The notes beneath the pieces were generated by a model. It ran no database searches, had not been told where the DNA came from, and saw nothing but the letters and a program-made list of their open reading frames with translations. Position numbers and translations under genes: made by a program. Below, one piece after another: positions 1 through 61,353 of a DNA stretch of 61,353 nucleotides. The stretch is from Ferrovibrio sp. (GTDB taxonomy: Bacteria > Pseudomonadota > Alphaproteobacteria > Ferrovibrionales > Ferrovibrionaceae): NCBI RefSeq assembly GCF_029255545.1, contig NZ_JANLJJ010000115.1, positions 12,160 through 73,512 of the forward strand. Direction: 5' to 3'. The first letter of the stretch is position 1. Each line of letters opens with the position of its first letter.

Positions 1-203
1 AGAAGAAGATCATCCCGCTGATCCACCGCGACGGCGGCTATTTCAAGATCAAGCCCGGCTCTGGTGGCGTTCTCACGCCCTGCACGCCCGACGACTTCAA
101 CAAATTCGGCCCCTACAAGTCGGAAACCGCCTATATCCGTGCCGTGAAGGCCGCCGGCGGCACGCTGGGCCCGGCGCCGAAAAAGGGTTATCTCGCGCCC
201 TGA
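1..203 (+). CDS. 3' end of an unidentified gene (cut by window edge)
   Basis: The window opens inside a reading frame closed by the TGA at 201-203. It gives 66 residues with no internal stop, ending in KKGYLAP. The fragment is basic and rich in Gly, Pro and Lys; I recognise no domain or motif. Its end overlaps the 3' end of the next, oppositely oriented gene by 16 bp (188-203), a tail-to-tail arrangement. That it codes is an inference from the open frame and GC-rich third positions. The product cannot be named without the upstream sequence. Confidence 0.6.
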   Translation, partial: KKIIPLIHRDGGYFKIKPGSGGVLTPCTPDDFNKFGPYKSETAYIRAVKAAGGTLGPAPKKGYLAP

Positions 204-931
204 TCCTTAAAGAGAAACGTGCCGAGCAGCAGCCAGCGCCGCGCCGTTTCTTCCCGTCCCGCTTTCGCCCGCAGCGGCGTGGTGTAATGCCAGAATGGCA
301 GGCGATAGGCCGTGACCAGGCCGGACTTCGTCGCCTGCACCATCTCGGTGAAATGGCCGGTCTTCGCATAGACCAGGAACTGGTCGCGCACCCCCGGCGT
401 GACGAAGCTGACATGCACATCCAGATAGCCATGGGCCGCATCGGGCTCTTCCGGATGATGGTCGGTATGCGGCCCGGCATAATCGCCGGCGCCATAGGCG
501 ATTGCCTGCAGGCCGTATTTCGCCTTCAGGGGCCGGCCGGCCAGCATGGCCGCGAAAGCCCGGTAACTGTCCGAGCGCAGCATGCCGATCAGGCCGATCT
601 CTTTTGCCGTGCGGAAACCGGCGGAGCGCGGATTGTCCAGATGCGTGGTGCGCTGGCGCATCGTCTTGGGCAGCGTTTCCGCGTAATTGCGCGTCTGGCC
701 CCAGATCGTCTCGGGCGGGATCGGCGCCTCCAGCAGCCGCAGATGCGGCAGCATCGCCTTCTCCAGCAGCAAAGCCGCGGCCAGCGCCTGCCGCCGGTCG
801 ATCAGGCCGTCCAGGCTTAAGAACCGGCAGCGCGGGTTGGCCAGGGCGCCGGCGGCCGGGTGCCGTCCGGCCAGCAGGGCCTGGCCTTTCGGCGTCAGCA
901 GGTCGGCGAATTCGACGGGGAAGCGGCGCAT
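188..931 (-). CDS. 2OG-Fe(II) oxygenase-like protein
   Basis: 247 residues. The C-terminal half carries the pattern of a double-stranded beta-helix iron/2-oxoglutarate oxygenase: an HxD pair at H155/D157 (GPHTDHHPEEP), a distal histidine near H215 (FWHYTTPL), and an arginine about 16 residues later (ARRWLLLGTF, R231/R232) that would bind the 2-oxoglutarate carboxylate. The spacing is that of prolyl-hydroxylase-like proteins, but there is no full family match I can name and the substrate is unknown. The first 130 residues are not recognised. It stands alone, convergent with the cut gene on its left and divergent from the EamA transporter on its right. That it is a real gene is fairly sure; the enzyme class is a motif-based inference. 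Confidence 0.62.
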   Translation of the reverse strand: MRRFPVEFADLLTPKGQALLAGRHPAAGALANPRCRFLSLDGLIDRRQALAAALLLEKAMLPHLRLLEAPIPPETIWGQTRNYAETLPKTMRQRTTHLDNPRSAGFRTAKEIGLIGMLRSDSYRAFAAMLAGRPLKAKYGLQAIAYGAGDYAGPHTDHHPEEPDAAHGYLDVHVSFVTPGVRDQFLVYAKTGHFTEMVQATKSGLVTAYRLPFWHYTTPLRAKAGREETARRWLLLGTFLFKDQGAR

Positions 932-1007
932 GGTCTGGGCTTAAGCCGCTGCCCCGGCGGGGTCAAGCTCTGGTCAGGCCGCGGGCGGCAGCCTAATCTC
1001 CGCCGCG

Positions 1008-1919
1008 ATGCAAAGCGCCTCCCCCGCCCGCGACCAGCAGATCGCGCAGATCCTGATCTTCATCACGCCGGCGCTGTTCTGCGCCAACATGCTGCTGGCC
1101 CGTTACTCGGCCGATTTCATTCCGCCGGTGGCTTTGGCCGTGTGGCGCTGGACCGGCGTGGTCGTGCTGCTGCTGCCCGTCTGCGGCCCTGAGCTGTGGC
1201 GCCAGCGCCGCGCCCTGGCGCAGGATGCCGGCCGGCTGCTGGTGCTGGGCGCGCTTGGCATGGGCATCTGCGGCGCCGTGGTCTATGCCGCCGGCAAGAC
1301 CACCACCGCCACCAATATCGGCCTGATCTATGCCGTCTCGCCCGTACTGATCATCCTGCTCAGCCGCATCATGTTCGGCGACCGGTTGTCGAAGCGCCAG
1401 ATGGCCGGCGCCGCGCTGGCATTGGGTGGCACGCTGGTCATCGTCACCAAGGCCGACTGGGCGGTGCTGCGCGCCCTGACCTTCGTGCCCGGCGATCTGA
1501 TGATCCTTGGCTGCGCGATGGCCTGGGCGGCCTATGCCGTGCTGCTGAAACGCTGGCCGGGAAGCCTGAGCATCAACGCCCGGCTGGCCGCGATCGCCTT
1601 TGCCGGCGTGATCGTGATGCTGCCCTTCCTGGCCTGGGAGACCATCACCGTCGGCCCGGCCGGCACCGATCCCCGCACCCTGGCGGTGATCGCCACCGTG
1701 ATCCTGGTGCCCGGCCTGCTGGCCTATGGCGCGCATGCCTATATCACCAAGCATCTCGGCCCTGCCAAGGCCGGCCTGATCCTTTATCTCTCGCCCGTCT
1801 ATAATGCCGTGCTCGCCTGGGCGCTTCTCGGCGAGCAATTCGCGGCCTACCATTGGGTCGGTGCCGTGCTGGTTCTGGCCGGCCTCTATATCGCCACCTC
1901 GCTGCCGGGAAAGCGCTGA
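1008..1919 (+). CDS. EamA/DMT-family membrane transporter
   Basis: 303 residues, almost entirely hydrophobic, with about ten membrane segments arranged as two EamA repeats. The first runs from [17 protein letters not shown] to about residue 140, the second from about 160 to the end, ending in [10 protein letters not shown]. The family exports or exchanges small metabolites and amino acids; the substrate here cannot be told. The start at the ATG of [11 protein letters not shown] puts a short cytoplasmic tail before the first helix and matches the family length of about 300. The stop lies one base before the ubiD-like ATG, so the two are probably co-transcribed and translationally coupled. Confidence 0.85.
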
Positions 1920-1920
1920 C

Positions 1921-3435
1921 ATGCCCTATACCTCGCTCCGCGATTTCATGGCGCTGCTCGAGCAGAGCGGCAACCTCGTGCGCGTGACCGAGCCGGTCTC
2001 CACCGTGCTGGAGATGACCGAGATCCAGACGCGTCTGCTCAGCCAGGGCGGCCCCGCCGTGCTGTTCGAGAAACCCCTGCGCGCCGATGGCAGCCCCAGC
2101 CAGATCCCCGTGCTGGTGAACCTGTTCGGCACGGTGGAGCGCGTGGCCTTGGGCATGGACCGCAAGCCCAGCGAACTGAAGGATGTTGGCGAGACGCTGG
2201 CCTTCCTGCGCCAGCCCGAACCGCCCGGCGGCTTCCGCGAAGCGCTCAACATGCTGCCGCTGCTGAAAACCGTGATGGCGATGCAGCCGAAAACCGTGGG
2301 CAGCGCGCCGGTGCATGAGGTGGTGCTGCAGGGCGACGACATCGACCTTTCCGCCCTGCCGATCCAGACCTGCTGGCCGGGCGAGCCGGCGCCGCTGATC
2401 ACCTGGCCGCTGGTGGTGACCCAGGGCCCGGACAAAAACGACAAGACCGACCGCTTCAATCTCGGCATCTACCGCATGCAGGTGCTGAACAAGACGCAGA
2501 CCCTGATGCGCTGGCTGAAGCATCGCGGCGGCGCGCAGCAGCACCAGCGCTGGAAACAGGCCGGCAAACGCGAACCCTTCCCCGCCGCCGTGGTGATCGG
2601 CGCCGATCCCGGCACCATCCTGGCCGCCGTGACCCCGGTGCCCGATACGTTGTCGGAATACCAGTTCGCCGGCTTGCTGCGCGGCCGCAAGGTCGAGCTG
2701 GTCGACTGCAAGACCATTCCGCTGAAGGTGCCGGCCGAGGCCGAGATCGTGCTGGAGGGCCATGTGTCGCTGGAGGATTACCGCGACGAAGGCCCCTATG
2801 GCGACCATACCGGCTATTACAATTCGGTGGAGCAGTTTCCGGTCTTCACCATCAGCGCCATCACCATGCGGCGCAACCCGATTTACCTCAGCACCTTCAC
2901 CGGCCGGCCGCCGGACGAGCCCAGCGTGCTGGGCGAGGCGCTGAACGACGTGTTCGTGCCGCTGATCCGCCAGCAATTCCCCGAGATCGTCGATTTCTGG
3001 CTGCCGCCCGAGGGCTGCTCCTACCGCGTCGCCGTGGTGAGCATGAAGAAGGCCTATCCCGGCCATGCCAAACGCGTGATGCTGGGCGTGTGGTCGTATC
3101 TGCGCCAGTTCATGTACACCAAATGGGTGATCGTGGTGGACGACGACATCAATGCGCGTGACTGGAAGGATGTGGTCTGGGCGATGTCGACCCGCATGGA
3201 CCCCGCCCGTGACATCACCCTGATCGAAAACACCCCGATCGACTATCTCGACTTCGCCTCGCCGGAATCCGGCTTGGGGAGCAAGATCGGCCTGGATGCC
3301 ACCAACAAATGGCCGCCGGAGACGAAACGGGAGTGGGGCGAGAAGATCCGCATGGATGCCGAGGTGGTGCGGACTGTCACGGAAAAATGGCCGAAACTCG
3401 GCCTGCCCGGTCCCGGCAAGCCGATCTGGAAATAG
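1921..3435 (+). CDS. ubiD: UbiD-family (prenylated-FMN) decarboxylase
   Basis: 504 residues, the usual UbiD length. The frame is open further upstream, but the start is placed at 1921 ([15 protein letters not shown]), one base after the transporter stop, because family members begin with this 'LRDF..LLE..G.L' segment. The signature with the catalytic acid, [12 protein letters not shown], lies near residues 289-300. Family members use prenylated FMN to (de)carboxylate aromatic or alpha,beta-unsaturated acids; the housekeeping member decarboxylates 4-hydroxy-3-polyprenylbenzoate in ubiquinone synthesis. No ubiX flavin prenyltransferase is in the window. A role in ubiquinone synthesis is likely, but a catabolic decarboxylase cannot be excluded. 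Confidence 0.88.
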
Positions 3436-3564
3436 GGCCCGCCTGGCCCCCGCAAATGTGACGGTGGCGGCAAACCGCCCTCTTCCCGCCTCTCGTACGA
3501 CCCGGCCCGATCCGCTAATCTGCGGCGGAACCGGACTGCACATCCGACAGGGACGGACGGCGCG

Positions 3565-5007
3565 ATGCGCTTATGGCAGCAATGGCATGATCTGATCTGC
3601 GGCAAAGGCCAGGATTGCCTGCCCGACCCGGCCAGCGAACGCCTGTCCGCCGCGATACGCGAGGAAGAATACGAGGCCCTGCGCCTCACGCTGGGCCTGC
3701 GGCTGGGTGTCTGCGCCATCGTCGGCACCATCCTCACCCTCGAGATGGGCTGGCCGCTGGCGCTGAATTACTATGGCTATCTCGGCGCCTTCGCCTTCTC
3801 GGCCTATGTGCAGATGCTGTTGCGCCGCCCAGGCCTCGACCGAGGCTGGATGCACTGGCTGTTCCCCTTCATCGACATGGCACTGCTGACCGGCGCCATC
3901 GTGCTGCCCAACCCCTTCGATCCCAATCCGCTGCCGCCGCCGATGCAGCTGGGTTTCGACACCATCCTCTATGTCGCCCTGTTCGTCGTGCTCTCGGCGC
4001 TCGGCCAGTCGGCGCGCACCGTGCTCTACACCACGCTGGCCGCCATCGTAACCTGGACGGCCGGCACGCTGTATATCGCCATGCAGCCGGGCGTCACCCT
4101 CGGCGCGAAGATGGACAACATCGTCGGCATGCCGGTCTACGAGCGCATGGCCTATCTCCTCGATCCATGGAATGTGCGGCTGGGCGAATTCCTGCCGCGG
4201 CTGGTCCTGATCGGCATGATCGGCATCCTGCTGGCGGTGGCCGTCATGCGGTCGCGCCACCTGATCGCCCGCCAGGTGGAAAGCGAACGGGCCAGGCGAA
4301 ACCTGTCGCGCCATTTCTCGCCGCATATCGCCGAGCATCTGGAGCAGATGGACGATGCCGTCGGCCAGGTCAAATCGCTGGAAGCGGTCGTGCTGTTCGC
4401 CGATCTGGTCGGGTTCACCCAGATCGCCGATGATCACACCCCGGAACAGACCGTCACCATCCTGCGCGAGGTGCATCAGCGGCTCGGCCGCGCCGTGCAT
4501 GAAAACAGCGGCACACTCGACAAGTACCTGGGCGACGGCATCATGGCCTCGTTCGGTACGCCGAAATCAGGGCCGCGCGATGCGTCTGCCGCCCTGCTGG
4601 CCGCCCGCGCCATGCTGCGCGAGATGGACCAGCTCAACCGCCAGCGCGCCCTGCTGCGCCAGGTGCCGCTGCATCTGGCCGTCGGCGTCCATTACGGCCC
4701 GCTCACGCTCGGCAATATCGGCGACGAGAGCCGCGTCGAATTCGCCCTGATCGGCGAGACCGTGAATGTGGCGCACCGGCTGGAGCAGATGACGCGCAGC
4801 CTGAATGCCCAGCTCTGCCTCAGCCAGGCCTTCGTCGACAAGCTGGTGGAGGAAACCCGCGGCGATGTCGGCGCCGTGCGCGACATGGTCACGCTGAAGC
4901 CGCAGCCGATCCGCGGCCTGCGCGACCGCATGGTGTTGTGGATCCTGCCGCGCCAGCCGCTGGGCAGCGAGGCCGACGCGCCCGAGCCGGCGCCGACGAT
5001 CCACTGA
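3565..5007 (+). CDS. membrane-anchored class III adenylate/guanylate cyclase
   Basis: 480 residues. The first about 240 residues hold six predicted membrane helices (e.g. VCAIVGTILTLEMGW and LVLIGMIGILLAVAVM). A linker ending in LSRHFSPHIAEHLE leads to a class III cyclase domain from about residue 270. The first metal-binding aspartate lies in VVLFADLVGFT (near residue 280) and the second in LDKYLGDG (near 326), whose lysine is a purine-recognition position. The conserved helix FALIGETVNVAHRLE follows. The product would be cAMP or cGMP in the cytoplasm. The membrane part resembles sensory anchors of unknown ligand. A small membrane protein starts one base after its stop. Confidence 0.87.
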   Translation: MRLWQQWHDLICGKGQDCLPDPASERLSAAIREEEYEALRLTLGLRLGVCAIVGTILTLEMGWPLALNYYGYLGAFAFSAYVQMLLRRPGLDRGWMHWLFPFIDMALLTGAIVLPNPFDPNPLPPPMQLGFDTILYVALFVVLSALGQSARTVLYTTLAAIVTWTAGTLYIAMQPGVTLGAKMDNIVGMPVYERMAYLLDPWNVRLGEFLPRLVLIGMIGILLAVAVMRSRHLIARQVESERARRNLSRHFSPHIAEHLEQMDDAVGQVKSLEAVVLFADLVGFTQIADDHTPEQTVTILREVHQRLGRAVHENSGTLDKYLGDGIMASFGTPKSGPRDASAALLAARAMLREMDQLNRQRALLRQVPLHLAVGVHYGPLTLGNIGDESRVEFALIGETVNVAHRLEQMTRSLNAQLCLSQAFVDKLVEETRGDVGAVRDMVTLKPQPIRGLRDRMVLWILPRQPLGSEADAPEPAPTIH

Positions 5008-5008
5008 G

Positions 5009-5299
5009 ATGCTGTTCCGCCCGCCTAAACCCTCCGAGCGCGACATCCTGCCCTGGTGGCATCCGCATGCCCTGTTGCGGGCGGCATGGAATCTGGCGTT
5101 TTCAGCCGCGCTGGGGCTGGCGGCTGGCGCCATCGCGCTCGACCTCGCCGCCCAGGTGGTGGCGAAAATCGCTGGCGCTGGTTCCGAAGACTGGCGTGAC
5201 TGGCACGACCCCCTGCGCCCGCTGGCCTGGCTGCTTGGTTGTTTTGTCGCTTTCGTTGCTTATATGTCCTATAGAATGGACGATAAGACCGAAAGCTGA
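5009..5299 (+). CDS. small membrane protein of unknown function
   Basis: 96 residues, starting at an ATG one base after the cyclase stop, so it is translationally coupled. Two hydrophobic segments are visible (about residues 25-52 and 70-87), separated by a Trp/Asp-rich loop (EDWRDWHDPLRP); both ends are charged. No known family is recognised. The tight coupling suggests a role with the cyclase or simply operon membership; the former is speculation. The pmbA gene follows after 24 bp. Confidence 0.65.
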   Translation: MLFRPPKPSERDILPWWHPHALLRAAWNLAFSAALGLAAGAIALDLAAQVVAKIAGAGSEDWRDWHDPLRPLAWLLGCFVAFVAYMSYRMDDKTES

Positions 5300-5323
5300 C
5301 CCCCCAACTTCAAAAAGCCTGAA

Positions 5324-6679
5324 ATGTCTGATGCCCGCCAGCGCGCTGTGGAAGCGCAAAGCCTGATTGCCGACCTGATCAAGGCCGCCCGCAAGGCCGG
5401 CGCCGATGCCGCCGACGCGATCTATCACGAATCCCGTTCGCTCAGCGCCGGCGTGCGCCTGGGCCAGCCCGAGGATGTCGAATCCTCGGAAAGCCGCGAT
5501 CTCGGCCTGCGCGTGCTGGTCGGCCGGCAGCAGGCCTGCGTCTCCACCACTGATTTCGCCCCCGCCGCCCTGCATGAGCTGGTGGCGCGCGCCGTCAGCA
5601 TGGCCCGCGCGGCGCCGGAGGACAAATATTGCGGCCTGCCCGAGCCGAACCAGCTCGCCACCCAGCCGGTCGAGCTTGACCTGTTCGATGGCGTCGAGCT
5701 GGAAATGCCGCAACTGCTGGAACGCGCCAAGGCCGCCGAAGCCGCCGCATTGGCGGTGCCCGGCATCACCAATTCCGAAGGCGGCAGCGCCGGGCGCGGC
5801 TTTGGCCTGGTCGCCTATGCCAACACCGCCGGCTTCAGCGGCAGCGGTTACAGCGGCTCGCACAGCATCTCGGCCGCCGCCATCGCCGGCAAGGATACCG
5901 GCATGGAACGCGACTGGGATTACGAGGCCAAGACCCATTTCAGCGACCTGCCCGATCCGGCCAGCATCGGCCGCAAGGCCGGCGAGCGCGCGGTGCGCCG
6001 CCTCAATCCGGTCAAGCTGGAAAGCGCCGCGATGCCGATCCTGTTTGATCCGCGCGTCGCCACCAGCCTGGTCGGCCATCTGGCCGGCGCCATCAACGGC
6101 GCGGCGGTGGCGCGCGGCACCTCGTTCCTGAAAGACAAACTGGGCCAGATGGTATTCGCGCCCGGCATTACCATCACCGACGATCCGCTGCGCAAGCGCG
6201 GCTTCCGTTCCCGCTGGTTCGACATGGAAGGCGTGGCGCGCCAGGCCCGCGCCCTGATCGAGGACGGCCGGCTGACCACCTGGCTGCTTGATTGCGCCAC
6301 GGCACGGCAGCTGGGCATGGCCAGCACCGGCCACGCCTCGCGCGGCACCACCTCGCCGCCCTCGCCGGCGCCGACCAATATCTATCTCAACCCCGGCAAG
6401 CTGACGCCGGCCGAGCTGATGGCCGATATCAGGCACGGGCTTTACGTGACCGAGCTGATCGGCATGGGCGTGAATGGCGTGACCGGCGATTACAGTCGTG
6501 GCGCCGCCGGCTTTGTGATCCGCGACGGCCAACTGGCCGAACCGGTCTCCGAAATCACCATCGCCGGCAACCTGAAAGAGATGTTCCCGCATCTCACGCC
6601 GGCCAACGATCTGGAATTCCGTTTCGGCACCGACGCGCCCACTTTACGCATCGACGGCATGACCGTTGCCGGCCGCTAG
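5324..6679 (+). CDS. pmbA: PmbA/TldE-type metalloprotease-complex subunit
   Basis: 451 residues, the normal length of PmbA (TldE). Recognisable segments include an N-terminal half starting AQSLIADLIKAARKAGADAADA, the GLRVLVG strand, and the C-terminal block NIYLNPGKLTPAEL..GLYVTELIGMGVNGVTGDYSRGAAGF. It lacks the HExxxH zinc motif of its partner TldD, as expected for the TldE subunit of the TldD-TldE protease. In other bacteria the complex trims modified peptides and antitoxins. No tldD is in this window, which is common since the two are often unlinked. It probably forms an operon with the downstream phosphatase (34 bp gap). Confidence 0.93.
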   Translation: MSDARQRAVEAQSLIADLIKAARKAGADAADAIYHESRSLSAGVRLGQPEDVESSESRDLGLRVLVGRQQACVSTTDFAPAALHELVARAVSMARAAPEDKYCGLPEPNQLATQPVELDLFDGVELEMPQLLERAKAAEAAALAVPGITNSEGGSAGRGFGLVAYANTAGFSGSGYSGSHSISAAAIAGKDTGMERDWDYEAKTHFSDLPDPASIGRKAGERAVRRLNPVKLESAAMPILFDPRVATSLVGHLAGAINGAAVARGTSFLKDKLGQMVFAPGITITDDPLRKRGFRSRWFDMEGVARQARALIEDGRLTTWLLDCATARQLGMASTGHASRGTTSPPSPAPTNIYLNPGKLTPAELMADIRHGLYVTELIGMGVNGVTGDYSRGAAGFVIRDGQLAEPVSEITIAGNLKEMFPHLTPANDLEFRFGTDAPTLRIDGMTVAGR

Positions 6680-6713
6680 GCCGCGGCGAACAGGATAGAG
6701 CAGGACAGGACGG

Positions 6714-7496
6714 ATGGCGATTTCGCTGAAACAGGATCACGATCTGCTGGTCGGCGCGGTGCGCGAGGCCGGTGCCGTGGCCCTGCGCTATTTCCGCTCC
6801 GGCGTGAAATCCTGGCACAAGAAACCCAACGATCCGGTTTCGGAGGCCGACATCGCCGTCGATACCCTGCTGCGCGAAAAACTGCTGGGCGCCCGGCCGG
6901 CCTATGGCTGGCTCAGCGAGGAAAGCGGCCGCCAGGGTGGCAATGGCCCCGAGTTATGGGTGATTGACCCGATCGACGGCACGCGCGCCTTCATCGACGG
7001 CAAGCCGGAATTCACCATCTGCGTCGCCCTGCTGCAGGATGGCCAGCCGACCTTGGCGGCGATCTTCAATCCGGCCAGCGACGAGTTCTTCGAAGCCATC
7101 TGCGGCGGCGGCGCCAAGCTGAACGGCAAGGTGATCCGCGCATCTGGCCATGCCAGCCTGATGGAGGCCCGCTTCCTGGCCAGCCGCCGCACCTTCGAGC
7201 GGCATGGCTGGCTGGCGCGCACCGCCAAGGCCGATTTCGCCTATCGCAACTCCATTGCCTACCGCATGGCCCTGGTCGCCTGTGGCAAATACGACGCCGC
7301 CATCAGCCTGACCGAAAAAAGCGACTGGGACATCGCGGCTGCCGACCTGCTGGTGCGCGAGGCCGGCGGCCGCGTGGCCACCGCCGATGGCGAGCCGCTG
7401 GCCTATGGCGCCGACAGGCACCGCCACCCTTCGGTGATCGCCACCGGCGCCTATATCTTCGACGACGTGGTCGATCTGCTGAAGACGCGCAAGTAA
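6714..7496 (+). CDS. inositol monophosphatase-family enzyme (CysQ-like)
   Basis: 260 residues with the lithium-sensitive phosphatase metal motifs: glutamate in LSEES (E70), DPIDGT with D85 and D88, and the late WDIAAAD (D206). Members hydrolyse inositol phosphates, 3'-phosphoadenosine-5'-phosphate or histidinol phosphate. In alphaproteobacteria this sequence type is usually called 3'(2'),5'-bisphosphate nucleotidase CysQ, but substrate cannot be read from the motifs. It follows pmbA in the same direction and ends 7 bp before the stop of the convergent NTF2-like gene. Confidence 0.88.
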   Translation: MAISLKQDHDLLVGAVREAGAVALRYFRSGVKSWHKKPNDPVSEADIAVDTLLREKLLGARPAYGWLSEESGRQGGNGPELWVIDPIDGTRAFIDGKPEFTICVALLQDGQPTLAAIFNPASDEFFEAICGGGAKLNGKVIRASGHASLMEARFLASRRTFERHGWLARTAKADFAYRNSIAYRMALVACGKYDAAISLTEKSDWDIAAADLLVREAGGRVATADGEPLAYGADRHRHPSVIATGAYIFDDVVDLLKTRK

Positions 7497-7503
7497 GCCC
7501 GGC

Positions 7504-7887
7504 TCAGGCCAGGCCGTCCGGCGCGAAATCGATAAAGCCGGTCACCGCCCGCAGCCGCCCGCCGGCCAGCGTGGCGAAGTCGGTGCCGCCCACCAGGGCA
7601 GCCGCCCCATCCGGCCCGGCCTCCCAGGAAAAGCGCAGGCGGTCTTCCACCGTCTCGGCCGCGCGGCTCAGGCGGAACACGAAGCCGGGAAATTTCTGCT
7701 GCACGGCAGCGATCATGCCATCCACGCCGTCATGCCCTTCCCCCTGCATCAGGGGATCGCGATACCGCACATCCTCGGCCATGGTCTGGCTGATCAGGCC
7801 GCGGCGGACGGCGGCATCGGTTTCGTTCCAGATGGCGATATAGCGGTCGACGATGACGGCGATGTTGCTGGCTGCGGCGTTGTCCAT
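7504..7887 (-). CDS. NTF2-like/SnoaL-like protein
   Basis: 127 residues from MDNAAASNIAVIVDRYI. The frame is open 12 codons further, but the start is set at 7887 because AGGAG lies 6 bases upstream of this ATG. The pattern of an N-terminal amphipathic helix, 'Y.D P' near VRYRDPLMQGEGHDGVDGM, and a run of beta strands with FSWEAG is typical of the SnoaL/NTF2 fold. Such proteins are small isomerases, cyclases or ligand-binding proteins; no catalytic set is clear here. It is monocistronic, with the gene-free region 7888-8330 upstream. Confidence 0.72.
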   Translation of the reverse strand: MDNAAASNIAVIVDRYIAIWNETDAAVRRGLISQTMAEDVRYRDPLMQGEGHDGVDGMIAAVQQKFPGFVFRLSRAAETVEDRLRFSWEAGPDGAAALVGGTDFATLAGGRLRAVTGFIDFAPDGLA

Positions 7888-8077
7888 GGTTTGCTCCTGA
7901 GGTTGGGATTGCAGAAACAACATGTGGCCGATGCGCCGCGCTGGCGATTACCTTGCCGATAATCAGCATACCGGCTTGATCGGCCGGCGGGCCTCACCAT
8001 CTTTTCCCCGCCGCTCTTGCCCATCGTGAATCCGACACACGTTTTGATTGCGTCCTGACGCGCGGCATCGACAAAGT

Positions 8078-8142
8078 TTGGCTACAATTGGCTGGAATTG
8101 GCGATCATTGGCTATAATTGGCGAAGTTTGGCTAGGCTTGGG
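8078..8142. repeat. 10-bp-phased TTGGC array (six units plus one variant)
   Basis: TTGGC begins at 8078, 8088, 8098, 8108, 8118 and 8128, exactly every 10 bases, and a seventh unit reads TTGGG at 8138. The remaining five bases of each unit vary but are often TA-rich (TACAA, TGGAA, GATCA, TATAA, GAAGT). At about one helical turn each, all cores face the same side of the duplex. A TATAAT hexamer falls at 8113-8118 inside the array, with TTGGCT 19 bp upstream, so a plus-strand promoter is possible. No gene starts just downstream on the plus strand. Confidence 0.8.
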
Positions 8143-8287
8143 CCCGCCGCGTTTCGATTCCGACCGACTGAAACGGCCGCTAATCAATGCGTTGGCCAGA
8201 AACAGGCCATTTTTGGTCGCCGTTTCCACCTCTCACGCCTGCCAGTTGTGCGATGTCCTGTCCGGCTGCGCGGGCCCGGATCGCCCA

Positions 8288-8308
8288 CCGCGCGGCTAGG
8301 CCGCGCGG
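8288..8308. terminator. GC-rich hairpin after the molybdopterin oxidoreductase gene
   Basis: A perfect 9-bp stem (CCGCGCGGC / GCCGCGCGG) closes on a 3-base loop, 22 bp beyond the stop codon of the minus-strand gene ending at 8331. There is no T-run after it on either strand, so it could act as a pause site, an RNA 3'-end stabiliser or a Rho-assisted end rather than a classical intrinsic terminator. Confidence 0.45.
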
Positions 8309-8330
8309 ATTCAGATAGCCCACCGCGTGG

Positions 8331-10418
8331 CTAGGCTGCCCGCAGCCACACGGCATTGTCGTGAAAAGCCGCGCCGCCATTGGGCTGGGCCGCATCGGCG
8401 CCGGTCAGTGCATTGATGCCCATGCCGTCGACGAAGGCGGCATGCGGCCAGATGCTTTCCACGATCACCACGCCATGCTGCACGCCGTCATACAGTTTCG
8501 CATGCAGCCGCACTTCACCGCGCCGGTTGCCCAGGGTCACCAGCTGCCCGTCCGTGATCTGCAGGGCCGCCGCATCGTCGGGATGGATGAAAGCCGTCGG
8601 CCGCGCTTCGCGTTTGGCCGAGCTGGGCGTTTCGGTGAAACTGGTATTGAGGAAATTGCGCGCTGGCGCCGTCACCAGACGGAAGGGATGCTCGGCATCG
8701 GCTTCCTCGATGCTGGTCCAGTGATCGGGCAGGCGCGGCATGCCGGCCGCATCCGGCCCCATCGCCGCCCAGTCGGGCGCGAAGCGGAATTTGCGATCCG
8801 GCCAGGCAAAACCGCCGAGGAAATGCGCCGTCTCGAAATCCGGCTGGCAATCATGCCAACGCTGGCTGCGCAGCGTCGCCACGTCGGGCCAGCCCGAATT
8901 TTTAAGCGTCGCCTCCACCATCTCGATGGCGCTCATCAGGAAACCCGGATGCTCGGCGCCCAGGCGTTTCGCCAGGTCGCAGATCACAGCATGGTTCTCG
9001 CGCGCCTCGCCCGGCGCCTCGACCAGCTTGGGTCCGAGCAGGATATGCTGCTGGCCGCCGGCCTGGTAGATATCGTCATGCTCGGTGAACATGGTGGCCG
9101 GCAGCACGATGTCGGCCATCTTCGCCGTCGCCGTCATGAACTGCTCGTGCACGCAGGTAAACAGGTCGTCGCGTTCGAAGCCCCGTTTCACCAGCAGGGA
9201 TTCCGGCGCCACCTCCATCGGGTTGGTATTCTGGATCAGCAAGGCGGTTACCGGCGGGCCATTCTTCAGCGCCTTCGCGTCGCCGGTCAGCACCGGGCCG
9301 ATCTGCGACTGGTCCAGCATGCGGATATTCGGGTCGACGGCATCCAGCCCGTCGATCAGCGTCTTGTTCCAGTGGAAGATGGCGCCATTGTTGTGGAAGG
9401 CGCCGCCGCCTTCGTATTGCCAGGAGCCGGTCACGCTGGCGATGCAGGTGGCGGCATGCATGTTCACCGCGCCGTTGCGGCTGCGCGCAAAGCCATAGCC
9501 CAGGCGGATGTAATGCCGCTTGGTCTCGCCCAGCAGCCGCGCGAAAGCCTCGATCTTGGCCACGCTCAGACCGGTGATGGCCGAAGCCCATTCCGGCGTG
9601 CGGGTTTTCAGATGCGCTTCCAGCTCGGCCGGCACGTCGGTATGACGCGCCATGTAGTCGCGGTCGGCATAGCCGTCGCGGAACAGCACATGCATCACCG
9701 CGCAGGCCAGCGCGCCATCGGTGCCCGGCCGCAGGATCAGCGCCATGTCGGCCTGCTGGGCGGTGGCGTTGTTGTAGACGTCGACCACCACGATCCTGGC
9801 GCCGCGCTCCTTGCGGGCGCGGATCGCGTGGGTCATCACGTTGACCTGGGTATGCACCGCATTGGTGCCCCAGATCACCACGCAGTCGCTTTTCGCCATC
9901 TCGCGCGGATCAGGACCGCTTAAGTGTCCGGTGGCTGCGATGTAGCCGGCGCGGGCCAGCGTCACGCAGATGGTGGAATGCTGCCCGGAATAGCGTTTGG
10001 CATGGCGCAGGCGGTTGATGCCGTCGCGCTGCACCAGCCCCATGGTGCCGGCATAGTAATAGGGCCAGACCGTCTCGCTGCCGTATTTCTTCTCGGCAGC
10101 GAGAAATGCCGCCGCCGTGCGATCCAGCGCCTCGTCCCAGGAGATCGGCGAGAACTGCCCCGAGCCTTTCGGGCCGGTCCGCAGCAGCGGCTGCAGCAGG
10201 CGCTCCTTGTGGTTGGCGCGCTCGGCGTAGCGCGCCACCTTGGCGCAGATCACGCCGGCGGTGTAGCTGTTGTCCTCCGCGCCCCGCACCCGGCCGATCC
10301 GCCCGTCCGGCGCGATGTCGATTTCCAGCGCGCAGGTGGACGGGCAGTCATGCGGGCACGCACTGTAGCCGACACTGGATGTGGACTGGGGCTTAACCGG
10401 GACGAAAGGGGCATTCAT
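8331..10418 (-). CDS. molybdopterin oxidoreductase catalytic subunit (DMSO-reductase family)
   Basis: 695 residues from MNAPFVPVKPQ. The open frame extends 74 codons further upstream, but 10418 is chosen because the ATG overlaps the stop of the preceding gene as ATGA. The N-terminus has a [4Fe-4S] motif C21-x3-C25-x3-C29 and C58 (VICAK), followed by molybdopterin-binding blocks (VVIWGTNAVHTQ, VVVDVYNNATAQQADMALILRPGTDGALACAVMHVL) and the C-terminal cofactor domain (LGNRRGEVRLHAKL). No Tat signal is visible, so it is probably cytoplasmic. The oxidised substrate is unknown; generic 'formate dehydrogenase-like' labels are common but not supported here. The FAD oxidoreductase encoded just upstream could be an electron partner, though this is only inferred from the overlap. 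Confidence 0.88.
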   Translation of the reverse strand: MNAPFVPVKPQSTSSVGYSACPHDCPSTCALEIDIAPDGRIGRVRGAEDNSYTAGVICAKVARYAERANHKERLLQPLLRTGPKGSGQFSPISWDEALDRTAAAFLAAEKKYGSETVWPYYYAGTMGLVQRDGINRLRHAKRYSGQHSTICVTLARAGYIAATGHLSGPDPREMAKSDCVVIWGTNAVHTQVNVMTHAIRARKERGARIVVVDVYNNATAQQADMALILRPGTDGALACAVMHVLFRDGYADRDYMARHTDVPAELEAHLKTRTPEWASAITGLSVAKIEAFARLLGETKRHYIRLGYGFARSRNGAVNMHAATCIASVTGSWQYEGGGAFHNNGAIFHWNKTLIDGLDAVDPNIRMLDQSQIGPVLTGDAKALKNGPPVTALLIQNTNPMEVAPESLLVKRGFERDDLFTCVHEQFMTATAKMADIVLPATMFTEHDDIYQAGGQQHILLGPKLVEAPGEARENHAVICDLAKRLGAEHPGFLMSAIEMVEATLKNSGWPDVATLRSQRWHDCQPDFETAHFLGGFAWPDRKFRFAPDWAAMGPDAAGMPRLPDHWTSIEEADAEHPFRLVTAPARNFLNTSFTETPSSAKREARPTAFIHPDDAAALQITDGQLVTLGNRRGEVRLHAKLYDGVQHGVVIVESIWPHAAFVDGMGINALTGADAAQPNGGAAFHDNAVWLRAA

Positions 10419-11548
10419 CGCAATCGGGCGGGGCTCAGATCTTGCTCGGTCACGCCGAGATCGAGGATATCCTGCGGCAAAGTCCGACCCGATGCCAGCG
10501 CTCCGGCGACCCGGCTCATAGCCGCCGAAGTCTGGATGCCATAGCCGCCCTGGGCAGCCAGCCAGAAGAAGCCCGGCGCGTCGACATCGAAACCGGCCAC
10601 CACAGTGCGATCGGCGACAAAACTGCGCAGGCCGGCCCATTTCGCCGCCAGCCTTCGCACCTGCAGCGTGGTCGCGGTTTCCAGCCGGTCGACCGCGATG
10701 GCGATATCCATCTCGTCGGGCTGGGCATCGCAGGGATCGGAATCAGTCTCGTCGCAGGGCGACAGCAGAATCCGGCCGGCATCGGGCTTGAAGTAATATT
10801 CCTCGTCGGCATCGATCACCATCGGCCAGCGATGAATGTCGGCGCCAGCCGGCGGGTCGAAGGTCACGGCCGTGCGGCGCTTCGGCTTCAGGCCGATCGG
10901 CGTCACGCCGGCCATCTCGGCCACCACATCGGCCCAGGCGCCGGCCGCGTTGATCACCACCGGGGCGCTGAAAACGCCCTGCGTGGTCTCCACCTGCCAG
11001 TCGGCGCTGGCGCGGGCGATGCCCTTCACCTCGGCATCGGTCACCATGCGGCCACCTGCGGTGGTCATGCCGCGCAGCAAGCCGCGATGCAGGGCATGCA
11101 CCTCGATATCCATCGCGTCGGGCTCGAACAGCGCGCCGCCGGTGGCGGCTTCCGGCCGCACCACCGGCATCTGCGCCAGGGTCTCGGCCGCAGTCAGCCG
11201 GCGCACGCTGGGCACCAGCCTGTGCATGTCGGCAAAAGCCTCGTCCAGATGGGGGGCCTGCTGCTCGTTGGCGATGTGCAGCGCGCCGCGCGGGGTGAGG
11301 ATCGGCACCTCGGTGAAACCGGCCGGCGGATTCATCAGGAAATCGCGGCTGGCGACGGTAAGCGCGCGGATCGGCGCGTTGCCATAGGTCTCGGCGAACA
11401 AAGCCGCCGACCGGCCGGTCGTGTGGTAGCCGGGCTGGCTCTCGCGCTCCAGCAGCACAACATTCTTGCCCGCGCGCGCCAGGGCATAACCCGCGCCGGC
11501 GCCGGCAATCCCGCCGCCGATAATCACCACATCGCAACGCTCACTCAT
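10415..11548 (-). CDS. FAD-dependent oxidoreductase of the DadA/glycine-oxidase type
   Basis: 377 residues. The N-terminus is a Rossmann FAD motif (VVIIGGGIAGAGAG) with the acidic end VVLLERE, followed by the 'GYHTTGRSAALF' segment typical of D-amino-acid/sarcosine dehydrogenase-like enzymes; the C-terminus has GFFWLAAQGGYGIQTSAAM. The family oxidises amines or amino acids to imines, passing electrons to oxygen, quinones or other carriers. Close relatives include D-arginine dehydrogenase; the substrate here is not determinable. Its stop overlaps the start of the molybdopterin gene by 4 bp (ATGA), so the two are translationally coupled. Confidence 0.87.
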   Translation of the reverse strand: MSERCDVVIIGGGIAGAGAGYALARAGKNVVLLERESQPGYHTTGRSAALFAETYGNAPIRALTVASRDFLMNPPAGFTEVPILTPRGALHIANEQQAPHLDEAFADMHRLVPSVRRLTAAETLAQMPVVRPEAATGGALFEPDAMDIEVHALHRGLLRGMTTAGGRMVTDAEVKGIARASADWQVETTQGVFSAPVVINAAGAWADVVAEMAGVTPIGLKPKRRTAVTFDPPAGADIHRWPMVIDADEEYYFKPDAGRILLSPCDETDSDPCDAQPDEMDIAIAVDRLETATTLQVRRLAAKWAGLRSFVADRTVVAGFDVDAPGFFWLAAQGGYGIQTSAAMSRVAGALASGRTLPQDILDLGVTEQDLSPARLR

Positions 11549-11670
11549 CGCAATCCTCTTGGTCCGGGGTCTGGTCGCGGCATTCTGTGCGCCGTCGGCT
11601 CAGCCCTGACTATAGAGAGTCGCAAACCGCACGACCAATACCTTCAAGGCATGGCGCAATGCTGTGGACG

Positions 11671-13128
<1,458 letters not shown>

Positions 13129-13218
13129 GGCAATCCTCCCTCAGGCATCCGGACAGGTGGCCTGCCCGTTGCGAAAGGCAGAGGATTCCCCAATCCGCCT
13201 GCCGAGGCAAGGCAGCGA

Positions 13219-14211
13219 CTAGGACTTATCCGTAACCAGCACGGCAGCGCCCTGCAGCCGCCCAGCGCGCAGGTCATCCAGCGCGCGGTTGGCTTCAGCC
13301 AGAGGATAGGGCACCGGATGCGTGCGCACGGGAATCAGCGGCGCAAGGTTGAGGAAGTCAATGGCATCCTGCCGGGTGAGGTTGGCGACCGATTTCACCA
13401 TGCGCTCACCCCAGAGCAGGTGATAGGGAAATGCCGGAATGTCGCTCATATGGATGCCGGCGCAGATCACCCGGCCACCCTTGCGCACCACCTTCAGGGC
13501 CGCCGGCACCAGATCGCCGACCGGAGCGAAAATGATCGCGGCATCCAGCGGTTCGGGTGGCGCGGCATCCGATGGCCCGGCCCAGGCGGCGCCCAGACGG
13601 CGGGCGAAATCCTGCGCCGCCACATCGCCCGGCCGCGTGAAGGCATGGACACGCATGCCTTGCGCCACCGCCACCTGGATGAGGATATGCGCTGCGGCGC
13701 CGAAGCCATACAGCCCCAGCGCAGAAGCCGCGCCGGCCATGCGATAGGCGCGATAGCCGATCAGGCCGGCGCAAAGCAGCGGCGCGGCTTCGACATCGCT
13801 GATCCCATCGGGGATGCGGAAGCAGTAGCGCTGATCGGCCACGGCGCGGTCGGCATAACCACCATCAATCTGATAACCGGTGAAGCGCGCCTGGTCGCAG
13901 AGATTTTCCTCGCCGGCCAGGCAGAAACGGCAGGTGCCGCAGCTCCAGCCCAGCCAGGGGATGCCGACGCGGTCACCCATCGTATATTCCGTTACTCCCT
14001 CGCCGAGTGCGATGACATGACCGACGATCTCATGCCCGGGCACCAGCGGGTATTTGGCATCCGGCAATTCGCCATCCACGACATGCAGATCGGTGCGACA
14101 GACGCCACAGGCATGGACGCGTACGACCACCTGTCCGGAACCCGGCTGGGGCTCGGGCAGATCCGTCATCACCAAGGGCCGACCTACGGCCTGCAGCAGC
14201 ATTGCCCGCAT
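13219..14211 (-). CDS. zinc-dependent alcohol dehydrogenase
   Basis: 330 residues of the medium-chain dehydrogenase/reductase superfamily. Catalytic zinc residues are C38 (CGVCRTD) and H60-E61 (VPGHE); the structural zinc site is C91, C94, C97 and C105 (CGTCRFCLAGEENLC). The nucleotide-binding segment GLYGFGAAAH follows near residue 165. The start has GGAGGT about 5 bases upstream. It resembles the AdhA-type 'alcohol dehydrogenase catalytic domain' group acting on primary alcohols or aldehydes. An FnrL-like box upstream (14261-14274) suggests induction under oxygen limitation. Confidence 0.88.
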   Translation of the reverse strand: MRAMLLQAVGRPLVMTDLPEPQPGSGQVVVRVHACGVCRTDLHVVDGELPDAKYPLVPGHEIVGHVIALGEGVTEYTMGDRVGIPWLGWSCGTCRFCLAGEENLCDQARFTGYQIDGGYADRAVADQRYCFRIPDGISDVEAAPLLCAGLIGYRAYRMAGAASALGLYGFGAAAHILIQVAVAQGMRVHAFTRPGDVAAQDFARRLGAAWAGPSDAAPPEPLDAAIIFAPVGDLVPAALKVVRKGGRVICAGIHMSDIPAFPYHLLWGERMVKSVANLTRQDAIDFLNLAPLIPVRTHPVPYPLAEANRALDDLRAGRLQGAAVLVTDKS

Positions 14212-14225
14212 TACTGACCTCCATT

Positions 14226-14274
14226 CCCCGGCATGCTATCGTCGCTCACCGCCAGTCGTTTTGACGCATATCAA
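14226..14274 (-). promoter_or_regulatory. FnrL/FixK-type box and promoter of the alcohol dehydrogenase gene
   Basis: TTGACGCATATCAA at 14261-14274 fits the FNR/FixK consensus TTGAY-N4-RTCAA exactly. On the minus strand, TAGCAT (14238-14233) is a fair -10 box. The start point predicted from it, near 14226, lies 41.5 bp from the centre of the box, the classical class II activation distance. The leader would be about 15 nt and contains GGAGG. The divergent host-attachment gene starts 56 bp to the right and could also be influenced, but the spacing to its possible -10 box fits less well. Confidence 0.6.
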
Positions 14275-14329
14275 CCCGGTTCTGCCGCCATTATGGCAGC
14301 CTGATGCCTTCTAGCGAGGAGATACGATC

Positions 14330-14791
14330 ATGGCGTTCCAGCTTCCGATTCCGACCTGGGTTTTGGTGACCGACGCGAGCCAGGCCCATATTTATGAGAT
14401 CACCACTCTGGCGGGGCCGCTGAAAGCCGTGTCGGGCTTCGACATGACCGCGGCCGACACCCATGGCTTCTCCCGCGACCTGAAAAGCGACAGACCCGGC
14501 CGCAGCTTCGCCAGCACCGGCAACCAGCGCTCTGCGATGGAGCCGCGTCACGATCCGCACCAACTGGCCGAGGACAGATTCGCCAAGAGCGTGGCCGAGC
14601 GGCTGAACCATGCCTGCGGGGAAAAGCTGTTCGCCCAGCTGGTGGTCATCGCCCCGCCACGCATGCTGGGCGTCCTGCGGAATGAGTTCAGCCAGGCCGT
14701 GCACAAGGTCGTGGCGGCCGAGATTCACAAGGACCTGGTGAAATCGGACAAGGCCGACATCCTGGCGCATGTCAAAGCGGAATTGAGCTGA
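14330..14791 (+). CDS. host-attachment family protein
   Basis: 153 residues with GAGGAG upstream of the ATG. The segment WVLVTDASQAHIYE, the middle block RSAMEPRHDPHQLAEDRFAK and the C-terminal 'LVVIAPPRMLGVLRNEF....V..EI.KDL' are hallmarks of the 'protein required for attachment to host cells' family. Its name derives from an Agrobacterium attachment phenotype; the fold is related to eRF1-like domains and the biochemical role is not established. It precedes the Clp-fold protease gene by 8 bp and is probably in one operon with it. Confidence 0.85.
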   Translation: MAFQLPIPTWVLVTDASQAHIYEITTLAGPLKAVSGFDMTAADTHGFSRDLKSDRPGRSFASTGNQRSAMEPRHDPHQLAEDRFAKSVAERLNHACGEKLFAQLVVIAPPRMLGVLRNEFSQAVHKVVAAEIHKDLVKSDKADILAHVKAELS

Positions 14792-14799
14792 GTTCTGCT

Positions 14800-15627
14800 G
14801 TGTCGATCAGCGACCTGATCTGGATTTTCTTCATTGTCATGGCGCTGCAGCCGATGCTGCGCCAGCGCATCCTGATCCTGATGCGTGCCCGCAAGATCAT
14901 GCAGCTGCAGCGCCTGCGCGGCAGTCAGGTGATCACGCTGGTGCACCGGCAGGAAACCATGCGCCTGCTGGGTTTTCCGCTGGTGCGCTATATCGACATC
15001 GACGACGCCGAAGACGTGATCCGGGTGATCCGCGACACCGACGCGGACATGCCGATCGACATCATCCTGCACACCCCTGGAGGACTGGCCATTGCCGCCC
15101 TCCAGATCGCCGCCGCCCTGCGCCGCCATGGCGGACCGGTGACGGCCTTCGTGCCGCACCTTGCCATGTCTGGCGGCACCCTGATCGCGCTGGCAGCCGA
15201 CAGCATCGTGATGGCACCCGATGCCATGCTGGGGCCGATCGACCCGCAGGTGGGCGGCTTCCCGGCCGCCTCGGTGGCCCGGGTGCTGCGCGACAAGCCG
15301 ATCGCCAGGATCGACGATCAAACCGTGATTCTGGCCGATATCGGCGAGAAGGCCACGCGCCAGCTGCGCGGCGCCGCCGAGCAGTTGCTGGCCCGTCATA
15401 TGGACCCGGCCAAGGCCACCGAGCTGGCCGACCAGCTCAGCAAGGGGCAATGGACGCACGACTATCCGATCACCGCCGACGAGGCCGCCAGCATGGGCCT
15501 GCCGGTCAGCACGAACCTGCCGACGGAAGTAGCCGACCTGATGGCGCTGTATCCGCAGCCGGTGCGCACCACGCCCAGCGTGGAATACGTACCGGCACCG
15601 CCGCGCCGCGAGCCACCGCCGCGCTGA
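14800..15627 (+). CDS. SDH-family Clp-fold serine protease, membrane-anchored
   Basis: 275 residues from a GTG start. An N-terminal hydrophobic helix (about residues 5-22, LIWIFFIVMALQP) is followed by a ClpP-fold domain. Visible are the oxyanion-type glycine turn HTPGG near 91-95 and the nucleophile S124 in HLAMSGGT, with an acidic segment GPIDPQVGG near 145. This matches the SDH (Ser-Asp-His) protease family related to SppA. The C-terminal tail is Pro/Arg-rich. It is thought to cleave membrane or membrane-proximal substrates; the target is unknown. It lies between the host-attachment gene and chaB, all in the same direction. Confidence 0.85.
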   Translation: MSISDLIWIFFIVMALQPMLRQRILILMRARKIMQLQRLRGSQVITLVHRQETMRLLGFPLVRYIDIDDAEDVIRVIRDTDADMPIDIILHTPGGLAIAALQIAAALRRHGGPVTAFVPHLAMSGGTLIALAADSIVMAPDAMLGPIDPQVGGFPAASVARVLRDKPIARIDDQTVILADIGEKATRQLRGAAEQLLARHMDPAKATELADQLSKGQWTHDYPITADEAASMGLPVSTNLPTEVADLMALYPQPVRTTPSVEYVPAPPRREPPPR

Positions 15628-15641
15628 ACGGGCCAAACGGC

Positions 15642-15851
15642 ATGCCTTACGCCAGCAACGCCGACCTGCCGGCCAGCCTGCGCGAACGACTGCCGGAGCA
15701 TGCACAGGATATCTTCCGTGCCGCCTTCAATCATGCCTGGCAGGATCACGGAGACGACGCAGAGCGTGAAGCCATTGCGCACCGTATCGCCTGGGCGGCC
15801 GTGAAACGGCGTTACCGGAAACTTGGTGATCGCTGGGTGGCGAAGACTTAA
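15642..15851 (+). CDS. chaB: ChaB-family protein
   Basis: 69 residues from the ATG at 15642 (MPYASNADLPASLRERLPEHAQDIF), the canonical ChaB start. The conserved continuation AFNHAWQDH....EAIAHRIAWAAVKRRY is complete. ChaB was named as a putative regulator of the ChaA Na+(Ca2+)/H+ antiporter, but its molecular action is not well defined. It follows the SDH protease by 14 bp and its stop overlaps the stop of the convergent ppk2 gene by 4 bp. Confidence 0.9.
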   Translation: MPYASNADLPASLRERLPEHAQDIFRAAFNHAWQDHGDDAEREAIAHRIAWAAVKRRYRKLGDRWVAKT

Positions 15852-16621
15852 GCCGACAGGCGGCCGTCGCGTAAGGCATCCAGGTCGAAGGGGAAAACAA
15901 TGCTGCGGTTCGGCGCGATCTGTTTCGGCCTGGCCTTGTCGGCATAATCCAGCCGCCCAAGCAGGTCCCGGATCAGGTTCAGCCTTGCCGTTGGCTTGTG
16001 ATTGGCCCGCACGATCGTCCAGGGCGCCACGGCGCTGCTGGTACGGGACAGCATCACATCACGAGCCCGGCTGTAATCCTTCCAGTGTTTCAGCGCCGCA
16101 TTATCGATCGGGCTGATCTTCCATTGCTTCAGCGGGTCCTCGCGCCGGGACTTCAGGCGCTCCTTCTGCTCGTCCTTGTCGATATCGAGATAAAATTTGA
16201 ACAGGCGGACACCCGAACGCACCAGCAGGTGCTCGAAAATCGGCACCGTATCCAGGAAATCCTCGCAATCCTGCTTGCTGCAGAAACCCATCACCCGCTC
16301 AACACCGGCACGGTTGTACCAGCTTCTGTTGAACAGCACGATTTCGCCACCTGCCGGCAGGTGCGGCACGTAACGCTGGAAATACCACTGGCTGCGCTCG
16401 CGGTCGGATGGCTTGCCCAAGGCGACCACGCGGGTTTCGCGCGGGCTCATATGCTCGGTGATCGCCTTGATCGTACTGTCCTTGCCGGCGCCGTCGCGGC
16501 CCTCCAGCACCACCAGCACCTTTTCCTCATGCCGGATCAGATGCCGCTGCAGCTTGACCAGCTCGATCTGAAGCTTGCGCAAAGCCGCGCGATATTCGCC
16601 GTTGTCCTTCGCCCTGGCCAT
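15848..16621 (-). CDS. ppk2: polyphosphate kinase 2
   Basis: 257 residues. The Walker A motif GRDGAGKDST lies at 41-50, the second phosphate-binding segment FNRSWYNRAGVERVMGF near 97-113, and the lid region SRREDPLKQWKISPID near 178-193. These are class I PPK2 hallmarks. The class prefers nucleoside diphosphates, making NTP from polyphosphate or the reverse. It stands between chaB (convergent) and the pirin gene, whose stop codon lies only 3 bp upstream of this start, so pirin and ppk2 are likely one transcript. Confidence 0.92.
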   Translation of the reverse strand: MARAKDNGEYRAALRKLQIELVKLQRHLIRHEEKVLVVLEGRDGAGKDSTIKAITEHMSPRETRVVALGKPSDRERSQWYFQRYVPHLPAGGEIVLFNRSWYNRAGVERVMGFCSKQDCEDFLDTVPIFEHLLVRSGVRLFKFYLDIDKDEQKERLKSRREDPLKQWKISPIDNAALKHWKDYSRARDVMLSRTSSAVAPWTIVRANHKPTARLNLIRDLLGRLDYADKARPKQIAPNRSIVFPFDLDALRDGRLSA

Positions 16622-16624
16622 GTC

Positions 16625-17500
16625 TCAGGCCTCCGGCAAGGGAATGAATTCGGGATCGCCAGGCACCATGGCGAAACGGCCAGCGCGCCAATCGGTCTTG
16701 GCCTGCTCGATCCGCTCTTTCGATGACGAGACGAAATTCCACCACAAATGCCGCTCACCATCCAGCGGCGCGCCGCCCAGCAGCATCAGACGCGCCGGCC
16801 CCTGGGCCGTGATCTGCGGATGGCTGCCTGGCCGCAGAACCAGCATATTGCCGGCCTCATAGCGCTCGCCATCCAGCGTCACCATGCCAATGGCCACATA
16901 GACGGCGCGTTCCTCGTATTCCTCGGGCAGCGGCAGCACAGCTTCATCGTCCAGGACGACATCGAGATAGAACATTGGCGCGAAAGTCTGCACGGGCGAC
17001 GCGGCACCGAACGCCGCGCCGGCGATCAGGCGCAGGCGCACGCCAGGCCGCTCGATCTCAGGCAGGCTGGCAGCCGGGTGATGGCGAAAATCTGGGGCGG
17101 TTTCCTCATGACTCTGCGGCAGCGCCAGCCAGGACTGGATGCCGTGCAGGGCGGTGCCGCTGCGGCGCAATTCATCCCGCGTTCGTTCGGAATGCACGAT
17201 ACCCCGCCCGGCCACCATCCAGTTGACATCGCCGGGCCGGATCGGCTGCACCACGCCCAGGCTGTCGCGATGCATGATCTCGCCCTCGAACAGGTAGGTG
17301 ACGGTAGCCAGCCCGATATGCGGATGCGGCCGCACGTCGAGGCCGTGGCCCGGCGCAAAATCGGCCGGCCCCATGTGATCGAGGAAGACGAAGGGCCCGA
17401 CATGCCGCCGTTTTGCATAGGGCAGGATACGCCGCACCATGAAACCCTCGCCGAGATCGCGGCTGCGCGGCGTGATGACAAGATCGACAGCTTCGGGCAT
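16625..17500 (-). CDS. pirin-family protein
   Basis: 291 residues of the two-domain cupin pirin family. The N-terminal cupin metal ligands are in RPHPHIGLATVTYLFEGEIMHRDSLG (two histidines, a third H and a Glu region), preceded by FLDHMGPADFAPGHG; the C-terminal domain contains VVLDDEAVLPLPEEYEERAVYV. Bacterial pirins have been given roles as quercetin dioxygenases or regulators of pyruvate metabolism; none is certain here. A segment with AGRGIVHSERT is standard for the family. It lies 3 bp upstream of ppk2. Confidence 0.9.
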   Translation of the reverse strand: MPEAVDLVITPRSRDLGEGFMVRRILPYAKRRHVGPFVFLDHMGPADFAPGHGLDVRPHPHIGLATVTYLFEGEIMHRDSLGVVQPIRPGDVNWMVAGRGIVHSERTRDELRRSGTALHGIQSWLALPQSHEETAPDFRHHPAASLPEIERPGVRLRLIAGAAFGAASPVQTFAPMFYLDVVLDDEAVLPLPEEYEERAVYVAIGMVTLDGERYEAGNMLVLRPGSHPQITAQGPARLMLLGGAPLDGERHLWWNFVSSSKERIEQAKTDWRAGRFAMVPGDPEFIPLPEA

Positions 17501-17560
17501 GGCGGCACCTCCGCCACCAGACTAGCGGAGGATGCCTGCCGGCCCAACCCTCTTTCGGGG

Positions 17561-18850
17561 TCAGTGATGGCCGAGGAAATAATCCGGAAGGAACTGCGAA
17601 AAGGCCGGCACGTAGGTGACCAGGAACAGGGCCGCGATCAGGGCGCCGTAAAACGGCCAGATCGTGCGCATCACCGTGCCGATCGAGACCCCGCCAATGG
17701 CGCAGCCAACGAACTGCGTGGTGCCGACCGGCGGCGTGTTCAGGCCCAGAGCGCAGTTGATCAGCATCAGCATGCCGAACTGCACCGGCCCCATGCCATA
17801 CTGCATGCAGATCGGCAGGAAGATCGGCGTGCAGATCAGGATGGTCGCCGCCATATCCAGGAAGGTGCCGAGCACGAACAGGATGACATTGACCAGCAGG
17901 AAGATCAGCCATGGCGAGGAGGTTATGCTGCTCAGCGCCTGACCGGTCAGGTCGGCCACGCTGTACAGGCTGATCAGATAGCCAAAGGTATTGGACACGC
18001 CGATCAGCAGCAGCACGATGCCGGTGGTCTTGACCGCCTTGGCAGCGGCCTTGATCAGGTGCTCCCATTTCAGCGAGCGGTAGAGCAAAGTCGCCAGCAG
18101 GATCGCATAGATCACCGCGATGGCGGCTGATTCGGTGGCGGTGAAAACACCGGACAGGATGCCGGTGATGATGATGACGACCACGAACAGGCCGGGAATG
18201 GCGGCCGCCGCCGAACGCAGCACGGTATGCCAGCCGGGAAACACGCCGGCCGGATAGCCGCGCCGGATTGCCACCAGATAGGCGGCGACCAGCATGCAGA
18301 TGGTGAGCAGCACGGCCGGGATCATGCCGGCCAGGATCAGGGCGGCGATCGAGACCTTGCCGCCGGCGGCCAGCGAATAGATGATCATGTTGTGGCTGGT
18401 CGGCATCAGCGCGCCAACCAGAGAGGCATGGGTGGTGACGTTGACGGCGTAGTCGGCGTCGTAACCCTCCTTCTTCATCATCGGGATCATCACCGCGCCC
18501 ATCGCCGAAACATCGGCGACCGGCGAGCCGGATACACCGCCGAACAGCGTGCAGGCGACAACATTCGACATGCCCAACCCGCCGCGGATATGGCCGATCA
18601 GGTTCTTGGCGAACTGCACGATGCGGTCGGCGACGCCGCCATAGAGCATCAGTTCGCCGGCGAAGATGAAGAAGGGGATCGCCAGGAAGGAGAAGATGTT
18701 CATGCCGGCCGTCATGCGCTGGAACACCACGGCGAGCGGCAGGCCCTCATAGAGGATGGTGGCTACGGCGGACAGGCCGATCGAGAAAGCGACTGGCACG
18801 CCCAGGACGAGGAAGCCGAAGAAACTGGCGGCCAGGATGATCAATGCCAT
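17561..18850 (-). CDS. dctM: TRAP transporter large permease (DctM type), uronate/aldarate cluster
   Basis: 429 residues with about twelve membrane helices. DctM signatures are present: FAGELMLYGGVADRIV, GGVSGSPVADVSAMGAVMIP and the C-terminal block CALGLNTPPVGTTQFVGCAIGGVS. With the small permease and binding protein encoded upstream it forms a Na+-driven tripartite importer. Its start overlaps the end of the small-permease gene by 10 bp. The neighbouring, divergently transcribed udh-gci-kdgD genes suggest that a sugar acid (galacturonate, glucuronate or an aldarate) is the substrate. Confidence 0.92.
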   Translation of the reverse strand: MALIILAASFFGFLVLGVPVAFSIGLSAVATILYEGLPLAVVFQRMTAGMNIFSFLAIPFFIFAGELMLYGGVADRIVQFAKNLIGHIRGGLGMSNVVACTLFGGVSGSPVADVSAMGAVMIPMMKKEGYDADYAVNVTTHASLVGALMPTSHNMIIYSLAAGGKVSIAALILAGMIPAVLLTICMLVAAYLVAIRRGYPAGVFPGWHTVLRSAAAAIPGLFVVVIIITGILSGVFTATESAAIAVIYAILLATLLYRSLKWEHLIKAAAKAVKTTGIVLLLIGVSNTFGYLISLYSVADLTGQALSSITSSPWLIFLLVNVILFVLGTFLDMAATILICTPIFLPICMQYGMGPVQFGMLMLINCALGLNTPPVGTTQFVGCAIGGVSIGTVMRTIWPFYGALIAALFLVTYVPAFSQFLPDYFLGHH

Positions 18851-19341
18851 GAGGGACGGACCTCTTCGCCCGCGATCAGGGCGAGAATATGCTCAAGCGA
18901 GAATAGGCCGATCAGGCCACCGGCGATCGACAGCGGCAGATGATTGAACCCTTCAGACAGGCCGAGGATAGGGATCTTGTAGGCCATAACGGACTCGGCC
19001 AGCAGCCAGGCATTCCAGCCCATCACCAGGCCGAAGCAGGCCACCAGCAGATGAATCAGAATCTCGACCCAGATGCGATGCCGTTCGGGCAGAACCATGA
19101 CCAGCACGGATTCAAGGCCGATATGGCCGGCATCGCGGACGCCGACGGCGGCACCGAACATGGTGACATAGAGCACCAGCACCAGCGCCAGGCTCTCGGC
19201 CCAGGTCGGCGTGTCATTCAGCACATAGCGGCCGAACACCTGATAGGCCACAACGACGACGATGCTCAGAAGGCCGATGACGGCCAGATACATGCAAAGC
19301 CGGGAGATCCAGGCGTTGATGGGGCTAAGCCAGCGCAGCAT
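18841..19341 (-). CDS. dctQ: TRAP transporter small permease (DctQ type)
   Basis: 166 residues with four hydrophobic helices and the DctQ family core VVVAYQVFGRYVLNDTPTWAESLALVLVLYVTMFGAAVGVRDAGHIG. The small permease joins the large channel subunit and interacts with the periplasmic binding protein. It is placed between the binding-protein gene (41 bp away) and the large permease gene (10-bp overlap), the usual P-Q-M order. Confidence 0.92.
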   Translation of the reverse strand: MLRWLSPINAWISRLCMYLAVIGLLSIVVVVAYQVFGRYVLNDTPTWAESLALVLVLYVTMFGAAVGVRDAGHIGLESVLVMVLPERHRIWVEILIHLLVACFGLVMGWNAWLLAESVMAYKIPILGLSEGFNHLPLSIAGGLIGLFSLEHILALIAGEEVRPSWH

Positions 19342-19382
19342 GGATACTCCCGGTGTTTGACGTTACCAGACCAACGGTGCGT

Positions 19383-20363
19383 TCAGTTGGTGCTCTGGAT
19401 ACGCTTGACCAGCGCCTGCAGCTTGGCATCGCCGGCAAACTTGGCGTAGACCGGCTGCATGGCATCCTGGAACGACTTCTTGTCGAGGTCGCTGATGATC
19501 TGCGAACCGCCGGCTTCCACCGTCTTGCGCGAGGCCGCCTCGCGCTCGTCCCAGAGCTTGCGCATGTAAGGCACCGATTCCTTGGCTGCCTTGCGGATGA
19601 CATCCTGTTCGTCCTTCGATAGGCCGTCCCAGACCCGCTTGGAGAAGACCAGCAGTTCCGGCGCCATCGAATGTTCGGTCTGGCTGTACATTTTGGCCAC
19701 TTCATAGTGGCGTGAACTGTCGTAGGACGGCCAGTTATTCTCCGCGCCGTCAACCACGCCGGTCTTCAGCGCGGTGTAAACCTCGGCATAGGGCAGCGGC
19801 GTGGCATTGGCGCCGAGCGCCTGCATCATCGCCACCCACATGTCGGATTGCTGCACGCGGATCTTCATGCCCTTCATGTCGGCAACCGATTTGATCGGCT
19901 TCTTGGTAGTATAGAAGCTGCGCGAACCGCTGTCGTAGAAAGCCAGGCCGACGAAACCCTGCGACTCCAGCGACTTCAGGATCTCCTCGCCGATCGGACC
20001 ATCCAGCACGCGGCGCATGTGATCTTTTGATTTGAACACGAAGGGCAGCGCCGGAACGATGGTTTCCGGCACGATATTGTTGAATGGCGAAATGTTGACC
20101 CGCACCATGTCGAGGGCGCCGAGCTTGGTCTGCTCGATGGTGTCCTTCTCCGAGCCGAGCGAACTCTGGCCAAACACCTTCACCGAATGCTTGCCGCCGG
20201 TGCGCTCATTGATCAGCTTGCCCATATAGGCCACGGCCTGCACGGTGGGGTAATCCATCGGATGGACATCCGCTGAACGGAATTCCTTCGCCGTCGCCGC
20301 ACCCGAAAGCGCCACCGCGACGGCCGCGCCGAACAGAGCGCGCATAGCTGTGCTGGACTTCAT
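19383..20363 (-). CDS. dctP: TRAP substrate-binding protein (DctP type)
   Basis: 326 residues from [10 protein letters not shown]. The start is at 20363 because GGGAGG precedes it with good spacing, and this start yields a proper signal peptide cut near residue 25 (GAATA/KEF). Family features include the [18 protein letters not shown] segment and the ligand-binding arginine region [12 protein letters not shown], then [32 protein letters not shown]. It binds the organic acid in the periplasm and delivers it to DctQM. The genomic setting points to a uronate or aldarate ligand. Confidence 0.92.
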
Positions 20364-20432
20364 GTTTTCCTCCCTTGGTGCAGGGCGTTTTATGGGCCCC
20401 GGCCGATTGCACGACATGGCTTAGTCGTCGTG

Positions 20433-20443
20433 ACATCATACAA
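20433..20443 (-). promoter_or_regulatory. GntR-type operator A over the TRAP operon -10 box
   Basis: On the minus strand this reads TTGTATGATGT, matching operator B (TTGTATGACAA) in the first eight bases. It covers the TATGAT -10 box proposed for dctP, so a bound repressor would block transcription of the transporter. Confidence 0.5.
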
Positions 20444-20608
20444 CATGGAGGGATTTTTGAGTCAATCCTCCTTCAGGAGGGTTTTGGTGAATTTTGCGCC
20501 AGAGTCTGAAAATTACAATACTTATGATAATATTCAAATACTTAATATAAAAAACAGCCCATAGCCTCGCACTCCTCGCCCTTCTCCGGTCAGAGTCATA
20601 CCTATCAG

Positions 20609-20619
20609 TTGTCATACAA
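20609..20619 (+). promoter_or_regulatory. GntR-type operator B over the -35 box of the regulator operon
   Basis: TTGTCATACAA is an 11-bp near-perfect palindrome (reverse complement TTGTATGACAA) of the kind bound by FCD-domain GntR regulators of sugar-acid pathways. It begins with the proposed -35 hexamer TTGTCA of the gntR-kdgD-udh-gci-gli transcript. A degenerate half copy (GTCATAC) lies 16 bp upstream at 20595. Confidence 0.55.
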
Positions 20620-20688
20620 GATAAAGAATGCTAATCCTCACAATCATTCCTCAGCCGGCATGCCGGCCATAAACCAGGAGGCCAACCG

Positions 20689-21417
20689 GTGACGGCTCTG
20701 CGCCGACGCGAGACACTGACGTCCCAGCTTGTCAGGACACTGACAGAGCGCGTGGCCAAGGGCAGCCTCAAGCCCGGCGACAAGCTGCCCAGCGAACAGG
20801 AACTGATCGAGGAGTTTGGGGTCAGCCGCACGGTGGTGCGCGAGGCGATTTCGAGCCTGCGCGCCGCCGGCCTGGTCGCCACCCAGCAGGGTGTGGGCGC
20901 TTTCGTGCAGCCGGGCGCCAGCGCCCAGCCCTTCCGGATCGACGAAACCAGCCTCGATCTGATCAAGGAAGTGATCAACGTGCTGGAACTGCGCATCGGC
21001 CTGGAAGCCGAGGCCGCCGCCCTGGCGGCGCAACGGCGCAAACCCGAACACGTAACGGCGATGCGCAAGGCGCTGGACCAGATGGAAGCCGCCATCGAGG
21101 CAGCCGAGGATGCCGTTGCGCCCGACCTGGATTTCCACCAGACCATCGCTGAAGCCACCGGCAACATGCATTTCACCCACCTGTTCAGCTATCTGGGCGC
21201 CCTGATGATCCCGCGTGCCCGGGTGCAGACCTTCCGTTTTTTTGCCGACGACCGCAGCGAATACCTGCGCCGCGTCAACCGCGAACACGAGGACATCTAC
21301 CAAGCCATCCTGCGGCAGGACAGCGACGCCGCTCGCTCCGCGATGCGCCTGCACCTGAGCAACAGCCGCGAACGCCTGCGCAAGGCGATGGAGCAATCTA
21401 CCGCCAGCGGCGCCTGA
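20689..21417 (+). CDS. FadR-subfamily GntR transcriptional regulator
   Basis: 242 residues from a GTG with AGGAG eight bases upstream. The winged-helix DNA-binding domain occupies about residues 1-75 ([31 protein letters not shown]). The all-helical FCD effector domain follows, with its metal-site residues in [14 protein letters not shown], the H of [10 protein letters not shown] and the H of LHLSNSRER. Such regulators usually repress and are released by a pathway intermediate, here probably a uronate, aldarate or keto-deoxy acid. It is the first gene of the operon with kdgD (31 bp gap) and likely regulates itself and the divergent TRAP genes through the two operators. Confidence 0.9.
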
Positions 21418-21448
21418 CCAGCACCACTCCGTTAAAGGTGAGAGAAGA

Positions 21449-22360
21449 ATGGATCCCAATACCCTGAAGGCCGTGATTTCCAGCGGCCTGCTGTCCTTTC
21501 CGGTGACCGATTTCAATGCCGCCGGTGATTTCGAGCCGAAAGGCTATCGTCGCCGCCTGGAATGGCTGATGCCTTATGGCGCCAGCGCCCTGTTCGCCGC
21601 GGGCGGCACTGGCGAGTTCTTTTCTCTGGCGCCCGGCGAGTACAGCGACGTGATCAGGACCGCCGTCGAGACCTGCAAGGGCAAGGTGCCGATCCTGGCC
21701 GGCACTGGCTATGGCACCCGACAGGCCATCGCCTATGCCCAGGAAGCGGAAAAACTCGGCGCCGCCGGCCTGCTCATCATGCCGCATTACCTGGTGGAGA
21801 CCGACCAGGAGGGCATCTGCCGGCATATCGCCGCCATCTGCAAATCGGTGAAGATCGGCGCCATCGTCTACAACCGTGGCATCTGCCGGCTGGGGCCTGA
21901 CGCGCTGGCCCGGCTGGCCGAACAATGCCCGAACCTGATCGGCTTCAAGGATGGCATCGGCGACCTGGAGCTTATGGTGGCGGTGCGCCGCAAGATGGGA
22001 GATCGCCTGGCCTATCTCGGCGGCCTGCCAACGGCCGAATTCTTCGCCGCGCCCTACAAGGCCATGGGCGTCCCGGTTTATTCCTCGGCCGTGTTCAATT
22101 TCATCCCGAAAACCGCAATGGATTTCTATCGCGCCATCGCCAGCGATGACAGCGCGACGGCGACCAGGATTCTCGATGAATTTTTCATGCCCTACTCGCT
22201 GATCCGAAACCGCCGGCCGGGCTATGCCGTTAGTATCATTAAAGCGGGCGCCCGCCTGGTCGGCTATGATGCTGGTCCGGTCCGCACCCCGCTGGTGGAT
22301 TGCAGCGAGGAGGAGCATGCCATGCTCAAGGCGCTGATCGACAGAATGGGGTCGCAATAA
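21449..22360 (+). CDS. kdgD: 5-dehydro-4-deoxyglucarate dehydratase
   Basis: 303 residues of the DapA/N-acetylneuraminate lyase (alpha/beta)8 family. K167 in [11 protein letters not shown] would form the Schiff base and Y141 (VYNRG) is the conserved tyrosine; GGTGEFFSL near 52-60 is the family carboxylate-binding loop in KdgD form. The enzyme dehydrates and decarboxylates 5-dehydro-4-deoxy-D-glucarate to 2,5-dioxopentanoate (2-oxoglutarate semialdehyde). It sits between the regulator and udh, as expected for the oxidative uronate pathway. AGAGAAG upstream of the ATG is a usable ribosome site. Confidence 0.92.
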
Positions 22361-22371
22361 GGGAGGCCGGC

Positions 22372-23193
22372 ATGAAACGCGTCCTGCTGACCGGAGCATG
22401 CGGTGGCGTCGGCAGCCGCCTGCGCCAGTTGCTGAAACCGCTCTATCCCGAGCTGATCCTGAGCGACATCAGGATGCCGGCCGATCTGCACGCCGACGAG
22501 ACTTTCATCCAGGCCGACCTGGCCGATATGACCGAGGTGGAGAGAATCTGCCAAGGCGTCGATGGCATCGTGCATCTCGGCGGATTCTCGGTGGAAGGGC
22601 CATGGGAGACGATCCTCAGCGCCAACATCATCGGCACCTACAACCTGTTCGAGGCGGCGCATCGCAAGGGCGTGAAGCGCGTGGTCTTCGCTTCGTCCAA
22701 CCACGTGATGGGGTTCCATCCGCGCAGCCACAAAATCGGGATCGAGGCGGTGCCGAAACCCGATACCCGCTATGGCCTGAGCAAGCTGTTTGGCGAGGGC
22801 GTCGGCGCGCTTTATGCCCACAAGCATGGCATGGGCGTACTCAGTATCCGCATCGGCAATTTCGGCGACGAGCCGATCGACGAACGACGGCTGGCGATCT
22901 GGCTGAAACCCGATGATCTGGTGCAGCTGATCCGCATCGGCCTGGAGAAGCCCGATCTGGTTTACGAAGTCGTCTACGGCATGTCGGACAACAAGCGGGC
23001 CTGGTGGGACAATGCCAATGCGCTGAGACTCGGCTATCGGCCAGCGGGCCAATCCGAGGTTTTCGCCGCCGCGGCGCTGGAAGCGCAGAAAAAACTGCCC
23101 AAGGACGCGATTGGCGATCATTTCCAGGGTGGCAGCCCGTTCTGCAGCCAGGAATTCGACGGCGATTTCGAGGCCCTGAAGAAACGGCTGTAA
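22372..23193 (+). CDS. udh: uronate dehydrogenase
   Basis: 273 residues from MKRVLLTGACGGVG, with GGGAGG upstream; the open frame reaches 24 codons further but lacks a ribosome site. It is an extended short-chain dehydrogenase: NAD motif TGACGGVGS (7-15), D32 after the second strand (LSDIR), and the catalytic pair Y134-x3-K138 in RYGLSKLFGE. The sequence PWETILSANIIGTYNLFEAA and the overall length match Udh, which oxidises galacturonate or glucuronate to the aldarolactone. Neighbouring gci, gli and kdgD complete the pathway known from Agrobacterium, which supports the assignment. Confidence 0.9.
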   Translation: MKRVLLTGACGGVGSRLRQLLKPLYPELILSDIRMPADLHADETFIQADLADMTEVERICQGVDGIVHLGGFSVEGPWETILSANIIGTYNLFEAAHRKGVKRVVFASSNHVMGFHPRSHKIGIEAVPKPDTRYGLSKLFGEGVGALYAHKHGMGVLSIRIGNFGDEPIDERRLAIWLKPDDLVQLIRIGLEKPDLVYEVVYGMSDNKRAWWDNANALRLGYRPAGQSEVFAAAALEAQKKLPKDAIGDHFQGGSPFCSQEFDGDFEALKKRL

Positions 23194-23195
23194 GG

Positions 23196-24281
23196 ATGCG
23201 GATCAAAAGCATCGAGACCATCACGCTGAAAATCCCCTTCGGCGATCTCTATGCCGGGCCGCGGGCGAAGCGGCGCGGCTGGACCGAGTTCGATACCCTG
23301 CTGCTGCGGGTCGAGACCGAGGACGGCGTGGTCGGCTGGGGGGAGGCTTTTGCCTACAGCTGCGCCTCGGCGGTGCGCGCCGCCGTCCTGGACATGGTGG
23401 CGCCGCTGGCCATTGGCCGCGACACGGCCGATATCCCGGCCTTAAGCCGCGACCTGCAGAAGGAGCTGCATATCTGGGGGCGTTACGGCATCACCATTTT
23501 TGCGCTTTCCGGTCTGGATATCGCGCTGTGGGATATCGCCGCCAAACGGGCCGGCAAGAGCCTGTCGACCCTGCTCGGCCGGCAGCGGAACCATGTGCCC
23601 GCCTATGCCAGCCTGGTGCGCTATGGCGGGCCGGACGCGATCGCGGCCATGACGCAGAAAGCAGTGGCGGAAGGCTATAGCGACGTCAAGCTGCACGAAA
23701 TCGCCTACGAGGTGATCGCGGCGGCGCGTAATGCTGCCGGTCCACATATCCGCATCACCACCGACGTGAATTGCGGCTGGAGCATGGCGGAAGCCGAAGA
23801 CCTGCTGCCAAAGATGAAGGATCTCGACCTGTTCTGGGTCGAGGAGCCGATCTTCCCGCCGGAGGATTACGAAACGCTGGCCACCCTGCGCCGTCGCTTT
23901 GGCGTGCCGCTCTCGGCTGGCGAGAATGCCTGCACCGCGATGGAATTCCGGCGCCTGATCGCCGCGCTGGATTACCCGCAGCCCAGCGTGACCAAGGTTG
24001 GCGGCGTGAGCGAATTCCTCGCCGTAGCAAAACTGGCCCGGGCCGGCCGCAAAACCCTGATGCCGCATTCGCCCTATTTCGGCCCCGGCTACTGGGCCAC
24101 TTTGCAGCTGGCGGCGCATCTGGATGACGTCGGACTGTTCGAGTTCCTCTATGTGCAGCCCGAGGCCTTCTGCGGGCATGACATCCCGCTGCCGCAGCAG
24201 GGCCGCATCGTCATCCCCGATACGCCCGGTATCGGTTTCACACCCGACGAAGACATGCTGACCCGCTACCGTGTTGCCTGA
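23196..24281 (+). CDS. gci: enolase-superfamily aldarolactone cycloisomerase (Gci-like)
   Basis: 361 residues from MRIKSIETITLKIPFGD at 23196, two bases after the udh stop. It belongs to the mandelate racemase/muconate lactonizing group. Metal ligands are D190, E216 and E243 (TTDVN, VEEP, GENA). Acid/base candidates are K165 (DVKLHE) and H291 (MPHSPYFGP). In Agrobacterium the enzyme next to udh and kdgD is galactarolactone cycloisomerase, which opens the lactone to 3-deoxy-2-keto-hexarate. The same role is inferred here from context. A dehydratase acting on galactarate or glucarate is the alternative. Confidence 0.82.
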   Translation: MRIKSIETITLKIPFGDLYAGPRAKRRGWTEFDTLLLRVETEDGVVGWGEAFAYSCASAVRAAVLDMVAPLAIGRDTADIPALSRDLQKELHIWGRYGITIFALSGLDIALWDIAAKRAGKSLSTLLGRQRNHVPAYASLVRYGGPDAIAAMTQKAVAEGYSDVKLHEIAYEVIAAARNAAGPHIRITTDVNCGWSMAEAEDLLPKMKDLDLFWVEEPIFPPEDYETLATLRRRFGVPLSAGENACTAMEFRRLIAALDYPQPSVTKVGGVSEFLAVAKLARAGRKTLMPHSPYFGPGYWATLQLAAHLDDVGLFEFLYVQPEAFCGHDIPLPQQGRIVIPDTPGIGFTPDEDMLTRYRVA

Positions 24282-24296
24282 CCGCTGGAGCCAGTT

Positions 24297-25145
24297 ATGA
24301 GCTATACCCGCATCCTTACCGGCCCCAAGCCGAAATTGCAGATGCCCAAGGGTGCCTGCGACACCCATATTCATTTCTACGACAGCCGCTACACGGCCTT
24401 GCCCGGCACGCCGACGCCGCCGGATGCCTCGGTGGCCGATTACCGCCATGTGATGGCCTGGCTGGGTATCGAACGCGCCGTCGTCGTGCAGCCGAATGCC
24501 TATGGCGATGACAACCGCCTGACCATGGCCGCTACTGCCGAGCTGGGCGACATCGCCCGCGCCGTGGTGGTGGTAAAGCCCGGCGTGACGGATGCCGAGC
24601 TGGAGCGGCTGACCAAAGCCGGAGCACGCGGCCTGCGCATCATGGCGCTGCTGGGTGGCACGCTCGGGCTGGATGTGGCCGAGGAGATGGCCGCCCGCGT
24701 GGCGCCGTTCGGCTGGCACCTGCTGCTGCAACTCGATGGCCGCGACCTGCCACAGCATGAAGCGATGATCCGCCGCCTGCCCTGCAAGGTGGTGATCGAC
24801 CATATCGGCAAGTTCCTTGAGCCGGTGCCGGTGGCACACCCCTCTTTCCAGTGCCTGCAGCGCCTGGTCGATAGCGGCAATGTCTGGGTCAAACTGGCCG
24901 CCGCCTACGAAACCTCGAAAACCGGCAAGCCGAAATATGAGGATGTCGGCATGCTGGCGAAGGCGCTGGTCAGACAGGCGCCACAACGCATGATCTGGGC
25001 CAGCAACTTCCCGCATGCCCAAGCGGCCAAATTCGGCTATCCCGACGAGGCCATCCTGCTTGACCTGATGCTGGATTGGGCGCCGGATGCCGCCGATCGC
25101 CAGCGCATCTTCACCGACAACCCTGCGGAATTGTACGGCTTTTGA
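24297..25145 (+). CDS. amidohydrolase-family aldarolactone isomerase/lactonase (Gli-like)
   Basis: 282 residues of the COG3618-type amidohydrolase group. The HxH pair is H24/H26 in CDTHIHFYDS, and the conserved VVIDHIGKF strand lies near residue 165. The late strand reads WASNFPH with N237 where relatives such as 2-pyrone-4,6-dicarboxylate lactonase have aspartate (WGTDWPH). In Agrobacterium the gene in this position encodes D-galactarolactone isomerase, which interconverts the 1,5- and 1,4-lactones made by Udh before Gci acts. I assign the same role by context; a lactonase is possible. It ends the operon, 15 bp after gci. Confidence 0.78.
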   Translation: MSYTRILTGPKPKLQMPKGACDTHIHFYDSRYTALPGTPTPPDASVADYRHVMAWLGIERAVVVQPNAYGDDNRLTMAATAELGDIARAVVVVKPGVTDAELERLTKAGARGLRIMALLGGTLGLDVAEEMAARVAPFGWHLLLQLDGRDLPQHEAMIRRLPCKVVIDHIGKFLEPVPVAHPSFQCLQRLVDSGNVWVKLAAAYETSKTGKPKYEDVGMLAKALVRQAPQRMIWASNFPHAQAAKFGYPDEAILLDLMLDWAPDAADRQRIFTDNPAELYGF

Positions 25146-25164
25146 GGGTAATCGGTTATTTCCC

Positions 25165-25193
25165 TTGACCTTGGACCGTATAAGGCCCATATA
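25165..25193 (+). promoter_or_regulatory. promoter of the RhlE helicase gene with long leader
   Basis: TTGACC (25165-25170) and CATATA (25188-25193) are separated by 17 bp. A start near 25200 would give an untranslated leader of about 195 nt before the TTG at 25395. Long leaders are common for cold-shock-induced DEAD-box helicase genes and allow structure-based control. I see no strong hairpin signature by eye. Confidence 0.45.
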
Positions 25194-25394
25194 CCGCCTG
25201 CCGTTTCGATGGCATTCGCGTCGTGGCCGCGTGAGCGGAGAGCGTAAACCTGCTCTTTCGTCCTGCCCGACGCCTCGCACTCCCATTCACGACCCAGGTC
25301 ACGCGGGGACGTTTTTACCGGACCCGCGTCCGACCGTCGCGCTGCAGGCGAACCCGCCTGGCGCCGTCGTGCGCTTACCCTTAAGGATTCCATT

Positions 25395-26774
<1,380 letters not shown>

Positions 26775-26793
26775 CCGGTACACCCGTTCAAAG

Positions 26794-26824
26794 AAAAAGC
26801 GGCATCGAAAGATGCCGCTTTTTT
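26794..26824. terminator. bidirectional intrinsic terminator between rhlE and pcaC
   Basis: A 13-bp stem (AAAAAGCGGCATC / GATGCCGCTTTTT) closes on a GAAA tetraloop and continues into a T-run on the plus strand. Because the left arm starts with an A-run, the minus strand also shows a T-run after the stem. It therefore serves both rhlE (+) and the pca operon (-), whose last gene ends at 26829. Confidence 0.95.
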
Positions 26825-26828
26825 ATTG

Positions 26829-27224
26829 TCAGAATTTGTAGCCGTCTGTTTCCATCTGGGCGAAAACCTCTTCGGCCCAGTGGGTGGCGCTGTTGCCCGC
26901 TGGCACGCCGCAATACACGGCCGCCTGCTTGATCACCGCGCGGATATCGTTTTTGGTCAAGCCGTTGTTGAAAGCGGCCTTCACATGCAGCTTGAATTCG
27001 TCAACGCGATTAAGCGCGATCATCATCGACAGCACCATGCAACTGCGCGTCTTGCGATCCAGGGTGGGATCGGTCCAGATCTCGCCCCAGGCATAGCGGG
27101 TGATGAAATTCTGGAAATCGCCGTTGAAATCATTGACCTTGGTGAGTGAGCGGTCGACATGGGCATCGCCCAGTACCGCGCGCCGCACCGTCATGCCCGC
27201 GCCATAGCGTTCCTTGTCATCCAT
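26829..27224 (-). CDS. pcaC: 4-carboxymuconolactone decarboxylase
   Basis: 131 residues, the normal PcaC length, with AGAGGA upstream. The family core RYAWGEIWTDPTLDRKTRSCMVLSMMIALNR and the AhpD-like segment HVKAAFNNGLTKNDIRAVIKQAAVYCGVPA are complete. It converts 4-carboxymuconolactone to 3-oxoadipate enol-lactone in protocatechuate ortho-cleavage. It is the last gene of the pca operon, 16 bp after pcaD. Confidence 0.95.
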   Translation of the reverse strand: MDDKERYGAGMTVRRAVLGDAHVDRSLTKVNDFNGDFQNFITRYAWGEIWTDPTLDRKTRSCMVLSMMIALNRVDEFKLHVKAAFNNGLTKNDIRAVIKQAAVYCGVPAGNSATHWAEEVFAQMETDGYKF

Positions 27225-27240
27225 TGCAGTTTCCTCTTGG

Positions 27241-28023
27241 TCAGCCGGCCAGAAAGTCGGTCAGCAGCTGGGTGAATTCCTCGGCGCGCTCGACATTGGA
27301 GAGATGGGCCGCCGGCAACTCGGCATAGCGGGCGCCGGGGATGGTATCCGCCACGGAACGACCCTCCTGCGCCGGCGTGGCCAGATCATGTATGCCCGCG
27401 ATCACCAGTGTCGGAAGTCGGATCGCAGCAATCGATTCCCGCTGATCCATGTCACGCACCGCAGCGCAGGCGGCACAATAGCCTTCGGGCGCGGTAACCA
27501 GCAGCATATCGGAGATTCGCTGCACGGCAGCTGGATGCAGCCTGACGAAATCCTCGGTGAACCAGCGCTGGATCACGCCATTGAGAATGACCGCCATGCC
27601 GCCTTCCCGCACCGTGGCGATGCGGGTATTCCAGACCTCCGGCGTCCCGATTTTCGCTGCGGTATTGCACAACACCAGCCGGCTGAACCGCGCCGGGGCA
27701 TGGATACCTAGCCACATGCCGGTCATGCCGCCCATCGACAGGCCGCAGAACATCGCCTTGGCAATGCCGAGGCTGTCGAGCAGCGCCAGCACATCCAGCC
27801 CGAGCCGGTCGACCTGATACGACGCCGGTGGCAGGCCGGACTGGCCGTGGCCACGGGTATCGTAACGCAGCACGCGATACCGCTGAATGAGCGCCGGCAT
27901 CTGCGGCTCCCACATGCCCAGATCGGTGCCAAGCGAATTGGACAGCACCAGCACCGGCGCCGTCTCCGCCCCGTCCAGCCGGTAATGCAGTTCGACGCCA
28001 TCGTCGCAGGCGATAAACGGCAT
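27241..28023 (-). CDS. pcaD: 3-oxoadipate enol-lactonase
   Basis: 260 residues of the alpha/beta-hydrolase fold. The nucleophile is S96 in FCGLSMGGM, the acid is probably the Asp of AGIHDLATP and the histidine is in PAAHLSNVE near 242; the oxyanion region is LSNSLGTDLGMWEPQ. PcaD hydrolyses the enol-lactone to 3-oxoadipate. It lies between pcaB (20 bp upstream) and pcaC, the order typical of proteobacterial pca operons. Confidence 0.95.
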   Translation of the reverse strand: MPFIACDDGVELHYRLDGAETAPVLVLSNSLGTDLGMWEPQMPALIQRYRVLRYDTRGHGQSGLPPASYQVDRLGLDVLALLDSLGIAKAMFCGLSMGGMTGMWLGIHAPARFSRLVLCNTAAKIGTPEVWNTRIATVREGGMAVILNGVIQRWFTEDFVRLHPAAVQRISDMLLVTAPEGYCAACAAVRDMDQRESIAAIRLPTLVIAGIHDLATPAQEGRSVADTIPGARYAELPAAHLSNVERAEEFTQLLTDFLAG

Positions 28024-28043
28024 GAAGCCTCCTGTGTTGTCTG

Positions 28044-29393
28044 CTACTGTCGCCGCGCCGCCAGAACGCGATCCACCAGCATTGGGGCCACGCCTGTATA
28101 TCCAAGCGGGTCGAAGAGTTGTGCCAGCGTTTCAGCGCCCAGATGCTGGGTCACCACGGCATCCTCGGCCAGCACATCGCGCAGATGGCGTTTCTCGGCC
28201 GCCGCCTGCTTTGATGCTGCTTCAACGCGCTGGTGCGCGGCCATACGGCCGATCTTCGCACCCAAAGCCATGGTCACCGCCTCGGCCATGATCAGGCCGT
28301 CGGTGATGTCGAGATTGGCACGCATGCGCGCAGCATCAACCTCGAGTCCTTCAATGGTTCCGGTCATCTGCGTCAGGGCGCCGGCGGCCAGTTGCACCAG
28401 CTCTGGCAGCACCTGCCATTCGGCATGCCAACCGCCAAGCCCGCGCTCATGTTCCTGCACCATGCCGCTGAGCAGACTGCCGGCCAGATGCGGTACCCGG
28501 GTGGCGGCAGAGAGCACGACAGCCGCCGTCACCGGATTGCGCTTGTGCGGCATGGTCGAGGAGCCGCCACGGCCCTCTCCGGCCGGCTCGAAAGCCTCGC
28601 CCACATCGGTCTGCATCAGCAGCGCGATGTCGCGCGCCATCTTGCCCAGGCTGCCGGTCAGCAGGGCCAGCATGGTCGCCAGCTCTACCACGCGGTCGCG
28701 CGCGCCATGCCAGGGCATGGCAGGCAGGCCGAGATTGAGATCCTCGGCCAGGGCCGTCGCCACCTGCAGGCCCCTGTCATCCAGCGCCGCCAGCGTGCCG
28801 GCGGCGCCGCCGAATTGCAGCACCAGCAGGCGCGGCTTCAGTTCCATCAGCCGGGTGCGATGCCTCTCGACGGCGTCGAGCCAGCCGGCAGCCTTCAGGC
28901 CAAAGGTGGTCGGCAGGGCATGCTGCAGCCAGGTGCGGCCAACCATCGGGGTCTGCCTGTGGTTCATCGCCAAACCGGCCAGTGCTGCCGACAGGCGCGC
29001 CAGATCGGCCTCGATCAGGGTCACGGCCTGCCGCAGCTGCAGCACCAGGCCGGTATCCATGGCATCCTGACTGGTGGCGCCCCAATGCACGTAACGCGCC
29101 GCCTCGCCATCTTTCTCGGCCACACGGGCGGTCAGCGCCTTAATCAGGGGAATCGCCGTATTGCCGGCCCTGGCAGCCGCTTCGGCCAGAGCGGCCTGGT
29201 CGTAAGCCTCGGCGCGGCATTCGGCAACGATGGCTGCCACGGCGGCCTGGGGTATCACACCCGTCTTCGCCTCGGCCCGGGCCAGCGCCGCCTCGAAATC
29301 CAACATGCCCTGCAGATGGGCATGATCGGAAAACACGGCAGCGATGGCCGAACCGGCAAAGAGGGGGGCGAAGAGGCCCCGGTCAGCTACCAT
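28044..29393 (-). CDS. pcaB: 3-carboxy-cis,cis-muconate cycloisomerase
   Basis: 449 residues of the fumarase/adenylosuccinate lyase superfamily. The signature loop GGSSTMPHKRNP is present, as are the upstream active-site segments HWGATSQDAMDTG and GRTWLQHALPTTFG. PcaB cyclises 3-carboxymuconate to 4-carboxymuconolactone. Its start overlaps the end of the TRAP large permease gene by 7 bp, so transport and catabolic genes are on one message. Confidence 0.95.
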   Translation of the reverse strand: MVADRGLFAPLFAGSAIAAVFSDHAHLQGMLDFEAALARAEAKTGVIPQAAVAAIVAECRAEAYDQAALAEAAARAGNTAIPLIKALTARVAEKDGEAARYVHWGATSQDAMDTGLVLQLRQAVTLIEADLARLSAALAGLAMNHRQTPMVGRTWLQHALPTTFGLKAAGWLDAVERHRTRLMELKPRLLVLQFGGAAGTLAALDDRGLQVATALAEDLNLGLPAMPWHGARDRVVELATMLALLTGSLGKMARDIALLMQTDVGEAFEPAGEGRGGSSTMPHKRNPVTAAVVLSAATRVPHLAGSLLSGMVQEHERGLGGWHAEWQVLPELVQLAAGALTQMTGTIEGLEVDAARMRANLDITDGLIMAEAVTMALGAKIGRMAAHQRVEAASKQAAAEKRHLRDVLAEDAVVTQHLGAETLAQLFDPLGYTGVAPMLVDRVLAARRQ

Positions 29394-30709
29394 TTCACAA
29401 GCTCCAGCAATCCATAGGTCAGGACCGGGAAGATCAGCAGAAGGGCAACGCGCACCGCATCCGAGATCAGGAACGGCACCACCCCGCGGAAAGTGTGCCG
29501 CATCGGTACGTCGCGCGCCAGCTTGTTAATGACAAAAACATTCATGCCGACCGGCGGCGTGATCAGGCCGACCTCGACCACGATCAAGATCAGAATGCCG
29601 AACCAGATTGCGGTCTGCTCGGCCGTCAGGCCGAAATCCAGCGCGAACACCGCCGGCAGGAAAATCGGCAGGGTCAGAAGGATCATGCTGAGCGAATCCA
29701 TCAGACAGCCCAGCACCAGGTAGACCAACAGGATCATCAGCATGACCAGCATCGGCGACAGGCCGCTGCGACCGATGGCATCGGCCAGTTCCTGCGGCAC
29801 GCCACTCAGCGCCATGAAGGAATTGAAGATATCGGCGCCGATCAGGATCATGAAAATCATGCCGGTACTGATCGCCGTGTCGCGCAGGCATTCGATCAGG
29901 CCATGGAGCCGCAGGCCATTCATGGTCACCGCGATCAGCAGTGCGCCAAGCGTACCGAAGGCAGCCGCCTCGGTAGGCGTGAAGACCCCGGAATAGATGC
30001 CACCGAGCACCAGCACGAACAGCAGCAGGATCGGGATCAGGTCACGCAGAACCAGCAGCCTCTGACTCCAGTCTGAACGTGGACCGGCCGGCCCCGCCTT
30101 GGGATTGATCCGCACGTAGATGGCAATCGCGATCATGTAGCCAATGGTCGCCAGGATACCCGGCAGGAAGGCAGCAAAAAACAGCTTGGCGATATTCTGC
30201 TCGGCCAGGATGCAATAGACGATCAGCGGTATCGATGGCGGGATCAGAATGCCGAGCGTGCCCCCGGCCGCCAGGGTGCCGGTTGCCAGGCTGCCGGCAT
30301 AGCCATAGCGCTTCATTTCCGGCAGCGCGACCTGCCCCATGGTGGCGGCCGTGGCCAGCGACGAGCCGCAGATCGCGCCAAACATGGCGCAGCCGCCGAT
30401 GGCCGCCATGGAAAGGCCGCCACGAACATGACCGATGAAGGCATTGGCGCCCGCAAATAGCGCGCGACTGATACCGGCACGAGAGGCGATATAGCCCATC
30501 AGCAGGAATAACGGAATGACCGAGAAACTTTCCGACGACAGGGTAAAGAACGGGCCGGTCTTGAGGCGATTGAGGAACGGCAGCCAGCCGGACAGCATGA
30601 TATATCCGCCGGCACCCGACAGGATCATGGCAATGGCGATCGGGACACGGATCACCATCAGAACAATCATCACGCCGATAAACAGAACGCCGATACCGAG
30701 GCTTGTCAT
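29387..30709 (-). CDS. dctM: TRAP transporter large permease in the pca operon
   Basis: 440 residues, about twelve membrane helices, with DctM motifs IGGCAMFGAICGSSLATAATMGQVALPEMKRYGY, GTLGILIPPSIPLIVYCILAEQ and the C-terminal VGLITPPVGMNVFVINKLA. It differs clearly from the DctM at 17.6 kb, so it is not a recent duplicate. Its location between pcaHG and pcaBDC suggests that an aromatic acid such as protocatechuate or 4-hydroxybenzoate is the substrate, with the TRAP system taking the place of the more usual MFS transporter PcaK. Confidence 0.92.
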   Translation of the reverse strand: MTSLGIGVLFIGVMIVLMVIRVPIAIAMILSGAGGYIMLSGWLPFLNRLKTGPFFTLSSESFSVIPLFLLMGYIASRAGISRALFAGANAFIGHVRGGLSMAAIGGCAMFGAICGSSLATAATMGQVALPEMKRYGYAGSLATGTLAAGGTLGILIPPSIPLIVYCILAEQNIAKLFFAAFLPGILATIGYMIAIAIYVRINPKAGPAGPRSDWSQRLLVLRDLIPILLLFVLVLGGIYSGVFTPTEAAAFGTLGALLIAVTMNGLRLHGLIECLRDTAISTGMIFMILIGADIFNSFMALSGVPQELADAIGRSGLSPMLVMLMILLVYLVLGCLMDSLSMILLTLPIFLPAVFALDFGLTAEQTAIWFGILILIVVEVGLITPPVGMNVFVINKLARDVPMRHTFRGVVPFLISDAVRVALLLIFPVLTYGLLELVKW

Positions 30710-31260
30710 TCCATCACCTTCGCGACATCGGCCGCATGACCGTCGGTCGCATCGCGCCAGGCCGCAATCAGGCTGGAAATGGCCAGCAGGGCGAGGGACG
30801 GCACCACGACGATGAAGCCGATCCAGGTCGGCAGGCGCAGCACCATCGATTCATCATTGGCAACCCGCAACTCCATGCCACCGATGCCCATGCGCCAGGC
30901 CAGGACGGCGGCAACCACGGCGACGCCAAGGCTGGCGAGTACATCGAGCCATTTCTTCACCACCGGTGGCGCCGCCTCGGTGAAGACATCGACGATGACG
31001 TTCCCCTTGCTCAGCTGGCAATAAGGCAAAAACAGCGCGATAGCGGCCGCCATCAGCAGGGCCACGATCTCGATATCGCCCGGGATCGGCGTATTGAGAA
31101 AATAGCGACCCAGAACGCTGATCACGGTGATCGATGCAGCGGCCATCAGGATGAAACCACCCAGAACCGCAAGAAGGGTGCAGAACCGGTCAAACAGCGA
31201 AGGCGGCCGGAAACCGGCCGCCTTCGCCTGCGCAGATGCGTCAGTTGGTTTTTGCGCCAT
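30706..31260 (-). CDS. dctQ: TRAP transporter small permease in the pca operon
   Basis: 184 residues with four hydrophobic segments and the DctQ-like core GRYFLNTPIPGDIEIVALLMAAAIALFLPYCQLSKGNVIVDVF. It overlaps the large permease gene by 4 bp and the binding-protein gene by 20 bp, so all three are co-translated. The C-terminal about 20 residues are acidic and soluble. Confidence 0.9.
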   Translation of the reverse strand: MAQKPTDASAQAKAAGFRPPSLFDRFCTLLAVLGGFILMAAASITVISVLGRYFLNTPIPGDIEIVALLMAAAIALFLPYCQLSKGNVIVDVFTEAAPPVVKKWLDVLASLGVAVVAAVLAWRMGIGGMELRVANDESMVLRLPTWIGFIVVVPSLALLAISSLIAAWRDATDGHAADVAKVME

Positions 31261-32290
31261 GCTTGTCGATCAGGGCCTGCGCTGCAGCCAGCAGCTTGGC
31301 GCCGTCCTTGCCTTGCTTGTTCATATCTTCCACCCAGGCAGCATGCACCGACTCGGCCAGCTTGCGCAGCTTGGCGGTTTCGGCATCCGGCATGGTCAGG
31401 ATCTTGTTGCCGCGTGCCTTGGCGGCATCCAGGCCCGGCTGTTCGACATCTTCCCAGGCCTTGCCGATGCGTGCGGTGATGGCGGAACCGGAATTGGCGT
31501 CGATCACCTTCTTCAGATCGGCGGGCAGCCCGTCATACTTCTTTTTATTCATCGCGTAGAGGAACACGGAAGTATACAGGCCACGCGGCCCGAGGACCAA
31601 GGTGTGATGATCCGTTAACTCATACAGGCGCAGCGGCACCGTCACTTCCCACGGCACAACGGTGCCCTCGACCACATTCTTGGACAGCGCTTCCGGGGTC
31701 TGCGGCACCGGCATGAAGATCGGCGTCGCGCCATACTTGGCCAAAGCATCGCCAACCGGACGCGACGGGGCACGCAGCTTCATGCCCTTCAGGTCATCCA
31801 CGCTCTGCACGGCCTTGCCCTTGGTATGAATCACGCCACGGGCATGCACATGGAACAACAGCGGATGCACATCCGGGAATTCGGCCTTGGCATAGGTCTC
31901 GTAGAATTCCCAGGCTGCCTTCGTGGTGGCCTCGGCATTATTGATCATGAACGGCAGTTCGAAGACCGACATGATCGGGAACCGGCCAGGGGTATAGCTG
32001 GGCAGCGTCCACACCACATCGACGATGCCGTCGCGCACCTGATCATAGAGCTCGGGCGGCTTACCGCCCAATTGCATGGCCGGGAAGATGCGCGACTTGA
32101 TCTTGCCCTGCGACTGTTCCTCGACAGCTTTGGCCCAGGGCTCGATCAGTGATTTCTGTGACGGTGCGCCGGCGGGCAGGAAATGCTGGATCTTCAGTTC
32201 AACTTGCGCGGCGACCGGCGCGAATGCCGCCGGAGCCAGGGTAGCGCCCACCACCATGCAGGCGGCAAGGGCGAGGCGACGTGTAAGCAT
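31241..32290 (-). CDS. dctP: TRAP substrate-binding protein in the pca operon
   Basis: 349 residues from MLTRRLALAACMVVG; the start at 32290 is supported by AGGAGG upstream and yields a signal peptide cut near residue 28 (APVAAQ). DctP-family elements are visible: HFLPAGAPSQKSLIEPWAKAVEEQS, the segment DGIVDVVWTLPSYTPGRFP and the ligand-contacting GMKLRAPSRPVGDALAKYGATP. Later comes VVEGTVVPWEVTVPLRLYE. Aromatic-acid-binding TRAP proteins are known in alphaproteobacteria; the pca context makes protocatechuate or a precursor the best guess. The 40-bp gap to pcaG holds no clear terminator. Confidence 0.9.
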   Translation of the reverse strand: MLTRRLALAACMVVGATLAPAAFAPVAAQVELKIQHFLPAGAPSQKSLIEPWAKAVEEQSQGKIKSRIFPAMQLGGKPPELYDQVRDGIVDVVWTLPSYTPGRFPIMSVFELPFMINNAEATTKAAWEFYETYAKAEFPDVHPLLFHVHARGVIHTKGKAVQSVDDLKGMKLRAPSRPVGDALAKYGATPIFMPVPQTPEALSKNVVEGTVVPWEVTVPLRLYELTDHHTLVLGPRGLYTSVFLYAMNKKKYDGLPADLKKVIDANSGSAITARIGKAWEDVEQPGLDAAKARGNKILTMPDAETAKLRKLAESVHAAWVEDMNKQGKDGAKLLAAAQALIDKHGAKTN

Positions 32291-32330
32291 GATTTTCCTC
32301 CTTGTTAATTGGCGCTTCCGGCGCCTTCGG

Positions 32331-32900
32331 TCAGCAATCGAAGAACACGGTTTCCTTCTGACCCTGCATATGGATGTCCCAATGATATTCCGCTTTGCCG
32401 CCCTGGCGCTGCGCGACCAACGTCGGACGGCGCGCGGCATCCTCGATGAGGCCCAGCACGGGATCATCGGCATTTCCCGCCTCATCCGAGAAATAGATAC
32501 GGGTATACAGATGCCGCAGCATGCCGCGCATGAACACGCAGACCACGATATGCGGCGCCTGCAGGCTGTTGCCCGGTCCGGGTACGGCGCCCGGCTTCAC
32601 GGTGGCAAAGCGGAAGCCACCATCCTTGTCGGTCGGCACGCGTCCAAAACCGAGGAAGCCGCCATCCAGCGGCTTGTCCTGCAGGTCGTCGGGATGGGCG
32701 TATTTACCATCGGCATTGGCCTGCCAGAATTCCAGCAGGGCATCGGGGACCGGCTGGCCTTCGCCATCAAAAACACGCCCGGAAATCACGATCTTTTCGC
32801 CTTTGGAGGCATCTTTCGCGATGTCAGCCCGGGTCAAGGCCGTCAACCCCAGATGCAGGTAGGGGCCGACCGTCTGCGAGGCAGTGGGAACGAGCGCCAT
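32331..32900 (-). CDS. pcaG: protocatechuate 3,4-dioxygenase alpha subunit
   Basis: 189 residues from MALVPTASQTVGPYLHLGL; the open frame extends 32 codons further but those run through pcaH coding sequence in another frame. The typical alpha-subunit elements are the TVGPY motif, the ISGRVFDGEGQPVPDALLEFWQAN strand, GFGRVPTD and APHIVVCVFMRGMLRHLYTRIYF. The alpha chain lacks the iron ligands and shapes the active site with PcaH. The start codon lies one base beyond the pcaH stop, so the two subunits are coupled. Confidence 0.95.
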   Translation of the reverse strand: MALVPTASQTVGPYLHLGLTALTRADIAKDASKGEKIVISGRVFDGEGQPVPDALLEFWQANADGKYAHPDDLQDKPLDGGFLGFGRVPTDKDGGFRFATVKPGAVPGPGNSLQAPHIVVCVFMRGMLRHLYTRIYFSDEAGNADDPVLGLIEDAARRPTLVAQRQGGKAEYHWDIHMQGQKETVFFDC

Positions 32901-32901
32901 C

Positions 32902-33609
32902 TTACTGCTTCTCCATAGGCGTGGCGTCACGGCCGCGCAGCACAATGTCCCAGCGATAGCCAAGCGCGAATTCGGGGATCGTCGTCTCCAGGTCAAAGGT
33001 GGAGATCATGCTGTCGCGCGCACGCTGGTCGGTGACACAGTTGAATATCGGATCCAGCGGCAACAGCGGATCGCCGGGAAAATACATCTGGGTGACGAGG
33101 CGGGTCATGAAGCTGGGGCCAAACAGCGAAAAATGGATATGCTGCGGCCGCCATGCGTTGTGGTGATTGCGCCAGGGATAGGCACCCGGCTTGATCGACA
33201 CGAAACGATAACGTCCTTCATCATCGGTAACGGTTCGCCCATAGCCGGTAAAGTTGGGATCAAGCGGCGCATCGTGCTGGTCGAGGGCATGGCGGTAGCG
33301 GCCGGTTGAGTTGGCCTGCCACACCTCGATCAGGGTCCGCGGCACCGGGCGACCATTTTCGTCCAGTACGCGTCCGGACAGGATGATCCGTTCGCCAATC
33401 GGCTCGCCGTCATGCTGCTTGGTGAGATCATTGTCGGTCGGGCCAATCAGCTCATGGCCGAATAGCGGTCCGGTAATCTCGGACAATGTCTGCGGCACCA
33501 ACACCAGGGGTTTGCCCGGCGCGCGTTTGATCGAGGACTGGTATGGCGGATGCAGATAGTTCGGCTGCGTTCCGGCCGCCGGCTTTTTGTAGCCGATCAG
33601 GGCTGACAT
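32902..33609 (-). CDS. pcaH: protocatechuate 3,4-dioxygenase beta subunit
   Basis: 235 residues from MSALIGYKKPAAGTQ; GGGAGGA precedes this ATG, whereas the open frame to 33720 lies in the promoter region. The non-haem iron(III) ligands are Y105 (TGRYRH), Y144 (GAYPW), H157 and H159 (PQHIHF), with the same spacings as the Pseudomonas enzyme. It cleaves protocatechuate to 3-carboxy-cis,cis-muconate. It is the first gene of the operon pcaH-pcaG-TRAP-pcaB-pcaD-pcaC and diverges from an IclR-type regulator. Confidence 0.96.
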   Translation of the reverse strand: MSALIGYKKPAAGTQPNYLHPPYQSSIKRAPGKPLVLVPQTLSEITGPLFGHELIGPTDNDLTKQHDGEPIGERIILSGRVLDENGRPVPRTLIEVWQANSTGRYRHALDQHDAPLDPNFTGYGRTVTDDEGRYRFVSIKPGAYPWRNHHNAWRPQHIHFSLFGPSFMTRLVTQMYFPGDPLLPLDPIFNCVTDQRARDSMISTFDLETTIPEFALGYRWDIVLRGRDATPMEKQ

Positions 33610-33648
33610 TCGTTTTTCCTCCCCGGCCTTAACCGTATGGGTAATGGC

Positions 33649-33721
33649 CGTATCCTGCCGACAGCAATCTTTGTCAAAAGATTCGACATCAGCTTGACTT
33701 ATTGTGCGCATAACGCACAAT
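33649..33721 (-). promoter_or_regulatory. pca promoter and IclR-type operator
   Basis: Minus-strand promoter: TTGACA (33677-33672), 17 bp, GATACG (33654-33649), start near 33642. A perfect inverted repeat with 8-bp arms ATTGTGCG and CGCACAAT and a 5-bp spacer lies at 33701-33721, centred about 69 bp upstream of that start, an activator position. On the plus strand the same repeat falls between TTGACT (33694-33699) and CACAAT (33716-33721), a possible promoter of the regulator gene, where binding would repress. One site could therefore activate pca and autoregulate the IclR gene. Confidence 0.65.
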
Positions 33722-33759
33722 GATTTGTATATTTAACATTTCTAGCGGATCAGCCACCC

Positions 33760-34527
33760 TTGTCAACCGCCATCAATGTCCGCGATTTTTCCACTTCGCT
33801 TGCCCGCGGCTTGCGCGTCATCACGGCTTTTGACCGCGACCATGACGAAATGACCCTGAGCGAGGTCTCGCGCCGCGCCGACATGACCCGCGCCGCAGCC
33901 CGCCGGTATCTGCTCACCCTCTGTGAGCTTGGCTATGTCACCGGCGACGGGAAATATTTCCGCCTCACGCCGCGTGTGCTGGAGCTCGGATTTGCCTTCC
34001 TCACCTCGATGCATATCTGGGAACGCGCCCAGCCCTTCATGGAGCGGCTGACTGAACAGGTGAATGAATCCTGCTCAATTTCCGTGCTGGAAGACAGCGA
34101 TATCGTCTATGTCGCCCGCGTGCCGACCAAGCGTATCATGTCGGTCGCGCTTGGCATCGGCACGCGCCTGCCGGCTTTCTGCACATCCATGGGCCGCGTG
34201 CTGCTGGCCGATCTGCGGCCGGCGGAACTGGAGCAGTTTTTCGTGCAGGCGGAATTCCGGCCACTCACGCCGTATACCATCACCGATCCGGCCCTGCTGC
34301 GCGACCGCATTGCTGCCGTGCGGCAGAATGGTTATGCCGTCGTCGACCAGGAACTGGAAGTCGGGCTGCGCTCGATTGCCGTGCCGATCCGCAACCAGGC
34401 CGGCCGCGTGCTGGCAGCCATGAATGTCAGTGGCCATGCCAGCCGCATCAGCGTGGAGGAAATGCAGCAGCGGTTCCTTTCGCCGCTGCTCTATGCGGCC
34501 GAGGGCATCCGCATGGCCCTGGCCTGA
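33760..34527 (+). CDS. IclR-family regulator (PcaR-like)
   Basis: 255 residues from a TTG start; there is no in-frame ATG before the helix-turn-helix, and the Shine-Dalgarno site is weak. The first about 75 residues form the winged helix (LARGLRVITAF, MTLSEVSRRADMTRAAARRYLLTLCELGYV). The IclR effector domain follows with CSISVLEDSDIVYVARV, RLPAFCTSMGRVLLA and the C-terminal GLRSIAVPIRN. This is the architecture of PcaR/PcaU-type activators, which respond to 3-oxoadipate or protocatechuate. Its position divergent from pcaH supports that role. Confidence 0.88.
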   Translation: MSTAINVRDFSTSLARGLRVITAFDRDHDEMTLSEVSRRADMTRAAARRYLLTLCELGYVTGDGKYFRLTPRVLELGFAFLTSMHIWERAQPFMERLTEQVNESCSISVLEDSDIVYVARVPTKRIMSVALGIGTRLPAFCTSMGRVLLADLRPAELEQFFVQAEFRPLTPYTITDPALLRDRIAAVRQNGYAVVDQELEVGLRSIAVPIRNQAGRVLAAMNVSGHASRISVEEMQQRFLSPLLYAAEGIRMALA

Positions 34528-34533
34528 ACTGGA

Positions 34534-34947
34534 TCAGGCGAAACAGTCCCTGATTGCCTGCGGTACCGGCAGTGCCTTCAGCCGACCGGGCTTGTCGGGA
34601 TGCGCGGCCGCCCAGACGCGACGTTCGTAGCCATCCACCGCCAGCGCGCCGGCGTTAAACACCTTATGGCTGACGATGAAATGCTTCTCGCTCCATTCCG
34701 TGATACAGCTGTGCACTTCGATGGTGTCGCCGAATTTCGACGGGCTGAGGAATTTTGCATTGGCCTCGGCAATCGGGATGCCCACCACGCCGTGCTTGTC
34801 AAAGACGTCCCGCATGTCGAGGCCGACACTGTCCCACAGATGCCGGGTTGAGGCATCGAACCAGGCGAAATAATTCGGATAAAACACGATCCGCGCCGGA
34901 TCGGCATCGCCCCATTCGATACTGATGCGATGAATGTTAACCTTCAT
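34534..34947 (-). CDS. 4-hydroxybenzoyl-CoA thioesterase-like enzyme
   Basis: 137 residues from MKVNIHRISIEWGDADPARIVFYPNYFAWFD. The start at 34947 follows a GAGGGGG sequence. It is a hot-dog-fold thioesterase of the Pseudomonas 4HBT type; D16 in GDADPARIV aligns with the catalytic Asp17. It would release 4-hydroxybenzoate or vanillate from the aroyl-CoA made by thiolysis of coumarate or ferulate side chains, which fits the neighbouring genes. It is transcribed away from the marR gene and shares its operator region. Its stop lies 6 bp from that of the convergent IclR gene. Confidence 0.85.
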   Translation of the reverse strand: MKVNIHRISIEWGDADPARIVFYPNYFAWFDASTRHLWDSVGLDMRDVFDKHGVVGIPIAEANAKFLSPSKFGDTIEVHSCITEWSEKHFIVSHKVFNAGALAVDGYERRVWAAAHPDKPGRLKALPVPQAIRDCFA

Positions 34948-34978
34948 GCGATTCCCCCTCTTTTCCAGCCGGGCATTC

Positions 34979-35011
34979 GGCATTATTGTTGTAGATTATA
35001 ACAATAATGCC
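34979..35011. promoter_or_regulatory. MarR operator 1 (thioesterase/marR divergent promoters)
   Basis: Two perfect 12-bp arms (GGCATTATTGTT and AACAATAATGCC) flank a 9-bp spacer. The inner 21 bp (34985-35005) match operator 2 at 39690-39710 at 17 of 21 positions. On the minus strand the spacer contains TATAAT (35000-34995), with TTGAAA 18 bp upstream, a good promoter for the thioesterase gene; binding would cover the -10 box. The marR start lies about 95 bp to the right. Confidence 0.8.
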
Positions 35012-35105
35012 TGCCGATTTTCAAAATTCCCACAGATCAATTGCCAGCCCTGCCGATATCTTCTAAACCCGGGACAGACAGGCATTTCGAGCTCGGACGA
35101 ACACT

Positions 35106-35594
35106 ATGGCCGTGAAAAAAACAAAGCCCGCCGCATCGACTGAAGCAGCCCCGGAGCCGGCCGGGCGCGTCGATCTCGGCCTGCTGGATGGCCTGTTGGG
35201 TTATCGCCTGCGCCGCGCCCAGCTTGCGGTGTTCCAGGATTTCATGACCGCGATGAAGGATTACGACCTGCGTCCGGCGCAATTCTCGGTGCTGGCCATC
35301 ATCGAAGCGAATCCGGGCCTGAAACAGTCCCGGGTCAGCGAGGCATTGGGAATCAATCGCGCCAATTTCGTCGCCCTGCTTGATGAACTGGAACAGCGCA
35401 AGCTGGCCCGGCGGGCTGCCGCTGCCGGCGATCGCCGCTCGAATGCTCTCTATCTGACGCCAAAGGGCGAAAGCTTCCTGAAGGAAGCCTATCGTCACCT
35501 GCTGCAGCAGCACGAACGGCGAATCGAAGCCGTGCTGGGCAGCGCGGACAAACACCTGCTGCTCAGCCTGCTCGACCGCCTCACCGCGCTGTAG
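35106..35594 (+). CDS. MarR-family transcriptional regulator
   Basis: 162 residues. A Lys/Ala-rich N-terminal tail of about 25 residues precedes the MarR core: LRPAQFSVLAIIEANPGLKQSRVSEALGINRANFVALLDELEQRKLARRAAAAGDRRSNALYL.TPKG (winged helix with the DRRS wing). MarR proteins next to hydroxycinnamate genes (for example CouR, FerR/FerC types) are repressors released by hydroxycinnamoyl-CoA. The two palindromic operators flanking this cluster support that function here. It is convergent with the thiolase gene, stop to stop with 2 bp between. Confidence 0.9.
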   Translation: MAVKKTKPAASTEAAPEPAGRVDLGLLDGLLGYRLRRAQLAVFQDFMTAMKDYDLRPAQFSVLAIIEANPGLKQSRVSEALGINRANFVALLDELEQRKLARRAAAAGDRRSNALYLTPKGESFLKEAYRHLLQQHERRIEAVLGSADKHLLLSLLDRLTAL

Positions 35595-35596
35595 GC

Positions 35597-36853
35597 CTAT
35601 TTGGCTATCGCATCCGGATTTTCGATCAGCAGGGCAATGCCCTGACCGCCGCCGATACAGGCGGAAGCGATGCCGTAGCGCAGGCCAGACCGCTGCAACT
35701 CGCGCGATACTGTCACCGACAGGCGCAGTCCGGTGGCAGCCAGCGGATGGCCGATGGCAATGGCGCCGCCATTCACATTCAGCTTGTCGCGCGGAATCCC
35801 CAATACCCGCATACAGGCCATCACCTGGGCGCCGAAGGCCTCGTTAATCTCGAAACGGTCGACCTGGTCGACCGCAATGCCGGCCTTGGCGCAGACAGCG
35901 CGAATCGCCGGCACCGGACCGATCCCCATGATCTCAGGCGGCACACCGACACTGGCCCCGGCAATGATCCGGCCGAGAGGCTTCCTGCCTTTGTCCCGCA
36001 CGTAATCGCCGGCGGCCACCACCGCTGCTGCGGCGCCATCCACCACGCCGGATGAATTGCCGCCAGTCTGTACGCCGCCAAAGGCCGGCCGTATCTTGGC
36101 AAGGGTTTCGATCGGTGACGGGCGCACATGGGTATCTTCGGTTACTTCCGGTGCTTTGCGACCCAGCTTGATTCCCCGGGAATTGTAACCCTTCAGCTCG
36201 AACTCCTCGCTGCTGACCGGCACGATCTCGCCCGCGAAGAAACCCGCCTGCCGAGCCTTCACCGCGCGGTCAAAGCTTTCGGCGGCATAGACATCAACCT
36301 CCTCGCGGGTGATCTGGTATTCACGGGCGAGGTTTTCGGCCGTGTCGCCCATCATGATACCCGGCGCCGGGTCGATCAGGGCTTCCCAGAGGAAATCCTT
36401 GAATTCGACCTGCCCCATACGGAACCCATTGCGATGGGTATAGGCGGCAATCGGATTGCGGCTCATCGATTCGGCGCCCACTGCCAGACCCGCCCTGGCC
36501 TGACCAAGCTTGATCTGGCTGGCCACCTGGATGATCGCCTCGATGCCCGTGCCGCAGACACGCTGCACAAGATGCGCTGGCACTCCAACCGGCACGCCAG
36601 CATAGAGGCCAATGTGGCGCGGCAGCATATAGGCATCATACGAGGCCTGAGCCATGCTGCCGGCCACCACGCTGCCGATATCCTCGGCCGGAACGCCGCT
36701 TTTCTTCAGCGCCTCGCGCGCCGCCTTGATGCCGAGGTCGATCGGCGAAACATCGGCCAGCGGCCCCATGTAATCGGCGAAGGGCGTACGGGCGCCATCG
36801 ACCAGCCAGATGTCGTCAAAATCAATGGCAAGGGCGTGAGCTTCAGGCGACAT
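35597..36853 (-). CDS. thiolase (acyl-CoA C-acyltransferase)
   Basis: 418 residues from MSPEAHALAIDFDDIWLVDGARTPF; the longer open frame upstream lies inside the synthetase gene and is not used. Thiolase motifs: nucleophile C100 in QRVCGTGIEA, NEAFGAQVMA, the GGAIAIGHPLAATG histidine loop and the ASACIGGGQG cysteine loop. It most likely cleaves the 3-keto intermediate of coumaroyl- or feruloyl-CoA to aroyl-CoA and acetyl-CoA. A 3-oxoadipyl-CoA thiolase (PcaF) role is an alternative, since pcaF is otherwise missing. Its start overlaps the synthetase stop by 11 bp. Confidence 0.9.
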   Translation of the reverse strand: MSPEAHALAIDFDDIWLVDGARTPFADYMGPLADVSPIDLGIKAAREALKKSGVPAEDIGSVVAGSMAQASYDAYMLPRHIGLYAGVPVGVPAHLVQRVCGTGIEAIIQVASQIKLGQARAGLAVGAESMSRNPIAAYTHRNGFRMGQVEFKDFLWEALIDPAPGIMMGDTAENLAREYQITREEVDVYAAESFDRAVKARQAGFFAGEIVPVSSEEFELKGYNSRGIKLGRKAPEVTEDTHVRPSPIETLAKIRPAFGGVQTGGNSSGVVDGAAAAVVAAGDYVRDKGRKPLGRIIAGASVGVPPEIMGIGPVPAIRAVCAKAGIAVDQVDRFEINEAFGAQVMACMRVLGIPRDKLNVNGGAIAIGHPLAATGLRLSVTVSRELQRSGLRYGIASACIGGGQGIALLIENPDAIAK

Positions 36854-38705
36854 GAGCAATTCTTTCCTCTGCGGTAATAACCCGGCCGGATGGCTGGGCG
36901 GCATAGAGATCCTCGACCAGAGCAGCGCGATGGGCGAGCACGGCGCGCTGGTTGATCGAGCCCTTGTCGGTAACCTCGCCGACATCGAGCGAAGGCAGTT
37001 CGTCGAGCAGGATGATATGCCCGATGCGGCTGGAACTGCCGGTGGCCTGTGCCGCGAAACTGCCCAGCAGATCGCGAAAGCGGGCGCGCACCCGCGGATC
37101 GGCGACCAGTGCGGACAGAGGCGCGTCGGGCGGCAGATCTGGGCAGAGGACGCGGCAATTTTCGATATCGATGATCACCAGCCCGGCCAGATCATCGCGG
37201 TCATGGCCTGCCACGACCAGATCACGCACATAAGGCGCGAAATGGGCGATGAAGCGGCCGCGCAGCGGACCGACGCTGACCCAGGTGCCGCTGGTCAGCT
37301 TGAAATCCTCGGAAATGCGGCCATCGAACAGCAGCCCCCTGTCCGGACGCTCGGGATCGATGAACTTGGCTGCATCGCCCATCATGTAATAGCCGTCTTC
37401 GTCGAACGACTTGGCGCTGACATCCGGCATCCGCCAGTAGCCCGGCGTCACATTCGGGCCGCGCACCCGCACTTCCAGTTTCTGTCCATTCGGCACCAGC
37501 TTGAGTTCCTGGCCCGGCACCGGCAAGCCGATAATGCCGGAACGGTCAACCGGCCAATTGGCGCATAAAGCGAAAGGCGCCGTCTCGGTGGCGCCCAGTC
37601 CGCTGATGATCGGAATGCGCTCACCGATAGTTGCGATGGCGAGTTCTTCCAGTTCACTCCAGACATGCTGCGGCAGCGCCGCGCCAGCGTAGAAAATCAT
37701 CTTCAGCCGGCTGAAGAATGTTTCGCGCAACGCCTGCTCTGCCCGCAGATAGGGCAGCAGCATCTCGAAACCCTTCGGCACATTGAAATAGACGGTCGGC
37801 GCGATGTCGCGCAGGTTACGCACGCTGCGCTCGATCAGGGCCGGGACCGGCTTGCCCTCGTCGATATACAGCGAGCCGCCATTATAGAGCGCGATACCAA
37901 CATTGTGATTACCGCCGAAGGTGTGATTCCATGGCAACCAGTCGATAAAGACCGGCGGCTCCTCGGCGAAAACCGGCAGCGACTGCACGATCATCTGCTG
38001 GTTGCTGCACAACATGCGCTGCGTGTTGATCACGCCTTTCGGCATGCCGGTCGAACCGGACGTGAAAAGAAACTTGGCGATCGTATCCGGACCGACCGCC
38101 GCATGCGCCCGTTCCACCGCGTCGCTGGCAACGGTCGCTGACAAATCGCTGAACGGCGTCGATCGGTTGCCAAGGGGGTTTTGCGTCACCACCACTTCCG
38201 TGTCGGAGGGCACAACGGCAGCAATCGCCTTGCCATAGCGGGTACCGTCGGCGGCGAAAACCAGGCCAGGCTTCAGCACATCCAGCACATGGCGCAACTT
38301 GCCGTAATCGCTGGACACCAGCGAATAGGCGGTCGAGATCGCCGCTGAAGGGATACCGACATGCTGGGCGGCAAGCGCCAGCAGGCAATGTTCGATATCG
38401 TTATCGGACAGGATGGCGACCGGCCGCTCGAGGGATAATCCGCGATCGAGCAAGGCTTGACCGAGGTTGCGCACGGCGTCCAGGGCCTGGGCATAACTGA
38501 CATGACGCCAGCCACCGCTAGCATCGCGCTGGCCGAGAAACACCCGATCCGGCGCGACGCGCGCCCAATGGGTCAGGCGTTCGGTCAACCGCTGCGGATA
38601 GGTATCCAGCGCTTCGGGCGAGCGCATCAGGATCGTGCCATCATCCAGGCGCGTCAGTTCGGTCTCGGCGCGGCCAAAACGAACCTGGCGATGCGGATGC
38701 GTCAT
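36843..38705 (-). CDS. fcs: feruloyl-CoA synthetase
   Basis: 620 residues from MTHPHRQVRFGRAETELTR; GGAGGAG lies upstream of this ATG. It belongs to the ANL superfamily of adenylating enzymes, with the P-loop FLFTSGSTGMPKGVINTQRML, the WLPWNHTFGGNHN segment, the A5 motif GLGATETAPF and LLFDGRISEDFKLTSGTWVSVGPLR near the hinge. The long Fcs subgroup (about 620 residues) activates ferulate, coumarate and caffeate to CoA thioesters. It lies between the crotonase and the thiolase in one operon. A hairpin resembling a terminator lies 43 bp upstream of its start. Confidence 0.9.
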   Translation of the reverse strand: MTHPHRQVRFGRAETELTRLDDGTILMRSPEALDTYPQRLTERLTHWARVAPDRVFLGQRDASGGWRHVSYAQALDAVRNLGQALLDRGLSLERPVAILSDNDIEHCLLALAAQHVGIPSAAISTAYSLVSSDYGKLRHVLDVLKPGLVFAADGTRYGKAIAAVVPSDTEVVVTQNPLGNRSTPFSDLSATVASDAVERAHAAVGPDTIAKFLFTSGSTGMPKGVINTQRMLCSNQQMIVQSLPVFAEEPPVFIDWLPWNHTFGGNHNVGIALYNGGSLYIDEGKPVPALIERSVRNLRDIAPTVYFNVPKGFEMLLPYLRAEQALRETFFSRLKMIFYAGAALPQHVWSELEELAIATIGERIPIISGLGATETAPFALCANWPVDRSGIIGLPVPGQELKLVPNGQKLEVRVRGPNVTPGYWRMPDVSAKSFDEDGYYMMGDAAKFIDPERPDRGLLFDGRISEDFKLTSGTWVSVGPLRGRFIAHFAPYVRDLVVAGHDRDDLAGLVIIDIENCRVLCPDLPPDAPLSALVADPRVRARFRDLLGSFAAQATGSSSRIGHIILLDELPSLDVGEVTDKGSINQRAVLAHRAALVEDLYAAQPSGRVITAEERIAHVA

Positions 38706-38742
38706 GCTTTGTATCTCCTCCCGACCTGTAGACCTGTCTTTC

Positions 38743-38769
38743 AATAAAACGGCCGCTTCCGGAGGCCGT
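38743..38769 (-). terminator. internal terminator-like hairpin between crotonase and fcs
   Basis: On the minus strand ACGGCC (38769-38764) pairs with GGCCGT (38754-38749) across a 9-base loop and is followed by TTTTATTGA. It lies inside the operon, 51 bp beyond the crotonase stop. Partial termination would give more crotonase than synthetase message. A 16-bp perfect palindrome (38772-38787) lies just before it. Confidence 0.5.
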
Positions 38770-38820
38770 CTCGGCAGGCGCCTGCCGCGTTATGCGCGGT
38801 CAGGCATGACTGTCTTGCCG

Positions 38821-39663
38821 CTACTTGCCGACCTTGCCGGCACGCTTTTCCAGGAAATCGCGGATGCGTTTCTTGGCTTCGATATCAGCCTGCGCGATGG
38901 AAGAAATCATTGCTTCCATCATGTAGCCGGCTTCCGGCGCGCTCTCGGCAATGCGCGGCAGGGCATGCATCACGGCAAAATTGGTCATCGGCGCATTGCC
39001 CGCGATCTTGGCCGCCAGCTCCAGCGCTTTGGCCATGCCCTCACCAGCACCGACCAGATACTGCGACAGGCCGATGGCGTGGCCTTCCTCGGCATTATAG
39101 ACGCGGCCGGTCAGCATCATATCCATCATGCGGGCGACGCCGATCAGCTTCGGAATCCGCACTGAACCACCACCACCGACGAAAATGCCGCGCTGCCCCT
39201 CGGGCAGGGCATAGAAAGCAGACGGCTCGGCAATCCTGACATGGGTGGAGGCGGCCAGCTCCAGGCCGCCGCCGATTACCGCGCCATGCAGCACCGAGAT
39301 CACCGGCACGCGGCCGAACTGGATATGGCGGAAGGACTCATGCCACATCATCGAATGGCCGACTCCTTCGCTGGCCGAAAGTTCCTGGGTCGAGGAGAGG
39401 TCGAGGCCAGCCGAGAAATGCTCGCCATCCCCGTCCAGCACGACCGCCTTCACCCCTTCGGGCGGCAGAGTGAAAAAACGCTGCAGCCCCAGCACAGTGG
39501 CATTGTCGAGCGCATTGCGCTTTTCCGAACGTTTCAGCCGCAGGATGGCGACGTCACCGCGGATCTCTGCGGCCAGGGTCGGCGGCAGGCCAAGGGTGAC
39601 ATCAGGGCTACCGGCTTCCTGGCTGTCCGGTCCGGGTTTCTTCTCGACTGTGGTGAGGCGCAT
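38821..39663 (-). CDS. crotonase-family enoyl-CoA hydratase for hydroxycinnamoyl-CoA
   Basis: 280 residues. Crotonase features: AILRLKRSEKRNALDN, the oxyanion-hole loops HFSAGLDLS and VIGGGLELAAS, and the acid/base segment FYALPEGQRGIFVGGGGSVRIPKLIG. It lacks the LSEINWGIPPGN sequence typical of the Pseudomonas hydratase-lyase that makes vanillin directly. With the thiolase and thioesterase nearby, a plain hydratase in a beta-oxidative route is more likely, though a hydratase-lyase cannot be ruled out. The leader is short, with no clear Shine-Dalgarno site, and MarR operator 2 begins 27 bp upstream. It is the first gene of the operon. Confidence 0.85.
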   Translation of the reverse strand: MRLTTVEKKPGPDSQEAGSPDVTLGLPPTLAAEIRGDVAILRLKRSEKRNALDNATVLGLQRFFTLPPEGVKAVVLDGDGEHFSAGLDLSSTQELSASEGVGHSMMWHESFRHIQFGRVPVISVLHGAVIGGGLELAASTHVRIAEPSAFYALPEGQRGIFVGGGGSVRIPKLIGVARMMDMMLTGRVYNAEEGHAIGLSQYLVGAGEGMAKALELAAKIAGNAPMTNFAVMHALPRIAESAPEAGYMMEAMISSIAQADIEAKKRIRDFLEKRAGKVGK

Positions 39664-39689
39664 GACGGTTGTTTTGGTTAGGTTGAATA

Positions 39690-39710
39690 ATTGTTATGGA
39701 ATATAACGAT
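39690..39710. promoter_or_regulatory. MarR operator 2 over the crotonase promoter
   Basis: Arms ATTGTTAT and ATAACGAT (one mismatch) flank GGAAT. Aligned with operator 1, the shared pattern is ATTGTT-R-T-R-GA-W-TATAAC-R-AT. On the minus strand TTGCCT, 16 bp, TATATT places the -10 box inside the site, so binding would repress the crotonase-fcs-thiolase operon. Confidence 0.75.
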
Positions 39711-39815
39711 TCTGGCGGCCGAGGCAAGCTGCCTTTGCCGTACGGTCCGGACAGAGGCAGGCCAATGGCTGCCTTTCCTGAAGGCCGGCCGATTTCTGCA
39801 GGATTTTCAGGATGG

Positions 39816-39902
39816 TGGTGCCCCAGGCCGGACTTGAACCAGCACGCCCGCAAGGGCAACGGATTTTGAGTCCGTCGCGTCTACCAATTCCACCACTGGG
39901 GC
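39816..39902 (-). tRNA. tRNA-Leu, anticodon CAA
   Basis: 87 nt with encoded 3' CCA. The acceptor arm pairs GCCCCAG with CTGGGGC. The anticodon stem ACGGA/TCCGT holds the loop CTCAAAA, giving anticodon CAA (reads UUG). The long variable arm (about TTGCCCTTGCGGGCGT) is the class II feature of leucine tRNAs, and the T-loop reads GGTTCAAGTCC. It stands alone at the right edge of the aromatic-catabolism block. Confidence 0.97.
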
Positions 39903-39984
39903 CCGACAAGAACTGTCGGATTGCGGCGCGGATATTACCCAAGCAGCCGCCTTAATCAACCGCCGGCCCCGCCGACATTCCATG

Positions 39985-40166
39985 TATCCGCCCGGATAAT
40001 GCCAAATTTTATCAGCAAAAACAGAGGGAAGCAGATCGCCACGCCGCCTTATCCGGATATGGACTTATCAGGGTATGGGCACCTTTGCGCGGTATTCGCA
40101 CGAATGTACGGAAAAGGCTTACCCTCTGCTGATGACCGGGTTACAATAATATAGTTGGATATCCAA
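39985..40166. promoter_or_regulatory. three GATA/TATCC palindromes upstream of the araC-family gene
   Basis: The 286 bp between tRNA-Leu and the regulator hold no gene. They contain TATCCG-CC-CGGATA (39985-39998), TATCCGGATA (40050-40059) and TTGGATATCCAA (40155-40166, ending 22 bp before the start codon). The shared GGATA/TATCC half-sites and their spacing suggest operators, perhaps for autoregulation. No protein can be assigned. Confidence 0.4.
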
Positions 40167-40188
40167 TAAAAAACCCGGGGAGGGTAAT

Positions 40189-41184
40189 GTGGGCGCGCTC
40201 TCGGTCGTTTCGACCGCGCAAGTGGCACCGGCGGAACGGCTGGCGCTGTGGGGCGATTTCGTCTGGCGCCATATCGGCCGCCTGCAATCCGATACCTTTG
40301 GCGACAGGCGTTTCGATGGCCGCCTTGCCATCGGCGATCTTGGCGGCCTGAAACTGCTCGACATCGTCGCCAGCCGTCATCGGGTGGTCCGCACCAACAC
40401 CCTGATCCGCCAGGATGATCGGGGCTATGTGAAGGTCGTCGCCCAGATCGAGGGCTCGGCCTGCTTCGAGCAGAATGGCCGCAAAGTGGTGCTTTCCCCC
40501 GGCGAGTGGAGCATCTACGACACCACGCGATCTTATATTGTCTCCAATCCCGAAGCGATCCGCCAGCATGCCATATTGCTGCCACGCGACCACCTCACCC
40601 GGCTTGGTCTCGATCTCGACAATCTGGTGGTACGGCGGTTTTCAGGTCGCAGTGGCGTTGGCAGGCTGACCTACGATTTCCTGACCTCGGCCTTTGCTGA
40701 AATGTCGGCCGTAACTGCCGGCAGCGGCGGCAACGACATTGCCGAAACGATGTCGCATCTGGTTCGTTTGGCGGCGCTCGACCGGCTGGGCACCAGCACC
40801 GAAACGGCCCTGCGCGAGACAACAAGGGATCGCGTCAAAGCCTATATCGATACGCATCTGCACGATCCGATGCTGTCGCTGGACCGCATCGCCACGGCGA
40901 TCGGCTGCTCCAAACGCTATCTCCACAAGCTGTTTGCCGACGAGGAAGAAACCCTGAACAGCTATATCTGGCGGGCGCGTCTGGAGCGTATCCGCCAGGA
41001 CCTGGCGCATCAGGCGCTGCGCGATCGCTCAATCACCGAAATAGCTTTTGGCTGGGGCTTCAACTCCTCGACCCATTTCAGTCGCAGCTTCCGAGAGCGC
41101 TATGGTGTGACCCCACGCGGTTACCGCGCCATGGCCCATGGCGACGGCAATTTCTGGCTCCGGCTGGCCGACGCGGCAGAATAA
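40189..41184 (+). CDS. AraC-family transcriptional regulator
   Basis: 331 residues from a GTG with GGGAGG upstream (an overlapping ATG at 40187 is out of frame). Residues up to about 200 form a cupin-like AraC-binding domain of the AraC_binding_2 type (for example VVAQIEGSACFEQNGRKVVLSPGEWSIYDTTRSY). The C-terminal 100 residues hold two helix-turn-helix motifs: LSLDRIATAIGCSKRYLHKLF and SITEIAFGWGFNSSTHFSRSFRERYGVTPRGYR. Such proteins are usually activators of catabolic genes; the target is not evident, as the downstream neighbours are membrane and quinone genes. Confidence 0.9.
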   Translation: MGALSVVSTAQVAPAERLALWGDFVWRHIGRLQSDTFGDRRFDGRLAIGDLGGLKLLDIVASRHRVVRTNTLIRQDDRGYVKVVAQIEGSACFEQNGRKVVLSPGEWSIYDTTRSYIVSNPEAIRQHAILLPRDHLTRLGLDLDNLVVRRFSGRSGVGRLTYDFLTSAFAEMSAVTAGSGGNDIAETMSHLVRLAALDRLGTSTETALRETTRDRVKAYIDTHLHDPMLSLDRIATAIGCSKRYLHKLFADEEETLNSYIWRARLERIRQDLAHQALRDRSITEIAFGWGFNSSTHFSRSFRERYGVTPRGYRAMAHGDGNFWLRLADAAE

Positions 41185-41306
41185 TCCGGAAAAACCGGGG
41201 CAAACCACAATCTTGTCATCGCCGCCAGCCCGGCTGATGCATGGACAAGCCAACGCCCCTCCGGCATACACAGCGGACCCGTTTTCCCGCCGGAGCGTAT
41301 TGATCC

Positions 41307-41888
41307 GTGTTTCGCAAACTTTATGACTGGACCATGCGTCAGGCCGCACGCCCGAAGGCCGGCCGCGCACTGGCGGTGGTGTCCTTCCTGGAAAGCTCGA
41401 TCTTTCCGATCCCGCCGGATGTCATGCTGATCCCAATGTGCCTGGCCAACCGGGCACGAGCCTTCGAATATGCCCTGATCTGTTCGGTTGCGTCGGTGAT
41501 CGGCGGCATGTTCGGCTATGCCATTGGCCATTTCCTGATCGAGACAGTCGGCCAGTGGATCATCAATCTCTATGGCTATGCGGACAAATGGCATGCCTTC
41601 GAGGCCGCCTATGCCGAATGGGGCGTCTGGATCATCCTGATCAAGGGCTTGACCCCAATCCCCTACAAACTGGTCACCATTGCCAGCGGCGCGGCCCATT
41701 TCAGCCTGACGGTTTTCATCATCGCGTCGATTGCAACGCGCGGCGTGCGTTTCTTCCTGATTGCCGGCCTGTTGTGGAAATTCGGCGCGCCGATCGAGAG
41801 CTTCATCGAAAAACGGCTGACCATCCTAGGCTGGGTATTCCTGATCGGTTTGATCGGCGGTTTCATCGCGGTGCGCTATATCTTCTAG
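41307..41888 (+). CDS. YqaA/DedA-family membrane protein
   Basis: 193 residues from a GTG start, mostly hydrophobic. Family features are the re-entrant loop segment FLESSIFPIPPDVMLIPMCLANR and the later GLTPIPYKLVTIASGAAHFSLTVFIIASIATRGVRFF, whose arginine is conserved. DedA relatives are lipid flippases or proton-dependent carriers that support membrane homeostasis; YqaA members have this short form. It is followed one base later by dsbB, and coq7 comes next, so the three probably share a transcript. Confidence 0.87.
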   Translation: MFRKLYDWTMRQAARPKAGRALAVVSFLESSIFPIPPDVMLIPMCLANRARAFEYALICSVASVIGGMFGYAIGHFLIETVGQWIINLYGYADKWHAFEAAYAEWGVWIILIKGLTPIPYKLVTIASGAAHFSLTVFIIASIATRGVRFFLIAGLLWKFGAPIESFIEKRLTILGWVFLIGLIGGFIAVRYIF

Positions 41889-41889
41889 G

Positions 41890-42393
41890 ATGGGGGCCAT
41901 GATCAGAGCCTTTCTGCTCGACCCGAAACACGCCGGCCTGATGGTTGCCGCGCTCAGCAGCTTCACGCTCGGTCTCGTCTTTATCGCGCAATACGGCTTT
42001 GGCCTGGCGCCCTGCGAGCTGTGCCTCTGGCAACGGTGGCCGCATGCTGCGGCGATCCTGCTTGGCCTTGCCGCGCTGCTGCTGCCGCGCTGGCGGCCAG
42101 CCCTGCTGGCGCTGGCGGCCTTCAGCATCCTGGTCGGCGGCGGCATCGCGGTTTTCCATGTCGGCGTCGAGGAAAAATGGTGGCAGGGTCTGACCAGCTG
42201 CGGCGGCGGCCCGACCCCGAACAGCATCGATGCCCTGCGCGCCCAGTTGATGACCGCGCCGGTGGCCCGCTGCGATGAAGTGGCTTTCCGTTTCCTCGGC
42301 CTCTCCATGGCCGGCTGGAACGTGCTATGGTCGGCCTGCCTCGTGGTCTTTGCCGCCCTGGCGGCGAAACGCGCCGGGCAGGAGAACAAGTGA
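41890..42393 (+). CDS. dsbB: disulfide bond formation protein B
   Basis: 167 residues, four membrane helices. The two periplasmic cysteine pairs are C42-EL-C45 (APCELCLWQRW) and C104...C128 (LTSCGGG, ARCDEV). DsbB reoxidises the thiol oxidase DsbA and passes electrons to ubiquinone. The start could be the ATG at 41890 or the one at 41899. Its stop shares a base with the coq7 ATG (TGATG), so the two are translationally coupled, linking a quinone-reducing enzyme with quinone synthesis. Confidence 0.92.
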   Translation: MGAMIRAFLLDPKHAGLMVAALSSFTLGLVFIAQYGFGLAPCELCLWQRWPHAAAILLGLAALLLPRWRPALLALAAFSILVGGGIAVFHVGVEEKWWQGLTSCGGGPTPNSIDALRAQLMTAPVARCDEVAFRFLGLSMAGWNVLWSACLVVFAALAAKRAGQENK

Positions 42394-42953
42394 TGCAGTC
42401 GTCTGCACATGCAAAAAAAGCCCGACTCGCTGGCGATCCCAATCCGCGCCAGTTGCTGGAGCGCATCCTGCGCGTTGACCATGCCGGCGAATACGGCGCC
42501 AGGCGCATTTATGAGGGCCAGCTGGCTGTCCTGAAGGCGGCGCCTTCGACGCCCACCATCCGCCACATGGCCGAGCAGGAGCAGGAACATCTGGACGCCT
42601 TCTCCCGCCTGCTGCCGCAGCGCCGGGTGCGCCCCACCCTGCTGTCGCCGCTCTGGCATGTCGGCGGTTTCGCCATGGGCGCTGCCACCGCGCTGCTGGG
42701 CGAGAAAGCCGCGATGGCCTGTACCGAGGCCGTCGAGGAGGTCATCGACGCCCATTACACGCGGCAGGTCGCGGCGCTGGGCGAATTAGAGCCGGAATTG
42801 CGTGAGCTGATCGAGAAATTCCGCGCCGACGAGATCGAGCATCGCGACACGGCGCGGGCCGAAGGCGCGCAGGAAGCGCCGGGCTACGCCCTGCTTTCCA
42901 GGGGCATTAAAGCGATCACCCGCGGCGCTATCTGGCTGTCGGAACGGGTCTAG
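42393..42953 (+). CDS. coq7: 2-polyprenyl-3-methyl-6-methoxy-1,4-benzoquinone monooxygenase
   Basis: 186 residues. The di-iron carboxylate ligands are visible as E33 (DHAGEYGA), E63-x-x-H66 (EQEQEHLDAF), E115 (EAVEEVIDAHY) and E147-x-x-H150 (DEIEHRD). Coq7 hydroxylates demethoxyubiquinone in the penultimate step of ubiquinone synthesis. The start at 42393 overlaps the dsbB stop and is preceded by GGAG at 42381. The upstream extension of the frame runs inside dsbB. Confidence 0.95.
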   Translation: MQSSAHAKKARLAGDPNPRQLLERILRVDHAGEYGARRIYEGQLAVLKAAPSTPTIRHMAEQEQEHLDAFSRLLPQRRVRPTLLSPLWHVGGFAMGAATALLGEKAAMACTEAVEEVIDAHYTRQVAALGELEPELRELIEKFRADEIEHRDTARAEGAQEAPGYALLSRGIKAITRGAIWLSERV

Positions 42954-42972
42954 GCCCAAACGCCGAAGCACC

Positions 42973-43518
42973 TTACGGTTCCAGCTCGCTGTCCCAGTAG
43001 AGGAAATCGCGCCAGCTTTCGTGCAGGTAGTTGGGCGGGAAGGCGCGGCCGTTGCGCTGCAGCTCCTGCACGCTGGGCACATGGGGCTTGATACGCGGAT
43101 GCATCGCGCAGTCATGCGGCATGCGACCGCCCTTGGTCAGATTGCACGGCGCACAGGCCGCCACCACATTGTCCCAGCGCGTGAGCCCGCCGCGCGACCG
43201 CGGAATGACGTGATCAAAGGTCAGTTCATGGCGGCTGCCGCAATACTGGCAACTGAACCGGTCGCGCAGGAACAGGTTGAACCGGGTGAAGGCAGGCCGG
43301 CGCGCCGGCGCGATATAGCGCTTGAGCGCCACCACGCTGGGCAGACGCATGCGGAAACTGGGCGAACGGATTTCCTGATCGTATTCCGACAGGATGGTGA
43401 CACGATCCATGCAGACCGCTTTCACCACTTCCTGCCACGGCCAGACCGACAGCGGGAAATAGGACAGCGGCTGGTAATCCGCATTCAACACTAACGCTGG
43501 ACAACTCTCAGGGTTCAT
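42973..43518 (-). CDS. HNH endonuclease
   Basis: 181 residues. An N-terminal half of about 80 residues (ALVLNADYQPLSYFPLSVWPWQEVVKAV) precedes a zinc-bound HNH nuclease domain: CQYCG, LTFDHVIPRSRGG, WDNVVAAC and PCN. This domain order belongs to a widespread family of free-standing HNH proteins in alphaproteobacteria whose cellular role is unclear; it is not a homing endonuclease in an intron here. It is monocistronic and convergent with coq7. Confidence 0.88.
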   Translation of the reverse strand: MNPESCPALVLNADYQPLSYFPLSVWPWQEVVKAVCMDRVTILSEYDQEIRSPSFRMRLPSVVALKRYIAPARRPAFTRFNLFLRDRFSCQYCGSRHELTFDHVIPRSRGGLTRWDNVVAACAPCNLTKGGRMPHDCAMHPRIKPHVPSVQELQRNGRAFPPNYLHESWRDFLYWDSELEP

Positions 43519-43623
43519 TGCATCCCCAGGTCCCGGTTGCGTTGCACTACATTACCATATGCGGGGTTACCGCATCATGACAACTACCTTATTTTGTAAA
43601 GCCTGCGGTACGCCCGGCCAGGG

Positions 43624-44325
43624 TTATATAGCGCGCGCCAAAGCCTCGGCCAGAAAGGCGCCGCCAAGTTGCAGACCATCGGAATCGATGCCATGGCCCA
43701 GCCCCGGGCAGACATGGAACCGGGCCGGGCAATCGGCATCCGTCAGGCCCTGCAGGGCGGCAAACATCGCCTCGATGGGCACGATGTCGTCGGCATCGCC
43801 ATGGATCAGCAGAATCGGCGGCCGGCTGCGGATTTCCTCGCGCAGGCGGCCGCCCAGCAGGGCACCGGAATAGCCGAGAATCGCGGCCGGAGTTGGCTCG
43901 CGCCGCAGACCGACATGCAACGCCATCATGGTGCCCTGGCTGAAGCCGACCAGCGCCAACCGGTCGCCCGACAGACCATGGCGTTTCAGTTCGGCATCCA
44001 GAAAGGCATCGAGTTGCGGCGCCACGTCCTCGGCGCCGGCCTGCATGGCTGCATAGATCTGGGCCGCATGATGCGGGTCGCGGCGCAACAGTTCGGGATC
44101 GTAACTATCGAGGCCAAACCATTGCCGGCCACCACCCAGGCCGGGCGGAAAACCGAAGATATGCCCGGGCGCATGCGGGGCAACGAAGGCGGCCTGCGGC
44201 AGCAGGCGCTGCCATTGTGCACCGAGTTCGATCAGGTCGTTGCCATCGGCGCCATAGCCATGCAACAGCACGACGAGGTGCCGAGCGCTGCCCTGCAAGG
44301 GCCTGAGCCTGGGCCCATCAATCAT
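43624..44325 (-). CDS. alpha/beta-hydrolase, phospholipase/carboxylesterase family
   Basis: 233 residues. The oxyanion segment is LVVLLHGYGADGNDLIELG, the nucleophile is the serine of LVGFSQGTMMAL, the acid is in HGDADDIVP and the histidine in GLGHGIDSDG. It is a carboxylesterase of the YpfH/acyl-protein thioesterase type acting on short acyl esters; the natural substrate is unknown. Its start overlaps the stop of the upstream DNA glycosylase gene by 4 bp. Confidence 0.9.
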   Translation of the reverse strand: MIDGPRLRPLQGSARHLVVLLHGYGADGNDLIELGAQWQRLLPQAAFVAPHAPGHIFGFPPGLGGGRQWFGLDSYDPELLRRDPHHAAQIYAAMQAGAEDVAPQLDAFLDAELKRHGLSGDRLALVGFSQGTMMALHVGLRREPTPAAILGYSGALLGGRLREEIRSRPPILLIHGDADDIVPIEAMFAALQGLTDADCPARFHVCPGLGHGIDSDGLQLGGAFLAEALARAI

Positions 44326-45017
44326 GGCTTGAGTCCGTTTGCCGCACGATCCGTCGTCAGGCGGTTCTGCGTCACGGCATAATAGCGCCAGAGCAGGCGC
44401 GCGGCGACGCCGCGATGCGGCCGCCAGGCCTCGGCCAGCGCGTCCATCGTTTTCACATCCGGTCGCGCCGGCAGGTCGAACAGTCGCTTCACGGCTTCCT
44501 GCAGTGCCACATCATGGGCCGGCCAGATATCTTCGCGGTCGAGGGCGAACATCAGGAAGATTTCCGCCGTCCAGCGCCCGACGCCCTTTACTTCGGTCAG
44601 CATGGCGATGGCGGCGTGATCGTCCAGTTTTGGCAGGATGCCAAGATCAAGTGCGCCCGATTTCACCGCCCGGGCCATGTTGCGCAGATAGGTCAGCTTC
44701 GGGCCGCTGAGGCCGCAGGCGCGCAGGCGCGGTTCGCTGAGCTTCAGCAGCCGCTCGGCACTGAAGGCGCCATTGGCACGGCCCTGCACGACGGCCTCCA
44801 ACCGGCCCCAGATCGTATTCGCTGCCGCCACCGATATCTGCTGTTCCACCACGATGCGGCAGAGATTCGCGAAATCCGCCGGCCGGCGACGGTCCGACAC
44901 GAAGCCGACCAGTTCGAACGCCTGGGCAAACCTGGCCTCGCGGGCGCAAAGCTGGGCCAGCGCCTGTTGCGTGCGCTTGCGATTATCGGGCTTTGTCTTC
45001 GGCGGAGGCTTTGCCAT
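44322..45017 (-). CDS. DNA-3-methyladenine glycosylase (AlkA type)
   Basis: 231 residues of the HhH-GPD superfamily. The helix-hairpin-helix LTEVKGVGRWTAEIFLMFAL is followed by the catalytic aspartate in IWPAHDVALQEAVKRLF; the N-terminal part contains ICRIVVEQQISVAAANTIWGRLE. It lacks the iron-sulfur cluster cysteines of EndoIII/MutY. It removes alkylated purines from DNA. It precedes the esterase gene with a 4-bp overlap and diverges from gluQRS with 36 bp between the starts. Confidence 0.9.
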   Translation of the reverse strand: MAKPPPKTKPDNRKRTQQALAQLCAREARFAQAFELVGFVSDRRRPADFANLCRIVVEQQISVAAANTIWGRLEAVVQGRANGAFSAERLLKLSEPRLRACGLSGPKLTYLRNMARAVKSGALDLGILPKLDDHAAIAMLTEVKGVGRWTAEIFLMFALDREDIWPAHDVALQEAVKRLFDLPARPDVKTMDALAEAWRPHRGVAARLLWRYYAVTQNRLTTDRAANGLKP

Positions 45018-45053
45018 AAGCTGTCATATCGAATCCTTGCATCAGTCTGACCG

Positions 45054-45935
45054 ATGTCCCCGCTCCTTGTCACGCGCTGCGCCCCGAGCCCGACCGGCTA
45101 CTTGCATCTGGGCCATGCCTATGCCGCCGGAATCGCCTATGCCCGGGCCCGGCAGGCCGGCGGCCGTTTCCTGCTGCGGGTCGAGGATATCGATCTCACC
45201 CGCTGCCGGCCGGAATTCACTTCGGCCATATTCGAGGATCTGGCCTGGCTGGGCCTGCGCTGGGAACAACCGGTGCGCCGCCAATCGGAGCATTTCAGCG
45301 AATACCGCTCAGCCCTCGATGGCCTGCGGGATCGCGGCCTGCTCTATCCCTGCTTCTGCACCCGCAAGCAGATCGCCGCCGAAATCTCGGCCGCCGGGCA
45401 GGCGCCGCATGGCTTCGAAGGCGCGGTTTATCCCGGCACCTGCCGGTATCTGAGCCAGACCGAACGACAGGATCGCACAGCCGCTGGCGAAGCCTATGCC
45501 CTGCGCCTCGATGTGGCGGCAGCCTGCGCCCAGGTTTCCGGCTGGCCGTTACGCTGGCAGGACGAAGCCGCCGGTGAACAGGCCGTGATGCCAGAACTGC
45601 TGCGAAACGGTTTCGGCGATGTGGTGCTGGCCCGCAAGGATACGCCGGCCAGCTACCATCTCTGCGTCACCCATGATGATGCCCTGCAGGGCATCACGCT
45701 GGTCACCCGTGGCGACGACCTTTTCCCCGCAACCCACCTGCATCGCCTGTTGCAGGCTTTGTTCGGCTGGCCAACACCGGCTTACGCCCATCACCGCTTG
45801 CTGACCGACGACAGCGGCGAACGGCTGGCCAAGCGTAAAAATGCACCGTCGCTGCGTGAGTTGCGTGCCGATGGCATGTCGGCCGCACAGGTCTGGCGCA
45901 TGGCTGGCCTCGATGCGGGCCTGTTCGCCGCCTGA
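45054..45935 (+). CDS. gluQ: tRNA glutamyl-Q(34) synthetase
   Basis: 293 residues, the GluQRS length. The class I signature is PSPTGYLHLGHAYAA (HLGH version of HIGH) and the KMSKS equivalent is RLAKRKNAPSL. The zinc-binding set is in YPCFCTRKQ (two Cys), then Y and C in VYPGTCR. It lacks the anticodon-binding domain of GluRS. It charges glutamate onto the queuosine base at position 34 of tRNA-Asp. The stop codon directly abuts the stop of the convergent binding-protein gene. Confidence 0.94.
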   Translation: MSPLLVTRCAPSPTGYLHLGHAYAAGIAYARARQAGGRFLLRVEDIDLTRCRPEFTSAIFEDLAWLGLRWEQPVRRQSEHFSEYRSALDGLRDRGLLYPCFCTRKQIAAEISAAGQAPHGFEGAVYPGTCRYLSQTERQDRTAAGEAYALRLDVAAACAQVSGWPLRWQDEAAGEQAVMPELLRNGFGDVVLARKDTPASYHLCVTHDDALQGITLVTRGDDLFPATHLHRLLQALFGWPTPAYAHHRLLTDDSGERLAKRKNAPSLRELRADGMSAAQVWRMAGLDAGLFAA

Positions 45936-46742
45936 TCAGCGAATGGGCTGTCGCCGCCGGGTTTCGGGATCGAGCCAATCCAGCATGGGCGCCATCCAAG
46001 GACGAGCCGGATTATCCAGGATCAACTGGTCGATCTGATCAATTACACGCTGTCCGCCCGTCGTGCGACTGCAGGTGATGCCACCCCTGATCAGGCTGGG
46101 GATATCGGTGATTGGCAGGCCTGCGATATCGGGAGCCGGTTTCTCCTGGCGTGCCTGCCATGTCGCCTCGAACGGATACAACAAGACCCAGTCCAGCCTT
46201 TTGGCTGCCAGCATCGAAACCATGTTGCTGGTTTTCGCCAGTCGCACCAGCGGTGCGGACTGCAGCAAAGCGTCCAGCATTGCTCCGTATGACCGATTGT
46301 CGTTGATCCCGCCTTTCAGCCTGTCCTGCGACAACAGGCGCCGCATCTCAATGCTGCCATCCGTCCGGCGGAAATCGCCAAAGGTCCGGACATCATCGGC
46401 CCTCACCACCAGGGCCAGGGCCGGCATATGCATGAAGTCGTGGCTGATCAGGAATTGGCCTTCGCGCGCCGGGGTGCGGGCCAGGCCACTGGCACAGACC
46501 GTGATGTCCTGACGTTCCATGGTCTTGAGCAGCCGGCCCAGCGGCAAGCTCTGAACGTGGTGCGCATAGCCCGGCAGATGTTCGAGAAGCCAGCCCAGCG
46601 CCTGATCACCGAAACCATGGCTCCGGGACGTGAAAACCGGCGGCCACTCCGTTTTCAGCCAGAGCACTGCATCCTGTGCTTTGACCCCAGCGGGCAGCAG
46701 ACCAATTCCAAACAGAACCAGAATGAATACCAGACGATGCAT
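45936..46742 (-). CDS. periplasmic solute-binding-like protein (TIGR02285-like)
   Basis: 268 residues from MHRLVFILVLFGIGLLPAGVKA, which gives a signal peptide cut near residue 22; the frame is open 22 codons further but that extension lacks a signal peptide. The mature part reads as a type II periplasmic-binding fold (WLKTEWPPVFTSRSHGFGDQALGWLLEHLPGY, later GGINDNRSYGAMLDALL and AKRLDWVLLYPFEA). It fits a family of 'conserved hypothetical' proteins related to amino-acid-binding proteins but without cognate permease genes; none lies nearby. The ligand is unknown. Confidence 0.75.
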   Translation of the reverse strand: MHRLVFILVLFGIGLLPAGVKAQDAVLWLKTEWPPVFTSRSHGFGDQALGWLLEHLPGYAHHVQSLPLGRLLKTMERQDITVCASGLARTPAREGQFLISHDFMHMPALALVVRADDVRTFGDFRRTDGSIEMRRLLSQDRLKGGINDNRSYGAMLDALLQSAPLVRLAKTSNMVSMLAAKRLDWVLLYPFEATWQARQEKPAPDIAGLPITDIPSLIRGGITCSRTTGGQRVIDQIDQLILDNPARPWMAPMLDWLDPETRRRQPIR

Positions 46743-46787
46743 ACTGCTTTCAGTAGCATTTGGACTGGTGACATTCACAGATTTAGA

Positions 46788-46818
46788 TTTAAAAGACCGG
46801 GAGGCCACAGCTTCCCGG
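46788..46818 (-). terminator. intrinsic terminator of the PagL-like gene
   Basis: On the minus strand CCGGGAAGC and GCCTCCCGG pair (one mismatch) around TGTG and are followed by TCTTTTAAAT. The hairpin begins 18 bases after the stop of the gene ending at 46836. Confidence 0.85.
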
Positions 46819-46835
46819 CCCCACTTACGTGGTGA

Positions 46836-47354
46836 TCAGCGCCCGCCGAGCGGCAGGGCGTAGGTCAGGAACAATGTTTCGACGCCCGGATTGCTGTCAT
46901 AAATGCTGGCATTCGACATATGGCTGAACCCGATGCCGAAACGCGAACGGTTGTCGAAGCGATAGCTCAATTCAAGCTGCGACTTGAACTCGATGGCGCC
47001 GCCGAGATCCTTGCCGTCACCCTTGCGATAGATGCCGGGAGCAAAACTGGGGGTCAGCACCCAGCGGCGGCCGAGATAGACATCGACCAGCACGCCGGCA
47101 TAGCCATAGGCGGCCTCGTCGCTGGTTGCCATGGCGCCAATGAATGGCTTGAAAATCCACAGCTTCTTGTCGTGGCGGTATTCCAGCCGACCTTCGAAGG
47201 CCTCGTTATCATCCAAAATATCATGATAACCGGCACTGAATGCCAGAAAGGCTGGATCGTCACCACCTTTGGCCGTTTGAGCGGCGAGCGGACCACCCAT
47301 GAAAACCGCAGCAAAAAACGCCACTGCGGCACTGAACCATGTGCTGCTACGCAT
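46836..47354 (-). CDS. pagL: lipid A 3-O-deacylase (PagL-like)
   Basis: 172 residues with a signal peptide cut near residue 25 (GPLAAQ). The mature protein alternates hydrophobic and polar residues as expected of an eight-stranded outer-membrane barrel and ends in an aromatic/hydrophobic strand (TLFLTYALPLGGR). The catalytic triad is H145, S147 and E159 in GFSHMSNASIYDSNPGVE, with the same H+2 and H+14 spacing as Pseudomonas PagL. It removes the 3-O acyl chain of lipid A. It diverges from the DUF2459 gene and has its own terminator. Confidence 0.88.
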   Translation of the reverse strand: MRSSTWFSAAVAFFAAVFMGGPLAAQTAKGGDDPAFLAFSAGYHDILDDNEAFEGRLEYRHDKKLWIFKPFIGAMATSDEAAYGYAGVLVDVYLGRRWVLTPSFAPGIYRKGDGKDLGGAIEFKSQLELSYRFDNRSRFGIGFSHMSNASIYDSNPGVETLFLTYALPLGGR

Positions 47355-47507
47355 GCGCTACCCCCCACATCCCGACCGACGGGCCGGTATCCCCCATGAA
47401 TATCTGTTGGATAGTAGCCAGGACGACAATCCCCGCAAGGGTTTATCGCTGGACCATCTTTTGCGCCATGCACCATTCTTGCCACATTTGCCCGGCAGAA
47501 AGCCGCC

Positions 47508-48215
47508 ATGCGATTCCTGCGCCGCGCCATCCTGATCCTTGTCCTCGTCGCCCTGGCCCTGCCCGCCGCATACGGCCTGGCTGCCTTGCTGCTGGGCCTG
47601 CTGCCTGCCCCGCATCGCGCCCCGCTGCCGGACCAGGCCAGGATACCGATCTATCTGATCTCGAATGGCTGGCATGTCTGGCTGGCCCTTCCCATGGGGC
47701 AGGAAGCGGGACGCCCGGGGGAAGGCACATGGGAGAACTGGCTGGGTGACCAGGCCCCCCGCGCCGAGGAAAACACTGCCGATTACGTTGCCTTTGGCTG
47801 GGGCGACCGCGATTTCTACCTCAAAACCCGGCGGCCGGCCGATCTGCGCCCCGATCTGGCCTTTGCCGCCCTGCTTGGCCGTGGCCCGGCCGCCATGCAT
47901 GTCATGCGCATCCGTCAACCGACTACCCGGCCGGACAATCCCGGCCAGGACCGCATTCGGCAGTTGGATATAGATCCCCTGCAATATCATGCCCTGGCGG
48001 CATATATCCGATCCGGATTCGCGGCCGACTCGGGTGGGCGGCCACGACGGATTCCGGGAGCCAGCTTCAGCGGACATGATGCCTTCTACGAGGCGACCGG
48101 CCGCTACAGTCCGATCCGAACCTGCAACGAGTGGATCGGCGCCGGCCTGCGGGCTGCCGGCCTGCCAGCCGGCTGGTGGACCCCCTTCCCCTTCGGCCTG
48201 ATGGGGGGAGGCTGA
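47508..48215 (+). CDS. DUF2459 (TIGR02117) family protein
   Basis: 235 residues. One N-terminal membrane helix (about residues 7-33) is followed by a domain with [31 protein letters not shown] and the cysteine-containing [21 protein letters not shown]...TPFPFGLM. The conserved His, the Asp of GWGD and the Cys of TCNEW suggest a papain/NlpC-like hydrolase fold, as proposed for this family, but no activity is established. It faces outwards if the helix is a signal anchor. It ends 143 bp before gap. Confidence 0.8.
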
Positions 48216-48358
48216 AAACCCATGTTTACCGCCGTGACAACCCCGGGCTCGCCTTGCGACTCAGGCTTAAAGGGGCTAAACCCAGCCCCGAAAAAAGGAC
48301 GGTTCCGGGCGCCCGGCGCCCACCCGCTCGCCACGCCATTCCATCGGAGAACAAAACC

Positions 48359-49363
48359 ATGACGGTTCGGGTTGCGATTAACGGTTTCGGCCGCATCGGC
48401 CGCAATGTCCTGCGTGCGATCATCGAGAGCGGCCGCACCGATATCGAAGTGGTCGGCATCAACGATCTCGGCCCGGTCGAGACCAACGCCCACCTGTTTC
48501 GTTATGACAGCGTACATGGCCGCTTCAATGGCGAGGTCAAAACCAAGGCCGACGCCATCGATGTCGGTCGTGGCTGGATCAAGGTGACCGCCGAACGTGA
48601 CCCGGCCAAGCTGCCGTGGAAGGAGCTGAAGGTCGACATCGCGATGGAATGCACCGGCATCTTCACCGACAAGGAGAAGGCTGCCCTGCACCTGACCGCC
48701 GGCGCCCGTAAAGTGCTGGTCTCCGCGCCGGCCACCAATGCCGACCTGACCGTCGTCTACGGCGTGAACCATGACCAGCTGAAGGCCGAGCATACCATCG
48801 TCTCGAATGCCTCCTGCACCACCAACTGCTTGGCGCCCGTCGCCTTTGTGCTCGATGCCGCCGTTGGCATCGAGAAGGGCTACATGACCACGATCCATGC
48901 CTATACCGGCGACCAGCCGACGCTGGATACCATGCACAAGGATCTCTATCGCGCCCGCGCCGCGGCGCTCTCCATGATCCCGACCACCACTGGCGCGGCC
49001 AAGGCTGTCGGCCTAGTGCTGCCGTCGCTGAAGGGCAAGCTGGATGGTTCGTCAATCCGTGTGCCGACCCCGAACGTGTCGCTGATCGACTTCAAGTTCA
49101 TCGCCAAGCGCAACACCACGGTGGAAGAAGTCAACGAGGCCATGAAGAAGGCCGCCGCCGGCCAATTGAAGGGCATCCTCGGCATCAATGACCAGCCGCT
49201 GGTGTCCAGCGACTTCAATCACAATCCCGCCAGCTCGACCTTCGACGTCAAGCAGACCCAGGTGATGGAGGGCAATCTGGTGCGTGTGGTGTCGTGGTAC
49301 GACAACGAGTGGGGCTTCTCCAATCGCATGTCGGATACCGCGGTGGCGATGGCCAAGCTCTGA
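48359..49363 (+). CDS. gap: type I glyceraldehyde-3-phosphate dehydrogenase
   Basis: 334 residues from [20 protein letters not shown]; the open frame to 48131 runs through the upstream gene and is not used. NAD motif NGFGRIG (8-14), INDLGPVE near 35-42 and the catalytic C153 in [12 protein letters not shown]. It interconverts glyceraldehyde-3-phosphate and 1,3-bisphosphoglycerate. It heads a gap-pgk-fba operon. The 143-bp leader contains a 6-bp hairpin (48272-48289) of unclear meaning. Confidence 0.97.
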
Positions 49364-49387
49364 GCCGGACGCGAGGAGCCCGCAACC

Positions 49388-50584
49388 ATGGCCCATTTCC
49401 GCACGCTCGACGATGTTGATGTCGCCGGCAAGACGGTACTGACCCGCGTCGATCTCAACGTCCCGATGAAGGATGGCCGGATCACCGACGACCTGCGCAT
49501 CAGCCGCATCCTGCCCACTCTGCATGAATTGTCGCGCAAGGGCGCCAAGGTCGTGGTGCTGTCGCATTTCGGCCGGCCGGACGGCAAGGCGGTGCCCGAG
49601 ATGTCGTTGAAGCCGGTGGCCGCCGCGCTGGCGACCGCGCTGGGCTCCTCGATCGCTTTCGCCGAAGATTGCGTCGGCGAGGCGCCGAAGCAGGCGATTG
49701 CCAGGCTGAAGGCCGGAGGCGTCGTGCTGCTGGAGAATACCCGCTTCCACGCCGAGGAAGAGAAGAACGACGCTGGCTTTGCCAAACAGATGGCAGCACT
49801 GGGAGATGTTTACGTCAACGACGCCTTCTCCTGCGCCCATCGCGCCCATGTCTCGACCGAGGCGTTGGCCCATCTGCTGCCGGCCTATGCTGGTCGCAAC
49901 ATGGAAGTCGAACTGAAGCATCTCGAGGCGGCCCTGGTGGCGCCTGAGAAGCCGGTGGCTGCCGTGATCGGCGGCGCCAAGGTATCGACCAAGCTGGAAC
50001 TGCTGGGCAACCTGCTGGGCAAGGTCGACAAGATCATCATCGGCGGCGGCATGGCGAACACCTTCCTGTTCGCCCAGGGCCGCGAGGTCGGCAAAAGCCT
50101 GTGCGAGAAGAACATGGCCGACACCGCGCGCGACATCCTGCGCGATGCGGTCACGCGCGGCTGCGCCATCATCCTGCCCGACGACGTGGTGGTGGCCCGC
50201 GAATTAAGGCAGGGAGCGCCTAGCAAGGTGGTGCCCTCCGACCGTGTCCCGGCCGACCAGATGATCCTGGATATCGGCCCGGTCGCCGCGGCCCGCCTTG
50301 GCACCATCCTCGCCGATTGCCGCACGCTGGTGTGGAACGGCCCGCTTGGCGCCTTCGAGACTCCCCCCTTCGATGCCGGCACCGTGACCGTGGCGCGTAC
50401 TGCCGCGGCGCTGACCGCGTCGGGCCGCCTGCTCAGCGTGGCCGGCGGCGGTGACACCGTGGCCGCTCTGCGCCATGCCGGCGTGGCGGAGGAATTCTCC
50501 TATGTTTCCACGGCGGGCGGCGCCTTCCTGGAATGGCTGGAAGGCAAGGAACTGCCGGGCGTGGCTGCGCTGGCGGCAAAATAA
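49388..50584 (+). CDS. pgk: phosphoglycerate kinase
   Basis: 398 residues, complete. Recognisable blocks are [17 protein letters not shown] at the N-terminus, [35 protein letters not shown] and, in the nucleotide domain, [15 protein letters not shown] and [12 protein letters not shown]. Ribosome site CGAGGAG precedes the ATG. It follows gap by 24 bp and precedes the aldolase gene by 54 bp in the usual glycolysis/gluconeogenesis operon. Confidence 0.97.
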
Positions 50585-50638
50585 TCGCGTGCTAGAGTCC
50601 CCGGCATCCGGGAAATCGAAAGAAGCTTTTGGGAGCTG

Positions 50639-51682
50639 ATGACAATGAACCTCACCGAACTCAACATGATTGCCAAGGGCATGGTCGCCACCGGCAAGGG
50701 CATCCTGGCCGCCGACGAAAGCACCGGCACCATCGAGAAGCGCTTTGCCAGCATCAGCGTCGCCTCAACCGAGGAGAACCGCCGCGACTATCGCGAGATG
50801 CTGTTCACTGCCGCAGGCGCCGAGCAGTATATCTCCGGCGTCATCCTCTATGACGAAACCCTGCGCCAGAAAGCCAAGGACGGCACCCCGCTGGTCGATA
50901 TTTTGAACAAGCGCGGCATCATCCCGGGCATTAAGGTCGACAAGGGCGTGCAGACCCTGCCGGGCAGCGATGGCGAGAAAATCACCGAGGGCCTCGATGG
51001 CCTGGCCAAGCGCATGGCTGAATACCATCAGCTCGGCGCCCGCTTCGCCAAATGGCGCGCCGTGCTGAGCATCGATGCTGCCACCGGCAAACCGAGCCGG
51101 CAGTGCCTGGTCGCCAACGCCGAGGCGCTGGCCCGCTATGCCGGCATCTGCCAGACCGCCAACATCGTGCCGATCGTCGAGCCGGAAATCCTGATGGACG
51201 GCTCCCACGACCTGGCCACCAGCTTCGCCGCCACCGAGCGGACCCTGCATACCGTGTTTGAGCAGTTGTCCCTGCATAACGTGGCCTTCGAAGGCATGAT
51301 CCTGAAGCCGAACATGGTGATCCAGGGCGAGCAGGCCAAGGTGCATGCCAGCGTCGAAGAAGTGGCGGACGCCACCGTGAAGGTGCTGCTGCGTTGCGTG
51401 CCGGCCGCCGTGCCGGGCATTGCCTTCCTGTCGGGCGGCCAGTCGGATGAAGCCGCCTCGGCCCATCTTGGCGCCATGAATGCCCGCCATCCGAAGCTGC
51501 CCTGGAAGCTCACCTTCTCCTACGGCCGCGCCCTGCAGGCCCTGCCGCTGAAGCTGTGGGGTGGCAAGGCCGCCAACGTGCCGAACGCGCAGAAGGGTTA
51601 CCTGCATCGCGCCAAGCTGAACGGCCTGGCCGCGGTGGGCAAATACGACCCGAAGCTGGAGCAGGATTTTAAGGCGGCCTGA
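50639..51682 (+). CDS. fbaB: class I fructose-bisphosphate aldolase
   Basis: 347 residues of the animal-type class I aldolase: GILAADESTGTIEKRF near 21-36, ILYDETLRQ, PGIKVDKGVQTL, and the Schiff-base lysine K223 in GMILKPNMV; FLSGGQSDEAASAHL binds phosphate. The C-terminal tail is shorter than in eukaryotes. It cleaves or forms fructose-1,6-bisphosphate without metal. The start could be Met1 or Met3; GGGAG precedes both. The last gene of the gap-pgk-fba operon, it is followed by a strong terminator. Confidence 0.95.
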   Translation: MTMNLTELNMIAKGMVATGKGILAADESTGTIEKRFASISVASTEENRRDYREMLFTAAGAEQYISGVILYDETLRQKAKDGTPLVDILNKRGIIPGIKVDKGVQTLPGSDGEKITEGLDGLAKRMAEYHQLGARFAKWRAVLSIDAATGKPSRQCLVANAEALARYAGICQTANIVPIVEPEILMDGSHDLATSFAATERTLHTVFEQLSLHNVAFEGMILKPNMVIQGEQAKVHASVEEVADATVKVLLRCVPAAVPGIAFLSGGQSDEAASAHLGAMNARHPKLPWKLTFSYGRALQALPLKLWGGKAANVPNAQKGYLHRAKLNGLAAVGKYDPKLEQDFKAA

Positions 51683-51708
51683 TCCACCGCCCGACCGGCT
51701 GAAAACAG

Positions 51709-51741
51709 ACGGCCCCGGCAGCGATGCCGGGGCCGTTTTCG
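51709..51741 (+). terminator. intrinsic terminator of the gap-pgk-fba operon
   Basis: A 12-bp perfect stem (from ACGGCCCCGGCA to TGCCGGGGCCGT) closes on a GCGA loop and is followed by TTTCGTTTG. It lies 27 bases after the aldolase stop. Confidence 0.93.
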
Positions 51742-51762
51742 TTTGTTAGTGTGGCGCGACGC

Positions 51763-52236
51763 TTACGCCGCCTTGGGCTGCGCGTCGATCACCGTGGCGC
51801 CAAGGGCATTGCTGCCGATTGGAATCTGGCGCGGCTTCTTGGCTTCCGGCACCTCGCGCTTCAGCGCGATATGCAGCAGGCCATCATTCAGCTCGGCCCC
51901 CACCACCTTCACGGTGTCGGCCAGTTCGAAGCGACGCTCGAACGCGCGACGGGCGATGCCGCGATGCAGATAGGCCACTTCGGTTTCGACTGCCTGCTCG
52001 GCCGCCTTGCCGGTGATCAGCAGGCTGTTTTCCTTCACTGTCACTTCAAGCTCTTCCGGCTTGAAGCCGGCCACCGCCATGGTGATGCGATAAGCATCTT
52101 CGCCGCGTTTCTCAATATTGTAGGGCGGGTAGCTGGGCGCGGCGTCGTCAGCGCGGTTGGCCAGCTCGAACAGCCGGTTCACATGGTCGAAACCAACGCT
52201 GGACCGCAGCAACGGGGCAAAATCAAAAGCACGCAT
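51763..52236 (-). CDS. Hsp20-family small heat-shock protein
   Basis: 157 residues from MRAFDFAPLLRSSVGFDHVNRLFE. The start at 52236 has AGGAGG 8 bases upstream; the open frame continues far into the leader but is not used. The alpha-crystallin domain runs from about YPPYNIEKRGEDAYRITMAVAGFKPEELEV to ADTVKVVGAELNDGLLHIALKREVPE, and a C-terminal IPI motif (KPRQIPIG) mediates oligomer contacts. It is an IbpA-like holdase that keeps unfolded proteins soluble. A ROSE-like leader suggests temperature-controlled translation. Confidence 0.93.
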   Translation of the reverse strand: MRAFDFAPLLRSSVGFDHVNRLFELANRADDAAPSYPPYNIEKRGEDAYRITMAVAGFKPEELEVTVKENSLLITGKAAEQAVETEVAYLHRGIARRAFERRFELADTVKVVGAELNDGLLHIALKREVPEAKKPRQIPIGSNALGATVIDAQPKAA

Positions 52237-52362
52237 GGTGTCATCCTCCTGAAGCGATGCATCCGGTTCACGATCCGCAACCTGCCGGATCGCCGTGATC
52301 GTCCGGGCCCCGAGGGCACCCGGCACAGCAGGGATGTAGGAAGGGGAAATCCGGGGTTCAAG
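52237..52362 (-). promoter_or_regulatory. ROSE-like RNA thermometer leader with weak heat-shock promoter
   Basis: On the minus strand, CTTGAA (52362-52357) and CCCCTT (52346-52341) resemble a sigma-32 promoter, although the 10-bp spacing is short. The leader would be about 90 nt. Near its end, TCGCT (52257-52253) lies two bases before the AGGAGG site (52250-52245), flanked by CATC and GATG. This is the ROSE arrangement, in which a UYGCU element pairs with the Shine-Dalgarno sequence through an internal G-G pair. A second stem ATCCGG/CCGGAT lies just upstream. Heat would open the ribosome site. Confidence 0.55.
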
Positions 52363-52379
52363 AGGGGCGGCAACCGCCC

Positions 52380-52646
52380 TCACCCGATCGAAATCGGATA
52401 CCATTTAAACTCGGTGAGCGCGCGGCCGCGCAGAATATCCACCACATGCTTGGGCCCGACGAATTCGGGCGCCAGATTGATGCCCTGGGCGGCCAGCACC
52501 AGAGTGGAATTCTTGAACAGGGGTTTCATCGCCGCCAGAGAGCGCGCTGCCATCTCGTCTGTCGCGATGGCAGAGTAGGAGACATAGATGAGGGTGATAA
52601 TCTCGTTGCCGAGCTTGATCGAGGCGGATTGATAAACCTGGGCCAT
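52380..52646 (-). CDS. small conserved-looking protein of unknown function
   Basis: 88 residues (MAQVYQSASIKLGNEIITLIYVSY...), with no recognised domain, signal peptide or membrane segment. The pattern of short beta-like strands (EIITLIYVSYSAI, STLVLAAQGIN) and a helix (ATDEMAARSLAAMKPLF) looks like a folded protein. There is no obvious Shine-Dalgarno site. A 13-bp palindrome (52679-52691) lies 33 bp upstream and may be part of its promoter. It could be co-transcribed with the Hsp20 gene 143 bp downstream, but the heat-shock leader argues for separate control. Confidence 0.55.
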   Translation of the reverse strand: MAQVYQSASIKLGNEIITLIYVSYSAIATDEMAARSLAAMKPLFKNSTLVLAAQGINLAPEFVGPKHVVDILRGRALTEFKWYPISIG

Positions 52647-52678
52647 CGGCGCGGTCTTGTTGCCCGTTATGTCGTCGT

Positions 52679-52691
52679 TGTCAGCCTGACA
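52679..52691. promoter_or_regulatory. 13-bp palindrome upstream of the small unknown gene
   Basis: TGTCAG-C-CTGACA is a perfect inverted repeat in the gap between the 88-residue gene and the L31 terminator. It may be an operator. No partner is known and the arms are short, so chance is possible. Confidence 0.3.
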
Positions 52692-52763
52692 GGGATATCA
52701 GCCGCAGCGTTAAAGAAAAGTGAGAAAATACCGAGGGGTATTTGGGGTGGTCGTTGCGGGCAA

Positions 52764-52788
52764 CAAAAAAGCGGCCCGTCTGGGCCGC
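52764..52788 (-). terminator. intrinsic terminator of rpmE
   Basis: On the minus strand GCGGCCC and GGGCCGC pair around AGAC and are followed by TTTTTTG. It lies 41 bp after the rpmE stop. Confidence 0.93.
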
Positions 52789-52829
52789 CTTCGTCCCGGG
52801 TATATCCCGGAAAATAATCCGCCTACGAC

Positions 52830-53057
52830 TTACTTCTTGAGGCCGAAATTGCCAAACCGCTTCTTGAACTTGGCAACCTGGCCGCCAGACTCGTTCAGGC
52901 GGGCCGGGCCACCGGTCCAGGCCGGATGCGAACTCGAATCGATATCGAGCATCATGGTGTCGCCGGGCTTACCCCAGGTCGAACGGGTGGTGTAGACCGT
53001 GCCGTCGGTCATCTGCACCTTGATCTCGTGATAATCCGGATGGATATCGGCCTTCAT
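52830..53057 (-). CDS. rpmE: 50S ribosomal protein L31
   Basis: 75 residues, [20 protein letters not shown] followed by [25 protein letters not shown], the standard bacterial L31 sequence ending in [13 protein letters not shown]. The zinc-binding CxxC pair of the C+ form is absent, so this is the zinc-independent type. AGGAGAG precedes the start. It is monocistronic with its own terminator. Confidence 0.97.
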
Positions 53058-53204
53058 GACTGCTCTCCTGGGCCAGCCTGGGGGATCGCCCGCCAGAAGC
53101 CCGAAAAAATCCTCAATGGGCGGGGGTTATAGCCAGAACCGCCCCTGCCCGCAAGGGCGAAAGCCACACCGCAACCGGCTTTGGTAACCTTTTGATACGG
53201 ATGA

Positions 53205-54608
53205 TTATTCCACGGCAGCCGTGCGGCGCCAGCGCTCATAGGCGGCCGGATCCGTCAAATCCAGTCCCAGTTTGTCCAGCCCGTCCAGAATGGGGATGAA
53301 CAGATTCAGGCTGGCATTCCGCTGCTCTTTGCCCATGGCATAGCCCGCAACGGTGATCCCGACCACGTTGCCCTGCCGGTCGAGCAGCGGGCCACCGCTG
53401 TTGCCGCCGTGGATCGGCACATCGGCCTGGATCAGGTCCAGCCGTTCGGGTGGCATGGCCGGACGATAGGCGCTGACCACTCCGCGGGTGACAGTCCAGG
53501 CCAGATCGGTCATTTGCGGCGCACCGATCGCATAGACCTCCTCGGTCACGCGCACCGGCGTCTCGCGGATCGCCATCGCCGGATAACCGACTCCTTCCAG
53601 TTTCAACAGCGCCACATCCCGCAATTCATGACGGCGCAAGACCTCGCCGACCACCACACGGCCGGAGACCAGTTTCACCCGTACAAACCGCTGGCCGGCC
53701 ACCACATGCTGGTTGGTCATCACCAGGCCATCCTCGGAGACGATGAAGCCCGAGCCATGGCCGCCCGCCCCGGCCTCGATCAGGACCGTGGCGCTGCGCA
53801 GCCGGTCGATATGGGTATCGATGGCAACCTTCGAAATCGGCTGGCGCACTAGCGGCCGCCGACCATCCACAGCCACAATACCTTTGGACGGCTTCGTTTC
53901 ACGCTGCGGTTTGCGGCTGACCGCGGCGCGTGTGGCTGGGTCGGCGGCAAGCTTGTTCACGGAATCCGCATAAGCCAACAGGACCAACAATTCCGTATCG
54001 TAAGGGATCACAGTGGTGCCCTGATATTGGCCTTCGATCGTCGCCTTATGGATGACGCGCCGGTTCACCGGATCGAAAACCTGCCATTCCACCGTGATGG
54101 TGGAATTGCCGGTCAGGCCAATGATGCGGGCATTTATGAAATCGCAGGATAGCGTGCCTTCGACGCGGATCGCCCGGATATTGGCGCCAAAAATATACTC
54201 TGCCTCCTCCTGACCCTGTTCGGAGAACAGTCGGTCTGGCGCGCCGGCAGCACGATAGCCATGGCCTGCAACGATCCGGTGAAAAACATCCTGCCATTCG
54301 TTGGATCGGCTGACGTAGCGGCCTTCGTCATGCAGCACTCTGCCCCAGCTCCCCCCTTTGCAGACTACCAGCGGCGGCTTCCTGATCTGCCCGACCTCGC
54401 TACCCCGCGGCACATCGATCTGCACCCGATGCAGGCCGACAACCCGCGTTTCCTCGCCAACCTGGTCAGCCGTCACGACAGGCGTGACCTGGCTGCCATC
54501 CGGACGAGCCACCGGTACCGCCGTCATGGGTGGCGGCACGAGGGGTTGGCCGGTGACGCAGGCTGCCAGGGTCAGACAGATGGCGAGAGCGATTCGGCGC
54601 TTCGACAT
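53205..54608 (-). CDS. lipoprotein with C-terminal trypsin-like (HtrA-type) protease domain
   Basis: 467 residues from MSKRRIALAICLTLAACVTG; the start at 54608 gives a lipoprotein signal with lipobox LAAC (C17), and the frame before it is unsupported. Residues 17 to about 285 form a domain I do not recognise (contains GRYVSRSNEWQDVFHRI and TVEWQVFDP). Residues from about 285 to the end are a chymotrypsin-fold protease with H301 (TNQHVVAG), D331 (LRDVALLK) and S404 (GGNSGGPLL). There is no PDZ domain. Being a lipoprotein with D/V after the Cys, it should lie in the envelope, probably on the outer membrane. Substrate unknown. Confidence 0.87.
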   Translation of the reverse strand: MSKRRIALAICLTLAACVTGQPLVPPPMTAVPVARPDGSQVTPVVTADQVGEETRVVGLHRVQIDVPRGSEVGQIRKPPLVVCKGGSWGRVLHDEGRYVSRSNEWQDVFHRIVAGHGYRAAGAPDRLFSEQGQEEAEYIFGANIRAIRVEGTLSCDFINARIIGLTGNSTITVEWQVFDPVNRRVIHKATIEGQYQGTTVIPYDTELLVLLAYADSVNKLAADPATRAAVSRKPQRETKPSKGIVAVDGRRPLVRQPISKVAIDTHIDRLRSATVLIEAGAGGHGSGFIVSEDGLVMTNQHVVAGQRFVRVKLVSGRVVVGEVLRRHELRDVALLKLEGVGYPAMAIRETPVRVTEEVYAIGAPQMTDLAWTVTRGVVSAYRPAMPPERLDLIQADVPIHGGNSGGPLLDRQGNVVGITVAGYAMGKEQRNASLNLFIPILDGLDKLGLDLTDPAAYERWRRTAAVE

Positions 54609-54828
54609 AATGATTCCCTCAGGACGTGGGTGGTTTTTTTGCATATACTTATAGGCGAAATAGTGAAACATAAAGTGAAATTGAAATGATCATTAAACGA
54701 ACATACACCTGCATGCGGTACTGAAAAGGCGAAGACCGGATTCCTCATGCCCGGATGATGCCCTGTCGCATTGTCGTGCGGGGGACGCGGCGGCTATAAC
54801 ACCCATCCATTCATTTCCCGTCGAGCCG

Positions 54829-56605
<1,777 letters not shown>

Positions 56606-56619
<14 letters not shown>

Positions 56620-57724
56620 ACGCCATCCCGACAGGCCGCTGCAGCGCGGCCTGATGCGATTCTGGTGGCGCTTCATCCTCGTCGCGTTGATCGCCTATGT
56701 CGGCTACACGATCTGGCTTGGCGGCGCCTATCGCAATATCGAGCCTTTCACCGCCGGCCAGTGCGTCGCCGTCGAAGCGCCGCCCGGCCCGGAGGACATG
56801 GCGATTCTGCCCGGCGGCCATGCCGCCATCATCGCCAGCCAGGATCGCCGCGACCGTGACGCCCAGGGCGGCCTGCATCTCTATGACCTGACCAGCAGGC
56901 CGGGTCGTCTCACCCGGCTTGAACTGCCGCCCAGCCTCCCCTTCCATCCCCATGGCATGGGTCTGTTTGCCGCGCCTGACGGTCAGATTTTCCTGCACGT
57001 GATCAACCATCGCAGCGCTGACCGCCATACGGTGGAGATATTCCTGCTGCAACTGGCGGCTGATGGCACGCCGACGGTGCGCCATCGCGGCAGCGTCGCG
57101 AGCGATCTGTTCGTGCACCCGAACGGCATCGCCGCCGCCGGGCCGGAATCCTTCTACCTGACCAATGATCGTGGCAGCGGGCCGCGCTGGATGCATATGG
57201 TGGAGAACCTGCTGCAACTCAGCCGCTCAACCCTAGTCTACCACGACGGCCGCTTTGCCCGCGTGGTGGCCGAAGACATCGCCTTTGCCAACGGCGTCGA
57301 GGTTTCGACCGATGGCGGCGCCGTTCTGGCCGGCTCGACCTTATGGCGCATGCTGCTGGCTTTTACCCGCGAACCCACCAGCGGCACGCTGCTCCGCATC
57401 GGCAGCCTACCCCTGCCCATGGGCCCCGACAATATCCGCCGCGACGACAACGGCGACCTTTGGGTTGCCGGCCATCCCAATGCCTTCGCCTTCATCGGCC
57501 ACGCCATGGACCCGCAGAAGGAAAGCCCCAGCATGGTGCTGCGGGTCAGCCGCGACAATCGCGGCGCCACGCGGGTGCAGGAAATCTTTGCCGATCCGGG
57601 CAGCCTGATTTCCGGCGCCAGCGTAGCCGTGCATAATCAGGGGCGGCTGCTGATCGGCGCGGTATTTCAGTCGACCCTGCTGGATTGTCAGCTCGACCCG
57701 AAGCAATTCAAAGATGTCGACTGA
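56606..57724 (+). CDS. SMP-30/paraoxonase-like beta-propeller protein, membrane-anchored
   Basis: About 372 residues. The start is uncertain: ATG at 56606 overlaps the ABC gene by 14 bp, while ATG at 56654 ([21 protein letters not shown]) begins right at a membrane anchor; neither has a clear ribosome site. The soluble part resembles paraoxonase/arylesterase: [63 protein letters not shown] and [18 protein letters not shown], with Asn and Asp residues where PON binds calcium. It would be a periplasm-facing lactonase or esterase, perhaps working with the ABC exporter; the latter is inference from overlap. Confidence 0.78.
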
Positions 57725-57730
57725 CTGAAG

Positions 57731-58195
57731 TCAGAAGCGATAAACGGCGCATTGGTCGAGGCGCAGCACGCTGTCCTGGGAAAACTTCGCCTTGTAATCG
57801 GCCGCAATGGCATCCAGGCCCAGCTTCGCGCTGGCGCTGCCATCGTGCAGCACGAGCAGGATATGCGTCGCCTCGCGCACCGTGCCGCTATTCGTCGAAC
57901 GCCAGCCCCCCTGCCCGTCCAGCAGGGTAAAGCCATCCGGGAAACGCGGAACGATGGTTTCGTCGACAAAGCGGGCCCAGTCCATCACCTCCACCTTGCG
58001 ATCTTCGGGCATGCGCGTGCCGAAAAACAGGCTGCTGCTCTGCTGCCGGCATAAGGCAAGCGGATCGAACCAGACATAGATACCGGCCATCACCAGGATG
58101 ATCAGGACAGAGAATGCCAGCAGCAGCGCCGCGAGCACCCGCGCCTGCAATGCGCCGAGCCGCTCGCCGACTTTCAGGAAGGTTTCCTCAAACAT
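57731..58195 (-). CDS. DUF3574-like membrane-anchored protein
   Basis: 154 residues. One membrane helix (about residues 20-42, LLLAFSVLIILVMAGIYVWF) is followed by a domain with SSLFFGTRMPEDRKVEVMDWARFVDETIVPRFPDGFTLLDGQGGWR and a late ADYKAKFSQDSVLRLDQ. This is the DUF3574 pattern, function unknown. Its start directly abuts the stop of the MotB-like gene, so it belongs to the stator-like operon and may be an accessory periplasmic factor. Confidence 0.78.
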   Translation of the reverse strand: MFEETFLKVGERLGALQARVLAALLLAFSVLIILVMAGIYVWFDPLALCRQQSSSLFFGTRMPEDRKVEVMDWARFVDETIVPRFPDGFTLLDGQGGWRSTNSGTVREATHILLVLHDGSASAKLGLDAIAADYKAKFSQDSVLRLDQCAVYRF

Positions 58196-59266
58196 TCAGC
58201 GCTCGGTGAGCTTGAGTTCGATGCGCCGGTTGCGCCGATAGGCGATCTGATCGTCGCGCGCATCCAGCGGCTGGAATTCGCCAAAGCCCGTTGCCGCCAG
58301 TCGCTCCAGCGGCACGCCCTGGCCAGCGAGAAACTTGACCACCGAGATGGCGCGGGCCGAGGACAGTTCCCAGTTCGACGGGAATTGCGGCGTGTTGATC
58401 GGCAGCTTGTCGGTGTGGCCGTCAACGCGCAGCACCCAGGGCAGGTCGCTCGGAATCTTACTGCTGATCTCGATCAGCGTCTTCGCCAGCTTGGCAATCT
58501 GTTCGCGCCCCTCGGGCTTGAGGTCGGCCGAGGCGGAATCGAACAATACTTCCGACTGGAACACGAACCGGTCGCCAACGATCTGGATGTCGCGCCGGTT
58601 ACCCAATGCCTGACGCAGGCGGCCGAAGAACTCCGAGCGGTAATTGACCAGTTCATCGACCTTGCGCGCCAGCGCCGCATTCAGCCGCTTGCCAAGGTCG
58701 CTGATCTGGGCCTGGTTTGCCTTGTCCTTGTCTTCGCTTTCCTTGAGGATGCGCTCGATCTGTGCCATCTGCTCACGCAAAGCCATCAACTGACGGTTCA
58801 GCAGATCAACCTGGCTACGCGCTTCTGTCGTGAGGCGTTTTTCCTGCTCAAGCTGGCCACTGCTGGAAACCAGCTTGCCCTGCAGATCGATAACGATCTG
58901 CTGCTGTTCAGCCAACCTCTTCTCGGTTTCGTCGGCACGCGCCTGGCTCTCGGCCAGCACCGCAGCCAGTTGGTCGCGCTCGGCCGTGGCACTGCTGAGT
59001 GTGGCCTGCAGATTGGTCAGGTCGACACGCAGCTGGGCGTTATTGCTTTTCTCCAGCGCCAGTTGGTCGACCAGGCCGGCCAGTTCGCTGCGCAGGGCGT
59101 CGATCGCCTTGTCACGGCCCGAGATCGCGGTGGCCAGGAAGAACTGCACCAGAATGAACACCGCAAGCACAAAGACGATGACCATCAGCAACGTGGACAA
59201 TACATCCACATAACCCGGCCATGCCCCGGCACTCTGATGGTCGTTGCGCCGCCTGCTCAGCGCCAT
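58196..59266 (-). CDS. MotB-like protein with long coiled coil and OmpA domain
   Basis: 356 residues. A short N-terminal cytoplasmic tail precedes one membrane helix with the proton-carrying aspartate D21 (GYVDVLSTLLMVIVFVLAV), as in MotB/ExbD-type ion-channel subunits. Residues about 55-200 are a long heptad-rich coiled coil (LALEKSNNAQL, QQQIVIDLQ, QLMALREQMAQIERIL). The C-terminal 140 residues are an OmpA/MotB peptidoglycan-binding domain (VLFDSASADLKPEG, VDGHTDK, ARAISVVKFLAGQG, RRNRRIEL). No flagellar gene is near. It would anchor a proton-driven machine to the wall. Confidence 0.85.
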   Translation of the reverse strand: MALSRRRNDHQSAGAWPGYVDVLSTLLMVIVFVLAVFILVQFFLATAISGRDKAIDALRSELAGLVDQLALEKSNNAQLRVDLTNLQATLSSATAERDQLAAVLAESQARADETEKRLAEQQQIVIDLQGKLVSSSGQLEQEKRLTTEARSQVDLLNRQLMALREQMAQIERILKESEDKDKANQAQISDLGKRLNAALARKVDELVNYRSEFFGRLRQALGNRRDIQIVGDRFVFQSEVLFDSASADLKPEGREQIAKLAKTLIEISSKIPSDLPWVLRVDGHTDKLPINTPQFPSNWELSSARAISVVKFLAGQGVPLERLAATGFGEFQPLDARDDQIAYRRNRRIELKLTER

Positions 59267-59272
59267 GACGGA

Positions 59273-60424
59273 TCAGCCCTGCCGGCGCGGGGTATCGGCC
59301 ATCGCCGCGATGGTGCGCGACAGCAGCTTGATTTCCGCCCGCATGTCATCGACCAGCTTGGCACGCCCCTGGGCGGCATCGTCGAGCAGTCGCGTGAGCA
59401 GGATATCGATGTTACGCAGATGACCACGGCTGGCGGCATCGAAACTGCCGGTTTCGGTATTCTGCGCCAGCTTGGCCATGATCGGTTTCATTTCGATCTG
59501 GTGTTCGGTCAGTTTGAGCAACAGGCCCTGTTCGGCCCGCATCTGCTCGGTCAGCAGGCTCAGCTTCTCGTTCAGTTGCATCAGCGCGGCACCGCCCTGG
59601 CTGCGGTTCTCTTCGCCGCGCGCCATGGTCCGCTGCAGGTTGTCGAGACTGTCGGCGGTCTGCTCCAGCAGGGCCTGCACATAAGCCGGCACCGACTGGT
59701 CGCCATCGACCACGGCGCCACCACCGACCCGGGTGAACCCGGCCAGCCATTCTTCCAAATCGTTATAAAATCGATTTTGCGCCTGCCCGGCCTGCAGATC
59801 AAGAAAGCCGAGGATCAGCGAGCCGGCCAGACCCATCAGCGAGGTCGAAAAGGCAAGCCCCATGCCGGCTAACGGTGTTTCGAGGCCGCCCTTGAGCTTG
59901 GAGAACAGGATGTTGATATCGTCATTGGTGTTCAGCGACAGACCGTTGATGGTATCGCTGACCCCATTGATGGTTTCCAGCAAACCCCAGAAAGTTCCCA
60001 GCAGGCCGAGGAACACCATCAGGCCGATAAAATAACGCGAGATATCGCGCGCCTCATCGAGACGCGAACCGACCGAGTCCAGCAGCGCGCGCGTGGCGGC
60101 AGCCGATAATGATCCGCGCGGCCCGCGATTGGCCAGCATGCGGGCCAGCGGTCCGAGCAGGCTGGAAGGCTCTCCCGCATTGCCGCCGCCGGCGCCGCGC
60201 TGCGCCTTCTGCCAGGCTTCGACCCAGTTCGCCTCCTGGCCGATGATCCAGACCTGACGGAAAGCATACAGGATGCCGATCAGCAGCACGGCGGCGATCA
60301 GGCTGTTCAGGGCAGGATTGGCCATGAAGGCACGCAACAGCGTCGCATGCAAAACCGCGATCACCGCGCCGACGGCGACAAGGAATGCGATCATGCGAAA
60401 CAGAAAACGGCCAGGCTTGGTCAT
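59273..60424 (-). CDS. MotA/TolQ-like ion-channel membrane protein with coiled-coil tail
   Basis: 383 residues from MTKPGRFLFRMIAF; the ATG three codons earlier (60433) directly follows GGAAGG and so cannot use it, whereas 60424 lies 9 bases away. Four membrane helices are visible: about 10-30, 40-58, a pair in YFIGLMVFLGLLGTFWGLLETING near 140 and GMGLAFSTSLMGLAGSLILGFLDL near 195; the last two are the MotA/ExbB core. The C-terminal 165 residues are cytoplasmic and helical (LDNLQRTMARGEENRSQ, LMQLNEKLSLLTEQMRAEQGLL). It pairs with the MotB-like gene 6 bp downstream. Long tails are also seen in ZorA of the Zorya defence system, but no other Zorya genes are here. Confidence 0.83.
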   Translation of the reverse strand: MTKPGRFLFRMIAFLVAVGAVIAVLHATLLRAFMANPALNSLIAAVLLIGILYAFRQVWIIGQEANWVEAWQKAQRGAGGGNAGEPSSLLGPLARMLANRGPRGSLSAAATRALLDSVGSRLDEARDISRYFIGLMVFLGLLGTFWGLLETINGVSDTINGLSLNTNDDINILFSKLKGGLETPLAGMGLAFSTSLMGLAGSLILGFLDLQAGQAQNRFYNDLEEWLAGFTRVGGGAVVDGDQSVPAYVQALLEQTADSLDNLQRTMARGEENRSQGGAALMQLNEKLSLLTEQMRAEQGLLLKLTEHQIEMKPIMAKLAQNTETGSFDAASRGHLRNIDILLTRLLDDAAQGRAKLVDDMRAEIKLLSRTIAAMADTPRRQG

Positions 60425-60586
60425 TCGGTCCATCCTTCCGTTTCTGCCGTAAAGAGCGAATACGGCAATTTCACGGCACCCGGCCCGACGTAAAGACCGG
60501 GTCGGCGAATCAAATCAGTGCGCTCCGATGATTGCTTAAGCGATGCAGCCGGATCAACCCGAAGATCACATCGAAGCCCACCCCGA

Positions 60587-61353
60587 TCAGCGACCGGGCG
60601 GCGCCACTTCAACACGATCCGCCGCCGAACCGTCGGTCGGCACGCCAAGGGCGCGAACATCGATCCGGGTGGAACGTATGCCCTTGTCGATCAGGTATTG
60701 CCGCACCGCGAGCGCCCGGGTGAGCGACAGGCGGCGGGCGCCGCTGCCGCCATCGCCGACAGTATTGGCCGCATAGGCACGAACCTGCAGGCGCTCCTCG
60801 TTCCCGGCAAATTGCTGTGCCAGCGCATCGAGGGCGGCCAGCTCGCCGGCCGGCAATTCGCCCTGACCGGGCTGGAACGCAAGGGTCACGACGCCTGCCT
60901 GAACGCCTGGCGCCGGAGTGGGACGCGGGGCCACCATGGCGCTCTGCTGGGTCGCGGGATTGGCTGCAGGGGCCGCCGGAGCAACCGGGGCTGCCGCGAC
61001 CTGCTGAGGCGGAGCCGGAGGCGCGGCAGGTGTGGCGGCGGTCGGTGGCGGCGCGGGCGGGGTGGCAGCAGGGGCCTGCGGGGCCGCAGAAGCTGGTGCC
61101 GCGGGCGCGGATGGGGCCGGGGCGGCAGGAATCACCGGCTGGGGGCTGCCGGCCGGAACCGGGGCCGTGGCGGCAAGCGGCTCAGTGACGACCGGGGCCG
61201 GGGCTGGAACGGCCTGCGGTTCAGCCTGCCCGGGGGCGGCGGCAGGTGTTTGGGCAGCAGGGGCGGTCTTGGCGGTCGGCTGGGTCGATGCCGCGGCTGG
61301 GCGGGCCACACGGGCCGGACGCGGTTTGGCCGACGAGGTGCTGCGCGCACGGC
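60587..61353 (-). CDS. OmpA-domain protein with Pro/Ala-rich linker (5' end outside window)
   Basis: The frame stays open to the right edge, so the N-terminus is missing; at least 255 residues are present. The visible N-terminal part is a Pro/Ala/Thr-rich low-complexity linker of about 150 residues. The last 100 residues are an OmpA-like domain (VVTLAFQPGQGELPAGELAALDALAQQ, LQVRAYAANTVG, ARRLSLTRALAVRQYLIDKGI). A wall-spanning envelope protein is likely. It precedes the MotA/MotB-like pair by about 160 bp in the same direction and may belong to the same envelope machine. Confidence 0.75.
   Translation of the reverse strand, partial: RARSTSSAKPRPARVARPAAASTQPTAKTAPAAQTPAAAPGQAEPQAVPAPAPVVTEPLAATAPVPAGSPQPVIPAAPAPSAPAAPASAAPQAPAATPPAPPPTAATPAAPPAPPQQVAAAPVAPAAPAANPATQQSAMVAPRPTPAPGVQAGVVTLAFQPGQGELPAGELAALDALAQQFAGNEERLQVRAYAANTVGDGGSGARRLSLTRALAVRQYLIDKGIRSTRIDVRALGVPTDGSAADRVEVAPPGR

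Follow-up and report, generated by a model that had tools for sequence, protein, structure and literature searches.

Bacterial intergenic repeats are usually viewed as identical-unit microsatellites or hairpin elements. In filamentous cyanobacteria, STRR sequences form short tandem arrays of seven-base units dispersed in intergenic DNA, and the boxes of MraZ are also known in a TGGGN form. PMC5282649 gives the MraZ site as (AAAGTGKN3)3, bound as an octamer, and describes the HsdC controller-protein repeats, (GTGTTAN5)2, in promoters of Mollicutes. Among the literature matches listed for decamer arrays such as those analyzed here, or for the genus Ferrovibrio, none described them in its title or abstract opening.

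The window, i.e., the whole stretch of 61,353 nucleotides of Ferrovibrio sp. DNA that was analyzed, contains an array with the letters TTGGCTACAA TTGGCTGGAA TTGGCGATCA TTGGCTATAA TTGGCGAAGT TTGGCTAGGC TTGGG (Table 1). The six TTGGC cores and the closing TTGGG follow each other in exact 10-bp steps, and the six spacers, TACAA, TGGAA, GATCA, TATAA, GAAGT, and TAGGC, are all different. The letters thus bore out an earlier, sequence-only reading, which had claimed seven TTGG cores in strict 10-bp steps with differing spacers, a TATAAT within the array, located here at 8113-8118, and a gene-free setting, since the array lies in an intergenic gap between two minus-strand genes. When three TTGG cores at 10-bp spacing were searched with at most one mismatch, five matches were found in the window, all within the array, and in 100 dinucleotide shuffles of the window the mean was 0.25 and five was never reached. 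A lag-10 scan of 406 kb of the host genome, composed of the window and 20 further stretches with N runs set aside, detected this array as the sole one with period 10.

Table 1. Features around the decamer array, in window positions. Gene calls, here and throughout, come from our own codon-model script.
Feature	Position	Strand	Details
Decamer array	8078..8142	+	TTGGC at 8078, 8088, 8098, 8108, 8118, 8128; TTGGG at 8138
Intergenic region holding the array	7888..8330	.	443 bp; codon-model gene calls, ORFs
SnoaL-like gene	7504..7887	-	SnoaL_2, E 7e-9; start 191 bp from the array
Molybdopterin oxidoreductase	8331..10418	-	array 190 bp past its stop

The MraZ repeats and the arrays both consist of a short core in direct repetition, with a 10-nt period and freely varying spacers. 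They differ in the core, (A)TGGG in the former and TTGGC, TTCG, or GCTT in the latter, and in location, as MraZ boxes sit upstream of the mraZ/dcw cluster while the arrays, of up to 17 or so units, are dispersed over many loci. In the host genome, mraZ is on contig C18 and the window on C115, and the array is therefore not upstream of mraZ. The HsdC repeats share the direct arrangement of a core with a 5-base free spacer, but have an eleven-base period and two units. In OmpR/PhoB-type operators, core pairs also occur outside long arrays, whereas the five TTGGC-N5-TTGGC pairs of the 406-kb host sample all belonged to the window array, with none outside it. That the cores are binding sites of MraZ itself could be argued from the shared layout, a short GG-containing core directly repeated with a 10-bp period, and from the presence of MraZ in 18 of the 18 genomes of the order. 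Nevertheless, we hold this to be highly improbable, because CCCA-N6-CCCA, i.e., ATGGG boxes on the other strand, matched upstream of mraZ in all 18 genomes, with arrays or not, and the array cores are not (A)TGGG. The MraZ site is thus unchanged where arrays have arisen, and MraZ is an analogue, not a likely binder.

The survey set contained 18 genomes of the order, where G000 is the host genome and G010 and G011 belong to other genera; arrays were located by fixed four-base cores, and decayed arrays were missed. A search for four TTGGC cores gave matches in three of the 18 genomes (the host, G005, and G016). When three TTGG cores were searched in the host, eight loci were found, and the reversed-pattern control was unexpectedly higher than the search (39 vs. 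22 matches), which led to a second array family, GGTTCNNNNN, at seven loci. The host therefore has at least 15 decamer arrays, eight with TTGG cores and seven with TTCG cores. These are, like STRR sequences, short tandem arrays dispersed in intergenic DNA with many copies per genome, with a unit of 10 bp and not a heptamer. Overlapping matches to four TTCG cores numbered 161 in G006, 55 in G002, 49 in G001, 41 in G000, two of them from a separate repeat of near-identical units, and 32 in G005; G003, G004, G007, G008, and G009 had 0 or 1 each. In G010, the 29 matches in the reversed control of the TTCG search were arrays with a GCTT core, and three rows labelled GCTT in G002 and G005 are really parts of TTCG arrays. 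From 90 fetched loci, 88 of 92 array rows were outside predicted genes, these rows including two of one G002 region and one G016 array counted twice. The G016 unit, TTGGCTCGAA, is TTCGAGCCAA on the opposite strand, and is a possible link between the TTGG and TTCG core types. In the host TTCG arrays L219, L220, L221, and L224, the row runs on 3′ as ~10-bp units with a TATCG core, e.g., CTTATCGCCG CGTATCGCGG CCTATCGGCG in L224. A separate ~20-bp repeat, roughly GTGCTGAGTCAGGTCYATTY, was observed just past the TTCG arrays L340, L348, L349, L350, and L351 of G001.

The comparison with close relatives, which the sequence-only reading had proposed as the way to refute it, gave a mixed outcome. Orthologs of the oxidoreductase with at least 76% identity were found in eight congeners, and only that of G005 (85% identity) had an array 3′ of the gene. 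This TTGGC array lies 99 bp past the stop, in the same orientation and in strict 10-bp phase, with different spacers. Within 600 bp after the stop, the best 40-base stretch had 30 lag-10 matches in G005 vs. 16 to 20 in the other seven, and the lack of an array in seven of eight congeners at this place counts against a protein platform. The gene after the oxidoreductase also differs, being GST-like (by eye) in G005, G006, and G001 vs. SnoaL-like in the host. In the protein tree, G000 was sister to the group of G005, G006, G001, and G002, so that the arrays in G000 and G005 require two gains, or a single gain with one loss; the flanks of both are not obviously alike, and the two arrays could thus be independent.

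In the rest of these genomes, the same comparison was favorable, with strong positional conservation of the arrays. Within the G006 set of 17 arrays, mostly up to about 3.33 Mb, 13 of the 17 examined were immediate neighbours of a gene whose ortholog also adjoins an array in another species, and this was found for seven of 15 in G000, a count that omits an eighth case with reversed orientation. Between G000 (15 arrays) and G005 (18 arrays), five places were common against ~0.5 expected (P near 1e-4), assuming ~570 intergenic regions of at least 200 bp, scaled up from 56 in 406 kb; the expectation would be 0.77 for 350 sites and 0.18 for 1500. The divergent region between trxB and lrp had an array in G001, G002, G005, and G006, and in G011, of another genus, this interval is 219 bp with the array absent; in G000, G003, G004, G007, G008, and G009, trxB has a different neighbour. 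In G002 and G006, an array was also found in the gap that separates rpsD from a WYL-like regulator (both named by eye), and arrays were beside the same WYL-like regulator in G001 and G005. When four orthologous regions were aligned, the flanks matched, and within the array it was mainly the TTCG columns that persisted. At three places, a TTGG array was found where relatives have a TTCG array, always with CCAA on the TTCG strand. As a separate observation, a thioredoxin reductase match with one in-frame TAG was present in both L489 (G017) and L490 (G015).

The spacing and the cores were then quantified over the collection. Steps of 9-12 bp from one [TC]TCG core to the next, counted over 64 TTCG rows, were 10 bp in 514 cases, 11 bp in 23, 9 bp in four, and 12 bp in two, and the 11-bp step was present in 21 of the 64 rows, often at a TTCGTTTGRTG-CTCG-like junction. 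Imperfect cores were counted in interior cells, the only correction for the bias of a search keyed on the core, which makes the core look more conserved than it is: for TTCG, 5/153 in G006, 4/74 in G001, 12/95 in G002, 15/74 in G005, and 11/62 in G000; for TTGG, 8/40 in G000, 0/20 in G005, and 0/9 in G016; and 5/52 in G010. Spacer vocabularies were genome-specific, with a strong dependence between neighbouring spacer positions. Similarity was lower between adjacent units than between units of different arrays in G006 (0.384 vs. 0.442), G001, G002, and G010, equal in G005 (0.550 and 0.548), and slightly higher in G000 (0.587 and 0.567), all of these being raw differences. Slippage would make neighbours alike, and since four of six genomes displayed the opposite, simple slippage is no explanation for the arrays. 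For the window array itself, a simple slippage repeat was rejected as well, because six units have six different spacers and the whole unit is not repeated. The array alignments and the unit comparison therefore support the earlier claim that core and phase are kept in a manner for which slippage is inadequate.

Arrays resemble those of their own genome more than their counterparts elsewhere, i.e., they show concerted evolution. The longest shared exact stretch had a mean of 16.2 for paralogous arrays vs. 13.0 for arrays at orthologous places, and of 11.8 for pairs from other genomes and other places; at least 24 bases were shared by 8.1% of 479 paralogous pairs vs. 0 of 53 orthologous ones. 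The host arrays L212 and L216 were identical over 64 bases with unrelated flanks, indicating that whole arrays can be copied between loci, and the G010 arrays were near-copies with similar word order. Identical words recurred between arrays 1.95 to 3.81 times more often than position frequencies predict. All this speaks for the main rival of a protein-binding platform, a dispersed, homogenised, minisatellite-like repeat without function for the cell, which copying or gene conversion spreads among intergenic sites and whose core and phase persist via few recent templates. Within-genome copying alone could keep the core uniform, which counts against the platform. Moreover, rows of decamers with varying words are common elsewhere: a scan of viral contigs for five TTCG cores gave 84 stretches, and of the 80 analyzed, 41 had one or two words and 39 had at least three, so spacer variety alone is not special. 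We consider this functionless repeat a serious possibility, albeit one that we doubt, since the spacers are strongly diversified and the cores are not, the places are conserved across species, and adjacent units are less alike than those of other arrays in the four genomes named above.

Two further proposals of the sequence-only reading, control of an RNA and a 3′ boundary of the operon, bear on transcription. A transcribed RNA element, such as a Rho loading site, a 3′ UTR, or a leader, is a further rival. Downstream of the oxidoreductase, the minus strand of the array reads CC every 10 nt, and the transcribed strand there is CCAA-rich, 190 nt past the stop codon. Folded on the plus strand, the window array with its flanks had a z of -1.77. 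The TTCG arrays folded slightly better than column shuffles on either strand (z values of -0.55 and -0.44, with sem 0.14 and 0.15), and for the GCTT arrays, one of the strands outperformed unit-order shuffles (z -1.19, sem 0.25, n 9). However, 58 TTCG and 15 TTGG arrays folded no better than unit-order shuffles on either strand, the minus-strand fold of the window array gave a z of 0.33, and Rfam reported only three tRNAs on eight loci. Facing the 15 TTGG arrays with clean calls were 17 gene 3′ ends, eight of which read CCAA and nine TTGG, which disagrees with a boundary or Rho function. These results make an RNA element very improbable. A sigma-70 promoter is not supported either, as a scan found 0 at the window array. 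A hairpin over the TTCG loop was also rejected, as covariation was seen at two of six pair positions (z 5.3 and 3.7), with -2.4 to 1.5 at the others, and was inconsistent between genome sets. A terminator-like site was found on the plus strand at 8193-8209 (shuffle mean 0.9).

A helical turn of B-DNA is ~10.5 bp, and the 10.0-bp step does not equal it, contrary to the claim of a spacing of exactly one turn; the seven cores consequently drift ~3 bp relative to one helix face. Bending, another function proposed for the array, would be explained by intrinsic curvature of DNA in which AT and GC steps are phased, and in agreement the arrays of G006 and G010 ranked high when curvature was predicted with a wedge model (mean percentiles of 0.93 and 0.90, respectively). 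Nonetheless, the predicted curvature of the window array was at the 61st percentile of intergenic 70-bp windows, the arrays of G000, G001, G002, and G005 averaged 0.27 to 0.62, and generic bending would need no fixed four-base core. We therefore find curvature a very improbable explanation.

Among the functions proposed earlier, protein contacts in a row, made by a putative binder, remain the best explanation; the earlier interpretation is thus partly supported. We tentatively favor, at slightly below an even chance, that the arrays are phased recognition cores or platforms for a putative oligomeric DNA-binding protein, analogous to the MraZ boxes. What the genomes directly establish are dispersed arrays at conserved places, with core and phase conserved against divergent spacers and with similarity within genomes. 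The window array would belong to a class of decamer arrays that occupy intergenic sites across the genomes of this alphaproteobacterial family, with a core of TTGG, TTCG, or GCTT, depending on the genome, set 10 bp apart. The putative protein would assemble along the cores, as the MraZ ring does on repeats of 10 nt, spacers of 5 to 6 bases would matter less and turn over quickly, and copying or gene conversion would keep the arrays of one genome alike. Binding may influence promoters in the vicinity or the local structure of the chromosome. The balanced orientation of the TTCG arrays and the lack of a unit-order folding signal in the TTCG and TTGG arrays make a role at the DNA level more likely. 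On the other side, the orientation of the TTCG arrays to tandem genes was inconsistent (13 vs. 9, in counts that omit 16 of 92 rows without a clean flank call), and core pairs were absent outside arrays in the 406-kb sample, unlike in an ordinary regulon; both count against the platform. Polarity relative to replication was dropped after the G-rich strand gave 27/64 for TTCG (two-sided 0.26), 3/14 for TTGG (~0.06), and 6/9 for G010.

If place, core, and 10-bp phase persist while the rest is rewritten in each genome, the arrays would hint at an undescribed nucleoprotein system, and since arrays occur in five Ferrovibrio species and are scarce in several congeners, the partner protein is searchable by presence/absence. 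A more specific version of the platform, which we regard as unlikely, is a lineage-specific class of protein-binding platforms on the chromosome, fixed in conserved gene contexts. Their recognition core would change from one species to the next (TTGG, TTCG, or GCTT), with concerted replacement throughout each genome, as in co-evolution of the array with a putative fast-evolving binder, and the TTCG arrays are often accompanied by an SOS-box-like motif. This motif is GTTCN7GTTC or GAACN7GAAC, which we take to be the alphaproteobacterial LexA (SOS) box, a direct repeat with an 11-bp period. Among intergenic regions of at least 200 bp, a LexA-like motif was present in 23 of 57 with TTCG arrays, 3 of 14 with TTGG arrays, and 2 of 10 with arrays labelled GCTT, and in 0 of the 107 regions that lack an array within these stretches. 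In the host background stretches, four of 56 regions had the motif, one site being 136 bp upstream of lexA and another 32 bp upstream of a weak DNA-alkylation-repair match. No LexA-type box was found within 600 bp of the window array, and the genes beside the G006 arrays were not repair-like by eye. Of 63 arrays, 32 had the k-mer GAACATATA, allowing one mismatch, within ~200 bp on their downstream side, vs. at most nine in mononucleotide shuffles. GAACN7GAAC motifs were also noticed downstream of TTCG arrays, e.g., L417, L419, L422, L357, and L371.

A collection-wide scan for four TTGGC cores gave at least 120 loci; among those listed, 93 had one or two different spacers and 27 had three or more, and three of these 27 were from genomes of this family. 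Other records had rows of related appearance. L122, L149, L155, and L193, three of the four from Verrucomicrobia, displayed TTGGCAYYTT-type decamer rows with varying words and a common 3′ module (GTTTCGCGGCGGCGCATGGAAA-like). Rows of TTGGCTTTNN were present in L090, L134, and L176, followed by inverted AAAGCCAA units in L090 and L134, both from a Candidatus Odyssella MAG, and by more TTGGCTTT in L176. The IMG/VR contigs L504, L517, L527, L553, and L566 had in common decamer rows of the TTCGCTCACT TTCGCTACGT TTCGCTCGTT type, with varying words.
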